A stretch of 64,000 nucleotides of DNA, taken from NCBI GenBank assembly GCA_035543335.1, contig DASZZH010000028.1, positions 142,392 to 206,391 of the forward strand, written 5' to 3'. The notes beneath the pieces are model-generated. The model ran no database searches. It saw only the letters and a list, made by a program, of their open reading frames with translations, and was not told where the DNA came from. This document shows positions 1 through 64,000 of the stretch, one piece after another; within the stretch, counting starts at the first letter, position 1; the number at the start of each line of letters is the position of its first letter. Position numbers and translations under genes: made by a program. Origin of the DNA: Burkholderiales bacterium (GTDB lineage Bacteria > Pseudomonadota > Gammaproteobacteria > Burkholderiales > JAHFRG01).

Positions 1-359
1 TCGATTTGTTGCAGATTGCGGTCGCGCGCGAGATCAATTTCATCGACGCTGGTATAGGTTCTCATCAAGATTGAGTCCCTGCGTTTTTCCTCCGCTTCCT
101 GCCTGCGTTTTACCAGTTCCGCCTCTTTGGCCTTGAGCTGCTCGGGTGTTAGCGCCGGTGCATTCTTTTTGAGGATCACGCCCCCCTTGTTCATCTCGGT
201 GCTGGCGCGGTCGCGGTATTCGGTGGGGATGTTGTCGCCGTAATGGGTGACGCCATTCTCGTCCACCCACTTGTAAGTTACGGCAAAAGCAGGCAGGCCC
301 GGCATGAGAAGGAGCAAAACCCAGGCCAGGTTTTTGGGGATGAGAAACTTAGACAGCAT
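1..359 (-). CDS. Secreted DUF4124-domain protein (partial, C-terminus outside window)
   Basis: An open frame runs from an ATG at 357-359 off the left edge of the window. It begins with a signal peptide (about residues 1-25, hydrophobic AWVLLLLMPGLPAFA) followed by YKWVDENGVTHYGDNIP, the hallmark of the DUF4124 domain found in many small periplasmic proteobacterial proteins. A charged, probably helical region rich in K, E and R follows. Its start overlaps the end of pyrE by 11 bases on the same strand, so the two are probably co-transcribed. The molecular function of the family is not known; an envelope role is an inference from the signal peptide. Confidence 0.8.
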   Translation of the reverse strand, partial: MLSKFLIPKNLAWVLLLLMPGLPAFAVTYKWVDENGVTHYGDNIPTEYRDRASTEMNKGGVILKKNAPALTPEQLKAKEAELVKRRQEAEEKRRDSILMRTYTSVDEIDLARDRNLQQI

Positions 360-1002
360 TTGCGTTTACACCGTACATGTCGCGGTATTTCTGCACCGCC
401 AGCAAATTATGCACTAATTCTTCCCGGCTTTGTAGATAGCTTAATACATCGTTCAGGGTGGCGATGCTGATGACCGGCAGCCCATAGTTTTTCCGCACTT
501 CCTGCACTGCCGAAAGCCCGCTGCCGCCGCGTTCCATGCGGTCGAGCGCAATCGCCACGCCACAGGGTTCCGCGCGGCTCAAGCGAATCAGTTCCACCGA
601 TTCACGCACCGAGATGCCGGCGGAGATCACATCGTCCACGATCAGCACCCGCCCTTTAAGCGGGGCGCCGATGATAAAGCCGCCTTCGCCGTGCTCCTTG
701 ACTTCCTTGCGGTTGAAGCTGAACGGCACATTGCGCCCTTTTTGCGACAGGGCGATGGCAATGCTTGCTACCAACGGAATGCCCTTGTAAGCCGGGCCGA
801 ACAGCATGTCGAAGGGCATGTCAGCGGAGAGAATAGCTTTGGCGTAGAATTGCGCAAGTTCAATCAGGGACGCGCCGTCGTGAAACAGACCGGCGTTGAA
901 AAAATACGGCGACTGGCGGCCGGCCTTAGTCTTGAATTCGCCGAAGCAGATGACCTTGTGGTCGGCCGCAAATTTTATGAATTCCTGTCCCAGGACCGAC
1001 AA
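349..1002 (-). CDS. pyrE: Orotate phosphoribosyltransferase
   Basis: PyrE makes orotidine 5'-monophosphate from orotate and PRPP in cytosolic pyrimidine biosynthesis. The 217-residue product has the usual family length. The PRPP-binding signature VLIVDDVISAGIS is clear near residue 120, and the N-terminus FIKFAADHKVICFGEFKTKAGRQSPYFFNAG matches family starts. It is divergent from the exonuclease III gene, with only 27 bases between the two start codons, so promoters for both must overlap. The downstream DUF4124 gene overlaps its 3' end. Confidence 0.96.
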   Translation of the reverse strand: MSVLGQEFIKFAADHKVICFGEFKTKAGRQSPYFFNAGLFHDGASLIELAQFYAKAILSADMPFDMLFGPAYKGIPLVASIAIALSQKGRNVPFSFNRKEVKEHGEGGFIIGAPLKGRVLIVDDVISAGISVRESVELIRLSRAEPCGVAIALDRMERGGSGLSAVQEVRKNYGLPVISIATLNDVLSYLQSREELVHNLLAVQKYRDMYGVNANAV

Positions 1003-1029
1003 GTTGATCCGTCCTCATGAGATTTCATA

Positions 1030-1806
1030 GTGCTGCGTATTATAACTCTTAACCTCAACGGCATCCGCTCGGCGGCGAAAAAGGGGTTTTTCGAATGGCT
1101 GGCGAAAACGCACGCCGATGTCGTCTGCGTGCAGGAAGTGAAAGCGCAAGCCGCGGACATGACGCCGCAAATGCTTAAAACACGAAATTACAGCGGATAC
1201 TTCCACTACGCAGAGAGAAAAGGCTACAGCGGCGTGGGGCTCTATTGCAGGCACGAGCCGGATAAGGTGATTACGGGGCTGGGCATTGCCGACATCGATG
1301 CTGAGGGGCGCTACCTGCGCTGTGATTTCGGAAACCTGAGCGTGGTTTCGGTTTATCTGCCTTCCGGCTCCAGCTCGGAGGAACGCCAGCAAATCAAGTT
1401 CAGCTTCATGGGAAGATTTTTTCCGCACCTGCAAAAGATCGTGAAAAGCGGCAGGGAATTCATTCTGTGCGGCGACTGGAATATCGCGCACCAGGAAATC
1501 GACTTGAAAAACTGGCGCGGCAACCAGAAGAATTCCGGCTTCCTGCCCGAGGAGCGGGCGTGGCTTACTCAAGTGTTCGGCGAGCTGGGCTGGGTGGATG
1601 TATTCAGGCGTTTGAACAAGGAACCTGAGCAGTACACCTGGTGGTCGAACCGCGGCCAGGCCTGGGCCAAGAACGTCGGGTGGCGTATCGATTACCACCT
1701 CGCCACGCCGGGCATTGCAGCCAAGGCAAAAAAGGTGGCGATATATAAGGAACGACGATTCTCCGACCATGCGCCGCTCACCATAGACTATGATTACACC
1801 TTATGA
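1030..1806 (+). CDS. xthA: Exodeoxyribonuclease III
   Basis: This is an AP endonuclease and 3'-5' exonuclease of base-excision repair. The 258-residue protein shows the exo/endo/phosphatase fold signatures in order: LNLNGIRSA at the N-terminus, CVQEVK near residue 35 with the metal-binding Glu, CGDWNIAH in the middle with Asp and Asn, and SDHAPL near the C-terminus with the catalytic Asp-His. The start is a GTG at 1030, directly followed by the conserved LRIITLNLNGIR, so no longer start is needed. The divergent pyrE neighbour is a common arrangement in betaproteobacteria. Confidence 0.95.
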   Translation: MLRIITLNLNGIRSAAKKGFFEWLAKTHADVVCVQEVKAQAADMTPQMLKTRNYSGYFHYAERKGYSGVGLYCRHEPDKVITGLGIADIDAEGRYLRCDFGNLSVVSVYLPSGSSSEERQQIKFSFMGRFFPHLQKIVKSGREFILCGDWNIAHQEIDLKNWRGNQKNSGFLPEERAWLTQVFGELGWVDVFRRLNKEPEQYTWWSNRGQAWAKNVGWRIDYHLATPGIAAKAKKVAIYKERRFSDHAPLTIDYDYTL

Positions 1807-1811
1807 CTTGA

Positions 1812-1880
1812 CACAGAGGCACCGGGAACTCGAAGGATTCAAGTTGCACTTTTTCTCTGCGCCTCCGCGGTGAAAATAAC
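1812..1880. repeat. Degenerate dispersed intergenic repeat before ampG
   Basis: Two segments, CACAGAGGCAC at the left and CTCTGCGCCTCCGCGGTGA at the right, form an imperfect inverted pair of a type I have seen repeatedly between genes in environmental proteobacterial genomes. The right segment contains the GTG at 1870 that opens the longest version of the next gene, which argues that this GTG is not the native start. Confidence 0.4.
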
Positions 1881-1884
1881 AAGA

Positions 1885-3126
1885 ATGAATTCGAATCCCT
1901 ATCTTGCAATTTTCCGCAGCCGGCGCATCGCGGTGGTGCTGCTGTTCGGCTTTTCGTCGGGACTGCCGCTCGCGCTGACCAGCAGCACGCTGCAGGCCTG
2001 GCTCACGGTTTCCAATATCGACATCCAGACCATCGCCTGGTTTTCCTGGATCGGCGTACCGTATCTGGTGAAATTTCTCTGGTCGCCGCTGATGGACCGC
2101 TTCGTGCCGCCGTGGCTGGGACGGCGGCGCGGCTGGATGCTGGCGACCCAGCTTGGTTTGTTCGCCGGCATCGCCTGCATGGGACTCACTTCGCCCAACG
2201 ATTCACTGCTGCTCGTGGGCTGCTTAGCGCTTTGGGTCGCATTCGTTTCCGCTTCCCAGGATATCGTGGTGGACGCGTACCGCACGGATTTGTTGGCGCC
2301 GCCCGAGCGCGGCATGGGCGCAGCGGTCGGCGTGCTGGGCTATCGCGTTGCGATTCTGGTTTCAGGCGGGCTGGCGCTGATTCTTGCCGACCACATCGGC
2401 TGGAGAACCGCTTATTTTTTAATGGCGCTCCTGATGGGCGTGGGAATGCTGACCTCCTTGTTTGCTCCCGAGCCGCAAACGCTTGCCGCCGCGCCGCGCA
2501 CCTTGCAGGCGGCGGTGCTCGAGCCGCTCAAGGATTTTTTTTCGCGCAAAAACGCGCTGCTCCTCTTGCTCCTCATCATCCTCTACAAGTTCGGCGATGC
2601 GCTGGCGGCGACCCTCACCACCGCGTTTTTGATTCGGGGAGTGGGCTTCACGCCGACCGACGTGGGGGTGATTAACAAGGGGCTGGGACTCGCGGCGCTG
2701 CTTTTGGGTGCGCTTGCCGGCGGCACGCTGCTCACCCGGATGAGCCTTTACCGCGCGTTGATGTGGTTCGGCTGGCTACAGGCGATTTCCAACCTCTCCT
2801 TCATGTTCCTCGCCTGGGCGGGGAAAAGCTATGGCTGGCTGGTGTTCGCAGTGGGGTTTGAGAATCTCGCCAGCGGCATGGGCACGGCGGCGTTTGTCGC
2901 ACTCATCATGAGCCTGTGCAATCACAGCTTCAGCGCGACGCAATACGCGCTGCTTTCCGCGCTGGCCACGCTAGGACGCGTCCTGTTCGGCCCGCTCACC
3001 GGGGAACTGGTGAATCTGATGGGCTGGTCGAATTTCTTCCTAGCGACTTTTTTCGCCTCGCTGCCGGGCCTATGGCTGCTTTGGCGGCTCCGCCGGGAGA
3101 TTCCGGCAATTGAGAAAAGCAATTAG
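1885..3126 (+). CDS. ampG: AmpG-like muropeptide permease (MFS)
   Basis: This major-facilitator protein of about 413 residues resembles AmpG, which imports anhydro-muropeptides across the inner membrane for peptidoglycan recycling. The N-terminal LLFGFSSGLPLALTSSTLQAWL and the loop PYLVKFLWSPLMDRF followed by LGRRRGW are typical of the AmpG branch. About twelve hydrophobic segments can be counted. A GTG at 1870 in the same frame is possible, but it lies in a dispersed repeat; the ATG at 1885 fits the family N-terminus better. Neither start has a strong ribosome-binding site. Substrate assignment is by family resemblance only. Confidence 0.85.
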   Translation: MNSNPYLAIFRSRRIAVVLLFGFSSGLPLALTSSTLQAWLTVSNIDIQTIAWFSWIGVPYLVKFLWSPLMDRFVPPWLGRRRGWMLATQLGLFAGIACMGLTSPNDSLLLVGCLALWVAFVSASQDIVVDAYRTDLLAPPERGMGAAVGVLGYRVAILVSGGLALILADHIGWRTAYFLMALLMGVGMLTSLFAPEPQTLAAAPRTLQAAVLEPLKDFFSRKNALLLLLLIILYKFGDALAATLTTAFLIRGVGFTPTDVGVINKGLGLAALLLGALAGGTLLTRMSLYRALMWFGWLQAISNLSFMFLAWAGKSYGWLVFAVGFENLASGMGTAAFVALIMSLCNHSFSATQYALLSALATLGRVLFGPLTGELVNLMGWSNFFLATFFASLPGLWLLWRLRREIPAIEKSN

Positions 3127-3160
3127 CGCCGTTCGCCCCGAACCCGTCGCAGAGCGAACA

Positions 3161-3210
3161 GGGCGTTTATGATTCGATAAGCTCATCACGAACGCCCGGA
3201 TTTATTTTTT
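3161..3210 (+). terminator. Stem-loop terminator after ampG
   Basis: GGGCGTT at 3161-3167 pairs with AACGCCC at 3191-3197 and is followed by a T-rich run at 3201-3210. It lies between convergent ampG and metW and overlaps the last codons of metW. The hairpin also resembles a degenerate copy of a common dispersed repeat (TTCGATAAGCTCATCACGAACG), so terminator activity may be secondary. Confidence 0.55.
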
Positions 3211-3834
3211 CTGTTCGAAGCGGTACACAGCCAGGCTGCCCAGCAGATTGGGAAATAGCGTGACGATACTGTCATTGGTCATCACCACCCGTTCGAGTAT
3301 GCGCACGCCATGCTTCGCGCAGAATGCCTCGAAATCGTCGATGGTGCACAGATGCACATTGGGCGTGTCGTACCACTGGTAGGGGAGATTTTTTGACACC
3401 GGCATGCGGCCGCGGGACACTTGCCAGCGCGCGCGCCAGTAGCCGAAGTTGGGGAAGGTGACGATGCCTTCGCGCCCCACGCGCAGAATTTCCTTGACGA
3501 TGCTCTCGGTGTGGCGCATCGCCTGCAGCGTCTGCGACAGAATTACATAATCAAACGAGTTTGACTCGAAGCCGGAAAGCCCGGTTTCAAGGTCATTCTG
3601 AATCACGTTCACGCCATTCCTGACGCAGGCGAGAATGTTGGCGTCGTCAATTTCCACGCCGTAGCCGCGCACCGAGCGCGATTGTTTGAGATAGCGAAGC
3701 AACACGCCGTCGCCGCAGCCGAGGTCCAGCACTTTCGAGCCGGGCCTGATCCAGGCGGCGATAGCGGCAAGGTCCGCCCGCTCCTTCAGCGCCGGATCGT
3801 GCAGGAGGGTCTCGCTGAGTTCAAGCGCGCTCAT
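3202..3834 (-). CDS. metW: Methionine biosynthesis protein MetW (SAM-dependent methyltransferase fold)
   Basis: MetW is the partner of MetX in many proteobacteria and is needed for full homoserine acyltransferase function. The 210-residue product has the class I methyltransferase motif [13 protein letters not shown] near residue 37, and [11 protein letters not shown] further on. A longer frame exists, but [29 protein letters not shown] at 3834 matches the family start, and it overlaps the metX stop in an ATGA arrangement, indicating translational coupling. It is therefore governed by the same promoter and riboswitch as metX. Confidence 0.93.
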
Positions 3835-5009
3835 AGCTTGATGTTCTCGAAGTAGGCGCGCAGCAGCGCGTGGTAGTGCGGATCGTCCAGCAGGAACGCA
3901 TCGTGTCCGTGCTGCGCGTTGATTTCGGCATAACATACATCGAGGTTATTGTCGAGCAGCGTTTTCACAATTTCCCGCGAGCGCGTGGGGGCAAAGCGCC
4001 AGTCCGAAGTGAACGAAGCGACAAAAAATCCCGCCCTGGCGCGGGCGAGCGCCGCGGTGAGATCGCCGTGGTAATCGTGCGCCGGGTCGAAGTAATCGAG
4101 CGCCTTGGTCATCAGCAAATAAGTGTTGGCGTCGAAGCGCGAGGCGAACTTGTCGCCCTGATAACGCAGATACGATTCAATTTCAAATTCGACATCGAAA
4201 TGGAAATTGTATGTTCCGGAACTGAGCGCCCGGCCGAATTTTTCCATCATTACGTCGTCGGAAAGATAAGTGATGTGGCCGAGCATGCGCGCCACGCGCA
4301 GCCCGCTTTTGGGTATGACGCCATGAGCGTAATAGTTTCCGCCGTGAAAATCCGGGTCGGACATGATGGCCTGGCGCGCGACTTCGCTGAAGGCGATGTT
4401 CTGCGCCGAGAGCTTGGATGCGGCGGCAATCACCAGCGCATGACGCATGCGGTCGGGGAGGGAAAGCGTCCATTGCAGCGCCTGCATGGCGCCGAGGCTG
4501 CCGCCAATGGACGCGGCAAAGCAGTCGATACCGAGGTGGTCGGCGAGCCGCGCCTGCGCCGTCACCCAATCCTCCACCGTCACCACCGGGAAATCCGCGC
4601 CGTAGGGCCTGCCGGTTTTGGGGTTGATGCTGGAAGGGCCGGTGGAGCCGTGGCAGCCGCCGAGGTTGTTTACGCCGATGACGAAAAACCTGCCGGTATC
4701 GAGCGGTTTGCCCGGGCCGATAAGATTGTCCCACCAGCCGATGTTCTTCGGGTCATCGGCGTAGTAACCCGCGACGTGGTGCGTGCCGGAAAGCGCGTGG
4801 CACACCAGCACTGCGTTGGATTTCGCCACATTCAGCTTACCGTAAGTTTCATAAACAAGGTCATAGCTGTCCAGCACCGCACCGCACTTGAATGCGAGCG
4901 GCGTGTCGAAGTGCGCCTTCTGCGGCGTCACGATGCCGACGGAATTTTCGGCGGGAGGACGATCCGCCGTGGCGGGATCAAAAAGCCGGTTGGAAATGCC
5001 CGGATCCAT
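3831..5009 (-). CDS. metX: Homoserine O-acyltransferase
   Basis: MetX acylates homoserine to open the methionine branch; acetyl versus succinyl specificity cannot be read safely here. The 392-residue alpha/beta hydrolase shows the nucleophile elbow [11 protein letters not shown], the oxyanion-region sequence [11 protein letters not shown] and a C-terminal catalytic His in [13 protein letters not shown]. The frame can open at a TTG (5012), but ATG 5009 has GAGG six bases upstream (5016-5019) and is preferred. The ribosome-binding site lies immediately downstream of the riboswitch terminator, so both sit in a very short leader. It is co-transcribed with metW. Confidence 0.95.
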
Positions 5010-5022
5010 CAATTACCTCGGC

Positions 5023-5062
5023 GATAAAAATAAAAAACCCGCAATCGGTCGGATGCGGGTTT
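5023..5062 (-). terminator. Riboswitch-controlled intrinsic terminator before metX
   Basis: On the minus strand AAACCCGCA (5054-5062) pairs perfectly with TGCGGGTTT (5035-5043) across a 10-base loop, followed by a U-rich tract at 5023-5034. The U tract ends 13 bases before the metX start. An alternative partner for its 5' arm, TGCGGG at 5088-5093, lies inside the SAM-II aptamer, so an antiterminator can form when the aptamer is not folded. Confidence 0.88.
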
Positions 5063-5114
5063 GTCTTTTAGCTGTATTTATTAAGCGCCCGCAAGCCGGC
5101 ACAAATCGGCGCTT
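5060..5114 (-). promoter_or_regulatory. SAM-II (SAM_alpha-type) riboswitch aptamer, metX leader
   Basis: The minus strand holds P1 arms AAGCGCC (5108-5114) and GGCGCTT (5083-5089), 7 bp and perfect. The loop begins GATTTGT and the 3' segment AATAAATACAGCTAAAA lies at 5066-5082. This follows the known SAM-II consensus (GAUUUA-type loop, then AUAAAU-GUAGCUAAAA). Pseudoknot pairing is seen between loop TTTGT (5101-5105) and ACAAA (5060-5064). The family binds S-adenosylmethionine and represses methionine genes, consistent with its position before metX-metW. I recognise the motif by eye; no covariance model was run. Confidence 0.88.
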
Positions 5115-5120
5115 GATTGC

Positions 5121-5149
5121 AGATTACTTTGGAGGTCGGCGTTTGTCAA
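5121..5149 (-). promoter_or_regulatory. Sigma-70-type promoter for metX-metW
   Basis: A perfect -35 TTGACA (5144-5149) is separated by exactly 17 bases from TAATCT (5121-5126). The predicted +1, about seven bases beyond the -10, falls at the first base of the riboswitch P1 stem near 5114. The same geometry is seen before metH. Confidence 0.8.
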
Positions 5150-5207
5150 GCGGACAATCCGCCTCGAGTTGCGAGAGGGCTGCTTTTTGCTTTTCGATAT
5201 GATGATT

Positions 5208-6932
5208 CTAGCTATTCAGGCGGGACAGCAACTCCCGCACTTTTTCCGGCTCGTCGGTTTTGAGGATTTTTTGCGTGACGCCGCTAATTTCCGGCAGATT
5301 GGTTTTGAGCACCTGCTGCTTGACGGGGAGCAGGTACGCCGGATGCATCGAGAACTGGCGCAGGCCAAAGCCGAGCAACAGACGAGTGAATGAAACATCG
5401 CCCGCCATTTCTCCGCACACCGCGATGGGTATGCCGTTTTTGTTGGCGGTGGCGATGGTATGCGCGACCAAATGCAGCACCGCGGGATGCAGCGGGTCGT
5501 AGAGATGGGCCACCGTATCGTCGGCGCGGTCTATCGCCAGCGTGTATTGAATCAGGTCGTTGGTGCCGATGGAGAGGAAATCGAGTTTTTTTATGAATGA
5601 ACTCAACGCTAAAGCCGCAGCCGGTATTTCTATCATGCCGCCGATTTCAATGCGTTTGTTATAGTGAATGCGGTCTTTGTCGAGGCTCGCCTTGGCCTGC
5701 TCAATCGCCTGCAGAGTCTGGTTGAGTTCGGCGATGTTGGAGAGCATCGGAATCAGGATGCGGACGTTGCCGAAGCCGGAGGCGCGCAAAATAGCGCGCA
5801 ATTGCGTGTGGAACATCTGCGGCTCGGCGAGGCAGAAACGAATGGCGCGTAATCCCAGCGCCGGATTGGTGAGGCTGCGATCGGCGCCGTTGATGCTCTT
5901 GTCCGCGCCGAGGTCGAGGGTGCGGATGGTGACCGGCAATCCGCGCATTTTCATCGCCACTTTGCGGTAGGCTTGGTACTGCTCGTCCTCGCTCGGCAGG
6001 TCGTTGCGATTCAGAAACAGGAACTCGCTGCGGAACAGGCCGATGCCGGTCGCGCCGTTTTCCTTGACCTCGTCAATGTCCTCCGGCAGTTCGATGTTGG
6101 CGTGCAGCTCCACCGGCGTGCCGTCGATTGTGGTGGCGCGGGTAAGCTTGAGTTTCTTGAGCTTCTGCCGCTCGAGTTCCCTCTGCGTCTGGCGCAGCTT
6201 GTATTCGGCGAGAATCCGCTTGTCGGGATTGACGATGACCACGCCCTGCGTGCCGTCGACAACCACCGTGTCGTCTTCGCGCACCAGCTGCCGCGCCTGG
6301 TGCAGCGCGACGATGGAGGGAATGTTGAGGCTGCGCGCGACAATCGCGGTGTGCGACATCGGCCCGCCGATGTCGGTGATGAACGCGCCGAAATGGTGCT
6401 GCTTGAACTGGATGACTTCGGCGGGACTCAAATCGTGCGCGATGAGGATGCTGTTCTGCTCGCGGTCCTGTGGCGGCGGGGCATGGCCGGGATGCCCCAG
6501 CAGCGACTTCAGCACGCGCTCGCCGACCTGGACCACATCGGCTTTTCTTTCGCGCAGGTAGTTGTCTTCGATCCGGTCGAACTGCTCAAGCAGCTCGTCC
6601 ATTTGCTGCTTGAGCGCCCACTCGGCGTTGCAGCGGCTTTCTTCGATGCGTTTCGGCGTTTCCCTGGAGATGATGGGGTCGGCAAGAATCATCGAATGCA
6701 GGTCGAGGAATGCGGCGAGCTCAGCGGGAACGTTGGCCGCCATGTTCTCGTGCAGCGTTTCCAACTCGCCCTGCACTTCCTTGATGGCGGCGTGAAAGCG
6801 CGCAATTTCCCCGGCGACTTCACGCTCGGGCACGTTGTAATGCGCGACCTCCAGCGTCGCATGCGATACCAGATGCGCCTGGCCGATAGCGATGCCTTCG
6901 GATACGCCTATGCCATGCATGGTAAAACTCAT
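5208..6932 (-). CDS. ptsI: PTS enzyme I (phosphoenolpyruvate-protein phosphotransferase)
   Basis: Enzyme I takes phosphate from PEP onto a histidine and passes it to HPr. The 574-residue protein has the phospho-His motif GGPMSHTAIVARSLNIPSIV near residue 190, and C-terminal PEP-binding signatures including GGMIEIPAAAL and VCGEMAGD. The start at 6932 (MSFTMHGIGVSEGIAIG) matches the family; an upstream frame extension runs through a repeat array and is not native. It follows ptsH and an EIIA gene. No EIIB or EIIC is present, which points to a regulatory PTS of the kind that betaproteobacteria link to nitrogen or carbon status. Confidence 0.95.
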   Translation of the reverse strand: MSFTMHGIGVSEGIAIGQAHLVSHATLEVAHYNVPEREVAGEIARFHAAIKEVQGELETLHENMAANVPAELAAFLDLHSMILADPIISRETPKRIEESRCNAEWALKQQMDELLEQFDRIEDNYLRERKADVVQVGERVLKSLLGHPGHAPPPQDREQNSILIAHDLSPAEVIQFKQHHFGAFITDIGGPMSHTAIVARSLNIPSIVALHQARQLVREDDTVVVDGTQGVVIVNPDKRILAEYKLRQTQRELERQKLKKLKLTRATTIDGTPVELHANIELPEDIDEVKENGATGIGLFRSEFLFLNRNDLPSEDEQYQAYRKVAMKMRGLPVTIRTLDLGADKSINGADRSLTNPALGLRAIRFCLAEPQMFHTQLRAILRASGFGNVRILIPMLSNIAELNQTLQAIEQAKASLDKDRIHYNKRIEIGGMIEIPAAALALSSFIKKLDFLSIGTNDLIQYTLAIDRADDTVAHLYDPLHPAVLHLVAHTIATANKNGIPIAVCGEMAGDVSFTRLLLGFGLRQFSMHPAYLLPVKQQVLKTNLPEISGVTQKILKTDEPEKVRELLSRLNS

Positions 6933-6943
6933 CGCAAAACCCC

Positions 6944-7014
6944 GTGAGGAGTGAGTAGAGTTGAGAGTTGAGGGTTGAGAGTAAGCTACCCTCAACACTG
7001 AACACTCAACACTG
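6944..7014. repeat. Inverted heptamer array between ptsH and ptsI
   Basis: On the plus strand the left arm consists of period-7 units (GTTGAGA, GTTGAGG, GTTGAGA) and the right arm of inverse units (CTCAACA, CTGAACA, CTCAACA) around a short centre at about 6981-6989. It can form a long imperfect hairpin in the ptsI leader. It is one of eight such loci in this window. Confidence 0.85.
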
Positions 7015-7033
7015 ATCTTGGCTCCTCGCCGCT

Positions 7034-7303
7034 TTATTCGCCTTCCCCAAAGCAATTCCCGATCAAGTCCAGCAATGCCTGCATCGCTTCGTTTTCGTCC
7101 TCGCCCTCGGTCTCGATGGCAATCGAAGCCCCCTGGTTCGCCGCCAGCATCATCACGCCCATGATGCTTTTGGCGTTGATCCGGCGGCCGTTGCGCGACA
7201 GCCAGATTTCACTCTTGAATTTTCCCGCAAGCTGGGTGATTTTCGCCGCCGCGCGCGCATGCAGGCCCAGCTTGTTGACAATTTCAGCTTCCCGTTGCCG
7301 CAT
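7034..7303 (-). CDS. ptsH: Phosphocarrier protein HPr
   Basis: HPr relays phosphate from enzyme I to EIIA-type proteins. Choosing the second ATG (7303) gives an 89-residue protein starting MRQREAEIVNKLGLHARAA, which places the phosphorylated histidine exactly at position 15 and a serine at 46 (NAKSIMGVMML), the target of HPr kinase where that enzyme exists. An ATG at 7312 would add three residues. The start overlaps the end of the EIIA gene by 20 bases, suggesting coupled translation. Confidence 0.94.
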   Translation of the reverse strand: MRQREAEIVNKLGLHARAAAKITQLAGKFKSEIWLSRNGRRINAKSIMGVMMLAANQGASIAIETEGEDENEAMQALLDLIGNCFGEGE

Positions 7304-7697
7304 TGCAGACATCGACGTTCATGTGCAAAACACCTTCGCAGCCGCCGGAAAGCGCCTTTTCCACCACGGTTTTCAGCGGCTCGTTGCGATAGGTGAGCGC
7401 GCGAATCAGCATCGGCAGATTGACGCCCGCCACCCCTTCCACTTTTCCCGGAATCAGCAGTTTGGCCGCGATATTGCACGGCGTCGCGCCGTAGATATCG
7501 CTCAACACCAGCACGCCCTTACCCTGATCGAGCTGTTTCGTGAGTTTCAGCGCCTGAGGCAGAATCGCCTGAGGGTCGTCGTGCACCGTCACCCCGATCT
7601 GCATCACGTTCAGCGGGCGGCTGCCCAGCACATGGCTGGCGCAGTGAATCAGGCTTTCGCCCAGCGTGCCATGCGCAACTATCAGTATGCCTACCAT
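7284..7697 (-). CDS. PTS EIIA component, mannose-type
   Basis: This is a 137-residue protein of the PTS EIIA mannose/sorbose family, which accepts phosphate from HPr at a histidine, here His9 in ILIVAHGTLGESL. DIYGATPCNIA and the GVNLPMLIRAL stretch are also typical. The ATG at 7697 has GAGGAAACC upstream. The frame continues far upstream only because it reads through a MITE-like repeat. With no EIIB/EIIC partner nearby, a regulatory job is more likely than sugar transport; the phosphorylation target is unknown. Confidence 0.92.
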   Translation of the reverse strand: MVGILIVAHGTLGESLIHCASHVLGSRPLNVMQIGVTVHDDPQAILPQALKLTKQLDQGKGVLVLSDIYGATPCNIAAKLLIPGKVEGVAGVNLPMLIRALTYRNEPLKTVVEKALSGGCEGVLHMNVDVCNAATGS

Positions 7698-7723
7698 TTC
7701 GGTTTCCTCGAAATCAAAATCGG

Positions 7724-8006
7724 TTAAGGAACCTCTGATTAAGTCCTCCGCGGATTGCGTTGCTGGCAAAATGCGGACGGATGCAAGGCGCGCGACGAAG
7801 GTCGTAGCCAGGACTACGACACCGAGGAGCGTAACGACGCAGACGCCGCATCTTGCCGCAACCCGCAGGGACGGGGCAATCCGTGCGCATGGCTTTGTTG
7901 TTCGTCGCTGGTTTGGCCTCCACCAAACGGTGCTCCTCACGCCTCGCCCTGCACCCGGATTGCAACACCGTCGCAACCGCGTTGGACTTAATCAGAGGTT
8001 CCCTAA
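7724..8006. mobile_element. MITE-like palindromic element, long copy (283 bp)
   Basis: Terminal inverted repeats of 23 bases (7724-7746 and 7984-8006) match with one mismatch; they read inward as GGAACCTCTGATTAAGTCC. Inside, GCGTTGCTGGCAAAATGCGG and its near-inverse CGCATCTTGCCGCAAC form a large imperfect palindrome, followed by about 105 bases of extra sequence. There is no transposase gene. A second, shorter and inverted copy lies at 56075-56239. The element fills the gap between the EIIA gene and apbE and may carry or interrupt the EIIA promoter. Confidence 0.85.
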
Positions 8007-8040
8007 TTTTACTCCAGCGCCGTTGACAAAGCAGCAAGCC

Positions 8041-9112
8041 CTACGGAATCTCGTGGATTAACAGGCTTTTTTCCTGAAATTCGAGGCGCTGCTTAAGTGC
8101 CCAGGTGACATAAACCTCGCCGCGTTCATCGATCAGCATGGCAAGCTCCACGCCGAGCTTTTTGGCGGCTCCGCGCCAGCCGGCTACGCCCTCGATGAAA
8201 GGCGGCTTGGAAGCGGCGTCTGACAACGCTCCGGCATGCACTCCCGGAGAAATCACCACGGTTACCGCCTGCACGCCCTGGACCGGGAAGCCCGTGCGCG
8301 GGTCGATGATGTGGCAATAACGCATGCCGTCGCGCGTAAAGTAGCGCTGATAATCGCCCGAGGTGCCTATCGCTTCACCGTCCTTAAGTTCCAGTGTGGC
8401 TATCGCCGACGGCTGGCGCGGATGCTGGATGCCGACCCGCCAAGCGCGATCCCCGTGCTTGCCCAGCGCCATGATGTTGCCGCCGATGTTGATGAGCGCG
8501 TTTTTCACCCCTTGCGCGCGCAGATAGGGCGGCGTCGAGCGCATAGCCCTTGGCGTAACCGCCGAAATCCAGCTGTACTTTAGGGTTTTTGCCGTAAATC
8601 TCTTCGCCTTCAACCACTACATCGCTCATCTTCGGTTTGGCCGACACGATGCGCGCAATTTCCTCGGGATCGGGATTGGCGGGAAGAAACTCGTCGCTGT
8701 GAAAACCCCACAGGCCAACGAGTTTGCCGATTGCCGGATTGAAGAGTTCACCCGATTGCTCGGCCACTTCGGTCGCATGGCGGATAATGGCGGCCATCTC
8801 CGGCGTAATCGCCGTTCGCTGCGGGCTTTTAGCGAGAACGGCGTTGATGCGCGTGAGTTCGCCCGGCTTCCAGGCGTGCAGCAGGTGATGCAGCCGGTCA
8901 AAACCGGCAAGCACCTGCTTTGCTAATTGCTTCGCCCGCGCTTCATCCTCGCCGTAAATGCTGACTTCAACCAAAGTTCCAAAAACGAAGGATTGTTCCT
9001 GGTAGAGCGGTTCCTTGCCGCAGCCGGCAAGCCCAAGAAGGAGTGAAGCGGGAATAATAAATCTGCGGAAAAGAGCGAGAAGTGAGAAGTGAGAAGCGAG
9101 GGGTAACCTCAT
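8041..9112 (-). pseudogene. apbE: FAD:protein FMN transferase ApbE, frameshifted
   Basis: ApbE attaches FMN covalently to threonine in target flavoproteins on the outer side of the inner membrane. Two frames together make a complete family member: the first half has a lipoprotein signal ending LLLGLAGC, then FVFGTLVEVSIYG and LDFGGYAKGYALDAA; the second half continues YLRAQGVKNALINIGGNIMALG and ends near 8041. The junction lies at about 8524-8533 and needs loss of one base (or gain of two). The rest is well conserved, so sequence error or very recent decay are both possible. The start (ATG 9112 or 9118) is uncertain because a repeat array overlaps the signal-peptide coding region. Confidence 0.85.
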
Positions 9113-9250
9113 CCTCATCCCAACTCTCTCTCTGCGGGAGAGGGAGATTCTATGGCTTCGAGCTTTGGTAACAATGCCCTTCCCATGCATGGGGGGAGGA
9201 TGAGGGCGGGAGGTGGTCTCACCCCTCACGCCTTACGCCTCACCTCTCAC
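9073..9250. repeat. Inverted heptamer array between gshB and apbE
   Basis: Left-arm units AGTGAGA/AGTGAGA/AGCGAGG (9073-9103) and right-arm units CTCACGC/CTTACGC/CTCACCT (9219-9250) are inverse to each other. A GGATGAGG-rich and GCGGGAGAGGG segment lies between them. The right arm encodes the last residues of GshB and its stop codon; the left arm lies in the apbE signal region. Confidence 0.8.
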
Positions 9251-10183
9251 GGTTTTTTCCAGGGCGTCAATCATCATGCCGGCGACATTAAAGCCGGTCT
9301 GATCGGCGATTTCGCGCATGCAGGTGGGGCTGGTGACATTGATTTCGGTGAGGTAATCGCCAATCACGTCGAGGCCGACCAGAACCAAGCCTTCTTTGCG
9401 CAGCTCCGGACCGAGCGCTTCGGCGATTTCCCGGTCGCGCCTGGAGAGCGGCTGCGCCCTGCCTTCCCCGCCGGCGGCGAGATTGGCGCGGGTCTCGCCC
9501 GGCTTCGGGATCCGCGCCAGCGCGTACGGCACCACTTTGCCGTCAATCAGCAGGATGCGCTTGTCGCCTTTGACGATTTCCGGGATGTAGCGTTGCGACA
9601 TGATGGTCCGTGTTCCATGCTGCGTCAGCGTTTCGATGGTAGCGTTGAGATTCACATCCTGTTCGCGCACGCGGAATACCGATCGCCCCGCCATTCCGTC
9701 GAGCGGCTTGAGAATCACGTCTTGATGCTGTGCCAGGAATTTCAAAATCAGTTCGGCCCGGCGCGTCACCAAGCTCGGCACGGTAAATGCGTTGAATTTG
9801 GCGATGGCGAGTTTTTCGTTGTAATCGCGCAGCGCCCGCGGCCTGTTGAACACTTTTGCGCCCTGCACCTCCGCGAGTTCGAGGAGATACGTGCTGTAGA
9901 TATACTCCATGTCAAACGGCGGGTCCTTGCGCATCAGCACGGCATCAAAGCGCTCAAGCGGCATGACTTCAATCTCGCTGACCCGATACCAGTCGTCTTC
10001 GTCGTCGGTGAGCGTGAGTTTGCGCGCATGGCCCAACACTCTGCCCAATTGCAACACTATGTCCTGCTGCTCCATGACATAGAGCAGGTGGCCGCGCGCC
10101 GCGGCTTCGCGCATCATGGCAAAACTGGAGTCTTTATAGGTCTTGATTGAATCGAGCGGGTCGAGGATAAAAGCGAATTTCAT
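9233..10183 (-). CDS. gshB: Glutathione synthetase
   Basis: GshB joins glycine to gamma-glutamylcysteine with ATP, the second step of glutathione synthesis. The 316-residue ATP-grasp enzyme begins MKFAFILDPLDSIKTYKDSSFAMMREA and shows VILKPLDGMAGRSVF (nucleotide binding) and INVTSPTCMREI (metal and product site). It lies nine bases after gshA, forming a two-gene operon. Its last residues (TVRGEA) and its stop codon are encoded in the edge of a repeat array, so the native C-terminus may have been altered slightly. Confidence 0.96.
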   Translation of the reverse strand: MKFAFILDPLDSIKTYKDSSFAMMREAAARGHLLYVMEQQDIVLQLGRVLGHARKLTLTDDEDDWYRVSEIEVMPLERFDAVLMRKDPPFDMEYIYSTYLLELAEVQGAKVFNRPRALRDYNEKLAIAKFNAFTVPSLVTRRAELILKFLAQHQDVILKPLDGMAGRSVFRVREQDVNLNATIETLTQHGTRTIMSQRYIPEIVKGDKRILLIDGKVVPYALARIPKPGETRANLAAGGEGRAQPLSRRDREIAEALGPELRKEGLVLVGLDVIGDYLTEINVTSPTCMREIADQTGFNVAGMMIDALEKTVRGEA

Positions 10184-10192
10184 GGGGCGGCG

Positions 10193-11485
10193 CTAGGCGG
10201 TTGCTTTTTCGAAAACCTTTTCACCTTGCTCAAGCTCAACGGCGGCGGCAACTAGGGCGAGGCGCGCAATCACGCCGTAAACATAAAAGCGGTTAGGCAC
10301 GCAGCCCGGCTTGGTCGGATCGGGGAGCACGCAGGGGCTTTCAAACGCCAGCGGCACGAATTGCATGCCGGGCGAATTGAGATTCTCGTCCACGCCGCGA
10401 CCGGTGTGCACGCGGTAGAAGCCGCCCACCACGAAATGGTCAATCAGGTACACCACCGGCTCGGCCACCGCTTCGTTGACGCTTTCAAAGGTGTACACGC
10501 CTTCCTGCACCATGACTTCAGTGACCGCTAGGCCTTCCTTCACCACCGCCATCTTGTTGCGCTGCTTGCGGTTGAGATCTCGTACTTCCGAGGCGTCCTT
10601 CACCGTCATGATGCCCATGCCGTAGGTGCCGGCATCGGCCTTGACGATGACGAAGGGTTCTTCCTTGACGCCGTATTCTTGATATTTCTTGCGGACATCC
10701 CGCAGAATCTGGTCCACCCACGACGCCAGACATTCTTCCCCGCGCCGTTCCTGGAAATTGATTTCGCCGCAGGTCGCGAAATAGGGATTAATCAGCCAGG
10801 GATCTATATTGACGAGCTTGGAAAATTCCTCAACGACCTTGTTGTAATAGGCGAAATGGTTGGATTTGCGCCGCGTCACCCAGCCGGCGTGCAGCGGTGG
10901 CAACAGGGCCTGCTCAAGATTTTTCAGGATATCCGGAACGCCCGCCGACAAGTCGTTATTGAGCACCACCACGCAGGGGTCGAAGTCGGCAAGGCCCAGA
11001 CGGTTGTTCTTGCGCACCAGCGGCTCCAGCGTAAGGCTGCCGCCGTCGGACAGTTTCATGTCGGTGGGCGCGGTGATTTCGGGAAGCAAGCTGCCGACGC
11101 GCACATTCATTCCCGCCTGGCGCAGGATGGAGGCGAGCATGGCCACGTTTTGCAGATAAAAGGTGTTGCGCGTGTGGTTTTCGGGAATAATCAACGCGCC
11201 CTTGGCGTCGGGGCAGATTTTTTCCACTGCCGTCATCGCCGCCTGCACGCACAGCGGCATGAAATCGGGATTGAGGTTGTTGAAGCCGCCGGGAAAGAGA
11301 TTGGTGTCCACCGGCGCGAGCTTGAAACCGCTGTTGCGCAAGTCCACCGAGGCGTAAAACGGCACGCTATGCTCCTGCCATTGGCCGCGCAGCCAATGCT
11401 CGATGGCGGAAACCTTCTCCACCAGTTTTATTTCCAGTTCGGGCGCCTGCCCGGGAAGTGCAGCGGTTAAATGGGGAACGGCCAT
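10193..11485 (-). CDS. gshA: Glutamate-cysteine ligase, proteobacterial type
   Basis: This enzyme makes gamma-glutamylcysteine, the first and limiting step of glutathione synthesis. The 430-residue protein belongs to the type found in betaproteobacteria and relatives (the TIGR02049-like group), not the E. coli type: see VDTNLFPGGFNNLN, KADAGTYGMGIMTV and the C-terminal NRFYVYGVIARLALVAAA. It is followed directly by gshB. The start at 11485 gives MAVPHLTAALPGQ. Confidence 0.94.
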   Translation of the reverse strand: MAVPHLTAALPGQAPELEIKLVEKVSAIEHWLRGQWQEHSVPFYASVDLRNSGFKLAPVDTNLFPGGFNNLNPDFMPLCVQAAMTAVEKICPDAKGALIIPENHTRNTFYLQNVAMLASILRQAGMNVRVGSLLPEITAPTDMKLSDGGSLTLEPLVRKNNRLGLADFDPCVVVLNNDLSAGVPDILKNLEQALLPPLHAGWVTRRKSNHFAYYNKVVEEFSKLVNIDPWLINPYFATCGEINFQERRGEECLASWVDQILRDVRKKYQEYGVKEEPFVIVKADAGTYGMGIMTVKDASEVRDLNRKQRNKMAVVKEGLAVTEVMVQEGVYTFESVNEAVAEPVVYLIDHFVVGGFYRVHTGRGVDENLNSPGMQFVPLAFESPCVLPDPTKPGCVPNRFYVYGVIARLALVAAAVELEQGEKVFEKATA

Positions 11486-11557
11486 GGGAAATGCAGCCTC
11501 GAAAAGGGAAAGGCTATTGTAACGGAAAGCGCAAGGCCGCGTCAGGAGCGGCGGGCG

Positions 11558-11583
11558 AAAAAAGGGGGCGCTGGTGCGCCCCC
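11558..11583 (-). terminator. Intrinsic terminator after amtB
   Basis: GGGGGCGC and GCGCCCCC (11564-11583) form a perfect 8-bp stem with a four-base loop. Reading on the minus strand it is followed by six T (11558-11563). It ends the porin-glnK-amtB unit before gshA. Confidence 0.9.
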
Positions 11584-11609
11584 GTCAGGAGAACTTCTTG
11601 TTATGACGT

Positions 11610-13010
11610 TTACATCACTTGCTCGCCGTGCAGGGCGATATCCAGCCCTTCGCGTTCCTGCTCTTCGGTGACCCTTATGCCCATCACCATATCGAGCACC
11701 TTGAAGATGATGAGGCTCATGACGAAGCTGAAGATGAGAGTCGAGGAAGCGCCGATGAACTGAATGAGCAACTGCCCGGGATTTCCTTCCAGCACGCCGG
11801 CGGTGCCGCCGATGTCCTTCACTGCGAACACGCCGGTGAGGAGCGCGCCGGTAAAGCCGCCTATGCAGTGCACCCCGAAGGCATCGAGCGAGTCATCGTA
11901 GCCGAGCTTGTTCTTGAGCCAGCTCGTGGCCCAGAAGCAGAATACGCCAGCGGCGACGCCGATCCACAGAGAGCCGATCGGGGCGACGAAGCCTGACGCC
12001 GGGGTAATCGCCACCAAACCTGCTACCGCACCCGAAGCGATGCCGAGAACGGAGGGTTTGCCTTTGACGATCCACTCGGCGAACATCCAGGCGAGCGCCG
12101 CCGCGGCGGTGGCGATTTGGGTCACCGCCATCGCCATGCCGGCGCGGCCATCCGCGGCGACCGCGGAGCCGGCGTTGAAGCCGAACCAACCCACCCACAG
12201 CAAAGATGCGCCGATGACGGTGAGCACCAGGTTATGCGGCGGCATCGCTTCCTTGCCGTAACCCACGCGTTTGCCCAACACCAGCGCCGCGGCGAGGCCC
12301 GCGATACCGGAATTGATATGCACCACCGTGCCGCCTGCGAAGTCGAGCACGCCCAGCGCGGCGAGCCAGCCCGAGGGCTCCCACACCCAGTGCGCGATGG
12401 TCGCATACACCACCACCTGCCAAATGCCCATGAACCACAGCATTGCCGAGAATTTCATGCGGTCGGCGAACGAACCGCAAATCAGCGCCGGCGTGATGAT
12501 GGCGAATGTCATTTGGAAGCACATGTACACCGATTCGGGAACGGTGAGCCCCAAGTGCGAGACCGCGATCTTCGAGCCATTCTGGAATATCATGCCGTGC
12601 AGGAACAGGCGGTCAAAACTGCCAAAGTAAGGGGTACTGCCTGGCGTAAAGGCCAAGCTGTAGGCTACGATCATCCACACCACTGTCACCAGACAGGTCA
12701 CGGCAAAACTCTGCATCACGGTGGCCAGCACGTTTTTCTTTCTTACCATGCCGCCGTAGAAAAGTGCCAGGCCGGGAATGGTCATCATCAGCACCAGCGC
12801 GGTCGAAGCCAGCATCCACGCCGTGTCGCCAGAGTTGATCTTGGCGACGTCGACCACCACCGGAGCGGTGGGCGCCGCCGGAGCGGCAGCCGGAGCAGCT
12901 GCAGCAGGCGCGGCAGCCGGAGCAGCAGGTGCTTTTTGCTCTTCAGCGAGCGACATGCCGCTGAAACTCATCGCGGCAAACAGGGCCAGAGCGGTAAATA
13001 AACGTTTCAT
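11610..13010 (-). CDS. amtB: Ammonium transporter
   Basis: AmtB conducts ammonium/ammonia across the inner membrane as a trimer. The 466-residue precursor has a cleavable signal (MKRLFTALALFAAMSFSGMSLA), an unusual Ala/Pro linker of about 25 residues (AAPAAAPAAPTAPVV), then eleven membrane segments with family motifs ALFYGGMVRKKN, DFAGGTVVHINSG (pore histidine), NAGSA and DAFGVHCIGG (second pore histidine). It follows glnK by ten bases, the classical pairing in which the PII protein blocks the channel when nitrogen is plentiful. GGAGAG precedes the start. Confidence 0.95.
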   Translation of the reverse strand: MKRLFTALALFAAMSFSGMSLAEEQKAPAAPAAAPAAAAPAAAPAAPTAPVVVDVAKINSGDTAWMLASTALVLMMTIPGLALFYGGMVRKKNVLATVMQSFAVTCLVTVVWMIVAYSLAFTPGSTPYFGSFDRLFLHGMIFQNGSKIAVSHLGLTVPESVYMCFQMTFAIITPALICGSFADRMKFSAMLWFMGIWQVVVYATIAHWVWEPSGWLAALGVLDFAGGTVVHINSGIAGLAAALVLGKRVGYGKEAMPPHNLVLTVIGASLLWVGWFGFNAGSAVAADGRAGMAMAVTQIATAAAALAWMFAEWIVKGKPSVLGIASGAVAGLVAITPASGFVAPIGSLWIGVAAGVFCFWATSWLKNKLGYDDSLDAFGVHCIGGFTGALLTGVFAVKDIGGTAGVLEGNPGQLLIQFIGASSTLIFSFVMSLIIFKVLDMVMGIRVTEEQEREGLDIALHGEQVM

Positions 13011-13020
13011 GGTGCTCTCC

Positions 13021-13368
<348 letters not shown>

Positions 13369-13386
13369 TTAAAGTGAGTGAGCAGC

Positions 13387-14571
13387 TTAAAACTTGAACA
13401 GCGCTTCGAGGGCGACCGACGATTGGCCCTTGCCTGTGCCTCTAGTCGCTGCGAAGCCGGGATCCTCGAACGGGCCACTGGGCGGGTTGCCGTTCGAACG
13501 GTCATAACGCACTTCGCCACGCAGTTCGATGTTCTTGGTCGGCAGATAGGCCATGGTATAGGTCACTTCCTTCCACTTCTGTACCACGCCGGTGCGGTAG
13601 CCGTCCTTGTCATCGAAATACTCGGCCCGCAGCGTGCCGCGCCATTGGTCGGTGAACTGATAAACGGCATAGGCCGCAATCCCCCACCATCTTGCCGTGT
13701 TGTTGCCTGTGACATCAGCCGTGGAGGCGTTCTGTTGCATGGCCAAGTCAGGGTTCAGAATCAAGGTCAACTTGTCGGTGGCGTTATAGGTCACGAGCGC
13801 ATCCACCAGTCCGCGGTTGCCTGCGGCGCCCCCAGGTGTACCAACGCCGCCCCCCGGAGCCGGGAAGACCTGTTCTTTGCCAAAATAGCCTTGCGTGGTC
13901 ACGGTAAGGTTTTTGAGCGGCGCGTAGGAAAAACCCGCCTCAATGGTTTTCGCGCTGTTCGCGTCCCTCAGTTGGTCCCAGCCATTGTTCACACCAAGGA
14001 TCAGGCTTACCTTGTCGTTGACCGCGTAGGTGCCGCGCACGCCGGTGTGGGTGAACGGGATTGCATAACCGAACAGAATTGAGCGCGAGAAATTCGTGTC
14101 CTGCGTGGGGTTAATCACTTCCGCGCCAGCCAGCGTCACATATTTGCCACCAATCAGCGTATACGGCCCCTTAGCGTATTGCACAAAGGCTTGCGTGACA
14201 TCGAAGTTGGTGGTGCCGGCTGTTCCAAGAGCATGAATGATGTCGGCATCCTCACCCGCGATCAGGTTAACCAAAGCACCAAATCCTTCTTTTGGCTGCT
14301 TGGCGAGTGTGAATGCAGCTTGATGCACGCTGAACGAATCGCGCCTTGCATCAAACACCCGGTTCGCAAAACCACCGACGAAAAATCCGTTGCTGGTGAG
14401 ATGCGAGTAAGAAACGTCGAGGTAGCCGTTAAGCGACAACCCCCAGGCATCCAGCACATCGTCGAGCGCGGGGATGGGTATTTTCGGTTTCGCCGGAGCA
14501 TCCTCGGCCAATACCAAAGCCGGCATACTCAACAAACCCGCTGCGACCAGAGCGTGAGTGAGTTTTCTCAT
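13387..14571 (-). CDS. Outer-membrane beta-barrel porin (BBP2/OmpL-like)
   Basis: The 394-residue precursor has a signal peptide (MRKLTHALVAAGLLSMPALVLA) and then LNGYLDVSYSHLTSNGFF, and many alternating beta strands ending in ALFKF with the terminal Phe of outer-membrane barrels. It resembles the putative beta-barrel porin-2 group that is often linked to amtB/glnK. The start at 14571 has AAGGAAACAACC upstream; a longer frame is not needed. It is the first gene of the porin-glnK-amtB unit, so it may let nitrogen compounds pass the outer membrane. The substrate is an inference from context. Confidence 0.85.
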   Translation of the reverse strand: MRKLTHALVAAGLLSMPALVLAEDAPAKPKIPIPALDDVLDAWGLSLNGYLDVSYSHLTSNGFFVGGFANRVFDARRDSFSVHQAAFTLAKQPKEGFGALVNLIAGEDADIIHALGTAGTTNFDVTQAFVQYAKGPYTLIGGKYVTLAGAEVINPTQDTNFSRSILFGYAIPFTHTGVRGTYAVNDKVSLILGVNNGWDQLRDANSAKTIEAGFSYAPLKNLTVTTQGYFGKEQVFPAPGGGVGTPGGAAGNRGLVDALVTYNATDKLTLILNPDLAMQQNASTADVTGNNTARWWGIAAYAVYQFTDQWRGTLRAEYFDDKDGYRTGVVQKWKEVTYTMAYLPTKNIELRGEVRYDRSNGNPPSGPFEDPGFAATRGTGKGQSSVALEALFKF

Positions 14572-14618
14572 GGTTGTTTCCTTTCTTGATTGGGAACGTA
14601 AAATTGCAGACATGCTCT

Positions 14619-14634
14619 AGCACGGCTTGTGCCA
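14619..14634 (-). promoter_or_regulatory. Sigma-54 promoter for porin-glnK-amtB
   Basis: The minus strand reads TGGCACAAGCCGTGCT, with the GG-N10-GC spacing required for sigma-54; the -24 hexamer TGGCAC is perfect and the -12 element is one base from TTGC. The predicted +1 lies near 14608, giving a leader of about 37 bases. A perfect NtrC half-site, TGCACCA, lies on the plus strand at 14696-14702, about 60 bases upstream; the other half is poor. Confidence 0.78.
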
Positions 14635-14787
14635 GATTAAATTGGTTTGTGAATCAAGTCGTTGAAACGAAGACCGGGGATCGCTCAAAATTCCGTGCAC
14701 CAATTCAATGCCGAATCGTTAGGCCACGCACAGATACGGTGCGAGCCGCAAATTTGCTACACTGCTTGCAAAGGCCAAGGAGAAAAC

Positions 14788-15033
14788 ATGCTTAACCAAA
14801 AAATTCTCGACGAGATGAGCAAGCGGGTGAGCGATGCGCTGGCGCAAAGCCCGGCCAAGGATATTGAAAAAAATCTGCGTGCGCTGCTCGCTTCGCTGTT
14901 TGCGCGCCTCGATCTGATTACCCGCGAGGAATTCGACGTGCAGCAGGAGGTCTTGAAACGCGCCCGCGAAAAACTCGCTGTGCTCGAAGCCCGAATCGCC
15001 GAGCTTGAGAAAAGTAAACGAGTGAACAAGTGA
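14788..15033 (+). CDS. ubiK: Ubiquinone biosynthesis accessory factor UbiK
   Basis: UbiK (YqiC, BMFP family) is a small trimeric coiled-coil protein that supports aerobic ubiquinone synthesis together with UbiJ. The 81-residue product begins MLNQKILDEMSKRVSDALAQSPAKDIEKNLRALLASLFARLDLITREEFDVQQEVL, which is diagnostic, and ends in a heptad-rich helix. AAGGAG lies before the ATG at 14788; an upstream ATG is not used by the family. The final residues and stop lie in a repeat array. UbiJ is encoded at 30403-30972 in this window. Confidence 0.92.
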   Translation: MLNQKILDEMSKRVSDALAQSPAKDIEKNLRALLASLFARLDLITREEFDVQQEVLKRAREKLAVLEARIAELEKSKRVNK

Positions 15034-15050
15034 ACGAGTGAACAGGTAAA
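15012..15050. repeat. Short tandem array at the ubiK 3' end
   Basis: Units GTGAACAA, GTGAACGA and GTGAACAG repeat with a period of eight, flanked by GTAAACGA and GTAAAC. Only one arm is present. It encodes the last residues of UbiK (KRVNK) and its stop codon. Confidence 0.75.
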
Positions 15051-15072
15051 CTCGGAATTCGGAACTGACTTC

Positions 15073-16575
15073 ATGCCCCTCGCCGTCCTCTACAGCCGTG
15101 CGCTGGCCGGCATGGAAGCGCCGCTGGTTACCGTGGAAGTGCATCTTGGCTCCGGTTTGCCAAGCTTTACCATCGTTGGCCTGCCCGAGGTGGAAGTGAA
15201 AGAAAGCAAAGACCGGGTGCGCGCGGCGCTTTTGAATTGCCGTTTTGAATTTCCGGCGCGGCGCATCACCGTCAACCTCGCGCCCGCCGATCTGCCGAAA
15301 GAAAGCGGGCGTTATGATTTGCCGATTGCATTGGGCATACTCGCCGCTTCGAGACAAATTCCCGCTGAACGGCTCGCCGAATACGAAATCGCCGGAGAAC
15401 TGGCGCTGACCGGCGAGCTGCGCCCGATCCGCGGCGCGTTGGCGATGACTTATTCCGCCGCGCGCTCCGGCCGCGCGTTTATTCTTCCGGTCGAAAACGC
15501 CACCGAAGCGGCTCTGGTTTCGGAAGCGGAAATCTTTCCCGCGGCTACGCTCATGCAGGTCTGCGCGCATTTGAACGGAGCCGAACCGCTTGACCGCTGC
15601 ACGGAAAAACCTCACGCCGCCGCTCCGTCTTATGAAGACATGCAGGAAGTCAAAGGCCAGGGCCACGCCAAGCGCGCGCTGGAAATAGCCGCAGCTGGCG
15701 GCCACAGCATGTTGATGGTCGGCCCGCCGGGCACCGGCAAAAGCATGCTGGCCTCGCGCTTTCCCGGCATCCTTCCGGAAATGACTGAGGAGCAGGCGCT
15801 GGAATCGGCGGCGATGCAGTCGCTTGCTTCCGGCGGCTTCAAGACCGAAAACTGGAGAAAGCGGCCCTACCGCGCGCCGCATCATACGGCATCAGCGGTG
15901 GCGCTGGTGGGCGGCGGCGGCAATCCGCGTCCCGGCGAAATTTCACTCGCGCTGCACGGTGTGTTGTTTCTCGATGAGCTGCCCGAGTTCGACCGCAAGG
16001 TTCTGGAAGTTTTGCGCGAACCGCTGGAATCAGGGCGCATCACCATCTCACGCGCCGCGCACCAGGCGGATTTTCCGGCGCAGTTCCAGTTGCTGGCGGC
16101 GATGAATCCCTGTCCCTGCGGCTATCTCGGCCATTTCGGCGGAAGATGCAAATGCACGCCTGATCAAATCTGGCGTTACCGCGGCCGCATCTCCGGACCG
16201 CTTCTGGACCGCATCGATATCCAAATCGAAGTGCCGGCGGTGCCGGAAGCGGAGCTGACGCGGCAGGCAAGCGGAGAATCCTCGGGCGCAATGCGCGAGC
16301 GCGTGGAAGCCGCATACCGGCGCCAGCTCGCGCGCCATGGCAAGCCGAACGCGCAATTGACGACCCGCGAAGTCGATGAAATTTGCGTCCCGGATGTGCA
16401 AGGACTGCAGTTGCTGAAGCAAGCCATCGGCCGCCTGAACCTCTCCGCACGCGCCTATCACCGCATTCTCAAAGTCGCGCGCAGCATCGCCGATCTCGCC
16501 GAGACGCACACTATCTCATCTTCGCATATCGCCGAAGCTGTGCAGTACCGGAGGTTCTTCGATCGGGCCGGATAG
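15073..16575 (+). CDS. comM: ComM/YifB-family AAA+ ATPase (magnesium-chelatase-like)
   Basis: ComM is a hexameric helicase that promotes branch migration during natural transformation. The 500-residue protein has the N-terminal Lon-protease-like fold (LYSRALAGMEAPLVTVEVHLGSGLPSFTIVGLPE), Walker A MVGPPGTGKSML near residue 217, Walker B VLFLDELPEF, the zinc-like cluster PCPCGYLGHFGGRCKC, and the Mg-chelatase C-terminal domain. The start at 15073 follows the repeat array after ubiK by about 20 bases. Whether this organism is transformable cannot be judged here. Confidence 0.93.
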   Translation: MPLAVLYSRALAGMEAPLVTVEVHLGSGLPSFTIVGLPEVEVKESKDRVRAALLNCRFEFPARRITVNLAPADLPKESGRYDLPIALGILAASRQIPAERLAEYEIAGELALTGELRPIRGALAMTYSAARSGRAFILPVENATEAALVSEAEIFPAATLMQVCAHLNGAEPLDRCTEKPHAAAPSYEDMQEVKGQGHAKRALEIAAAGGHSMLMVGPPGTGKSMLASRFPGILPEMTEEQALESAAMQSLASGGFKTENWRKRPYRAPHHTASAVALVGGGGNPRPGEISLALHGVLFLDELPEFDRKVLEVLREPLESGRITISRAAHQADFPAQFQLLAAMNPCPCGYLGHFGGRCKCTPDQIWRYRGRISGPLLDRIDIQIEVPAVPEAELTRQASGESSGAMRERVEAAYRRQLARHGKPNAQLTTREVDEICVPDVQGLQLLKQAIGRLNLSARAYHRILKVARSIADLAETHTISSSHIAEAVQYRRFFDRAG

Positions 16576-16617
16576 CCGATTTGACTGAGAGCCGAATATG
16601 TTTCAAAGTTGCGCTTC

Positions 16618-17259
16618 ATGCGAAAAGTGATACTGAAAACTTTGAGCGCAGCCGTGCTGCTCGGCCTGTTTGCAACATACTGCGCGACAGTGCGGCCGTT
16701 GGACGCCGCCAAGCGGGAGCTCGCAACGGCGGCAGAGTGTTGCGCGAGCTATGCGCAATTCTATTTCGAGCCGCTCAATTTCAGTGAGACTGAAAGCATC
16801 ACGATTAATCGCGAAAGCCCCGCTTTTCAGTTTGATACCGGCAAAAGCTATTTCAAGGCGTTTCGCCTACCGGTCACGGACAAACCCTATGCGATCATCG
16901 TCCAAAGTTATTTCATCGAGGACACAACCCGTTCCGGAGCGTCGTTTGTTTTCAGCCCGGCGGTGATGTTCCTCGATGCAGGCTACGGTGTGACCCGCAG
17001 GCTGGATAATAGCCTGGATGCGGCGATCGACACCGGTGACAGCCTGAGCAAAGCCAAGCTGGAAACGCGAATACCCGTCAATCCCCGCTCCGCAGAAGAA
17101 AGGTTCGTGGTCATCTATACTACCGCCGCGCTGCTTGATAAAGCGACAATTCTGAAAGTCTACAAATACGCACGAGGGGGGACGATTGAAGACCATTATC
17201 CGCTGCCGAACGCGCCAGTCGGCGAACTCAAGGTGAGCCTGACTCCCAGGCGCAATTAA
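16618..17259 (+). CDS. Exported MalM-like protein
   Basis: This 213-residue protein has an N-terminal hydrophobic segment (KTLSAAVLLGLFATYC) that could be a signal or lipoprotein signal. The segment AAECCASYAQFYFEPLNFSETESITINRESPAFQFDTGKSYFKAFRLP matches the pattern of MalM, the maltose-operon periplasmic protein (paired Cys, then GKSYFKAFRLP). No maltose genes are nearby, so the maltose link should not be carried over. The ATG at 16618 is preferred to a TTG three codons upstream. It is followed after four bases by a VIT-family gene. Confidence 0.65.
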   Translation: MRKVILKTLSAAVLLGLFATYCATVRPLDAAKRELATAAECCASYAQFYFEPLNFSETESITINRESPAFQFDTGKSYFKAFRLPVTDKPYAIIVQSYFIEDTTRSGASFVFSPAVMFLDAGYGVTRRLDNSLDAAIDTGDSLSKAKLETRIPVNPRSAEERFVVIYTTAALLDKATILKVYKYARGGTIEDHYPLPNAPVGELKVSLTPRRN

Positions 17260-17263
17260 TTCG

Positions 17264-18313
17264 ATGAAAGAAGACGCGGCGGACGTGGTAGAAAACTGGC
17301 GCGAGGAAAAGCGCTCGGCCTATCTTTACCGTCTGGTGGCGCAGGCCGAAAGCGGCACGCCACGCCAGGCGCTGTTTCTCGGGCTGGCGAACGCGGCTGA
17401 AAAGCAGGCGGGACTCTGGGCAAAAAAAATCCACGATAACGGCGCCAGCGTGCCGGAACAGTATGCCCCCGATCTGCGTACGCGGGTCGTTGGACTCCTC
17501 GTCGGGATTTTGGGACCGCGCCGCATGCGTCCGGCGCTGGCGGCGATGAAAGTGCGCGGCATGTCGCTTTACATCAAGGCGCAATATGGCCACGCCATGC
17601 CGGTGAGCGTCGAAGAGGTCGGCCGCCGCCATCGCAACATGGGCAGCGGCGGCAACCTGCGCGCTGCGGTGTTCGGCGTGAACGACGGGCTGGTGTCGAA
17701 CGCCAGCCTCATCATGGGCGTGGCGGGCGCCACATCGGATGCCGGCGTGGTGCTGCTTTCCGGCGTGGCGGGCTTGGTCGCCGGCGCGTTTTCCATGGCG
17801 GCGGGCGAATATGTTTCGGTGCGCTCGCAGCGCGAGATGTATGAATACCAAATTGGTCTGGAGCGCGAAGAACTCGACCTGTATCCTGAAGAAGAAGCCG
17901 CGGAACTTGCGCTGATTTACGAAGCGCGCGGCCTGAAGAAAGAGGAAGCAGAGCACCTCGCCAAAGGTATTTTCACCGACCCCGACAAGGCGTTGGATGC
18001 ATTAGCGCGCGAAGAACTGGGCCTGAATCCGGAGGAGTTGGGTTCGCCCTGGGGCGCGGCCCTATTTTCCTTTTTTTCATTTGCTTTCGGCAGTGCCATT
18101 CCTGTTTTGCCGTATCTGTTCCACGCCGGGGCATCCAGCCTGCTCACTTCCATCGCGCTGAGCGCAGTCGCGCTGTTTACCGTCGGCGCCACACTGAGCC
18201 TGTTCACCGGTAGGCATGCCTGGCTCGGCGGTTTGCGCATGCTGACCATAGGCGCCGCGGCCGGAGGCGCGACCTATTTTATCGGCAGGCTGCTCGGCGT
18301 AACACTGACTTAA
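17264..18313 (+). CDS. VIT1/CCC1-family iron/manganese transporter with ferritin-like domain
   Basis: The 349-residue protein has an N-terminal ferritin-like domain (about residues 1-135; EEKRSAYLYRLVAQAE and LFLGLANAAEKQAGLWAKKI carry the Glu residues) fused to a CCC1/VIT membrane domain (FGVNDGLVSNASLIMGVAGA, then SMAAGEYVSVRSQREM, then three more membrane segments). Family members move Fe2+ or Mn2+ out of the cytosol and the ferritin-like part is thought to bind the metal. The metH promoter begins immediately after its stop codon. Confidence 0.9.
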   Translation: MKEDAADVVENWREEKRSAYLYRLVAQAESGTPRQALFLGLANAAEKQAGLWAKKIHDNGASVPEQYAPDLRTRVVGLLVGILGPRRMRPALAAMKVRGMSLYIKAQYGHAMPVSVEEVGRRHRNMGSGGNLRAAVFGVNDGLVSNASLIMGVAGATSDAGVVLLSGVAGLVAGAFSMAAGEYVSVRSQREMYEYQIGLEREELDLYPEEEAAELALIYEARGLKKEEAEHLAKGIFTDPDKALDALAREELGLNPEELGSPWGAALFSFFSFAFGSAIPVLPYLFHAGASSLLTSIALSAVALFTVGATLSLFTGRHAWLGGLRMLTIGAAAGGATYFIGRLLGVTLT

Positions 18314-18316
18314 AAG

Positions 18317-18345
18317 TTGACAAGCCCGGGTCTAGCAGGTAATTT
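18317..18345 (+). promoter_or_regulatory. Sigma-70-type promoter for metH
   Basis: TTGACA (18317-18322), a 17-base spacer and TAATTT (18340-18345) make a strong promoter. The predicted +1 is about 18353, just before the first stem of the riboswitch. The -35 starts four bases after the stop codon of the VIT gene. Confidence 0.8.
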
Positions 18346-18355
18346 GTCGCCCGAA

Positions 18356-18435
18356 CTGCGCCGATTTGATTTCAGCTTGCGGGCGCGGGAACCTGGCACA
18401 GGTTCCAACAAATACTGCTAAAGCGAGACTGGAAC
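18356..18435 (+). promoter_or_regulatory. SAM-II (SAM_alpha-type) riboswitch aptamer with an inserted hairpin, metH leader
   Basis: P1 is CTGCGCC (18356-18362) with GGCGCGG (18382-18388), seven pairs including one G-U. The loop starts GATTTGATTTCAG, and the conserved 3' segment AAATACTGCTAAA lies at 18410-18422. The pseudoknot is loop TTTCAG with CTGGAA (18429-18434), with one G-U. Unlike the metX copy it carries an extra hairpin between P1 and the conserved segment: GGAACCTG (18388-18395) with CAGGTTCC (18399-18406). Ligand assignment follows the family and the gene controlled. Confidence 0.82.
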
Positions 18436-18470
18436 CCGTCCGCGTTAAGCAGAACGGGTTTTTTATTTTT
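18433..18470 (+). terminator. Riboswitch-controlled intrinsic terminator before metH
   Basis: AACCCGT (18433-18439) pairs with ACGGGTT (18454-18460) across 14 bases and is followed by a T-rich tract to 18470. Its 5' arm overlaps the aptamer's pseudoknot strand. GGTTCCA (18401-18407, the 3' arm of the inserted hairpin) is perfectly complementary to TGGAACC (18430-18436), giving a possible antiterminator. Confidence 0.82.
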
Positions 18471-18489
18471 ATCAAGGCGAATTTGAAGC

Positions 18490-22170
<3,681 letters not shown>

Positions 22171-22205
22171 ATTATCGGGGCAGCCAAACGGCCAGGGGTG
22201 TTGAG

Positions 22206-22346
22206 ATGAACGACGTTGAGAAGTTTATTGTCAATCTCGGCTCGCCGGGCGTCGAGAGAAGGGGTTTTGTCTTTTACTTACCAATTACCAGCGGTCTGAT
22301 TATTTCGGCGGCACTCACCCTGTTGCTCTGGATTTTCCGCCGCTAG
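22206..22346 (+). CDS. Small single-pass membrane protein, 46 residues
   Basis: An ATG at 22206 opens a 46-residue frame that ends at TAG 22344-22346. It has a soluble stretch (NDVEKFIVNLGSPGVERRGF), one membrane segment (YLPITSGLIISAALTLLLWIF) and a basic end (RR). AGGGG lies about ten bases upstream. It sits 35 bases after metH and before a convergent binding-protein gene. I do not recognise a family; coding is supported by the membrane segment followed by positive charge and by the ribosome-binding site. Confidence 0.5.
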   Translation: MNDVEKFIVNLGSPGVERRGFVFYLPITSGLIISAALTLLLWIFRR

Positions 22347-22352
22347 GCGAGC

Positions 22353-23411
22353 TTATTTCAGCTTGATCTCGGTCCACATGCGCGACATGACACGGCGCTG
22401 CTTGCGGTCGAAGTCTTTCATGAACTCCAGATGTTTAGTGGTTTCCGCATCGGGGAAAATGGCGGGATTCTGCGCGATTTCCGGCTTGATGTAGGGGAGC
22501 GCCGCGGCGTTGGGATTGCCCGCACCGATCAGATTGGTGAGCTCGGCGGAATTTTCGCCCTCGAGCATGAAATTGATGAACTTGTGCGCGAGATCGGGCC
22601 GCGGCCCGGATTTGTGCAGGACCATGCTGTCCAGGCCAACCACCGCGCCTTCCTTGGGAATCCGCCAGCCGATACTGAACTTCCGCGCGGCTTTCTTCGC
22701 ATCCAGCGCCGCCTGAAAAAAATCGTTGGAATAGCCGTGCGCGAGCCAGATGTTGCCCACTGTCAGTTCCTTGATGTAGCTCTGCGCGTTGAACGCCGCC
22801 CAGTACGGCTTGGCGCGGATTATGAGGTCGCGCGCCTGTTTCCATTTTTCCTCGTCGGTGTCATTGATTGAATAGCCCAGGTATTTCATCGCCGCCGCCA
22901 TCAGCTCGCGCTGCGAATCAAGCACGGTGACGCGGCCTTTTACTTTCTGCAGATACTTCGGCTCGAAAATCACCGCCCAGGTGTCGGTGGGCAGCTTAAG
23001 CTCCTGCATCTTCTGCTCGTTGTAGCCAATGACCGTGGTGGAATAGGCATAAGGCGCCGAGTATTTATTGCCCGGATCGAAATCGCGATTCAGGAATTCG
23101 GGCTTGAGATTTTTTAGATTGGGCAAAAGCGACTTGTCGAGCGGGCGCAGCGCATTCTGCTTGATGAGCGAATCCACCGCGTTTTGGGTGGGCACGATGA
23201 GGTCGTAGCCGGTCGCGCCAGCGGCGAGCTTCGCCAGCATTTCCTCGTTGTCGCCGTAATAGTCCTGTACCAGCCTGCATTTGCAGAATTTCTCGAAACG
23301 CCCGACCGTGCCTTCGGAGATGTAATTGTTCCAGTTATAGAGATGCAGCGCGTCTTCAGCAAAAGCACCGCGGCAGCAGAGAAACACTAAAACAAACAGC
23401 CAGCGCTTCAT
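22353..23411 (-). CDS. potF: Polyamine ABC transporter, periplasmic binding protein
   Basis: The 352-residue precursor (signal MKRWLFVLVFLCCRGAFA) belongs to the PotD/PotF family of spermidine/putrescine-binding proteins: LHLYNWNNYISEGTVGRFEK, GYDLIVPTQNAVDSLIKQNAL and the C-terminal IFPDAETTKHLEF. It is the last gene of a four-gene unit ATPase-permease-permease-binding protein with overlapping ends (four bases with the preceding permease). Putrescine versus spermidine cannot be decided from the motifs seen. Confidence 0.93.
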   Translation of the reverse strand: MKRWLFVLVFLCCRGAFAEDALHLYNWNNYISEGTVGRFEKFCKCRLVQDYYGDNEEMLAKLAAGATGYDLIVPTQNAVDSLIKQNALRPLDKSLLPNLKNLKPEFLNRDFDPGNKYSAPYAYSTTVIGYNEQKMQELKLPTDTWAVIFEPKYLQKVKGRVTVLDSQRELMAAAMKYLGYSINDTDEEKWKQARDLIIRAKPYWAAFNAQSYIKELTVGNIWLAHGYSNDFFQAALDAKKAARKFSIGWRIPKEGAVVGLDSMVLHKSGPRPDLAHKFINFMLEGENSAELTNLIGAGNPNAAALPYIKPEIAQNPAIFPDAETTKHLEFMKDFDRKQRRVMSRMWTEIKLK

Positions 23412-24187
23412 CTGGCGGCACCGCGCAGCGCGTCGGGCGCGAATTTCGAGGCAATGATGATGGTAGTGAGTGTCAACAACATGAGCAGAGTGGAGACGGC
23501 GTTAACCTCGGGAGTGACCGCAATCTTGATCATCGAATAAATCTGCAGCGGCAGCGTGGTCACGCCGACGCCCACGGTGAAAAAGGTAATCACAAAATCG
23601 TCAATCGAGAGGGTAAACGACATCAACGCGCCAGCAATCACGCCGGGCATGATGAGGGGAAAGGTGACCAGCCTGAAGCTCTGCCACGGCGTCGCGCCGA
23701 GATCGCGCGCCGCCTCGAAAATGCTCTCGTCCATGCCGGCGAGCCGCGCCCGCACCACGATGGCGACAAAGCCGATGCAGAACGTGATGTGGGCGATGAT
23801 GATGGAAAGCATGCCCAGCGTGAGGTTCAGCACCTGGATGAAAAACAGCAGCAGCGAAACGCCGAGCAGGATTTCCGGCATGGCGATCGGCGTCATGACC
23901 ATGAACGGCAGAAACTTCAGCTTGTGGCGGTGAATGGCGATGCCCGCCATGGTGCCAAGCGCGGTGGCCGCGAGGCTGGAAACGACGGCGATGGTGAGCG
24001 AATTGATTGCTGCGCCTATCATCTGCTCGTCGTTGAACAAAACGCTGTACCAATCAAGCGTGAAGCCCACCCATTCGGCGTTGAGCCTTGAGTCGTTGAA
24101 CGAATACACCACGACGATGACGAGCGGAACGTAGAGGAAGGCGTAAACCAGCGCCGCGATGATCCAGAGCATGGCGCTTCTATGCAT
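23408..24187 (-). CDS. potI: Polyamine ABC transporter permease (PotI/PotC type)
   Basis: This 259-residue inner-membrane permease has six hydrophobic segments and the coupling-helix EAA motif EAARDLGATPWQSFRLVTFPLIMPGVIAG. The N-terminus LWIIAALVYAFLYVPLVIVVVYSFNDSRLNAEWVGFTLDWY is typical of PotI/PotC. It overlaps the upstream permease gene by eight bases and the downstream binding-protein gene by four. Confidence 0.93.
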   Translation of the reverse strand: MHRSAMLWIIAALVYAFLYVPLVIVVVYSFNDSRLNAEWVGFTLDWYSVLFNDEQMIGAAINSLTIAVVSSLAATALGTMAGIAIHRHKLKFLPFMVMTPIAMPEILLGVSLLLFFIQVLNLTLGMLSIIIAHITFCIGFVAIVVRARLAGMDESIFEAARDLGATPWQSFRLVTFPLIMPGVIAGALMSFTLSIDDFVITFFTVGVGVTTLPLQIYSMIKIAVTPEVNAVSTLLMLLTLTTIIIASKFAPDALRGAAR

Positions 24188-25079
24188 TTCTTACACCTCT
24201 GCGGCTGATCCATGCGGTGATGCTCACGAGCGAAAGCACGGCGATGGTGAGCATGATGGAAAGCGTGCTGCCGAAAGGCCAGTCGCGCGTGCCGAGGAAT
24301 TGGTCTTTAATCAGGTTGCCGATGAGAATATCGCCGGTGCCGCCGAGGATGTCGGGAATGGCGAACATGCCGAGCACGGGAATGAACACCAGCGCCGCGC
24401 CGGAATACACGCCTGGGAGCGACAACGGCCAAGTGACCTTCCAAAATCTATCCCACGCGTTGGCGCCCAGGTCTTGCGCGGCATCCAGCAATACCGGGTC
24501 ATGCTTTTCCAGATTGGTGTAAAGCGGCAGCACCATGAACGGCAGGTGCACATAGACCATGCCGACCAGCACCGCGAACGAAGAGAACAGCAAAAGCACC
24601 GGCTCGATGCCGAAAAGTCCCAGGAAATGATTAATCACCAGGCTGAATGCCGATTGCGGCCCGAGGATAATCATCCAGGCGTAAACCCGAATCAGAAAAT
24701 TGCTGGCGAAGGGCAGAATCACCAGCAGCACCATGAAGTCGCGGTGCCGCTTCGGGCTGCGCGCAATCAAGAGCGCCAGCGGATAGGCCATCAACAGGCA
24801 TATCAGCGTAGTGGCGAGCGCCACGCCGAAGGACTTGATGAAAATCTGGGTGTAGATAAAGTCGCTGAAGAAGAATTGATAAGTCTCCAGCGTGAGGCCC
24901 GCTTCCTTTCCGGGTTCGGCGCCGAAAATCGGTGCCAGCCCGCCGTAATCGCCGGGATAGCGGAACGACGCCACCACCATGATGAGGCTGGGCAGCAGGA
25001 AAAAGAGGAAAAGATAAAGAAACGGCGGTCCGCTGATGAGCCACTTGGTGACGCGGGCGGGGTTCAACAAATTAAGCAT
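24180..25079 (-). CDS. potH: Polyamine ABC transporter permease (PotH/PotB type)
   Basis: This 299-residue permease pairs with the PotI-type subunit. It shows FLYLFLFFLLPSLIMVVASF at the N-terminus and the EAA-type loop DAAQDLGANAWDRFWKVTWPLSLPGV. A large periplasmic loop near residues 45-75 is typical of PotH/PotB. It overlaps the ATPase gene by eight bases, indicating tight translational coupling. Confidence 0.93.
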   Translation of the reverse strand: MLNLLNPARVTKWLISGPPFLYLFLFFLLPSLIMVVASFRYPGDYGGLAPIFGAEPGKEAGLTLETYQFFFSDFIYTQIFIKSFGVALATTLICLLMAYPLALLIARSPKRHRDFMVLLVILPFASNFLIRVYAWMIILGPQSAFSLVINHFLGLFGIEPVLLLFSSFAVLVGMVYVHLPFMVLPLYTNLEKHDPVLLDAAQDLGANAWDRFWKVTWPLSLPGVYSGAALVFIPVLGMFAIPDILGGTGDILIGNLIKDQFLGTRDWPFGSTLSIMLTIAVLSLVSITAWISRRGVRNA

Positions 25080-26157
25080 TCAGAAAGATTCCCGCGTCGC
25101 GTCGCCACGCTACTTCGACGGTATCGCCGATTTCGAAGAATTTGGCGCGTCCCGGTGCCGAGTTGGGCAGCAGCGCCTCGACGCGGGCGCCATTGTTGAG
25201 GTCAACGATGTAGGTGGTGATGTCGCCGATGTAAAGAAAGTCGCGCACCTTGCCGGGAAAGTGGTTGTCATTCGCCACATCCTCGATTTTGGCGGCGATG
25301 CGCACCTGCTCCGGGCGCAGCGCCAGCACTCCTTTCTGGCCGGGCGAGGCGCCGGTTTTGGCCGGCGCCCGCACTTCGCCCATGCCGGGAATGCGCAGGC
25401 GCAAATGCTCGGAGGTCGTTTCCACCACTTCGGCATCGAGCATGTTGATGTTGCCGATAAAGTCGGCGACGAAGCGGTTGACCGGGAAACTGTAGATTTT
25501 CGAGGGCTCGTCCATCTGCTCGACTACGCCCGCATTCATCACCGCGATGCGGTGCGAGAGCGCCAGCGCCTCGGCCTGCGAGTGGGTGACGAACACGAAG
25601 GTGATGCCGACATCGCGTTGCAGGCTGATAAGCTCGATTTGCATTTCCTCGCGCAGCTTGGCATCGAGCGCGCCCAGCGGCTCATCGAGCATAAGCAGGC
25701 GCGGGCGGTTCACCAGACCGCGGGCGAGTGCGACGCGCTGCTTCTGACCCCCGGAAAGTTCATGCGGGAAACTTTCGCCTTTATCCGAGAGATGAACCAA
25801 ATCCAGCACCTCTTTGACTTTGGCTTGAATTTCCTCCGGAGGCTTGCCCGCCATTTTCAGCGGAAACGCGACATTACCCGTTACCGTCATGTGCGGAAAC
25901 AGCGCGTAACTCTGGAACACGGTATGAATCGGACGCTTCTCCGGCGGCGTGCCCGCGAGGTCCTTGCCGTCGAGCAGAATCTGGCCGCCATCGGGCAAAT
26001 CGAATCCGGCGATCATTCTGAGCAGCGTGGTTTTGCCGCAACCCGAAGGGCCAAGCAGGGTAAAGAATTCTCCTGCCTCGATATTGATGCTGACGTTGTT
26101 GACTGCGGTCAATTCGCCGAAGCGCCGCGTCACGTTGCGAATTTCCAGAAGCGCCAT
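25072..26157 (-). CDS. potG: Polyamine ABC transporter ATPase (PotG/PotA type)
   Basis: The 361-residue ATPase has Walker A GPSGCGKTTLLRMIAG, Q-loop, signature LSGGQKQRVALARGL, Walker B LLMLDEPLGALD and a C-terminal TOBE domain (about residues 270-360). The start at ATG 26157 (MALLEIRNVTRRFGELTAVNNVS) is preferred over a TTG four codons upstream. It heads the four-gene unit and is divergent from the TauE/SafE gene; the 155-base gap between the two start codons must hold promoters for both, but I see no clear boxes. Confidence 0.94.
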   Translation of the reverse strand: MALLEIRNVTRRFGELTAVNNVSINIEAGEFFTLLGPSGCGKTTLLRMIAGFDLPDGGQILLDGKDLAGTPPEKRPIHTVFQSYALFPHMTVTGNVAFPLKMAGKPPEEIQAKVKEVLDLVHLSDKGESFPHELSGGQKQRVALARGLVNRPRLLMLDEPLGALDAKLREEMQIELISLQRDVGITFVFVTHSQAEALALSHRIAVMNAGVVEQMDEPSKIYSFPVNRFVADFIGNINMLDAEVVETTSEHLRLRIPGMGEVRAPAKTGASPGQKGVLALRPEQVRIAAKIEDVANDNHFPGKVRDFLYIGDITTYIVDLNNGARVEALLPNSAPGRAKFFEIGDTVEVAWRRDAGIFLNA

Positions 26158-26312
26158 GCACAGTCCCAAAAGAAAAGTGGCCTATTCTAGCAAAAAGCGG
26201 GGCCATGATGCCGCGGCTTGCTGACGGCAACCGGAGCGTGTATAAAACGTGGGAACAATATTAGCCTGCCCGGCCCCGTGTTTTTTGCGGCGTGAACCGT
26301 GCGCAAACTCTC

Positions 26313-27056
26313 ATGACTGTTGAAAGCATTATCGCGCTCGCGATCCTGATTTTTCTTGCCGCGCTGTTGTATTCGTCGGTGGGCCACGCCGGCGCTTCGG
26401 CTTACATCGCGGCGATGGCCTTGTTCAGCGTAGCGCCTTCCGTGATGCGGCCCGCCGCGCTGACGCTCAACATTCTGGTCGCGGTGATTACGACTTTCAA
26501 GTATCACCGGGCGGGATTCTTTTCGTGGCGTGTATTCTGGCCGTTTGCGCTGACTTCGGTGCCGCTTGCCTTCATCGGCGGCCGGACGGCATTGCCCGAT
26601 CCCATATATAAGGTGCTTATCGGGCTGGTTTTGCTCTATGCCGGGTACCGCATTTTTGCCACCGCAGCGCACCCCGACGCTGAGCAGCCGAAATCGCTGC
26701 CGCTGAGCATGGGGCTGGTTTGCGGCGCCATCATCGGATTTATTTCGGGTTTGACCGGAGTGGGCGGGGGAATTTTTCTCAGCCCGGTGCTGATATTCAG
26801 TTTGTGGGCCACGGTAAAGCAAACCTCTGGAATTGCCGCCGCGTTTATTCTGGTGAATTCGATCGCAGGCTTGCTGGGCCTGCTTTCGATGCATCCCGCG
26901 CTGCCGCCGGGCCTGCCTTGGTGGGCGCTTGCCGCCTTATCGGGGGGATGGATGGGGGCCGAACTCGGCAGCCGGCGCTTCGCCAACCCCGTCATTCGAA
27001 AATTGCTGGCGCTGGTGCTGCTGATTGCCGGCTCGAAAATGATTTTCACCGCCTGA
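26313..27056 (+). CDS. TauE/SafE-family membrane permease
   Basis: The protein of about 247 residues belongs to the TauE/SafE family (sulfite, sulfonate or organic-anion exporters). Two repeats are visible: AILIFLAALLYSSVGHAGASAYIAAMAL at the N-terminus and LVCGAIIGFISGLTGVGGGIFLSPVLIF in the middle, with the GLTGVGGG signature. About seven membrane segments can be counted. A GTG at 26292 would add seven residues; the ATG at 26313 fits the family better. The substrate is unknown. Confidence 0.85.
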   Translation: MTVESIIALAILIFLAALLYSSVGHAGASAYIAAMALFSVAPSVMRPAALTLNILVAVITTFKYHRAGFFSWRVFWPFALTSVPLAFIGGRTALPDPIYKVLIGLVLLYAGYRIFATAAHPDAEQPKSLPLSMGLVCGAIIGFISGLTGVGGGIFLSPVLIFSLWATVKQTSGIAAAFILVNSIAGLLGLLSMHPALPPGLPWWALAALSGGWMGAELGSRRFANPVIRKLLALVLLIAGSKMIFTA

Positions 27057-27147
27057 ATACGCAAAGCCGCAGACGCAAATCAAGCTTTCCCGCGCGCGGA
27101 GTTGGGCATTTTTTTCATCCTAGCCTGGATGATTGGTATCCCTCCGG

Positions 27148-27186
27148 AAAAAAGAAAGCGCACCCGCGGGTCACGGGGGCGCTTCT
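27148..27186 (-). terminator. Intrinsic terminator after the secreted-protein pair
   Basis: On the minus strand the arms AAGCGC (27179-27184) and GCGCTT (27156-27161) enclose an inner CCCGCGGG palindrome and are followed by a T-rich tract (27148-27157). Confidence 0.75.
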
Positions 27187-27195
27187 TGGAGAAGG

Positions 27196-27833
27196 TTAAC
27201 GTCCAATCCGCTCAGGCCGCGCGCCCTTTTCCGGACGCTCCGCTTTCTCAGGCCGTTCCGCGTTCTCGATGCGGTCGCGGTCGTCTCTGTCGCGGCGTTC
27301 CGCTCTTTCTCCGCGCTCCTTGCGCGCGTCGATATCGTGCGCTTTTTCGGCCTTTTCGCTTCGCACTACGTCACCCAGCTTGAATCCAAGTAAGTTGGCC
27401 ACCTTGCCCCAGCCGTTGCCCTGGCTTCTCAAGGTCAGAATACCCGGCACCGTGCTTGTACCTGTGGTGAGTTTCCCGCCTAACAAAGCGGTCTTAATTT
27501 GCTCAGGCGAAGGGTTATAATGTTTAGTTTGGTGAATTCCGCTCTTGCCAGCGACAACGCGATGTTCACGTTGCCAAAGCCCATCTTACCGGTGGGTGGC
27601 GTGAACGTCGTACCGTCGAGCGTAACCTCGGTGCCGTTGCGCAAGCCGGTGACCAGGGCTTCGGCGTTCGCATCGGAGCCGGCAAACTCGGTGAATTCCT
27701 TGGTCAGCCTGTCGGTGACCACCGCGGGCGAGCCGGACGTGACGCTGGTGCCGTCTGCGGCATGCGCCGCGGGGAGGCCAGCCACGAGGAACGCCGCGCA
27801 AATTGCCGCTGCGATTTTGCTAGTCTTAAACAT
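27196..27833 (-). pseudogene. Secreted conserved hypothetical protein, frameshifted
   Basis: Two frames join into one secreted protein: MFKTSKIAAAICAAFLVAGLPAAHA (signal), then TEFAGSDANAEALVTGLRNGTEVTLDG and GKMGFGNVNIALSLARAEF; the second frame continues NPSPEQIKTALLGGKLTTG, GILTLRSQGNGWGKVANLLGFKLGDVVR and a highly charged tail rich in E, R, K and D. The shift lies near 27510-27525 and needs one base. AAGGAG stands before ATG 27833. It resembles hypothetical exported proteins of Burkholderiales that I know only by pattern; the function is unknown. It lies 47 bases after a barrel protein gene, probably in one operon. Confidence 0.7.
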
Positions 27834-27880
27834 GGATTTCTCCTTCAACATAAAAGGGACTTGCAATACATATAACGCGG

Positions 27881-28711
27881 CTAGAATTTATAGGAATACG
27901 ACAGCCCGCCGCCATAATCAGGGCTGCCGCTAGAAAAACCTCCCAAGACATAAACCTGGAATTTGGAGACCGGCGTCACTTTATAGCTTACGAACGCCGT
28001 AATCTCGCGCACCTCGCCGGTGCCGGCGGAGCTCGCCTGGGCGAAGTCATAGACCAGTCCACCGCTCGTCAACTGTAAAAATTTGTAACTTCCGCCCACT
28101 GAACCGAAGAACACATTGCGCAGGTTGATGCCGGGAGGGTCGCCCAAGAACCTGTACCCGGCCGAGCCGAATAGAGAAAAAGCATCGAACGACTTAGTGA
28201 CGTCACCTTGTATCGAATAATCGTTTTCCCCGGTGCCAAGGCCTTTTCGCTCGTCGGCGGTGCCGAACTTGATTTTGCCGGTCACATCGACCAGTACGCC
28301 TTGCGACCCTAAATCGAGCAGGTTGTAGGATGCCGCCGCGATGATGTCGCCCAGACCCGAGTTGGTCGCGCTCCCGACCCGGTTATCCTCGAAACCGCCG
28401 TTGCCGCGGCCACGCCTGCCACCGCCTTCGTTTTCAACGACGATGGGACTGATGCCGCCGACCACGTTGCCGGCGCCCGATATCCGAATGTAAGGAACGG
28501 TAAGCTTGAGCGAATACAGATTCGTTTCGAATTTGCCGGTGAAGGGCACATACAAAATATCGGTCCGGGTCGCGCCGCCGTATGTGCCCGAAGTGTAGTC
28601 TGCACCGAACGATATGCCGAAATGGCCGTCCTCTGCACGCGCCCCGCCCGCTATGAAGGCCGTGGCAAGGGAAACCGCTGCCAAAAGCGACTTGTGTTTA
28701 GTCCCATTCAT
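27881..28711 (-). CDS. Probable outer-membrane beta-barrel protein
   Basis: The 276-residue precursor has a signal peptide (MNGTKHKSLLAAVSLATAFIAGGARA) and then a barrel-like pattern of alternating residues ending in GGGLSYSYKF with the terminal Phe of outer-membrane proteins. It resembles the loosely defined Phenol_MetA_deg/transporter group. A Gly/Arg-rich loop (EGGGRRGRGNGG) near residue 95 is unusual. The long upstream frame is an antisense shadow of ubiB and is not used; MNGTKHK at 28711 is the natural start. It is followed by the frameshifted secreted protein. Confidence 0.7.
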   Translation of the reverse strand: MNGTKHKSLLAAVSLATAFIAGGARAEDGHFGISFGADYTSGTYGGATRTDILYVPFTGKFETNLYSLKLTVPYIRISGAGNVVGGISPIVVENEGGGRRGRGNGGFEDNRVGSATNSGLGDIIAAASYNLLDLGSQGVLVDVTGKIKFGTADERKGLGTGENDYSIQGDVTKSFDAFSLFGSAGYRFLGDPPGINLRNVFFGSVGGSYKFLQLTSGGLVYDFAQASSAGTGEVREITAFVSYKVTPVSKFQVYVLGGFSSGSPDYGGGLSYSYKF

Positions 28712-28800
28712 AATTGTTTGTCTCGTCGAAAAATTTATTTTTACTTTGGTGGTGCCGATGGTAATCGTTTCGAAAATGCATTGCAATGAAGAAAGCACAA

Positions 28801-28820
28801 CTGTCGTCAAATGACGACAG
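28801..28820. promoter_or_regulatory. Perfect 8-bp palindrome between ubiB and the barrel gene
   Basis: CTGTCGTC and GACGACAG are perfect inverse arms around AAAT. It lies 90 bases before the barrel gene start and 26 bases after the ubiB stop. It may be an operator for the barrel gene or a weak terminator hairpin of ubiB; no clean U-tract follows, so an operator is slightly favoured. Confidence 0.45.
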
Positions 28821-28845
28821 ACACGCGGAAGGTCTTGGAAATAGT

Positions 28846-30363
28846 TTAGAGGATAAAAACAAGCCAAACGAGAATCGCGGCGAGCAGGACGGCAATTGCC
28901 GCGAGCCAACGGTTCTGCCGCTGGTGCTCGATGCGCAGTAGTTGCAGCTGCTGTTGCAGGGCTTGCGCACGGTCGTCCGTCAGCGCGCGGTGAATGAGAC
29001 GAGGCAACTGTGGCAGCAGCGCGCCCCAGTGCGGCGCTTCTTCGCGAACCCGGCGGACGAGTCCCCGCCAGCCCACTTGCTCGCTCATCCAGTGCTCGAG
29101 GAAAGGCTTGGCGGTTTTCCACAAATCGAGATCGGGATCGAGGTCACGCCCCAGCCCTTCGATATTGAGCAGCGTTTTCTGCAGCAGCACCAGCTGCGGC
29201 TGAATCTCGACATTGAAGCGGCGCGAAGTCTGGAAGAGCCTGAGCAGGAGTTTCCCGAAGGAAATTTCTTTTAACGGCCTGTCAAAAATCGGCTCGCACA
29301 CCGCACGGATGGCGGTTTCGAATTCATCCACCCGCGTGTCCCTGGGAATCCAGCCGGATTCGATGTGCACTTCCGCCACCCGCTTGTAGTCGCGGCGGAA
29401 AAACGCGAGGAAATTCTGCGCGAGATAATTCTTATCGACATCGTTCAAAGTGCCCATGATGCCGAAATCGAGCGCGATGTATTGCCCTTGCGGATTGACC
29501 TGGATATTGCCCGGGTGCATGTCGGCGTGGAAGAAGCCGTCGCGGAACACCTGCGTAAAGAAAATCTCCACGCCGGCGCGCGCGAGCTTCGGGATATCCA
29601 CGCCAAGATCTCGCAGCCGCTGCACCTGGCTGATCGGCGTGCCGTGCATGCGCTGCATCACCATGACTTCGTTTGCGCAGTAATCCCAGTGCACTTCGGG
29701 CACGATCAACAGTGGAGAATTTTCAAAATTGCGGCGCAACTGGCTGGCGTTTGCCGCCTCGCGCATCAAATCCAGTTCATCGTGCAGGTGCTTTTCAAAT
29801 TCCCTCACCACTTCGTGCGGCTTAAGGCGCTTGCCGTCCTGCCACAGGGTTTCAATCAATCCCGCGCCGATGTCGAGCAGCGCGAGATCCTTGGCAATCA
29901 CCACGGCGATTCCCGGCCGCAGCACTTTCACCGCGACATCGGTGCCGTCGTGCAGCACCGCCAAGTGCACTTGCGCAACCGAAGCGCTCGCCACCGGTTC
30001 GCGCTCGAAATGCCTGAACACCTCGTTGAGCGGCCGGCGGTACACCCGCTCGAGCAGGACGACGGCTTCAGCGGATGGGAAAGGCGGAACTTGATCCTGC
30101 AGCTTGGCGAGCTCGTCGGCGATGTCGGCGGGCAGCAAATCGCGCCGCGTGGAAAGCACCTGGCCGAATTTGACGAAGATCGGCCCCAGCACCTCGAGCG
30201 CCAGGCGTAGGCGAACCGCGCGGGGCTTCTCCAGCCTGCGCCAGAACAGCAGGAGCTTGAGCAGCACGCGAAGCAGACGCACCCGCTCGTGGCCGAGGAA
30301 AAACTCGTCGAGCCCGAAGCGCACGCTAATGCTGATGATTTTAAGGAGGCGAAACAGGCGCAT
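28846..30363 (-). CDS. ubiB: UbiB, ABC1/ADCK-type atypical kinase of ubiquinone biosynthesis
   Basis: UbiB is a membrane-anchored kinase-like ATPase required for ubiquinone synthesis. The 505-residue protein shows the KxGQ motif [16 protein letters not shown], the catalytic-loop segment [14 protein letters not shown], and [12 protein letters not shown] (metal site), and two C-terminal membrane segments ([20 protein letters not shown]). It follows ubiJ by 39 bases on the same strand. Confidence 0.96.
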
Positions 30364-30402
30364 GCGCGGATTGTAACCGTGGCATGTGAGGCCGGCTAGT
30401 TG

Positions 30403-30972
30403 TTAGCCGGCGAGCTTCTTCAGGCGCTTTTCCAGCCGCTCGACATCATCGCGCAGGGCGTCCACCCTCCCGACGAATTTTTTCACGTCGATGGTTTTTG
30501 CGATGAGCGGTTGTTCTTCGGTCCAGTATTCGGCAAGGGAGAGGGCCAGGCTGTCGAGGCTCTGCTTTCCCCAATTGTTGAAACTTTGCACGGTATTGAC
30601 GATGCGCCGCGCCGCAATGTCGCCGACGATGCGGCTCAAATCCTCCGCCGCGTCCCAGCGCAGGTTTTTGGCGACATAAGCGATGGCGCCGGCAAAGTTG
30701 GTGTCGCCTTCGATCCGCACTTCCTGGTAAGCGGCTTCATCGCGGGCGAAAAGCCTGGCGAGGAGTGCCGGGCTCACGGTGAACTGGACCTCCGCGGTTG
30801 TCGCATCCCCGGCTGGTTTTGCTTCTCCATTTTCCGCGACGGTGAGCACGAGTGAAAACGGCGGCACCAAAAACCGCGCGGTTTTTCCGGCATGGGTTTT
30901 GAGCCGTTGACGCGCCCAGGACTCGCCGCGCAGCAGATGATTCAAAGGTACAGCGATCGCCGCATCAAGCAT
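30403..30972 (-). CDS. ubiJ: Ubiquinone biosynthesis accessory factor UbiJ (SCP2 domain)
   Basis: UbiJ is an SCP2-domain lipid-binding protein that organises the soluble Ubi complex with UbiK. The 189-residue product starts at ATG 30972 (MLDAAIAVPLNHLLRGESWARQRLKTHAGK); the longer frame extension is a shadow of the Tim44 gene. The SCP2 fold spans residues 15-115 and the C-terminal region (DVKKFVGRVDALRDDVERLEKRLKKL) is a coiled coil. The start overlaps the preceding Tim44-domain gene by eight bases and ubiB follows. Confidence 0.9.
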   Translation of the reverse strand: MLDAAIAVPLNHLLRGESWARQRLKTHAGKTARFLVPPFSLVLTVAENGEAKPAGDATTAEVQFTVSPALLARLFARDEAAYQEVRIEGDTNFAGAIAYVAKNLRWDAAEDLSRIVGDIAARRIVNTVQSFNNWGKQSLDSLALSLAEYWTEEQPLIAKTIDVKKFVGRVDALRDDVERLEKRLKKLAG

Positions 30973-31810
30973 GAACGATTCGGTGTGCCTGCTGGATTGC
31001 GGCGAGCAGCCACACCGACTCGGGTTCGTTAAGCCGCTTTTGCACGTTCCAGATTTCATAGAACGGCTGCGCCGGGCCGCCAAAATCTTTTTCCCGCAAC
31101 AGGCCGCTGAAACGAACGCTGGCAACGGCCAGATCGTCTTCGATCGCCACTTCCAGTACTTCGGCATCGAGCGTGACGATGTCGGTTTTGCACGGCTCGC
31201 CGCCGCGCGCTTCGATTTGTTTTTTAAGCGCGGCTAACATTTCCGGCGTGGTGTAGTCGCGGATCACGTCCAGGTTCGCGGAATCGTTGGCGGCCTGCAG
31301 GCGGATGAAACTCGCCTTGGCGTTCTTCAGGAATGGCTCGATTTCAAAACCGACCGCATAGGGCGCGGGTCGTGCCATGCCGCCGAACATCCTTGCCGGC
31401 AGCGAGGGCATGGTTTCCGCTCCCAGCGCAGCGTACTGCATCGGTTCATTTACCGGTTTCTTGCGTAACATACGAAAGATGAAAAAAACCGCGCCGAACA
31501 GCAGCGCGAGCATCGCTATGTCAGCAAAGCGGATTCCATTGAAGGCACCGCCGGTAAACAAAGCCGCAAGCAGTCCGCCTGCCGCCAATCCTGCGAACAG
31601 CCCCGGCCAGGTGCTGCCCGCTGGAGCGGGTGAGGGGACGAGGGCCGGCGGCGGAACGGGCGCGGGCCGGGTTACCGCCTCGCGCTGCTTGCTGAGGCTG
31701 CTCCCGCTACCGAGGCGCTTGGCTGCATGAGCGTCAAAGCTGGCAAGCCCCGGGCTTACCAGGGCAAGAACGAGCAGCAGGACAAATTTTTTTAAGGCGG
31801 TCTGTTTCAT
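30965..31810 (-). CDS. Tim44-like domain membrane protein
   Basis: The 281-residue protein has a signal peptide or anchor (LKKFVLLLVLALVSPGLASFDAHA), a Pro/Ala/Val-rich stretch, two membrane segments (LFAGLAAGGLLAALFTGGAF and FADIAMLALLFGAVFFIFRML) and a C-terminal Tim44-like domain (FLKNAKASFIRLQAANDSANLDVIRDYTTPEM onward). Such proteins are common next to ubiJ in betaproteobacteria; the role is not established. It overlaps both neighbours, four bases with the ATP-grasp gene and eight with ubiJ. Confidence 0.85.
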   Translation of the reverse strand: MKQTALKKFVLLLVLALVSPGLASFDAHAAKRLGSGSSLSKQREAVTRPAPVPPPALVPSPAPAGSTWPGLFAGLAAGGLLAALFTGGAFNGIRFADIAMLALLFGAVFFIFRMLRKKPVNEPMQYAALGAETMPSLPARMFGGMARPAPYAVGFEIEPFLKNAKASFIRLQAANDSANLDVIRDYTTPEMLAALKKQIEARGGEPCKTDIVTLDAEVLEVAIEDDLAVASVRFSGLLREKDFGGPAQPFYEIWNVQKRLNEPESVWLLAAIQQAHRIVHA

Positions 31811-33048
31811 GTTGAAGATTCTACCACTTTGAATTCGGGCTGAATATCAAATTGCAAACATCGGTGCGCTGATCTTATGACAGATTCAACCTCTTGCGGG
31901 TTCGCGGCGATGGCAAAAATAAAGCCGAGATAGCTTGCGCCTTCAGGCGCCGGAACGATGTCTTGCCCCGGCTCAATGGTGATCCGAATATCAGTGATGC
32001 CTGGCATGTGTCTCGCAAGATCGAGGTTTCGAACGCCCTGATAAATTCCGCGCATCGGGATCGGGATCATCATCACCGCTGCGGTTTTTCCTGGGCCAAG
32101 CGCTGGCAGGGGTTCGCCCAGCGCTTGGCGCAGAATCAGTTCCTCGAGGCTCATTCCCAGCGCATACCGCAGCACGTGCCCGCATAAGCCGCCAATTGAG
32201 CGCGCTGCCATTTCCAGAATCCAAATGCCTGCGCTGTTCAAGCGCATTTCCGCATGCACCGGGCCGGTAGTGAGTCCTGCGAGCTGGCAGGTGCGCTGTA
32301 CAGTTTGTTGAATTTCATCCTGGGTTTTTTGCGGCAGCCGCGAGGGCGTGACATAAAGCGTTTCCTCGAAATAGGGCCCATCAAGCGGATCAGGCTTGTC
32401 GAAGAGCGCGAGGGTTTTGAGTTGGCCATCTTCCAGTATGCCTTCAAGAGCGTATTCCATTCCTGGAATGAAGCTTTCGATAACCAGGCCAAGCGCTGCG
32501 GCGTCGCGGTCGGCCTTGTTCTGGATTGCGCGCACCCGGGCTATGGCCTGCAGGTATTCCTGTGGATTATCGGCACGGATTACGCCGCGGCTCGCCGAGA
32601 GTCTTCTTGCTTTGACGACTACCGGGAAACGCGGAATTAGGGCGGCAGGATCGGTGTTATCCGGCAGATGATGAAATTCAGGGCAGTTGAATCCATGTGC
32701 GTTGAGCAGCTTGCGGAATGCCAGTTTGTCGCGCAGCTTTCGCACCGCCTGCGGCTTGTTTCCTGTAAGCCCAAGGCGCTCATTGAGCAATGCCGCAAGC
32801 GCGAGGCCGTGATCATCCACCGCCAGCACCGCTTCGGGCTTGCGCGCAAGCGCTTGCAGGATGGTTTCCGCTGCCTGTTCGGGCATATCGAAATGCACTG
32901 ACATGATGGGCGTTAATCCCCATTGCGGCGCGAGTTGATGGCAGTAATCGGCTGCGCTGATGATTTCGGCGTTGAGCGCTTCGGCCGCGGCGAGGAAATC
33001 GTTGTTGCGGTAAGAGGTGGTGGGAAGAAGGAGGAGTATCTGCTTCAT
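31807..33048 (-). CDS. ATP-grasp ligase of unknown substrate
   Basis: This 413-residue protein has an N-terminal Rossmann-like preATP-grasp part (about 1-105), an ATP-grasp core (residues 105-310 with RFPVVVKARRLSASRGVIRAD, YALEGILEDGQLKTLALFDKPDPLDGPYFEE and AEMRLNSAGIWILEMAARSIGG) and a C-terminal BL00235/CARMIL-type domain. It resembles amino-acid or dipeptide ligases and carboxylase-like proteins; the substrate cannot be read. It lies 46 bases after a radical SAM gene and overlaps the Tim44 gene by four bases. Linkage to the radical SAM protein suggests a shared small-molecule or peptide modification path. Confidence 0.8.
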   Translation of the reverse strand: MKQILLLLPTTSYRNNDFLAAAEALNAEIISAADYCHQLAPQWGLTPIMSVHFDMPEQAAETILQALARKPEAVLAVDDHGLALAALLNERLGLTGNKPQAVRKLRDKLAFRKLLNAHGFNCPEFHHLPDNTDPAALIPRFPVVVKARRLSASRGVIRADNPQEYLQAIARVRAIQNKADRDAAALGLVIESFIPGMEYALEGILEDGQLKTLALFDKPDPLDGPYFEETLYVTPSRLPQKTQDEIQQTVQRTCQLAGLTTGPVHAEMRLNSAGIWILEMAARSIGGLCGHVLRYALGMSLEELILRQALGEPLPALGPGKTAAVMMIPIPMRGIYQGVRNLDLARHMPGITDIRITIEPGQDIVPAPEGASYLGFIFAIAANPQEVESVIRSAHRCLQFDIQPEFKVVESST

Positions 33049-33094
33049 TTATTAATTCCAAGCTGCCAAGGCGCTAAGGACGCCTGGTTCGTCC

Positions 33095-34534
33095 CTAAAA
33101 ACTCTGCAACTGCTGATGGGTTGGCTCGGCACAGCAATACCAGGGCTCGGATAATCGGGGAATCGGTTGTTGATTTTTGGACTTGGGCAAAGCAGGAACG
33201 GGAATGCCCAGCGCGCCATGCGCCATTTGCCAGACGTGTTCGAACGCTTCGTGGCGCGGGAGCTTCTTCGACTGTTCAACCAGCGATTGCACCTGGCTTT
33301 GCAGGCGATCCACCCGCGGGTCGCGGTGCCGCCACGGATAGCCCAAAAGACCCGGGTTGAAATCCTCGATGAGATCGCGAAAACCCGGCAATTGCAACAG
33401 GTATGAACCTTCGGGAATCAGCAGGCGAAGGGAAAGTTGCACCGGCGGCACGCTTTCCACGAGATCGAGATCGGCGATACGCCACAACAGTTTGATATAA
33501 CCTTCGAGCGTGATCCATGGGGTGAATGCGACAAAAGTCGGAGCAAAAGCGATGCCAGCTTCGCGCATCAGCGCCACAACGCGGTTGAAATCCTCACTCG
33601 AGTGGTTTTTGGCCAGGTATTCAAGAACGCGATCCTCCACTGATTCCACAGCTGAGGTAATGAACAGGCAGCCGGTTTTTTTCAATTCCGGCAAGAGGTC
33701 CGCATGTTCGATGAGGTGCTGCACTTTGATAGTGGCGTCGTAAGTGATATCGGGAAATTCCTCGTGCAACGCGCGTACAATTTTCAGAGAATGGGTCGGG
33801 CCGTTGAAGAAATCAGGGTCGCCGAAGGAAATGTGTTGCGCGCCCATCGCCACCTGCTGGCGGATATCCGCCAGCACCACCTCCACCGGCACAATGCGGA
33901 ACTTGCCCTGGTACACCGGCACCACCGGACAATGGCGGCATAGATGTTTGCAGCCGCGGCTGGCTTCGGCAAAGCCAACCACTTTTTTGCTTGCGTCTGG
34001 CAGTTCCAGCCGGGTGTAGTGCTGAAGATCCGGAAGAATCGAACGCTCAGGCACTACAAAATCGATTTTGTTCAGATTAACCACCGGCTCGATCTGTGTA
34101 GCAGAGATCTGCTTGTTTTTGAGCCGTTGCGCCAGGCTAAGCAGTCCCGGCTCGAATTCACCGCCAAGCACGGTTTGTACCCCAAGGCTTCTCAGGAGTG
34201 CTTCATTCATGGGCGCGTACAAACCGTAGACGCAAAGGTGCGTCTTGGGAGCAAGCTGTTTAATACGCGGCAGGGCTTCCACTGCGATGCGCGTGGCGGT
34301 GTGCATACCGACATAAATGGCGACCAGCGAAGTTTCCGCCAGCGCCGACGCGTCGAGTTTTTGCAAGGAAAGATCAAGGCAGGCAACTTCAATTCCCTCG
34401 CGTTTCAGCCATGCCGCGGGTTCGGCCAGCGCGAAGGGTTGCCGCCCCAGCTCATAGGGGTTAATAAGAATAACTTTGAATATGCCGGTGGGGCGTGATT
34501 GCAATCCGGGGGGATTAATCGTAGCAGTGTCCAC
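33095..34534 (-). CDS. Radical SAM protein with CCAEP tail
   Basis: The 479-residue protein has an N-terminal B12-binding-like Rossmann domain (about 18-145, without an obvious DxHxxG motif) and a radical SAM core with EASRGCKHLCRHC, Cys195, Cys199 and Cys202 binding the 4Fe-4S cluster. It ends EPWYCCAEPTHQQLQSF; a CCAEP or CUAEP tail defines a named radical SAM family (some members carry selenocysteine at the first Cys). Here both codons are normal Cys (TGC, TGT). The start is GTG 34534, six bases after ubiE. The reaction is unknown to me; the paired tail cysteines suggest a metal or thiol role. Confidence 0.85.
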   Translation of the reverse strand: MDTATINPPGLQSRPTGIFKVILINPYELGRQPFALAEPAAWLKREGIEVACLDLSLQKLDASALAETSLVAIYVGMHTATRIAVEALPRIKQLAPKTHLCVYGLYAPMNEALLRSLGVQTVLGGEFEPGLLSLAQRLKNKQISATQIEPVVNLNKIDFVVPERSILPDLQHYTRLELPDASKKVVGFAEASRGCKHLCRHCPVVPVYQGKFRIVPVEVVLADIRQQVAMGAQHISFGDPDFFNGPTHSLKIVRALHEEFPDITYDATIKVQHLIEHADLLPELKKTGCLFITSAVESVEDRVLEYLAKNHSSEDFNRVVALMREAGIAFAPTFVAFTPWITLEGYIKLLWRIADLDLVESVPPVQLSLRLLIPEGSYLLQLPGFRDLIEDFNPGLLGYPWRHRDPRVDRLQSQVQSLVEQSKKLPRHEAFEHVWQMAHGALGIPVPALPKSKNQQPIPRLSEPWYCCAEPTHQQLQSF

Positions 34535-34540
34535 TGTGGT

Positions 34541-35275
34541 TTAAAACTTGTAGCCACGGTGCAGCGCGACGACACCTGCGCTGAGATTGAAATACTCGAC
34601 GCGTTCGAAACCGGCGCTTTCCATCATTTGCTTCAATTCTTCCTGCGAGGGGTGCATGCGAATGGATTCGGCAAGATATTTGTAGCTATCGGTATCGTTA
34701 GCCACGAACTTGCCCAGAGCGGGCAGCACTTTAAATGAATAAACATCGTAGAGCGGTTGCAGGGGCTTCCAGATTTTGGAAAATTCCAGTACCAGCAAGC
34801 GGCCGCCCGCTCTTAAAACACGCAGCATTTCCTTGAGTGCCGCTTCCTTGTGCGTCATGTTCCGCAGGCCGAAGGCGATGCTCACGCAATCGTAATAGTC
34901 ATTGGGAAAGGGCAGTTTTTCCGCATCGCACTGGGCAACGGGCAGAGCCAGGCCTTTATCCAGCAGCCGGTCGCGGCCGATGCAGAGCATGCTGTTGTTG
35001 ATGTCGGTGAGCCATACCTCGCCGCTTTCACCGGTACGTTTTGCGAACAGTGTGCTTAAGTCGGCAGTGCCGCCGGCGATATCCAGAACCCGGTCACCGG
35101 CTTTGATTGCGCTTAATTCAACGGCAAAGCGCTTCCATAACCGGTGCGCGCCCAACGACATGAGATCATTCATCAGGTCGTAGCGGCGGGCGACCGAATG
35201 GAAGACGCCCGCGACTCGCGTGGATTTTTCGTCTTCGGCGACTTTCTGAAAACCGAAATCGGTAGGTTTACTCAT
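34541..35275 (-). CDS. ubiE: Demethylmenaquinone/2-polyprenyl-benzoquinol methyltransferase UbiE
   Basis: UbiE performs C-methylation in ubiquinone (and menaquinone) synthesis. The 244-residue protein shows [37 protein letters not shown] (motif I) and the C-terminal signature [17 protein letters not shown] 35275 is preferred over a TTG two codons upstream. It follows the DUF971 gene, the usual betaproteobacterial neighbour. Confidence 0.96.
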
Positions 35276-35386
35276 AACCAAACTTAAAAAGAATTAGCCG
35301 GACGAACACGGAGGTAAATAATGAAATTATCTGTGCGTTCTGTGATGGCAGATAATCTCGGTTTGCATTGCTTTCCTGGGCGGTTC

Positions 35387-35797
35387 CTATTTGGATTTGG
35401 GGCGGGACTCAAACGCTCCGGCAACCGGTTCGCGGCTTGCTCCCGCGGTTTGCATGCGTTTCAAGTATTCCTGCCACATGCTTTCCTGGTTCACCCCCAT
35501 TAGGTACAAGTAATCCCACGAGTAAATGCCGGTATCATGGCGATCCGAAAAACAGGGTTGCACTGCATAGCTGCCTACCGGCTCGATTCCGGTAATCTCG
35601 ACATTTTTCTTACCGACTTGCAATACTTCCTGCCCCGGCCCGTGGCCGCGCACTTCGGCCGAAGGAGAATATACACGCAAGAATTCGTACGGCAGCATGA
35701 AAGTCTTGCCGTCGGAAAACGCTATTTCCATTACACGCGACTTTTGGTGCAGCTTGATTTCGGTCGGGGTGGGGGTGTTTCTGTCGAGCCCAGCCAT
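35387..35797 (-). CDS. DUF971 family protein
   Basis: The 136-residue protein is of the DUF971 (gamma-butyrobetaine hydroxylase N-terminal-like) family: PTEIKLHQKSRVMEIAFSDGKTFMLPYEFLRVYSPSAEVRGHGPGQEVLQ and YAVQPCFSDRHDTGIYSWDYLYLMG. Family members may bind iron or Fe-S clusters (one Cys and a His in PCFSDRH), and they commonly precede ubiE. The function is not proven. Confidence 0.9.
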   Translation of the reverse strand: MAGLDRNTPTPTEIKLHQKSRVMEIAFSDGKTFMLPYEFLRVYSPSAEVRGHGPGQEVLQVGKKNVEITGIEPVGSYAVQPCFSDRHDTGIYSWDYLYLMGVNQESMWQEYLKRMQTAGASREPVAGAFESRPKSK

Positions 35798-35902
35798 GAT
35801 TTTCCCGCAAAGGAACCGCCGTTACGTTCAGGGAATCATGATAACCGAGTTATAACCGAGTTGGGGAAAAACAAAAACTGCTGCCGGCGAGTGTTTTTAG
35901 CG

Positions 35903-37507
35903 TTACGGAACGCCGAAATCCACCCGCTCATAGTCAGCCCCCTTTTCCATAAGCTTGGTAAGCTTGATCCGCTGTGATTCGCTGGTGAACACGTCGATAA
36001 TCCGGTCCGTCTGAAACCAGCCGTTGGGGAGCACCAGTGACGGTTCGGTCTTGAGTACCGCCACGTCCGGCAGCAACAACGCCTGCACATAGGCCGTTCC
36101 TCTGCCCGTCCCGCTGGGGCGCGCGGCGACCGGCTCGGGGAGACCCGGAAGCGTGCGCGTGCCAATGTGCAATTCGCCGTTTTGCTGCAGGGTAATCCGC
36201 TCCACGACGCAAAGCATGAAGTACTTGCTCTCCGCCGGGCGGGCGCCGATGAGTTGCTTGAGGCTCACGCGCGAGCCGCCGCCGTTGGCATCGCGCATCA
36301 TCCCGAGGCCTATTGAGGAGTCGCTGATGATTTTCCAGGAATCCAGCGCGAAGCCCAGTTGCGAAAGCTGCATCGCCTCGCGGTGCTTGCTGATGTGGCC
36401 GAACGTCCTTAATTCTTCTTCCTCCTGGCGGGAAAGCTGGGGCGCACCGGGCTGCTTGAACGGCTTGCCGCTGACGAAATAGTGAATCGCCGGAATGCCG
36501 AAGCATAGCTGCACTTGCTGGTCGGCTTGATGGCGCGGCTCGGCGCGACCGGTGATGCCGGGCTTGCGCCATTGCTGATAAAGGAGTTTCAGGAGCGCCT
36601 CGCAGCCCGGTTGCAGGCAGTCGCCGCCCAAACCCAGTTCCGCAGGCGATTTTCCCTCGCCAAGCAGCATGATTCTTATCCCAAGGTTTTTGCCCAGGTC
36701 GTCGGTCACCAAGTAGCGTGTTGAAGAGGTATCGGGGATTTCGCCCGCTTGCCTGGCGCCGCTGTTGCTCTCCGGGTCCACCGTCAGCACGCTTTCGCCT
36801 TCGCCAGGTGTCGTCCTGACCTGGATTTTTTCGCCCCATTTGTCGATCCAGCGGCTCGCGAGTTCAAGTTGTTTGGGGGTGAGCGAATAAGGGTTGCTTC
36901 GCCCAATCAGCAGCGCCTGCGCGTACGCTATCGTGCAAGATGTGGTTTTGGCTTCTTCGATGAGGCTGTCGCGCACCGCTTCATCGGTTAAATTATGTTT
37001 TTCGGCGAAAGCGTAAAGTCCATGCAAGTGGCGCCACAATTCAGGGTCCACTTCCTGGTTGGTGAGGTAGTATTCGAAAAGGGTCAGCGCGGTATAACGC
37101 AGGCAGCGCTGGCAAATCAGCGCGGCATGTTGCGCCGCCTCGCCGCCGCCGCCCAGGGCATCCAGCAAGCAGCGCTGATACGCCGCCCGCAGGTTTTGCC
37201 ATAGCTCCACGGATTGTTTCCACTGCGCGACCTCCGTGGTCGCCATCGGCAACGGTTTGGCTGCGTATTTCTTGGCGCATTCGGCTTGTACCATCGCTGC
37301 GGTCTCGCGCAGCTGCTCGAGGGTGTTGAGACGTTCGAGAGGCGCAATTTTCAAATGCAGAAAGCGTATGAGCTCAGCGGTTAGGGCCTGCTGCGCCTGG
37401 CCAAAATTGGTAAGCGGCAACTGGTCCAGCCAGCGCTTGCACGAAGCCGCATCCTTCCAGTCGCAGGGAGCGGACGTGTGGGTATCGGGAAGCGACATCG
37501 GCAGCAT
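35903..37507 (-). CDS. Conserved betaproteobacterial protein, possible PilZ-like C-terminus
   Basis: The 534-residue soluble protein begins MLPMSLPDTHTSAPCDWKDAASCKRWLDQLPLTNFGQAQQALTAELIRFL, mostly helical to about residue 240. The C-terminal part has SDSSIGLGMMRDANGGGSRVSLKQLIG and KYFMLCVVERITLQQNGELHIGTRTL, which resembles a PilZ beta-barrel (c-di-GMP receptor) but without a clear RxxxR motif. I recognise it only as a conserved hypothetical of Burkholderiales-type genomes. A TTG start at 37549 is possible; ATG 37507, with GGGG upstream, is preferred. It follows the HIT gene by 22 bases. Confidence 0.65.
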   Translation of the reverse strand: MLPMSLPDTHTSAPCDWKDAASCKRWLDQLPLTNFGQAQQALTAELIRFLHLKIAPLERLNTLEQLRETAAMVQAECAKKYAAKPLPMATTEVAQWKQSVELWQNLRAAYQRCLLDALGGGGEAAQHAALICQRCLRYTALTLFEYYLTNQEVDPELWRHLHGLYAFAEKHNLTDEAVRDSLIEEAKTTSCTIAYAQALLIGRSNPYSLTPKQLELASRWIDKWGEKIQVRTTPGEGESVLTVDPESNSGARQAGEIPDTSSTRYLVTDDLGKNLGIRIMLLGEGKSPAELGLGGDCLQPGCEALLKLLYQQWRKPGITGRAEPRHQADQQVQLCFGIPAIHYFVSGKPFKQPGAPQLSRQEEEELRTFGHISKHREAMQLSQLGFALDSWKIISDSSIGLGMMRDANGGGSRVSLKQLIGARPAESKYFMLCVVERITLQQNGELHIGTRTLPGLPEPVAARPSGTGRGTAYVQALLLPDVAVLKTEPSLVLPNGWFQTDRIIDVFTSESQRIKLTKLMEKGADYERVDFGVP

Positions 37508-37529
37508 CGGGTGCCCCGTTAATTGCGTA

Positions 37530-37949
37530 TTAGTTAATACTCGAGCCAAGCGCCCGGATTAGCGCCGCTTGCATAGCGTCCTTGAAGCCGCTGTGCAGGG
37601 CGCGCGGGCCGGCGCGCAATTTCCGACCCCATACCGGATTGGGGTAATGCGAGTCATCGTGAAACCGCGGAATCACGTGCCAGTGCAGGTGCGGCGTCAT
37701 GTTGCCCAGGCTCGCCAGGTTGATTTTGTCAGGTGAGAGCAACTTGCGCAATTCCGTCTCCACCGCCAGCGCCACCCGCAGCACATGCTGGCGTTCGGTT
37801 TCACCCAGGTCGGTCATTTCCTTGACATGCGCATTCCAGATGACGCGGCAGAAACCGGGATGCTCGGCATCGTTCACCAGCACCACGCGGCAGAGGGCGT
37901 CGCGCCACAGCGGCTCGCCTCCGGCAGATTCGCATAGTTCACAGGGCAT
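37530..37949 (-). CDS. HIT-family hydrolase
   Basis: This 139-residue histidine-triad protein carries NMTPHLHWHVIPRF, the HxHxH-type active site that hydrolyses nucleotide phosphoramidates or dinucleotides. An N-terminal pair CELCESAGG could bind zinc. ATG 37949 is chosen over a TTG two codons upstream. It lies nine bases after the dienelactone hydrolase gene. The substrate is unknown. Confidence 0.9.
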   Translation of the reverse strand: MPCELCESAGGEPLWRDALCRVVLVNDAEHPGFCRVIWNAHVKEMTDLGETERQHVLRVALAVETELRKLLSPDKINLASLGNMTPHLHWHVIPRFHDDSHYPNPVWGRKLRAGPRALHSGFKDAMQAALIRALGSSIN

Positions 37950-37958
37950 ATGCAACTC

Positions 37959-38822
37959 TCAGGCTACACCGTGAGTTTTGAACCAATCCTGCAATTTTTT
38001 CCAGCCGTCCTCGGCCTGCGCCTTGCGATAGCTTGGCCGGTAGTCGGCGTGAAAGCCGTGAGATGTGTCCGGATAGACCACGATTTCCGATTTGCTGCCC
38101 GCCGCTTTCAGCGCCTTGCGCATGTTCTCTATGATTTCCAGCGGTATGCCTTGATCGGCGCCGCCGTAAAGTCCTAGCACCGGCGCCTTGAGCAGCGCGG
38201 CAAGATCAATGGGGTTCTTGGGCTTAATCTTGTTGGATTGTCCTGCCAGTGACCCATACCAGGCTACGCCGGCTTTGAGTTTATTGCTGTGCGCCGCATA
38301 GAGCCAGACGATGCGCCCGCCCCAGCAGAATCCGGTGATGCCGAGTTTCGCGACATTGCCTTTGCCCGATTTCTCCGCCCAGGCGACGCTGGCATCGAGG
38401 TCGGACATGACTTGCGCATCCGGTACTTTGGAAACGACGTCGCTCAGAATCTGCTGGATATCGGAGAGTTTCGATACATCGCCTTGCCGCGAATAGAGTT
38501 CGGGTGCGACCGCGAAATAACCCAGCTTAGCGAAGCGCCGGCACACATCCTTGATATACTCGTGCACCCCGAAGATTTCCTGCACCACCAGAATCACCGC
38601 GAACGGTCCACCGCCGGCGGGCATCGCATGATACGCGGGAATCTCCCCGGCATTTACCGGAATTTTGACTTCGCCCGCGGTCAATCCCCTGTCGTCGGTG
38701 TGCAGGGTCTGCGCGGAAACCGGCTGCACGGCCAGCGCAAAGCCGCTGGCGAGCATGGTCACAACAAATTCGCGGCGGGTAAATTCAGTTTTGGGTTTCA
38801 AGCTCAGGAATTGCGAGTCCAT
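37959..38822 (-). CDS. Tat-exported dienelactone hydrolase family protein
   Basis: The 287-residue alpha/beta hydrolase has the nucleophile motif [13 protein letters not shown] (Cys), [11 protein letters not shown] (Asp) and [12 protein letters not shown] (His), the triad of dienelactone hydrolases. The N-terminus [23 protein letters not shown], with an RR pair followed by a weakly hydrophobic segment, suggests export by the Tat system as a folded protein. The natural substrate is not predictable from the context. Confidence 0.88.
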
Positions 38823-38951
38823 GCGCGATTCTCCTTAAAATATTGAAGTTTTAACTGAGGCAATTCTACCTGCAATTGCGCAGTCTTGCGCGGTAGCGCG
38901 GCAGACAGACAGATGCTAGGCTAGCTCAAGATTTGCAGCAAAGGGCAACGG

Positions 38952-39689
38952 ATGATCGCTGTCGAAAATATTTGTAAAAGTTATGGCCGGCAAATTGCCC
39001 TTGCCCCGACCAGCCTGGCGTTTCATGCCGGCACAACTGCACTGATTGGCGAAAGCGGCTGCGGCAAATCCACGCTGCTGCGGCTCATGCTGGGACTGAT
39101 TCGGCCCGACAGCGGCCGGGTTGTTTTCAATACCGAGCCTTTGACTGCCGACAACGTAGAGCGCGTGCGCCATGCCATCGGCTACGTGATTCAGGACGGA
39201 GGCTTATTTCCTCATTTGACGGCGCGCGCCAATGTGACTTTGCTGGCGCGCTTCCTGCGGCGCACCCCATCCTGGATAGACGAGCGGGTGAATCATTTGG
39301 CGGATCTGGTCAGGCTGCAGCCCGCCGCGCTGGCGCGCCATCCGCGCGATCTCTCCGGCGGTCAGCGGCAGCGTGTGGGGTTGATGCGCGCACTGATGCT
39401 CGACCCAGAAGCGCTGCTGCTGGATGAGCCGCTGGGCGCGCTTGATCCGATCATCCGCTCCGAGCTCCAAACCGAACTCAAAAGCATATTCGCGCAACTC
39501 GGAAAGACGGTGATTTTTGTCACTCACGACATGAACGAAGCGGCTTATTTGGCCTCCGACATCGTGCTCCTGCGCGAAGGAAGGGTGGTGCAGCGTGGCG
39601 TCCTCTATGATTTGCTGCATCGCCCCGCCGAGCCGTATGTAAGGGAATTCATCCGCGCGCAACGCTCGTTGATAACAGAAACGGCTTGA
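38952..39689 (+). CDS. ABC transporter ATPase, glycine betaine/choline/osmolyte type
   Basis: The 245-residue ATPase has Walker A GESGCGKSTLLRLMLG, signature LSGGQRQRVGLMRAL and Walker B ALLLDEPLGALD. It resembles the ATPases of OpuC/Osm and EgtV-type systems but lacks the C-terminal CBS domains of many osmosensing members. Its stop overlaps the start of the fused binding-protein/permease gene (TGATG). It is divergent from the dienelactone hydrolase gene across 129 bases. Confidence 0.92.
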   Translation: MIAVENICKSYGRQIALAPTSLAFHAGTTALIGESGCGKSTLLRLMLGLIRPDSGRVVFNTEPLTADNVERVRHAIGYVIQDGGLFPHLTARANVTLLARFLRRTPSWIDERVNHLADLVRLQPAALARHPRDLSGGQRQRVGLMRALMLDPEALLLDEPLGALDPIIRSELQTELKSIFAQLGKTVIFVTHDMNEAAYLASDIVLLREGRVVQRGVLYDLLHRPAEPYVREFIRAQRSLITETA

Positions 39690-41197
39690 TGAAGACCAAG
39701 GCATTATTCCTTTCACTGCTATTGCTTGCACCCGCAGCTTTTGCCGAAACCACGCTCAACATCGGCTCCAAGCGCTTCACCGAATCGTACCTGCTCGGCG
39801 AAATTCTTGCCCGGACCGCGGCAAATGCCAATGAAGCGGAGGTGGCGCACAAACAGGGCTTGGGCAATACCGGAATATTGTTTGCGGCGTTGCGAAGCGG
39901 GAACATCGACGTTTATCCGGAATATTCCGGAACCATCTGGTTTGAGCTGCTGAAAAAGGACGCTGCGGGCGATTTCGCGGCGTTGAACCGCAAGCTTGCG
40001 CCTCTGGGATTGGCGGCGGCAGTGCCGCTGGGCTTCAACAACACCTACGCGCTTGCCATGCTGGATGCACGCGCCGGGCAGCTTGGCATCTCCAGCGTCG
40101 GCGATCTTGCCCGCAAGCCGGAACTGAAATTGGGATTGTCTCAGGAGTTCTTGAACCGCCAAGACGGCTGGCCGCCGCTGAAAAAAGCGTATGCACTGCC
40201 ATTTGACCCTATCGGCCTCGACCACGGCTTGGCGTATGAGGCGCTGGTCAAAGGCAAAATCGATGTCATTGACATTTATTCCACAGACGCCAAAATCGCC
40301 AAATACGGCCTGCGCGTGCTGAAAGACGACCAGCATTTTTTCCCTGCTTATGACGCGTTGTTGCTTTATCGCCTCGATATGCCCGGCCGTTTCCCCAAAA
40401 CTTGGGCGGCGCTGCAAAAGCTGGAAGGGCGGATTTCCGAAACGCAAATGGCGGCGATGAACGCCGAGGCGGAGCTTACAGGCAAACCGTTTGCGGCCAT
40501 CGCTGCGGATTTCCTCTCCCCCGGCGCAGGATATAAGCCGGCCGAGGGCACTTGGGGAAATTTTCTCGCCCTGCTGTTTGCCGCAGATTTCTGGCGCCTG
40601 ACCGCTGAACACCTGCTGCTGGTGTTCGTGTCACTCGGCGGGGCGATACTGCTGGGCATCCCGCTAGGGGTCTGCGCCGCTTACTCGCCCGCAGCCAGGC
40701 AGCCGATTCTTTTGGCAGTCGGAGTGATTCAAACCCTGCCGTCACTGGCGCTGCTTGCATTTTTGATCTCGGCTCTTGGCGTCATCGGCGTACTGCCGGC
40801 CCTGATCGCACTCTTTCTTTACGCGCTGCTGCCGATTGTGCGTAACACTTACGCTGGGCTCGCCGATATCGCGCCCTCGTTGCGGGAAGCGGCACAATCG
40901 CTGGGATTGCCTCTGTTTCCGCGCCTGCGTTTGATCGAGCTGCCGCTGGCTTCACGCGCGATACTTGCCGGCATCAAGACTTCGGCGGTCATCAACGTGG
41001 GAACCGCAACCATCGCGGCCTTTGTCGGCGCCGGCGGTTACGGCGAGCGCATTGTGCGGGGGCTGGCATTGAACGACAACGCAACGCTGCTGGCCGGAGC
41101 GATCCCCGCGGCGGCACTGGCGCTCCTGGCGCAGGGCGGTTTTGAGTTGCTTGACCGCTGGCTGATTCCCGCCGGACTGCGGGAGAAGAGCCACTAA
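39689..41197 (+). CDS. Fused substrate-binding protein and permease of an osmolyte-type ABC transporter
   Basis: The 502-residue protein starts with a signal peptide (MKTKALFLSLLLLAPAAFA) and an OpuAC-like binding domain (about residues 20-285: TLNIGSKRFTESYLLGEILA, DVYPEYSGTIW, IDVIDIYSTDAKI), then a permease domain with five to six membrane segments and the coupling motif SLREAAQSLGLPLFPRLRLIELPLA. ATG 39689 overlaps the ATPase stop. The binding domain is N-terminal; in the well-known EgtU and OpuFB fusions it is C-terminal. The ligand could be betaine, choline, another quaternary amine or ergothioneine. Confidence 0.9.
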   Translation: MKTKALFLSLLLLAPAAFAETTLNIGSKRFTESYLLGEILARTAANANEAEVAHKQGLGNTGILFAALRSGNIDVYPEYSGTIWFELLKKDAAGDFAALNRKLAPLGLAAAVPLGFNNTYALAMLDARAGQLGISSVGDLARKPELKLGLSQEFLNRQDGWPPLKKAYALPFDPIGLDHGLAYEALVKGKIDVIDIYSTDAKIAKYGLRVLKDDQHFFPAYDALLLYRLDMPGRFPKTWAALQKLEGRISETQMAAMNAEAELTGKPFAAIAADFLSPGAGYKPAEGTWGNFLALLFAADFWRLTAEHLLLVFVSLGGAILLGIPLGVCAAYSPAARQPILLAVGVIQTLPSLALLAFLISALGVIGVLPALIALFLYALLPIVRNTYAGLADIAPSLREAAQSLGLPLFPRLRLIELPLASRAILAGIKTSAVINVGTATIAAFVGAGGYGERIVRGLALNDNATLLAGAIPAAALALLAQGGFELLDRWLIPAGLREKSH

Positions 41198-41219
41198 GTC
41201 GAAATAAAGCAGGCTTACT

Positions 41220-41440
41220 AGTTTGTTGCCGGGGGCAGCCCGGCAGCTGGTGACTTTTTCTTGCTCGGCCAGGAAAAGGTCACCAAAAAGAAGGCCGCCC
41301 CGGTTCGCCGCCCTGCGGGTTCCCTCCGCTGCTCACCAAGTTCGCGCGGCTGCGCAACTCGCACTTCGTGCTCAGACAGTGCTCGCCGACTTCCTCGCGC
41401 CTTGGCTGCGCTGCTCGGCGACTCACAAGGGGGATTAAAC
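41220..41440. repeat. Dispersed intergenic repeat with long hairpin
   Basis: The gap after the transporter begins with a stem-loop, GGTGACTTTTTCTTGC with its inverse ending GGTCACC (41249-41284), followed by AAAAAGAAGG and CGCCCTGCGGGTTCCC, and by several short GCTGCGC/CTCGGCGA stretches. I recognise this as a repeat widespread in beta- and gammaproteobacterial genomes, and the source of many spurious annotated ORFs. No gene is supported from 41198 to 41517; the hairpin may also stop transcription from the transporter operon. Confidence 0.6.
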
Positions 41441-41517
41441 CAAATTCAATACGCGTAGCCCCATGTGCCGCGCTAACTCGAAAATCTTGTTCTCCTAAAA
41501 ACGGGTTTTTTTACGGA

Positions 41518-42342
41518 TTACTTTGGTTTCACGAACTTGAGGGTCATGCGGTCGCTCTCGCCGATCGCCAGGTATTTTTCCCGGTCCTGATCGCCGAGGC
41601 GCAGCATCGGCGGCAAGGTCCACACGCCCTTGGGATGGTCCTTGGTGTCCTTGGGGTTGGCGTTGATTTCCGATTTCGCCGCCAGCTTGAAGCCTGCGCC
41701 TTTCGCCAGGCCAATCACCAGTTCTTCAGTCAAATAACCACTGCGAATCATATCCTGTAAGGGGGTGCCGGGCTTGGCGCGGTGATCGATGACGCCGAGG
41801 ATGCCGCCGGGTTTCAATACATCGTAAAACGCCTTGAAGGTGGCTTCGGCGTTGCCGTCTTTCGCCCAGTTATGCACGTTGCGGAAAGTTAGCACCATGT
41901 CGGCTTTGCCGTGTGGCCCGATGTTGACGTATTCCGGCGCCTGCAATTGGGTGCGGATGATGCGGTTGTAGATTTCGGGATGCTGCGAAAGTTTTTTCAA
42001 ATAATCCCGCTCGATTTCGACGCGGAACTCCGGTGTGTTTTTGGCGTTCACGGCAAAGCTCGCGGCATAAAGCCTGCCTTTGTCGCGCAAAACCGGCGCC
42101 AGGATTTCGGTGTACCAGCCGCCGCCCGGCCAGATTTCCACCACTATCATGTTGGGCTTCAATCCGAAAAACAGCAGGGTTTCCTTGGGGTGGCGGTAAA
42201 TGTCGCGCGCTTTATTTTTTGGATCGCGGTGGGCCCCGTCGATGACTTGATCAAGGAGTGCCTCGGTCTGGTTTGCCGCAAATGCGGGAAATGCAAGGAA
42301 GGCAAGCAGAATCGAAAACAATAATAGCGATTTAAGCCGCAT
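41518..42342 (-). CDS. Exported class I SAM-dependent methyltransferase
   Basis: The 274-residue protein starts with a clear Sec signal (MRLKSLLLFSILLAFLAFPAFAANQ) and then a methyltransferase fold: MIVVEIWPGGGWYTEILAPVL (motif I with ExxPGGG) and KADMVLTFRNVHNW, then LKPGGILGVIDHRAKPG. It belongs to a group of predicted exported methyltransferases (COG4798-like). A signal peptide on a SAM-using enzyme is puzzling, since SAM is cytosolic. ATG 42342 is chosen because it precedes the signal; the frame extends further without support. Confidence 0.82.
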   Translation of the reverse strand: MRLKSLLLFSILLAFLAFPAFAANQTEALLDQVIDGAHRDPKNKARDIYRHPKETLLFFGLKPNMIVVEIWPGGGWYTEILAPVLRDKGRLYAASFAVNAKNTPEFRVEIERDYLKKLSQHPEIYNRIIRTQLQAPEYVNIGPHGKADMVLTFRNVHNWAKDGNAEATFKAFYDVLKPGGILGVIDHRAKPGTPLQDMIRSGYLTEELVIGLAKGAGFKLAAKSEINANPKDTKDHPKGVWTLPPMLRLGDQDREKYLAIGESDRMTLKFVKPK

Positions 42343-42419
42343 AATGAGTTCCGTTTTGAAAACCGTTAATGTGTCGAGCATACCTGATTAAGACCGGCTT
42401 TCCCGCGAATAGTGCAAAA

Positions 42420-42989
42420 CTAGGCCCCGAACTCAAGCGGCCGCATCAAGGTAAAAAGGCCCAAAGCGATGAAAAGCGTAGCGGCCGCATAACGCACGAG
42501 CCGCATGGGAATATATTTTGCCAGCTTTTCACCGATAAAAACCGCCGGCACGTCGGCGAGCAGCATGCCCAGCGTGGTGCCGAGCACGACTTCGGCAAGG
42601 GCGTCGAAGCGCGCCGCCAGCGCAACCGTGGCAAGCTGGGTTTTATCGCCCATCTCGGCGAAAAAGAAAGCGATGAAGGTGGTGACAAATACCCCCGCCC
42701 GGTGGATGCGCGGATCTTTTTCCAGCGAATCAGGATGCAGCGTCCATAAGCCGAAAGCGATGAATGCTGCGGCGACCATCCAGTTGAGCGTTTGATGCGG
42801 AATAACGTGAGCCAGCCAAACGCCGACCGAGCCGGCGAGCGTGTGATTGAACAGCGTCGCGGCCAGTATCCCGGCGATGATGGGGTAAGGACGGCGCAGT
42901 CTTGCTGCCAGCACGAAAGACAGGAGTTGAGTCTTGTCGCCGATTTCGGCTGCCGCAACCAACGCGGTCGAGGTGAGAAAAGCCTGCAC
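42420..42989 (-). CDS. TMEM165/GDT1 (UPF0016) family cation transporter
   Basis: The 189-residue membrane protein carries the two family motifs ExGDKTQ: VAAAEIGDKTQLLSF near the N-terminus and FFAEMGDKTQLATVAL in the second half, with six membrane segments. Bacterial members (MneA type) export Mn2+; Ca2+ transport is known in eukaryotic ones. The start is probably GTG 42989 (VQAFLTSTALVAAAEIGDK), 13 bases after the lpdA stop, since the longer frame is a shadow of lpdA. Manganese homeostasis is an inference. Confidence 0.88.
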   Translation of the reverse strand: MQAFLTSTALVAAAEIGDKTQLLSFVLAARLRRPYPIIAGILAATLFNHTLAGSVGVWLAHVIPHQTLNWMVAAAFIAFGLWTLHPDSLEKDPRIHRAGVFVTTFIAFFFAEMGDKTQLATVALAARFDALAEVVLGTTLGMLLADVPAVFIGEKLAKYIPMRLVRYAAATLFIALGLFTLMRPLEFGA

Positions 42990-43002
42990 GGAAAACGCCA
43001 GA

Positions 43003-44718
43003 TTACTTCTTGGGAATATACAAGTCGGTGATCGTGCCTTCCGCCATTTCGGCGGAGAAGAACACGGTCTCCGACAGCGTGGGATGCGGGTGGATGGTGA
43101 GCCCGATGTCCTGCGCGTCCGCGCCCATTTCCAATGCCAGCACGGTTTCGGCAATCAATTCACCGGCGTTTGGTCCTACCATGCCCGCGCCAAGAAGCCG
43201 CTGGGTATTCTTGTCGAAAATGAGCTTGGTCATGCCTTCGTCGCGTCCCTGTGCTAGCGCCCGCCCGCTCGCCGCCCAGGGGAAGGCGGCTTTTTCGAAC
43301 TCGACGCCCTGTTCTTTTGCCTGCGCCTCGGTCAGCCCCATCCACGCTACTTCGGGATCGGTGTAGGCGACCGAGGGGATGGTGCGCGCGTCAAACGCGC
43401 TCTTTTCCCCGGCAATCACCTCTGCGGCGACTTTGCCTTCATGCGTTGCCTTATGCGCCAGCATCGGCTCGCCGGCGATATCGCCGATGGCGAAAATGTG
43501 CGGCATGTTGGTGCGCATCTGCTGGTCCGTACCGATATAACCTCTGTCGGTGACCTGAACGCCGGCATTTTCGGCGGCGACGGCCTGGCCATTGGGGCGC
43601 CTGCCCACCGCGACCAGCACGCGGTCGAAAACTTGCGGCCGCGGCGCGTTGTCGCCCTCGAAATAAACTTTCAGCCCGTCTTTTTGCGGCTCGATTCTGG
43701 TTACTTTGGTTTTAAGGTAAATGCCTTCGTAACGCTTTTCAATGCGCTTTTGCAGGGGCTTCACCAGATCACGATCCGTGCCCGGCATCAGGCCATCCAG
43801 CAATTCCACCACGGTGATTTTCGAACCCAGCGCATCGTACACGCACGCCAATTCCAGCCCGATGATGCCGCCGCCGATGACCAAAAGTCTTTTGGGAATC
43901 TCGGCGATTTCCAGCGCGCTGGTCGAATCCATGAGGCGCGGGTCGTCGGGAAAGCCGGGAATTTTCGCCGCCTGCGAGCCGGCGGCGATGATGCAGTAAT
44001 CGAAAGACACGGTTTTCGCGCCGTCTTTGGTTTCCACGTGCAGGGTATTGGGCGAAGCGAATTGGGCGACACCCTGCAGCACCTGTATCTTGCGCTGCCT
44101 GGCGAGACCGGCAAGACCCTTGGTGAGTTTGCCGATCACGCTGTTTTTCCACGAGCGCAGCTTTTCGGTTTCGATTTTGGGTTGCCCGAAAGTCACGCCG
44201 TAATGCTGCATTTCCACGGCCTCAGACATGACTTTGGCGACATGCAGCAGCGCTTTCGAGGGTATGCAACCGACGTTGAGGCACACGCCGCCCAGATCCG
44301 GGTAGCGCTCGATCAAAATTACCTGCTTGCCGAGGTCGGCGGCGCGGAACGCCGCGGTGTAGCCGCCCGGCCCCGCACCCAGCACCACGACTTCAGCCTG
44401 AATATCTGCAGCGGGTTTGGCAGCTGTAACAGCGGGCGCGGCTTGATATGATTCGGGCGATTCGGCGGTTGCTGAAGCCGCAGTGTCCAGCGTGAGAATC
44501 AGTGAACCTTCCGACACCTTATCGCCGACTTTGACCTTGATTTCTTTTACCGTTCCCGCTTCCGGAGAAGGCACATCCATTGTTGACTTGTCGGATTCCA
44601 GCGTAATCAGCGGATCTTCCTTGGCGATACGGTCTCCGGGTTTCACCAGGACTTCGATCACCGGCACGTTTTTGAAATCGCCGATATCAGGGACTTTGAC
44701 TTCAATGAGTTTGTGCAT
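43003..44718 (-). CDS. lpdA: Dihydrolipoyl dehydrogenase with N-terminal lipoyl domain
   Basis: This 571-residue E3 has a lipoyl domain first (about 1-80, lipoylated Lys in TLESDKSTMDVPSPEAG), an Ala/Pro linker, then the flavoprotein: FAD motif VVLGAGPGGYTAAFRAADLG, redox disulfide GGVCLNVGCIPSK, NAD motif LVIGGGIIGLELA, and the C-terminal HPHPTLSE active-site His-Glu. Such lipoyl-E3 fusions belong to pyruvate dehydrogenase complexes of betaproteobacteria and Neisseria. The E1 and E2 genes are not next to it, so it stands apart from the usual aceE-aceF-lpdA operon. Confidence 0.95.
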   Translation of the reverse strand: MHKLIEVKVPDIGDFKNVPVIEVLVKPGDRIAKEDPLITLESDKSTMDVPSPEAGTVKEIKVKVGDKVSEGSLILTLDTAASATAESPESYQAAPAVTAAKPAADIQAEVVVLGAGPGGYTAAFRAADLGKQVILIERYPDLGGVCLNVGCIPSKALLHVAKVMSEAVEMQHYGVTFGQPKIETEKLRSWKNSVIGKLTKGLAGLARQRKIQVLQGVAQFASPNTLHVETKDGAKTVSFDYCIIAAGSQAAKIPGFPDDPRLMDSTSALEIAEIPKRLLVIGGGIIGLELACVYDALGSKITVVELLDGLMPGTDRDLVKPLQKRIEKRYEGIYLKTKVTRIEPQKDGLKVYFEGDNAPRPQVFDRVLVAVGRRPNGQAVAAENAGVQVTDRGYIGTDQQMRTNMPHIFAIGDIAGEPMLAHKATHEGKVAAEVIAGEKSAFDARTIPSVAYTDPEVAWMGLTEAQAKEQGVEFEKAAFPWAASGRALAQGRDEGMTKLIFDKNTQRLLGAGMVGPNAGELIAETVLALEMGADAQDIGLTIHPHPTLSETVFFSAEMAEGTITDLYIPKK

Positions 44719-44726
44719 GGGTTATT

Positions 44727-44825
44727 TATGAGTGAACAAGTGAAGAAGTGAAGCCCCCTCACCCCGACCCTCTCCCCCGGGTGCGGGGGAGAGGGTGTTC
44801 ACCCGTTCACTTATTCACTGCCTTA
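44727..44825. repeat. Inverted tandem array with inner hairpin between proA and lpdA
   Basis: Left-arm units GAGTGAACAA/GTGAAGAA/GTGAAG (44731-44753) and right-arm units TTCACCC/GTTCACT/TATTCACT (44799-44820) are inverse. Between them lies a second inverted pair, CCCTCTCCCCC and GGGGGAGAGGG. The right arm contains the stop codon of proA. Confidence 0.82.
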
Positions 44826-46080
44826 TTTGCCCGTCGCCGAGCACGATGAACTTCTGCGAAGTGAGCCCTTCCAGCCCCACTGGGCCACGTGCGTGGATTT
44901 TGTCGGTGGAAATGCCGATTTCCGCGCCCAGGCCGTATTCGAAGCCGTCGGCAAAGCGCGTCGAGGCGTTCACCATCACCGAGCTGGAATCCACTTCGCG
45001 CAGGAAACGCATGGCGCGGCCGTAATCTTCAGTCACGATGGCGTCGGTGTGCTGCGAGCCGTAGGTGGCGATGTGCTGAATAGCCTGCTCCACGTCTTTG
45101 ACCACGCGCACGCTCAAAATCGGCGCGAGGTATTCGGTGTACCAGTCTTCTTCGGTGGCGGCCTTGATTTGCGGCACCAGCGCCCGTGATTTCTCGTCGC
45201 CTCTGAGCTCCACGCCTTTGGCTAGATAAATCTTGCAAAGCTGCGGCAGCACTTGTGAAGCAATGCCTTCCGCGACCAGCAGCGTCTCCATGGTGTTGCA
45301 GGTGCCGTAGCGCTGGGTCTTGGCGTTGTCGGCGATGCGTACCGCTTTTTCGATGTCCGCCTTGTCGTCGATGTAGACATGGCAGACGCCGTCCAGGTGC
45401 TTGATCATGGGAATGCGCGATTCGCGCATCACGCGCTCAACCAGGCTCTTGCCGCCACGCGGCACGATGATGTCGACGTACTGGTTCATCGACAGCAGCT
45501 CGCCCACCGCGGCACGGTCAGTGGTCTCGATCACCTGCACCGCGGTTTCCGGCAGCCCCACGGCGCGCAGGCCTTCGCGCACCAGCGCGGCGATGGCCTG
45601 ATTGGAGTGAATCGCTTCCGAGCCGCCGCGTAGAATCGCGGCATTGCCGGCTTTCAGGCACAGCCCGGCGGCGTCGGCGGTGACGTTGGGGCGCGCTTCG
45701 TAAATAATGCCCACCACCCCCAGCGGTACGCGCATTTTCCCTACCTGAATTCCAGTAGGACGGTAATTGAGGCCGGTGATTTCGCCCACCGGATCGGGCA
45801 GCTGCACGATTTGCATCAGCCCTTCGGCCATGTTGTCCACGATTCTGGCCGAAAGCGCGAGGCGGTCGAGCAGCGCGTCATCAAACTTCTGAGCGCGCGC
45901 TTTTTCCATGTCCCTGGCATTGGCGGCGAGCAGGTTGCTGCTATCGCGGCGGATCGCCTGCGCCATCACGGTCAACGTCTTGTTCTTGGTGCGGGTGTCG
46001 GCTTTGGCCATGAGGCGGGAGGCGGCGCGCGCTTCGCGCCCCATGCCGTGCATGTAGGCTTTGATGTCAACGATATCCAT
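44815..46080 (-). CDS. proA: Gamma-glutamyl phosphate reductase
   Basis: ProA reduces glutamyl-5-phosphate with NADPH in proline synthesis. The 421-residue aldehyde-dehydrogenase-fold enzyme has [34 protein letters not shown] (catalytic Cys in GTCNTMET) and the C-terminal [22 protein letters not shown]. It starts two bases after holA ends. The stop codon lies in the edge of a repeat array, giving the end QIRQ. Confidence 0.96.
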
Positions 46081-46082
46081 GA

Positions 46083-47108
46083 TCAGTGTATTTTAACCCC
46101 GGCCGGGCCGGAACAGAAACGCAAGCCCAATTGCATAAACTCGTCCCACACATTGCCGGAAGCCAGTCCCTTGATCATGCGGTCCAGCCGCGCCGCGTGC
46201 AAAAGCGCTTCTTCCAGCATTTTTTTGCGCAGGTGTTTCACCGCGTGCTGCACTCCTTCCTGGCGCGCCCCCCACACCCGCGCTTCGCGCAGCAATTGCG
46301 GCAGCGGCCTGCCTTGCTCGAGGCCCATCACGATTTTAAGCAGCGCGCGGGTTTCTTCCGCCAGCGCCCAGAGTATCAGAGGCGGCGCGGTGCCTTCACC
46401 GCGCAGACCCTCGAGAATGCGCGCGAAGCGCACGGCATCCGCGGCGAGCATCGCCTCGCCCAGCTTGAACACATCGTAGCGCGCGACTTCCAGCACCGCC
46501 ACCTTGACTTGCTCAAAGCTCAATGGCCCGGTGGGGTAGAGCAACCCCAGTTTCTGCACTTCCTGGTGCGCGGCGAGCAGATTGCCTTCGACACGGTCGG
46601 CGATGAATTGCAGCGTATCGGAATCGGCGCTCTGTGCTTGCGCAGCGAGGCGTCCTGCTATCCATTGCGGCAGCCGCCCGCGTTCCACGGCGCTGGCGTT
46701 CACCACTTCGCCATGCTGCTGCAACGCCTCAAACCATTTCGAGTTTTTTGTTTGCCCGTCGAGCTTAGGTAGCAGCACCAGCCCCATCAGGTCGGGGCCA
46801 GCGGCAGAACAGAAGCTTTCGATTGCCTGCGCGCCTTCAACTCCCGGCTTGCCTGAAGGGATGCGCAGTTCAACGAGCTTTTTGGCGGCGAAGAGCGAAA
46901 GGCTTTGGCTGCTTATGGCGAGCCGCTGCCAATCGCACCCCGGCTCGGCGGTGAAGATTTCCCGTTCGGCGAAGCCCGCCTGTTTTGCCGCGCTGCGTAT
47001 TTGGTCCGCGGCTTCAAGAGCCAACAGCGGTTCGTCGCCATGCACCGTGTAGAGGGATTTCAGACCCCGTTGTAAATGCTGTTTGAACTGTTCCGCTTCG
47101 ATGCGCAT
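46083..47108 (-). CDS. holA: DNA polymerase III delta subunit
   Basis: HolA is the clamp-loader subunit that opens the beta clamp. The 341-residue protein begins [38 protein letters not shown] and has the AAA+-like delta fold with no functional Walker motifs. Its ATG overlaps the lptE stop by one base (TGATG), and proA follows. The leuS-lptE-holA order is conserved in beta- and gammaproteobacteria. Confidence 0.95.
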
Positions 47109-47593
47109 CAGGAGGGCGCTTTGGCCGCGCTCAAGCGCCGCATGACCTGTTGCACGGCGTCGCTTTGCATGTCTTTATAAAGCAGCGCCTCTTCGGATTC
47201 CTTGGCCAGCACTTGCGAGTCGTTGAACGTGACGTCGCGCTTGAGGATGATTTCAGTCTGTGGTATCCAGTCGTGGCCTTGGTTGTCATGCACGCGGAAA
47301 GCCACGCGATAGCGCAACTCGAATTCGCGCACGGTGCCGGCGCCGCTCAAGCTCAAGATTTGTTTCTCCTGGATTTCGCTCACCAGATCGAAAATGGCTT
47401 GCGCATCCTTGGAGCTGTCGCTCAGGCGGGCGTTGGTGCCAGCCAGCACCGCGCGCTTCAGTTGCGTGGCAAAAGCGGAACCGCCGGAAGCGTTCACATA
47501 CAGACTTTCAAATGGCAGCGTGGTCTGCCCGCGCAAGTGAAAGCCGCAGGCAGCGACAAGGAAACTTGTTGCGATGGCGAGAACGAAGCGCAT
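47108..47593 (-). CDS. lptE: LPS-assembly lipoprotein LptE
   Basis: LptE plugs the LptD barrel and helps insert lipopolysaccharide in the outer membrane. The 161-residue precursor has a lipoprotein signal with lipobox VAACGFHLRG (Cys16), then the family features LPFESLYVNASGGSAFATQLKRAV and AVQQVMRRLSAAK at the C-terminus. It is followed by holA, with overlap, and preceded by leuS. Confidence 0.92.
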   Translation of the reverse strand: MRFVLAIATSFLVAACGFHLRGQTTLPFESLYVNASGGSAFATQLKRAVLAGTNARLSDSSKDAQAIFDLVSEIQEKQILSLSGAGTVREFELRYRVAFRVHDNQGHDWIPQTEIILKRDVTFNDSQVLAKESEEALLYKDMQSDAVQQVMRRLSAAKAPS

Positions 47594-47604
47594 GGCTGCT
47601 CTCT

Positions 47605-50694
<3,090 letters not shown>

Positions 50695-50756
50695 TTATGC
50701 TTTTTCGTTGTACCATTTTCGCGGGAATTCGAACAACTTAAGGGAGCGACAGCTTA

Positions 50757-51629
50757 ATGTCACGCCAGCATCCGGTTGTAGCGGTCACCGGCTCGTCGGG
50801 AGCGGGCACCAGCTCGGTCACCCTCAGCTTCGACCACATCTTCCGCCGCGAAAAAATCAATGCGGTGGTCGTGGAAGGCGACAGTTTTCACCGCTATGAC
50901 CGCGAGGGGATGAAGCGGGAAATCGCCAAGGGCGAGAAAAACGGTCAACGTCCCATCAGCCATTTCGGCCCGGAAGCGAATCTGTTCGAGGAGCTCGAAG
51001 GCCTGTTCCGTCAGTACGGCGAGACCGGCACCGGGAAAACCCGCCGCTACCTGCACAACGAAGAGGAAGCCGCGCTGTACCAGCGAAAGCCCGGCACCTT
51101 CACCCCATGGGAGCCGATTGCGGAAGACAGCGACTTGCTGTTTTACGAAGGGCTGCACGGCGGTGCGGTGACGCCGACCGCGAACGTGGCGAAATACGCC
51201 GATTTGCTGATCGGCGTGGTGCCCATCGTCAACCTGGAGTGGGTACAGAAAATCCACCGCGACATGCAGGATCGAGGTTATTCCATCGAGGCGGTGACCC
51301 AGACCATCCTGCGGCGCATGCATGATTACGTGCATTACATCGTGCCGCAGTTTTCGCGCACCCACATCAATTTCCAGCGCGTGCCGACGGTGGACACCTC
51401 CAATCCGTTCATCGCGCGCGACATCCCGACCGCGGACGAAAGCTTCGTGGTGATCCGCTTCCGCAACCCCAAGGGGATTGATTTTCCCTATCTGCTGACG
51501 ATGATCCACGACTCTTTCATGTCACGGCCCAATTGCATCGTCGTGCCCGGCGGCAAAATGGGTCTGGCGATGCAGCTGGTCCTCACGCCGCTCATTCTTG
51601 ACTTGATGGAAAAGAAAAAGCGCAGCTGA
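50757..51629 (+). CDS. prkB: Phosphoribulokinase
   Basis: The enzyme phosphorylates ribulose 5-phosphate to ribulose 1,5-bisphosphate. The 290-residue proteobacterial-type protein has P-loop VTGSSGAGTSSVT, VVEGDSFHRYDR, FYEGLHGG and QFSRTHINFQRVPTVDTSNPF. AGGGAG stands 12 bases before ATG 50757. It could be the Calvin-cycle CbbP or the PrkB paralogue found in heterotrophs such as E. coli; no RuBisCO or other cbb gene lies in the window, so autotrophy is undecided. Confidence 0.92.
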   Translation: MSRQHPVVAVTGSSGAGTSSVTLSFDHIFRREKINAVVVEGDSFHRYDREGMKREIAKGEKNGQRPISHFGPEANLFEELEGLFRQYGETGTGKTRRYLHNEEEAALYQRKPGTFTPWEPIAEDSDLLFYEGLHGGAVTPTANVAKYADLLIGVVPIVNLEWVQKIHRDMQDRGYSIEAVTQTILRRMHDYVHYIVPQFSRTHINFQRVPTVDTSNPFIARDIPTADESFVVIRFRNPKGIDFPYLLTMIHDSFMSRPNCIVVPGGKMGLAMQLVLTPLILDLMEKKKRS

Positions 51630-51680
51630 TTGCACGAGGGGTATGACTTATAATGCCGGTTTGAAAACCAGCATTGAATC

Positions 51681-53855
51681 ATGTCCATTCTCTCCGGATT
51701 AAACCCCCGGCAGCTCGAAGCGGTCACCCTGCCCAAGCAATCGGCGCTGATTCTCGCCGGCGCGGGCAGCGGCAAAACCCGCGTGCTCACCACGCGCGCC
51801 GCCTGGCTGATTCAGACCGGACAAGCCGGCCCGATGAGCGTCCTCGCCGTGACTTTCACCAACAAAGCGGCGAAAGAGATGCTCGCGCGCATCTCCGCGA
51901 TGCTCCCCATCAACACCCGCGGCATTTGGGTCGGCACCTTTCATGGCCTGTGCAACCGCATGCTGCGCGCACATTACCGTGAAGCGGGACTGCCGCAGCT
52001 GTTTCAAATCATGGACAGCGCCGACCAGCTGGCACTGATCAAGCGGCTGATGAAATCCCTCAACGTGGATGATGAAAAATATCCGCCAAAGCGGCTGCAA
52101 TATTTCATCAACGACAACAAGGAAAAGGGCTTGCGTGCGCCGCAGGTGGAGGCGTTTGACGATTTCTCGAGGAAGCTCAACGCGCTTTACGCGGCTTACG
52201 ACGAGCAGTGCAACCGCGAGGGCGTGGTGGATTTTGCCGAGCTGCTGCTGCGCTCGTATGAGCTGCTGCTGCGCAACGAAATCCTGCGCGAACATTATCA
52301 AGGCCGCTTCCAGCATATTCTGGTGGATGAATTCCAGGACACCAACAGCCTGCAATATCTGTGGTTGCGGTCGCTCGCCGGCAAAACCAATTCGGTATTC
52401 GCGGTGGGCGACGACGACCAATCCATTTACGCCTTCCGCGGCGCCAGTGCCGCGAACATGTTGGGTTTCGAGCAGGACTTCGGCGCGGCCAAGGTCATAA
52501 AGCTTGAGCAGAACTACCGCTCGCATGGCAATATTCTGGATGCGGCGAACGCACTGATCCGCCACAACCGCACGCGTCTTGGCAAGAATTTGTGGACGGT
52601 GGAAGGGGGCGGCGAGCCGCTCCGCTTCTACGAAGCGGCGACGGATCTGGAGGAGGCGGGCTTTATCGTCGACGAGGTGAAAGCGCTTGCCGCCGAAGGG
52701 GTCAAGCTTTCAGACATCGCGGTGCTGTATCGCTCCAACGCCCAGTCGCGGGTTTTGGAGCACGCGCTGTTTTCCGCTTCGATTTCCTACCGCGTATACG
52801 GCGGCCTGCGCTTTTTCGAGCGCCAGGAAATCAAGCACGCGCTCGCCTATCTGCGCCTGGTTGCCAACCCCGATGACGACAGTGCACTGCTCAGAGTGAT
52901 TAACTTCCCGCTGCGCGGCATCGGCAGCCGCAGTCTTGAGCAATTGCAGGAGGAAGCGGCGCAAAACAAAAGCAGCCTGTGGCAAGCGGTCATGCGGCAT
53001 CCAGCAGCCAGTGGTCAACGATCAGCAAAAGCAAAAGGCATCGAAGGCTTTGTTGCATTGATTGAGTCACTGCATTCAAGCTGTGCCGGGTTGCCGCTTC
53101 CGGAAGTCATCGAGCTCGTGATTGAGGCAAGCGGGTTGAAAGCGCATTACCAAAGCCAGAAAGACGGGCAGGACCGGCTGGAAAACCTCGACGAACTGAT
53201 TAATGCGGTGGTAGCGTTTCTTAATGAAAACGATGAGGAAATGGAAAATTCGCTCGTGAGTTTCTTGGCTTTTGCCGCGCTGGAATCGGGCGAGCACCAG
53301 GCGGGAGAGGGCGCGGAGGCGCTGCAACTCATGACCGCGCATTCCGCGAAAGGCCTGGAGTTCCACAGCGTGTTCATCAGCGGACTGGAAGAGGGATTGT
53401 TTCCACACGAGCAAAGCCTGACGGAAGACGGCGGGCTGGAAGAAGAGCGGCGCCTGATGTATGTGGCGCTCACCCGCGCGCGGAGAAGACTGTATTTAAG
53501 CTATGCGCAAAGCCGGATGCTGCACGGACAAACCCGCTACAACATCACCTCGCGTTTCTTGCAGGAAATTCCTGAAAACCTGATAAAGCGCGTGAATGCA
53601 GGGTTGAGTGTTCAGAGTTCAGTGTTCAGTGTTAAAAGCAAAAGCGCAGCGGCCTCTCACACTCAACACTCAACACACAACGCTCAACCTTCGCTGCCGT
53701 GGCGCATCGGCCGAACGGTGCTGCATCCGAAATTCGGCGCAGGCGTCATCGTCAACGCCGAAGGCAGCGGGACGGACGCCCGCGTCCAAGTCAATTTCCA
53801 CAAGGCCGGTGTGAAATGGCTGATGCTGGAATACGCCAAACTGACCCCGGCTTAA
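51681..53855 (+). CDS. uvrD: UvrD/PcrA-type DNA helicase
   Basis: UvrD is a superfamily 1 3'-5' helicase in nucleotide-excision and mismatch repair. The 724-residue protein shows Walker A LILAGAGSGKTRVLTTRAAW, FHGLCNRMLR, HILVDEFQDTN, AVGDDDQSIYAFRGA, LEQNYRS, LMTAHSAKGLEF and VALTRARRRLYLSYA. A C-terminal Tudor-like domain (LPWRIGRTVLHPKFGAGVIVN to the end) follows. Between the two, about residues 640-675, the linker is encoded by a repeat array, in frame. It is convergent with the BPSS1780 gene with no base between the stop codons. Confidence 0.96.
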   Translation: MSILSGLNPRQLEAVTLPKQSALILAGAGSGKTRVLTTRAAWLIQTGQAGPMSVLAVTFTNKAAKEMLARISAMLPINTRGIWVGTFHGLCNRMLRAHYREAGLPQLFQIMDSADQLALIKRLMKSLNVDDEKYPPKRLQYFINDNKEKGLRAPQVEAFDDFSRKLNALYAAYDEQCNREGVVDFAELLLRSYELLLRNEILREHYQGRFQHILVDEFQDTNSLQYLWLRSLAGKTNSVFAVGDDDQSIYAFRGASAANMLGFEQDFGAAKVIKLEQNYRSHGNILDAANALIRHNRTRLGKNLWTVEGGGEPLRFYEAATDLEEAGFIVDEVKALAAEGVKLSDIAVLYRSNAQSRVLEHALFSASISYRVYGGLRFFERQEIKHALAYLRLVANPDDDSALLRVINFPLRGIGSRSLEQLQEEAAQNKSSLWQAVMRHPAASGQRSAKAKGIEGFVALIESLHSSCAGLPLPEVIELVIEASGLKAHYQSQKDGQDRLENLDELINAVVAFLNENDEEMENSLVSFLAFAALESGEHQAGEGAEALQLMTAHSAKGLEFHSVFISGLEEGLFPHEQSLTEDGGLEEERRLMYVALTRARRRLYLSYAQSRMLHGQTRYNITSRFLQEIPENLIKRVNAGLSVQSSVFSVKSKSAAASHTQHSTHNAQPSLPWRIGRTVLHPKFGAGVIVNAEGSGTDARVQVNFHKAGVKWLMLEYAKLTPA
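53601..53690. repeat. Inverted heptamer array inside uvrD
   Basis: Left-arm units GTTGAGT, GTTCAGA, GTTCAGT, GTTCAGT (53603-53633) and right-arm units CTCACAC, TCAACAC, TCAACAC, ACAACGC, TCAACC (53655-53689) face each other. The array is translated as a Ser/Gln/Thr/His-rich linker in UvrD without breaking the frame. Confidence 0.88.
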
Positions 53856-54617
53856 TCAGGTTTTGGTCTGGATTGAATTATCAGAAAAAATATCTTTATA
53901 GCTTATGTAGAGCGTAGGGATAAGCACCGGCAGCATTACAACGAGCGCAATCATAAACCGCGAGCTGAAAGAAATATTCATTATCCCCAGCAACAGCGCT
54001 ATGATGACTTGTAAAATAAATACAATAACACCGTAAACCAGGAAAGGCAGGATATTTTTCAGACAGGCAATAAAGCTCAATTTCAGGGCAACCATTGCCT
54101 TCGTGTCACGAAGCGCCACCAATACGGGTGAAAGCCATAGCGCCATGGCTAATGGCACGTATAGCGCCAGCCCTACAAGCAGAGCCAGCAATATCTGGTT
54201 TCCGTAAGTTGTGAGGACCGCCATATCCAAGTTACCTTGGTCACCCGCCAATACCGCATCTAGGGCTTGGCCTCCGATCAGCACCACTACAAATGCAATT
54301 AAAATTATCCCGACCAAGTTGACGCCGCCAAGCGCAATCAGGCTGCTCGGATTTTTGCGGAAACAGGCAAAAAGGTGGGCAATCTCCAGTTCCCCGCCAT
54401 TTTGCAGGGATTGGCAGCCCAGCATCAGGCCGCCCACCAGCACGGGCAGGATTAAATTCAACACCATCCCGAGAAAGGGAATTTTAATCAATACGTAAGA
54501 AATTGCGACGAGGATGGCGCACAGGACAACCCAAATCAAAGGATTTTTCCTGAACAAAGCAAAGCCATCAACCAGCCATTGCCACCCCTGTTTCACCGCC
54601 ACTTGATGTGGTTCCAT
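53856..54617 (-). CDS. BPSS1780-family membrane protein
   Basis: The 253-residue protein has about six membrane segments and the N-terminal QGWQWLVDGFALFRKNPLIWVVLCAILVAISYVL typical of the BPSS1780 family, which is restricted to betaproteobacteria and relatives. Other segments include LPVLVGGLMLGCQSLQNGGELEIAHLFACFR. The function is unknown. It follows thrB by 56 bases and its stop codon directly abuts the uvrD stop. Confidence 0.82.
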   Translation of the reverse strand: MEPHQVAVKQGWQWLVDGFALFRKNPLIWVVLCAILVAISYVLIKIPFLGMVLNLILPVLVGGLMLGCQSLQNGGELEIAHLFACFRKNPSSLIALGGVNLVGIILIAFVVVLIGGQALDAVLAGDQGNLDMAVLTTYGNQILLALLVGLALYVPLAMALWLSPVLVALRDTKAMVALKLSFIACLKNILPFLVYGVIVFILQVIIALLLGIMNISFSSRFMIALVVMLPVLIPTLYISYKDIFSDNSIQTKT

Positions 54618-54673
54618 GATATGCCTCGCCGACCAGTTGCCAGAGCTTTAACTTACACCGGTTTGGGCAAGAT

Positions 54674-55618
54674 TTAAAGCCAGATAATCCCGGATTGGCC
54701 GCTTGCGTGCTGCCTCAATAATTTCATGAAATGATTGGGGTCCTTGGCATGGGTGAGCTCGCCCGGCCGCGGCAGATGCAAGTCCTGCAGGCGCGAGACC
54801 CAGAAGCGCAGAGCGCCCGCGCGCAGCATCACCGGCCAGGCCTCGCGTTCGGCTGCGCTAAACGGCCGGGTGGAGTGGTAGACGGAGAGGAAAGCGCGAG
54901 TGCGCCCGGCGTCCAGTTTATAATTTTGCGTGATGCACCAGTCGTTGACGGCAATTGCCACGTCATAGAGCAGCACGTCGTTGCAGGCGAAATAGAAATC
55001 AATCACGCCGCTCACCGCGTCGTTGTGGAACAGCACGTTGTCGCGAAACAAATCGGCATGGATTACGCCGCGCGGCAGATCATGGTAGCGATAAAGCGAC
55101 TGGTAGCTCAACTCAGCTTTCAGCAGATCGGCCTCCTCTTGCGAGAGGAAAGGCATGATTTGCGGCGCGATGGTGTTCCACCAGTGGGTACCGCGCGGGT
55201 TTTCCATTTTGTCCGGATAGGTCCGCCCGGCGAGGTGCATGCCGGCCAAGAGTTCGCCCACTTCGGCGCAGTGTTCGGGCGAGGGTTGTTTCAGGTCCAC
55301 CCCCTGGAGGCAGCTCACCAGGCACGCTGGTTTGCCGTTTAATTCCCCCAAAAAACTGTTTACCAGATTGGCGATGGGATCGGGGCAGGGAATGCCGTGG
55401 CTCGCCAGGTGCGACATTAAATTCAGATAATAGGGCAGTTCCTCGGTTTTGAGCTTCTCGAACAGCGTCAGCACGTAGCGGCCGTGGGTGGTGTCGACAA
55501 AATAATTGGTGTTATCAATCCCGGCGGCGATGCCGCGCAAATCCGTGAGCATGCCCAGCGAATAATTCCTGAGCCACGCGGCAAGCTGCTCGCGGGTGAC
55601 GGTGGTGAAGACGGACAT
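54674..55618 (-). CDS. thrB: Homoserine kinase (APH-type ThrB)
   Basis: This homoserine kinase belongs to the choline/aminoglycoside kinase fold rather than the GHMP fold of E. coli ThrB. The 314-residue protein has GIDNTNYFVDTTHGRYVLTLFEK (phosphate and Lys region), LPRGVIHADLFRDNVLF (catalytic Brenner-type loop) and GVIDFYFACNDVLLYDVAI (metal Asp). It opens the threonine branch from homoserine, in competition with MetX. It follows the DUF2782 gene, the common betaproteobacterial arrangement near polA. Confidence 0.93.
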   Translation of the reverse strand: MSVFTTVTREQLAAWLRNYSLGMLTDLRGIAAGIDNTNYFVDTTHGRYVLTLFEKLKTEELPYYLNLMSHLASHGIPCPDPIANLVNSFLGELNGKPACLVSCLQGVDLKQPSPEHCAEVGELLAGMHLAGRTYPDKMENPRGTHWWNTIAPQIMPFLSQEEADLLKAELSYQSLYRYHDLPRGVIHADLFRDNVLFHNDAVSGVIDFYFACNDVLLYDVAIAVNDWCITQNYKLDAGRTRAFLSVYHSTRPFSAAEREAWPVMLRAGALRFWVSRLQDLHLPRPGELTHAKDPNHFMKLLRQHASGQSGIIWL

Positions 55619-55680
55619 GTGTTGTTATCGGCCGCAGTATCCATCCCGCGGCTGCAAAGGGATTTATGCCGGCGGCCGGA

Positions 55681-56013
55681 TCAAAATTCCAGCAACAACC
55701 ACATCGGCACTTTGACCGGGTTATCGAGGTCGTCGTGCCGGACAAACTTGCCTTGGCCGGACTCATCCAACAAGTAATAGGGCACCCCGTGCGAGGGCGT
55801 TACCTTGATCATGTACAGCCGCCCGTGCATCCGGTATTCCTCGATGGTCTCCTGGCCGCGCTTGATGATGGTTACCTGCGGCTCGAGCGGGGAATCGACC
55901 GGCAGCGGAGGCGGCGGAGCCTCGGGCAAGGGTTGCAAATCCCTGGGCCGTTGCGGGGCCTGCGCAAACGCGGATAGCGCAAGGCAAAGCAAAGCGGCGG
56001 TAACGAGGCGCAT
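55681..56013 (-). CDS. Exported DUF2782 protein
   Basis: The 110-residue precursor has a signal (MRLVTAALLCLALSAFAQA), a Pro-rich stretch and the DUF2782 domain: PQVTIIKRGQETIEEYRMHGRLYMIKVTPSHGVPYYLLDESGQG. It is usual next to thrB and polA in betaproteobacteria. No function is established. Confidence 0.88.
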   Translation of the reverse strand: MRLVTAALLCLALSAFAQAPQRPRDLQPLPEAPPPPLPVDSPLEPQVTIIKRGQETIEEYRMHGRLYMIKVTPSHGVPYYLLDESGQGKFVRHDDLDNPVKVPMWLLLEF

Positions 56014-56074
56014 GCGGTCCTTTATGGGTGGTTTGCCCGGGACGTCAGAGGGCGTTAGTTTATCATTAGACCGT

Positions 56075-56239
56075 GGGAACCTCTAAACAAGCCCCGTCCC
56101 TCCGGGTTGCGGCAAAATGCAGCGTCTGCGTCGTTGCGCTCCTTGCCCATACGATTAAATATGGGCTGCGTCGCGCGTCTCGCATCCATCCGCATTTTGC
56201 CAGCAACGCGCATGCGTGTGGGCTTGTTTAGAGGTTCCC
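56075..56239. mobile_element. MITE-like palindromic element, short copy (165 bp)
   Basis: Perfect 19-base terminal inverted repeats (56075-56093 and 56221-56239), reading inward GGGAACCTCTAAACAAGCC, bound an imperfect palindrome. Read on the minus strand, the interior closely matches the first two thirds of the copy at 7724-8006 (GCGTTGCTGGCAAAATGCGG, then the GCAACGACGCAGACG segment), but the terminal sequences differ beyond CCTCT. There is no transposase. Its right end forms the stop codon of the LOG gene. Confidence 0.87.
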
Positions 56240-56967
56240 TAAAGGTTGAGCTGGATTTCGAGTTCCTGAGCAGAAGGCTCGAAGCCGCGTTTCTCATAAT
56301 GGTCAAAAATCGCGTCGACCACCGCTTTCGGCTCATTGATGACCTTGATGAGATGCATGTCTTCGGCGTCGATCATGTTTTCCGCAATCAGCGTTTGCTT
56401 GAACCAATCCAGCATGCCGCGCCAGAACGGCTCGTGCACCAGGATAATGGGAATTTTGCGCGTTTTGCCGGTTTGCACCAGCGTCAGCGCTTCCATTAAT
56501 TCATCCAGCGTGCCGAAACCTCCGGGCATGACCACCCAGGCACTCGCGAATTTCACGAACATCACCTTGCGCGCGAAGAAATGGCGGAAGGTCTGGCTGA
56601 TGTCCTGATAGACGTTGCTGTGCTGCTCGAGAGGCAGCTGAATGTTCAGACCCACGCTCGGGCTTTTGCCGTGGAATGCCCCTTTGTTCGCCGCATCCAT
56701 GATGCCGGGACCCCCGCCGGAAATCACGGCAAAGCCGGCGTCCGACAGTTGCCGAGCGATTTGTTCGGCAAGCTTGTAATAAGGGTGGTCCTGCGGCGTG
56801 CGCGCGCTGCCGAAAATGCTTACCGCGGGGCGGATCGCGCTCAGGCGTTCCGTCGCTTCCACAAATTCTGCCATAATCTCGAATACGCGCCAGGATTCGC
56901 GCGCCGACCACGATTTCTCGAGCATTTCGGGGGCTATTAATTTCTGCAGCTTGTCTGAATGCGTCAT
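56239..56967 (-). CDS. LOG-family protein (cytokinin riboside 5'-monophosphate phosphoribohydrolase-like)
   Basis: The 242-residue protein carries FGSARTPQDHPYY, ISGGGPGIMDAANKGAFHGK and MPGGFGTLDELMEALTLVQTGK, the PGGxGTxxE active site of LOG/TIGR00730 proteins, which hydrolyse nucleoside 5'-monophosphates at the base-ribose bond. ATG 56967 (MTHSDKLQKLIAPEMLEKSW) is the family start. The TAG stop codon (56239-56241) is formed by the terminal base of a MITE-like element, so the original C-terminus may have been longer. It is divergent from polA. Confidence 0.92.
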   Translation of the reverse strand: MTHSDKLQKLIAPEMLEKSWSARESWRVFEIMAEFVEATERLSAIRPAVSIFGSARTPQDHPYYKLAEQIARQLSDAGFAVISGGGPGIMDAANKGAFHGKSPSVGLNIQLPLEQHSNVYQDISQTFRHFFARKVMFVKFASAWVVMPGGFGTLDELMEALTLVQTGKTRKIPIILVHEPFWRGMLDWFKQTLIAENMIDAEDMHLIKVINEPKAVVDAIFDHYEKRGFEPSAQELEIQLNL

Positions 56968-57027
56968 TTTGGAAGCCTGTTCAGTGAATTCGAATCGTAA
57001 CCACGTCAACATGCGAGGCGGGAGGAA

Positions 57028-59802
57028 ATGAAAAACGCCACGAACGCGGACAATGGGCGGAAAACGCTGCTGCTGGTTGACGGCTCGTCGTATCTCTACC
57101 GCGCCTTTCACGCGCTGGCACCGCAGGATTTGCGCAACCGCCGGGACGAGCCCACCGGTGCGATTTACGGTGTCCTCAACATGCTGCGCCGGTTGCGCAG
57201 CGACTACAAGGCGGATTATAGCGCCTGCGTGTTCGACGCAAAAGGCAAGACCTTCCGCGAGGACTGGTACCCCGAATACAAAGCCAACCGGCCGGCGATG
57301 CCGGACGACCTCGCTGCGCAAATCGCCCCATTGCATGAATGCATTCGCGCGCTCGGCTGGCCGCTTTTGATCATCGAAGGCGTGGAAGCGGACGATGTTA
57401 TCGGCACACTCGTCACCATGGCCGCGCGCGAAGGCGTCAACAGCATCGTCTCCACCGGCGACAAGGACCTTGCGCAGCTCGTCAATCCGTATGTCATGCT
57501 CGTCAACACCATGAGCAATGAAAAACTGGATGAGCAGGGCGTATTGGCCAAATTCAGCGTGGCGCCTGCGCGCATGGTGGATTATCTGACGCTGATCGGC
57601 GACAGCGTGGACAATGTTCCGGGCGTGGACAAGGTCGGGCCGAAAACCGCGGTGAAGTGGCTCTCGCAGTACCAGACACTCGATAATCTGATAACGCACG
57701 CCAATGAAATTCCAGGCGTGGTGGGCGAAAACCTGCGCAAGTCGCTCGATTGGCTGCCGCAGGCGCGCCAGCTCCTTACCGTCAAATGCGATGTGGATTT
57801 GCCGGTTGCTCTTCCCGACCTTGCGCCGCAACCGCAGGATGCGGCGAAACTCAACGAGCTGTTTGAGCGTTTTGAATTCAAGAGCTGGCTTAGGGAGAGT
57901 AAGGGGCTGGAAAAGAAAGTTCAGGGTTCAGAGTTGAGAGTTCAGAGTTCGAGAAGTGGTGAATCAAACCCTCAACCCTCAACGCTCAACACTCAACCCA
58001 GAACATACGAAACCATTCTGACCGAAGCACAACTGGAAAAATGGCTGAAGCGTATTCACGCGGCGCAATTGGTGGCGGTGGATACCGAAACCACCGGCCT
58101 TGACCCGATGCAGGACAAACTTGTAGGGATATCGTTTTCAGTGGAGGCAAATCGAGCTGCTTATATTCCGCTCGCCCACCGTTATTCCGGCGCGCCGGAG
58201 CAGCTTGATTCCGGGCGGGTTTTAGAGCGGCTCACGCCCTGGCTGGAAGATGCGGGCAAGCCCAAACTTGGACAGAATCTCAAATACGACAAGCACATTT
58301 TCGCCAATCACGGCGCGGCCTTGAACGGCATCGCGCACGATACGCTGCTCGAATCCTATATCCTGGAAAGCCACCAGCCCCACGACATGGACAATCTGGC
58401 GGAACGCCATCTCGGCGTGAAAACCATCACCTATGACGAGGTTACGGGCAAGGGCGCCAACCGCATCGGCTTCGACCAGGTGGCGATTGATCGCGCCGCC
58501 GAATATGCCGCCGAAGACGCCGACGTCACTTTGCAGTTGCATCAGGCCTTGTATCCCCGGATCGCCGCGGATTCCAGGCTCGAAGATATTTACCGGCGCA
58601 TCGAAATGCCGCTTCTGGAAGTGCTGTTCAGCATGGAGAGAAACGGAGTGTTGCTGGACGTCAAGCTGCTGGACGAGCAGAGCTGCGAGCTGGGGAGCCG
58701 CATGCTCGAGCTTGAAAACCAAGTGCACCAGGCAGCCGGCCAGCCGTTCAATCTCAATTCGCCCAAGCAAATCCAGGAAATTTTATTCGAGCGCCAGAAG
58801 CTGCCGGTGGTGAAAAAAACTCCGGGCGGCCAGCCTTCCACCGATGAAGACGTGCTGCAGGAGCTGGCGCTGAATTATCCGCTGCCCAAGCTGATACTCG
58901 ACTATCGCGGCTTGGCCAAGCTCAAATCCACTTACACCGACAAACTGCCGCGCATGGTTAATCCGCAAACCGGCCGCGTCCACACCAATTATGCGCAGGC
59001 GGTGGCGGTGACCGGGAGGCTCGCCAGCAATGATCCGAATTTGCAGAATATACCGGTGCGCACGCAGGAAGGGCGGCGCATCCGCGAAGCGTTCATCGCG
59101 CCGCCCGGGCAGCGGATTATTTCCGCCGATTATTCGCAGATTGAACTTCGCATCATAGCGCACCTCTCAGGGGACAAGAGCCTGCTCAGGGCTTTTGCCG
59201 AAGGCCAGGACATCCACCGCGCCACTGCTTCGGAGATTTTCGGCATCCCGCCGGCCGAAGTCGGGCCGGAACAGAGGCGCTATGCCAAGGTGATAAATTT
59301 CGGCCTGATTTACGGCATGTCGGCGTTCGGTTTAGCGAGCCAGTTGGGCATTGAGCGCTCGGCGGCGCAGCTTTACATGGAGCGCTATTTCGCGAGATAT
59401 CCGGGCGTGGCCGAATACATGCAGCGCACCCGCGAACTTGCCAAACAACAGGGCTTTGTGGAAACCGTGCTTGGCAGAAGGCTTTGGCTTCCCGACATCA
59501 AAAGCTCGAACGGCACGCGCCGGCAGGGGGCGGAGCGCGCGGCGATCAACGCGCCGATGCAGGGTACTGCTGCGGATCTTATTAAACTTGCCATGATCGC
59601 AGTGCATGGGTGGCTTAAGCAAAAGCGGCTCAAAGCCAAGCTCATCATGCAAGTGCACGACGAGCTGGTGCTGGAAGTGCCGGATGACGAACTCGAGTTG
59701 CTAAAAACCGAGTTGCCAAAGCTCATGTGTGGCGTGGCCAAACTGAATGTGCCGTTGGTGGTCGATGTGGGAACCGGGCTCAATTGGGAAAAAGCACATT
59801 AG
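57028..59802 (+). CDS. polA: DNA polymerase I
   Basis: The 924-residue enzyme has all three domains: 5' nuclease (1-285; LLVDGSSYLYRAFHAL and GDSVDNVPGVDKVGPKTA), 3'-5' exonuclease with the acidic motif LVAVDTETTGLD, and the polymerase with ADYSQIELRIIAHLSGD, KVINFGLIYGMSAFG and MQVHDELVLEVP. The linker between the first two domains, about residues 298-328, is encoded by a repeat array in frame (Ser/Gln/Asn/Thr/Pro-rich). It is divergent from the LOG gene across 60 bases. Confidence 0.97.
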   Translation: MKNATNADNGRKTLLLVDGSSYLYRAFHALAPQDLRNRRDEPTGAIYGVLNMLRRLRSDYKADYSACVFDAKGKTFREDWYPEYKANRPAMPDDLAAQIAPLHECIRALGWPLLIIEGVEADDVIGTLVTMAAREGVNSIVSTGDKDLAQLVNPYVMLVNTMSNEKLDEQGVLAKFSVAPARMVDYLTLIGDSVDNVPGVDKVGPKTAVKWLSQYQTLDNLITHANEIPGVVGENLRKSLDWLPQARQLLTVKCDVDLPVALPDLAPQPQDAAKLNELFERFEFKSWLRESKGLEKKVQGSELRVQSSRSGESNPQPSTLNTQPRTYETILTEAQLEKWLKRIHAAQLVAVDTETTGLDPMQDKLVGISFSVEANRAAYIPLAHRYSGAPEQLDSGRVLERLTPWLEDAGKPKLGQNLKYDKHIFANHGAALNGIAHDTLLESYILESHQPHDMDNLAERHLGVKTITYDEVTGKGANRIGFDQVAIDRAAEYAAEDADVTLQLHQALYPRIAADSRLEDIYRRIEMPLLEVLFSMERNGVLLDVKLLDEQSCELGSRMLELENQVHQAAGQPFNLNSPKQIQEILFERQKLPVVKKTPGGQPSTDEDVLQELALNYPLPKLILDYRGLAKLKSTYTDKLPRMVNPQTGRVHTNYAQAVAVTGRLASNDPNLQNIPVRTQEGRRIREAFIAPPGQRIISADYSQIELRIIAHLSGDKSLLRAFAEGQDIHRATASEIFGIPPAEVGPEQRRYAKVINFGLIYGMSAFGLASQLGIERSAAQLYMERYFARYPGVAEYMQRTRELAKQQGFVETVLGRRLWLPDIKSSNGTRRQGAERAAINAPMQGTAADLIKLAMIAVHGWLKQKRLKAKLIMQVHDELVLEVPDDELELLKTELPKLMCGVAKLNVPLVVDVGTGLNWEKAH
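57918..58002. repeat. Inverted heptamer array inside polA
   Basis: Left-arm units GTTCAGG, GTTCAGA, GTTGAGA, GTTCAGA, GTTCGAG (57919-57953) and right-arm units CTCAACC, CTCAACG, CTCAACA, CTCAACC (57971-57998) are inverse. It is read in frame in the linker between the 5' nuclease and exonuclease domains. Confidence 0.88.
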
Positions 59803-59857
59803 TGTCTGATGACAAGAACGAGAAAAAGTCACACAATAATCACCCTCGAGGAAATCG

Positions 59858-60376
59858 ATGAGAGCCATGAATACGCTTAAAAACAGGCGCTTCCTGATTT
59901 TGCTGGTGCTGGGCGCGCTGTTGGCGGTGCTGTTCGCGCAGGCCGTGACCCAAAACTCGCCCGCGCCGCAAGTGACGTTTACTTCGCTGAAAGGCGAGAA
60001 AATCCCGATGGGGAGCCTGCGCGGCAAGGTGGTGCTGGTGAATTTCTGGGCCACCAGTTGCGTCGGCTGCATCCGCGAAATGCCGCAGATGGTGGACACC
60101 TACCGCAAGTTCCAGGCGCAGGGGCTGGAGACCATCGCCGTGGCGATGAGCTATGATCCGCCGAATTACGTGGTGAACTACACCGAGAAAAATGCGCTGC
60201 CCTTCAAAGTGGCGCTGGATGTGCAGGGGGGTATTGCTCAGGCGTTTGGCGATGTGAAGCTCACGCCCACCACCTTTGTTATCGACAAGCGCGGCAACAT
60301 CATCAAACGCATCCTCGGCGAACCTGATTTCGCCAAACTCCATCTTCTGCTGGAAAAAGAATTGCGGGCCACATGA
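59858..60376 (+). CDS. TlpA/ResA-like periplasmic thioredoxin
   Basis: The 172-residue protein has an N-terminal membrane anchor or signal (FLILLVLGALLAVLFAQAV) and a thioredoxin fold with VVLVNFWATSCVGCIREMPQMV (active CxxC) and the cis-Pro region KLTPTTFVIDKRG. It resembles thiol-disulfide oxidoreductases for cytochrome c maturation or general periplasmic reduction. GAGGAAATCG precedes ATG 59858. It lies 55 bases after polA. Confidence 0.9.
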   Translation: MRAMNTLKNRRFLILLVLGALLAVLFAQAVTQNSPAPQVTFTSLKGEKIPMGSLRGKVVLVNFWATSCVGCIREMPQMVDTYRKFQAQGLETIAVAMSYDPPNYVVNYTEKNALPFKVALDVQGGIAQAFGDVKLTPTTFVIDKRGNIIKRILGEPDFAKLHLLLEKELRAT

Positions 60377-60513
60377 GACCTCAGCGAAACAAGAAGTTTG
60401 ACTTTAGACGAGGAACGGCGAAGTTGAGCAGCGGAGCCGAATAGTATGTGAGCAGCGGAAACGAGCCGTGAAAAGTATAAAGGCAAAATCCGCAGTTTCG
60501 ATGGGGTTTCATC

Positions 60514-61038
60514 ATGATCGGTTGGAAGCAGCACTTCATCTACTAGGTTGACTATCAGCACTGGGCCAACGAGCAAATATTCATTATGCTCGACCGCTTC
60601 GACGACAATGTGCGCAAGAGCCAGCAGGGCACGCTGTTCGAAAGCATCCACAACACCGTGGACCACATGCTGGTACTGACCCGTGTCTGGTTCGGCCGCC
60701 TTAAGGCACAGCCGAACGAACTGCCTTTCAACCAACTGCTCCATCCCGACTGGCGCGAGCTGAAACGCGCATTCCGCCAGGAGCTGCGCGATTTGCAGCG
60801 CTGGCTGGAAACCAGGCCGGAAGATTTTTTTGCGCAGCAGGTCAGTTATCGGACGGGTGAGGGCCGTGCGGCCTCATTCTGGGCGCGCGATTTGCTGACT
60901 CACTTGATGCTGCAATTGATCCATCACCGCGGCCAGGTCACGTCGGTGGCGGGAAAGCTCGGCGCGCCCGCCCCGGAACTGGGTTATCTGTTTTACCGTC
61001 GCGAGATGGACAGATACCTGGCGCAGATCAGGAGTTAG
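60514..61038 (+). pseudogene. DinB-family protein interrupted by an amber codon
   Basis: From ATG 60514 the frame reads MIGWKQHFIY, then TAG (60544-60546), then VDYQHWANEQIFIMLDRFDDNVRKSQQGTLFESIHNTVDHMLVLTRVWFGRLKA. The part before and after the stop together fits the DinB four-helix family start (WKQHF..., DYQHWANE...). The HWAN histidine is a likely metal ligand and would be lost if translation restarted at ATG 60586. A CAG-to-TAG change explains it. The remaining frame to 61038 is intact, so sequence error, recent decay or a restart product are possible. Confidence 0.8.
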
Positions 61039-61054
61039 CCAGAAACAACCACGC

Positions 61055-61081
61055 CTCCCCGACCAGGGCTCGAACCTGGGG
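61055..61081 (-). other. tRNA 3'-end remnant (T arm plus acceptor strand, tRNA-Asn-like)
   Basis: The minus strand reads CCAGG TTCGAGC CCTGG, a T stem and seven-base T loop, then TCGGGGAG, which looks like the 3' acceptor strand of a proteobacterial tRNA-Asn, but GCG follows instead of CCA and there is no 5' part of a tRNA upstream. It lies between the broken dinB gene and the lipA stop. It may be a leftover attachment site or recombination scar, or a chance hairpin. Confidence 0.45.
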
Positions 61082-61095
61082 TTTGAAAATTATAG

Positions 61096-62046
61096 TTACG
61101 CCGCGGCGATTCCGGCTTCGTGCGCTTGTTGGTCAGCGTGATAGCTGGAACGCACCAACGGTCCACACGCGGCGTGCAAGAAACCCATTTCCGAAGCCAA
61201 TTGTTCAAACTGATTAAATAACACCGGCTCTGCGTAGCGCTGCACCGGCAGATGGTGCGCGGAGGGTTGGAGATACTGGCCCAGCGTCAGCATGCCCACG
61301 TTATGCTCACGCAAATCGCGCATCACTTCGAGAATTTCCTCATCGGTTTCGCCCAGCCCCAGCATCAGTCCCGACTTGGTTGGAAGTTCGGGATGGCGCG
61401 CCTTGAATTCTTTTAATAGTCTTAGCGAATTGTGGTAATCCGCGCCGGGGCGCGCCTGCTTGTAAAGCCGCGGCACGGTTTCCAGGTTGTGATTCATCAC
61501 ATCCGGCGGACAGGCGCTTAAGATATCCAAGGCAATTTCAAGGCGGCCGCGAAAGTCCGGCACCAGTATTTCGATTCGCGTATGAGGTGATTTTTCACGC
61601 ACGCAGCGGAGGCAATCGGCGAAATGCTGCGCGCCGCCGTCGCGCAAATCGTCGCGATCCACGCTGGTAATCACCACATAATTGAGTTTCAACGCGGAGA
61701 TGGTTTGGGCCAGATGCATCGGCTCGTCTTGGTCGGGCGGAAGCGGCTTGCCGTGCGCCACGTCACAAAACGGGCAACGGCGCGTGCACAGGTCTCCCAG
61801 AATCATGAAAGTCGCCGTGCCCTTGCCGAAGCATTCTCCGATGTTGGGGCAGGATGCTTCTTCGCAGACGGTGTGCAAATTATGCTCGCGCAGGATGCGC
61901 TTGATTTCGTAAAAGCGCGCGCCGCTTGCCGCTTTCACGCGGATCCAGTCCGGTTTTTTCAGCCGCGCCATAGGCACGATTTTGACGGGTATACGCGCCG
62001 TCTTGGCTTCGCCCTTTTGCTTGCGCTCTTCGGAAACCGAACTCAT
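61096..62046 (-). CDS. lipA: Lipoyl synthase
   Basis: LipA inserts two sulfurs into protein-bound octanoyl groups. The 316-residue radical SAM enzyme has both clusters' cysteines: [12 protein letters not shown] (auxiliary cluster) and [10 protein letters not shown] (SAM cluster), and the C-terminal RSSYHAD serine ligand. Its start overlaps the lipB stop by four bases. It serves the lipoyl domains such as that of lpdA in this window. Confidence 0.97.
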
Positions 62047-62723
62047 GTATTCTCAAGCTGATGCAGGAGTTTTTGAATAAGTTTATTGCCCACCTGATCG
62101 GGTGAGTCGGCAATGCCGAGATCGTGCAGTTGCGTGACCTGCAAGCCGGGATGACCGCAGGGGTTGATCGCGTGAAACGGTGTCAGATCCATGTCCACGT
62201 TGAGCGCCAGGCCGTGGTAACAGCAGCCGTTTTTGATTCTCAACCCCAGCGCGGCGATTTTCGCGCCGCTGACGTACACACCCGGCGCGTCCGCCCGGTT
62301 TTGCGCTTCGATGCCGTAATCATGCAGCAAGTCTATCACGGACTGTTCCAAGCTTCTCACCAGCGGGCGCACGCCCAGTTTCAGCCTGCGCATGTCGAGC
62401 AGCGGATAAGTGACAAGCTGCCCCGGACCGTGATAGGTAATCTGTCCGCCGCGGTCGGTTTTAATGACTGGAATGGTGGTGCGCTTCGGCAAATGTTCGG
62501 ACCTGCCGTTCAAACCCACGGTGTAAACCGGCGGATGCTGCATCAGCCATATTTCATCCGGCGTATTGGCATCGCGCTGTCTCGTGAAATCCTGCATTGC
62601 CTGCCAGGCGGTGAGATATTCAACCGGGCCTAAGCGCTTGACGTCCGGTGAGGAGCAAGGGATAAGAGGTAAGGGGTTTTTAATTTCGTTCTCACCCCTG
62701 TCTGGTAACGCCTTACTCCTCAC
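62043..62723 (-). CDS. lipB: Octanoyltransferase LipB with repeat-derived N-terminus
   Basis: LipB moves octanoyl groups from ACP to lipoyl domains. The core has [31 protein letters not shown] (catalytic Lys) and [13 protein letters not shown] (catalytic Cys). Family members start close to the [12 protein letters not shown] sequence, but no ATG, GTG or TTG lies there; the first usable start is GTG 62723, inside a repeat array that also supplies AAGGAG. This adds about 28 residues ([20 protein letters not shown]...). The total length is 226. The gene lies between ybeD and lipA. Confidence 0.92.
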
Positions 62724-62737
62724 GCCTTACTCCTTAC
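62647..62737. repeat. Inverted heptamer array at the lipB start
   Basis: Plus-strand left-arm units GTGAGGA, GCAAGGG, ATAAGAG, GTAAGGG (62648-62676) and right-arm units CCTTACT, CCTCACG, CCTTACT, CCTTAC (62711-62737) are inverse. It provides the ribosome-binding site, start codon and first residues of LipB, and begins a few bases after the ybeD stop. Confidence 0.85.
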
Positions 62738-62739
62738 GT

Positions 62740-63006
62740 TTATAAGACCATCACGACCATCGGGTGATCGCACAATTCGCGATAGAGGTCGTCCAGCTGT
62801 TCGCGGGACTGGGCTTGAATGACACAGGTGAGGCTCAGGTATTTGCCTTTTTTGCTGGGTTTCATTTCGAGGCTCGCGGGGTCGAAGTCCGGCGCATGGC
62901 GCAGCACGATTTCCATCACCGCTTGCGCAAAACCGGCCTGGCTTCTACCCATGATTTTGATGGGAAAGTCACATGGATACTCAATGAGAGAAGGCTCGAG
63001 GCCCAT
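62740..63006 (-). CDS. ybeD: DUF493 family protein YbeD
   Basis: The 88-residue protein with LIEYPCDFPIKIMGRSQAGFAQAVMEIVLRHAPDFD and a regulatory ACT-like fold is the YbeD/DUF493 family, almost always next to lipB. A role in lipoate metabolism regulation has been suggested; not proven. It starts six bases after the aminotransferase gene. Confidence 0.92.
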   Translation of the reverse strand: MGLEPSLIEYPCDFPIKIMGRSQAGFAQAVMEIVLRHAPDFDPASLEMKPSKKGKYLSLTCVIQAQSREQLDDLYRELCDHPMVVMVL

Positions 63007-63012
63007 TTTTAT

Positions 63013-63888
63013 TCAGATGGCCGGTGCTTCGGCTTTGCGCATCACGGTTTCCTTGTACCGCTGGTACAACCCGTGCATGCGCCAGAAGTGTTCCCCCGGC
63101 TTGCCGTCGCCCACCGGTTTGCCGTCGAGTGTGGTAATGGCCAGCACTTCCCGGGTCGAAGAAGTCATCCATAATTCCTGCGCGCTGCGCACTTCGTTTT
63201 CGGAAACCACCCTGACTTCATGCGGAATATTGTTTGCGGCGGCGAGTTCCAGCACCACGTCGTAGGTGATGCCAGCCAGCATCAAATGATTTTTCGGCGG
63301 CGCAAGCAGCAGATTGTCTTTCACCACCAGGATATTGCTCGCCGCGCCCTCGGTGAGAAAACCGTCGCGCAGTAAAATGGTTTCCGCTGCGCCGGCATCC
63401 GCCGCCATTTGCCTGAGCAGAACATTGGGCAGAAGCGAAATCGCCTTGATGTCGCAGCGCAGCCAGCGATTGTCCTGCGCGGTAATGGCCGCCACTCCGG
63501 TTTTCAAAAGTTCCGGAGGCGGGGTGATGAGCGGCGTGCTCATCATGAACACGGTGGGGTGAACCTGCTTGGGGAAAGCGTGGTCGCGCTTTGCCGGCCC
63601 GCGCGTGACATGCAGGTAAAGGTACTGATCTTCGCCCTGGTTTTGCGCAATCAGTTCGCCGATGAGTCGGGTCCATTCGGCATCGCTGTGCGGGTTTGCG
63701 AGGCGGATGGCGCCGAGGCTCGTCTGCAGGCGCAGCAAGTGCTGCTTGAGGCGGAACGGGATGCGCGAATAAGCGGGAATGACCTCATATACGCCGTCAC
63801 CGAAGATGAAGCCGCGGTCGAGCACCGGAATCCGCGCCTCCTCCGGGGGCAGGAACTTGCCGTTCAAATAAACGATTTGCCTGCTCAA
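63013..63888 (-). CDS. dat: D-amino-acid transaminase (PLP fold type IV)
   Basis: The 291-residue enzyme interconverts D-alanine and D-glutamate for peptidoglycan. It shows VPVLDRGFIFGDGVYEVIPAY-like residues near 22-42, the PLP lysine in CDIKAISLLPNVLLRQ, and EGAASNILVVKDN. The start is a TTG (63886-63888) overlapping the dacC stop (TTGA); no ATG lies near. A branched-chain aminotransferase is a possible alternative, but the dacC neighbour favours D-amino acids. Confidence 0.88.
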   Translation of the reverse strand: MSRQIVYLNGKFLPPEEARIPVLDRGFIFGDGVYEVIPAYSRIPFRLKQHLLRLQTSLGAIRLANPHSDAEWTRLIGELIAQNQGEDQYLYLHVTRGPAKRDHAFPKQVHPTVFMMSTPLITPPPELLKTGVAAITAQDNRWLRCDIKAISLLPNVLLRQMAADAGAAETILLRDGFLTEGAASNILVVKDNLLLAPPKNHLMLAGITYDVVLELAAANNIPHEVRVVSENEVRSAQELWMTSSTREVLAITTLDGKPVGDGKPGEHFWRMHGLYQRYKETVMRKAEAPAI

Positions 63889-64000
63889 TTGAAAAGCAAC
63901 CTCAGGGTATCCCAGCCGCGGCCGAGAATATTCGCCAGGCCGATACTCTCCAGCGCAACCACCGGGTACTCTGCTACGGGTTTGCCGTCCAGGGTTAGTT
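63885..64000 (-). CDS. dacC: D-alanyl-D-alanine carboxypeptidase, C-terminal fragment (partial)
   Basis: The minus strand from the right edge encodes LTLDGKPVAEYPVVALESIG, then LANILGRGWDTLRLLFN, and stops at 63885-63887. This is the C-terminal beta domain and amphipathic membrane-binding helix of low-molecular-weight penicillin-binding proteins. The gene order dacC-dat-ybeD-lipB-lipA is standard for betaproteobacteria. The catalytic domain lies outside the window. Confidence 0.85.
   Translation of the reverse strand, partial: LTLDGKPVAEYPVVALESIGLANILGRGWDTLRLLFN

Follow-up and report, generated by a model that had tools for sequence, protein, structure and literature searches.

SAM-II riboswitches have been described as among the simplest riboswitches, consisting of one stem and one pseudoknot. 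A variant with extra nucleotides, SAM-II long loops (RF01726), has been reported from Bacteroidetes and marine samples (PMC2864571). In S. meliloti, the SAM-II leader of metZ is predicted to end transcription with SAM, and at high SAM the leader sRNA rises and the read-through mRNA falls; the sections of that report describing this alphaproteobacterial leader do not mention an inserted hairpin (PMC9373788). From the beta-proteobacteria, Leyn et al. (2014) reported the metXZ element, with six conserved blocks, a pseudoknot, a terminator and a proposed antiterminator; in the passages that present it, the element is treated as new and is not linked to SAM_alpha, which is reported there from Rhizobiales and Rhodobacterales only (PMC4239095). 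Furthermore, Khoo et al. (2012) suspected that the Burkholderia sRNA Bp2_287, now Rfam family RF02424, is a cis element of methionine metabolism (PMC3521395).

The leader analyzed here lies in a 64,000-nt stretch of a Burkholderiales genome (hereafter, the window), upstream of metH, which encodes a cobalamin-dependent methionine synthase of 1226 aa (18490-22170, forward strand; TIGR02082, 1776.5 bits; NF007024, 2183 bits). It shares with the SAM-II (SAM_alpha) family RF00521 the P1 stem, the GATTTG loop, AGCTTGC, the A-rich L3 linker, the GCTAAAG 3' segment, the P2 pseudoknot, a downstream met gene and a terminator, and it differs from RF00521 by a 19-nt hairpin between P1 and L3, resembling RF01726 in being a SAM-II variant with extra nucleotides. 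All of its parts are on the forward strand. The promoter (18317-18345) is composed of a -35 TTGACA (18317-18322), a 17-nt spacer and a -10 TAATTT (18340-18345), placing the predicted transcript start near 18353, and the intrinsic terminator (18433-18465) pairs AACCCGT (18433-18439) with ACGGGTT (18454-18460) ahead of a U-tract, so that both the TTGACA-17-TAAT promoter and the terminator described in an earlier note on this DNA are present. A TTGACN-(16-18)-TA promoter pattern is found upstream of 80 of the 133 leaders that we collected, against 0.3 expected from shuffled upstream sequence.

Between these two elements, the SAM-II core reads GCGCC-GATTTG...AGCTTGC-GGGCGC...AAATAC-T-GCTAAAGC. P1 and its loop, with the characteristic GATTT(G/A) and GC(T/A)TGC, span 18358-18386: the P1 5' strand GCGCC (18358-18362) is followed by the conserved GATTTG (18363-18368), the P2 5' strand TTTC (18370-18373), the conserved AGCTTGC (18374-18380) and the P1 3' strand GGCGC (18382-18386), these assignments deriving from the sequence and from alignment to the covariance model R1 described below. 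One nucleotide past P1 begins the inserted hairpin (18388-18406), in which GGAACCTG (18388-18395) and CAGGTTCC (18399-18406) close a GCA loop (18396-18398), bearing out the earlier claim of a perfect 8-bp hairpin between P1 and the conserved 3' segment. The A-rich linker leading to GCTAAA (18407-18422 together) starts with the tail AACAAATACT (18407-18416), the retained portion of the SAM-II L3, and the conserved 3' segment GCTAAAGC followed by the P2 3' strand GAGA occupies 18417-18428. P2 thus joins the loop to the sequence 3' of GCTAAA, with TTTC pairing to GAGA (18425-18428) in 4 of 4 positions at the family register. Across the 133 leaders, pairing between a leader's own P2 strands (2.75) exceeds that of permuted strands (2.53 +/- 0.05), and none of 500 permutations reaches the own value.

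A scan with Rfam at default gathering cutoffs reported nothing in the 64-kb window. At relaxed cutoffs, RF00521 scored 13.6 bits on the metH leader by matching P1 alone, below its gathering cutoff of 36 bits, because the insert defeats the detection threshold, which is not a biological criterion; as Rfam stands, the leader is not an RF00521 member. Weak matches to Leu_leader, Trp_leader and other Rfam families in the leader were far under cutoff and were discarded, as was membership of RF01726, whose 44-bit cutoff the leader does not reach; RF01726 gave no match over that cutoff in the window genome or nine relatives, and none at E up to 1 in 40 insert-bearing loci. We built a covariance model (R1) from eight insert-bearing leaders of other species, leaving out the window copy and using a smaller alignment (A2), the first MAFFT alignment (A1) having mixed two hairpin registers. 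R1 scores 75.2 bits on the metH leader (E = 7.6e-20, searched in the window) and recovers all 45 test loci at E < 1e-6. The leader also carries the features of the insert-bearing subgroup, namely a covarying hairpin that starts 0-2 nt past P1 and precedes a AANAAATNCN tail. This match to a model that excludes it bears out the identification of the metH leader as a SAM-II riboswitch into which a hairpin has been inserted, and, judging from its sequence, we consider it probable (roughly 0.8) that the leader functions as a SAM-II OFF switch of transcription and that the hairpin at the base of P1 is an accessory to it.

The inserted hairpin is a genuine, recurrent extra helix. The inserts of 47 leaders fold with a mean MFE of -10.6 kcal/mol, compared to -5.9 +/- 0.3 kcal/mol for dinucleotide shuffles; the window insert reaches z = -4.4 in this comparison, and 19 of the 47 fold weakly, with z above -2. 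Each of the six modelled insert pairs varies on both sides in an alignment of 45 leaders, where it takes 4 to 6 pair types, and 86% of the alignment cells at these pairs are paired. Over the structure as a whole, 93% of cells pair, with a covariation score of 0.359; sliding the partners gives at most 55% and at most 0.127. Since the 45-leader alignment was fitted to the structure model, the shuffle folding result constitutes an independent check. The placement of the helix is likewise consistent: the insert starts 0-2 nt past P1 in 42 of 47 leaders, and the tail AANAAATNCN, whose commonest length is 10 nt plus an offset of 0-1 nt, is found in most insert-bearing and canonical leaders, the latter having a 12-nt L3 linker with an A-rich sequence that matches the tail of the insert-bearing ones. 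An insert starting near P1 and a retained 10-nt tail therefore indicate that a helix was added without lengthening the linker that crosses P1.

To assess occurrence, we searched 399 Burkholderiales genomes for exact matches to the core (GATTTG/GCTTGC/GCTAAA) with an over-long linker. Matches were present in 70 of the 399 genomes, compared to just a handful for a reversed-pattern control, and chance matches were removed by demanding P1 and a downstream met gene. This yielded 46 insert-bearing SAM-II leaders in 39 of the 399 genomes and 12 families, preceding metX (20), metZ (14) and metH (12); 190 of the 399 carry the exact core at normal spacing. RF00521 run on 40 insert-bearing loci produced a single match at E up to 1 (21.7 bits, under the 36-bit cutoff), and the insert accounts for the many beta-proteobacterial SAM-II leaders that go undetected in database scans. 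In 398 phylum-wide genomes, a search that required the exact core, and hence did not cover divergent alphaproteobacterial cores, returned only chance-like matches beyond the Burkholderiales. Among the closest named metH relatives, few have a SAM-II riboswitch at this core, and those are canonical in spacing. In a sister species (G036), the metH leader is a plain SAM-II with an identical core, a 12-nt linker and no insert (RF00521, 32.2 bits). The earlier note had proposed comparing SAM_alpha members for inserts at this site and had named absence from homologous leaders as one part of what would speak against its proposal: the hairpin is indeed absent from the sister metH leader, but many leaders in other families carry inserts in this position. 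The occurrence of the insert in the window species, its absence from the sister and the coexistence of both states within families point to repeated gain or loss.

These many gains or losses, the absence from the sister species and the wide variation in insert length and sequence would also be expected if the insert were a neutral or selfish small palindrome, such as the scar of a mobile element, with no role. We regard this explanation as unlikely, given that compensatory change keeps the pairing in every modelled pair, that the insert site is always the P1 base and that the A-rich tail is mostly kept, from which it follows that selection acts at least on being folded. Furthermore, a search for the window insert sequence elsewhere in the genome found no repeat; being unique in the genome, the insert was rejected as a repeated mobile palindrome, and this lack of repetition also argues against the neutral reading. 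The accessory helix of a SAM-II riboswitch remains our preferred interpretation; a covarying third helix at a fixed site in 12 families marks where the SAM-II fold accepts an extra domain, and the insert-bearing leaders provide a natural series for testing the effects of linker length and P1 stacking on SAM affinity and switching.

The earlier note had further proposed that the insert may itself be the switching arm, its 3' arm leaving its own hairpin to pair with TGGAACC and thereby block the terminator. The perfect 7-nt complement between GGTTCCA and TGGAACC (18430-18436) on which this was based does exist, and TGGAACC shares 4 nt with the 5' arm of the terminator; the claimed overlap with the pseudoknot strand was not upheld, with TGGAACC lying 1 nt beyond the best such strand, GAGA at 18425-18428. 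The sister metH leader, which has no insert, also has no TGGA at the spot matching the window TGGAACC, and the pair could thus have arisen together. The complementarity is real but constitutes weak evidence, because a perfect complement at least 7 nt long also occurs in 7.5% of insert/leader pairs mismatched at random. Across 47 leaders, the longest perfect complement between insert and expression platform averages 4.94 nt for own pairs versus 4.91 +/- 0.13 nt for permuted ones (p = 0.43). A slight excess of insert 3' halves over shuffled downstream sequence (z = 2.7) is regarded as weak. Imposing the GGTTCCA:TGGAACC helix on the window leader carries a penalty of about 6 kcal/mol, and the ensemble probability of this helix is about 1e-4, compared to 0.97 for the insert hairpin, which as a local structure is complete before TGGAACC is transcribed. 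In addition, in silico deletion of the hairpin leaves the balance between terminator (OFF) and antiterminator (ON) nearly unchanged. The insert is therefore probably not the switch, the family comparison and the energetic cost both failing to support the claim, and we deem this mechanism very unlikely. Taken together, the observation in the earlier note was largely right, its SAM-II identification being correct and its switching-arm claim unsupported.

What switches is more plausibly the conserved pseudoknot region. Complementarity of the P2 5' strand (NNCAGCTTGC) to the terminator sequence amounts to 5.22 nt versus 3.91 nt expected from shuffles (z = 18.6), and that of the 3' segment (NCNGCTAAAGCG) to 4.88 versus 4.11 (z = 11.7), as expected for a mutually exclusive terminator and antiterminator. 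Most of the complementary matches fall in the stretch separating the two terminator arms or at the base of the second, 3' arm, as for GCAAGCTGA opposite TCAGCTTGC. The P1 strands and the GATTTG loop presented no enriched complementarity to the terminator sequence, and the P1 3' strand, which the metX leader had suggested as a family-wide antiterminator, was rejected (z = -2.5). MFE folds of the window leader and of the sister-species leader both predict an antiterminator composed of CTGCT (18415-18419) with AGCAG (18448-18452), GCG (18423-18425) with CGC (18441-18443) and GAC (18427-18429) with GTC (18438-18440). In most relatives the antiterminator takes the form CAGCUUGC:GCAAGCUG or GCUAAA:UUUAGC, to which the window form is not identical. 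With the hairpin intact in both, the terminator and antiterminator states of the window leader are within 0.2 kcal/mol, and after in silico hairpin deletion within 0.5 kcal/mol, in nearest-neighbour energies that leave out pseudoknots and ligand.

These features suggest a classic OFF switch. With SAM bound, P2 would form through GCUAAAGC-GAGA and withhold the 3' segment, allowing the terminator to form and turning metH off. Without SAM, the 3' segment (CUGCU...GCG.GAC) would form an antiterminator by pairing with the terminator loop (AGCAG, CGC, GUC), and metH would be on. The inserted hairpin is predicted to stay folded in both SAM states, and its geometry suggests that it is most likely a structural add-on at the P1 base, where it would stack under P1 and close off the extra nucleotides, so that the P1 groove would be crossed by about 11 unpaired linker nucleotides, near the usual 12. 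The response of the S. meliloti metZ leader to SAM, as presented in the relevant part of that report, provides related experimental support for the OFF-switch reading from the leader of another organism (PMC9373788).

The fixed site and the structure kept in 12 families might also be taken to mean that the insert is a second input, to which a protein or another ligand binds and thereby tunes the SAM-II switch. Specific binding should have left a conserved sequence, but none was seen in the loops or stems of the 45 aligned inserts, making such a role very improbable. That the third helix of this large beta-proteobacterial SAM-II subgroup actively tunes the pseudoknot in any way, be it through affinity, folding rate or a second input, appears doubtful; if it did, the subgroup would represent a functionally distinct and larger SAM-II architecture instead of a passively decorated one.

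The window also contains a canonical SAM-II riboswitch with no insert (5048-5122, reverse strand; RF00521, 33.6 bits, below the 36-bit cutoff; R1, 40.0 bits) before metX, encoding a homoserine O-acyltransferase (3831-5012, reverse strand; NF047916, 671 bits) whose best NCBIfam match is the succinyl type. A third SAM-II leader precedes metZ on another contig (C25, 38.1 bits), and a fourth R1 match in the genome (contig C11, 24.3 bits) was dropped because it falls inside coding sequence. The two leaders recognized earlier in this path, those of metX and metH, are hence confirmed, but the genome has three, and the design said to be shared by the metX and metH leaders is common to that of metZ. 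The presence of SAM-II leaders on metX, metZ and metH makes it plausible that the path from homoserine to methionine is under common SAM control, supporting the suggestion that these leaders coordinate its steps. The metX leader being just under the Rfam cutoff (33.6 vs 36), standard annotation would give one third of the SAM-II leaders of this genome.

The metXZ element, in the passages that describe it, resembles the insert-bearing leaders in its genes (metX and metZ), its occurrence in beta-proteobacteria and the layout given in the text, and, unlike the leaders studied here, its description does not include those of metH (PMC4239095). Because genes, taxa and layout agree, it is probably the same riboswitch. 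The RF02424 model, for its part, corresponds to the reverse complement of an insert-bearing SAM-II metZ leader plus terminator. RF02424 matches repeatedly overlap insert-bearing leaders on the opposite strand, one of them at 107.5 bits (above the 70-bit cutoff), and on the minus strand of the window metH leader the model scores 17.8 bits, below that gathering cutoff. This indicates that the strand represented by RF02424 is the wrong one with respect to the methionine mRNA. The finding probably unites RF00521, the metXZ element and RF02424, which are three separate records. We found no mention of an inserted SAM-II helix in the literature searched, a search that most subscription papers lay outside. 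Antisense overlaps with RF02424 were noted at L078 (265-467, minus strand) and also at L085, L095, L100, L101, L109, L115, L121, L124 and other loci.

Several of the collected loci presented further SAM-II-like arrangements. Two of them carry tandem SAM-II-like aptamers approximately 135-155 nt apart (L091 at 147 and 301, L092 at 166 and 301), in which the first copy has a terminator and the GCTAAA of the second is immediately followed by a Shine-Dalgarno-like GAGGAG or AGGAG and a start codon. Similar second copies are seen in L090 and L131, where the downstream frames either are short or show no relation to metX, metZ and metH. In a single genus (g41), loci L125-L130 contain, near position 300, a SAM-II-like core with a lengthened P1 (about 8 bp) and an evident P2, TCTCC:GGAGA; this core is not located before metX, metH or metZ within the sequence fetched. 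Lastly, a locus from a gammaproteobacterial MAG (L227) has two R1 matches 100 nt apart (3371-3421 and 3476-3539; 59.4 and 25.5 bits), the second of which may be a degenerate tandem copy.
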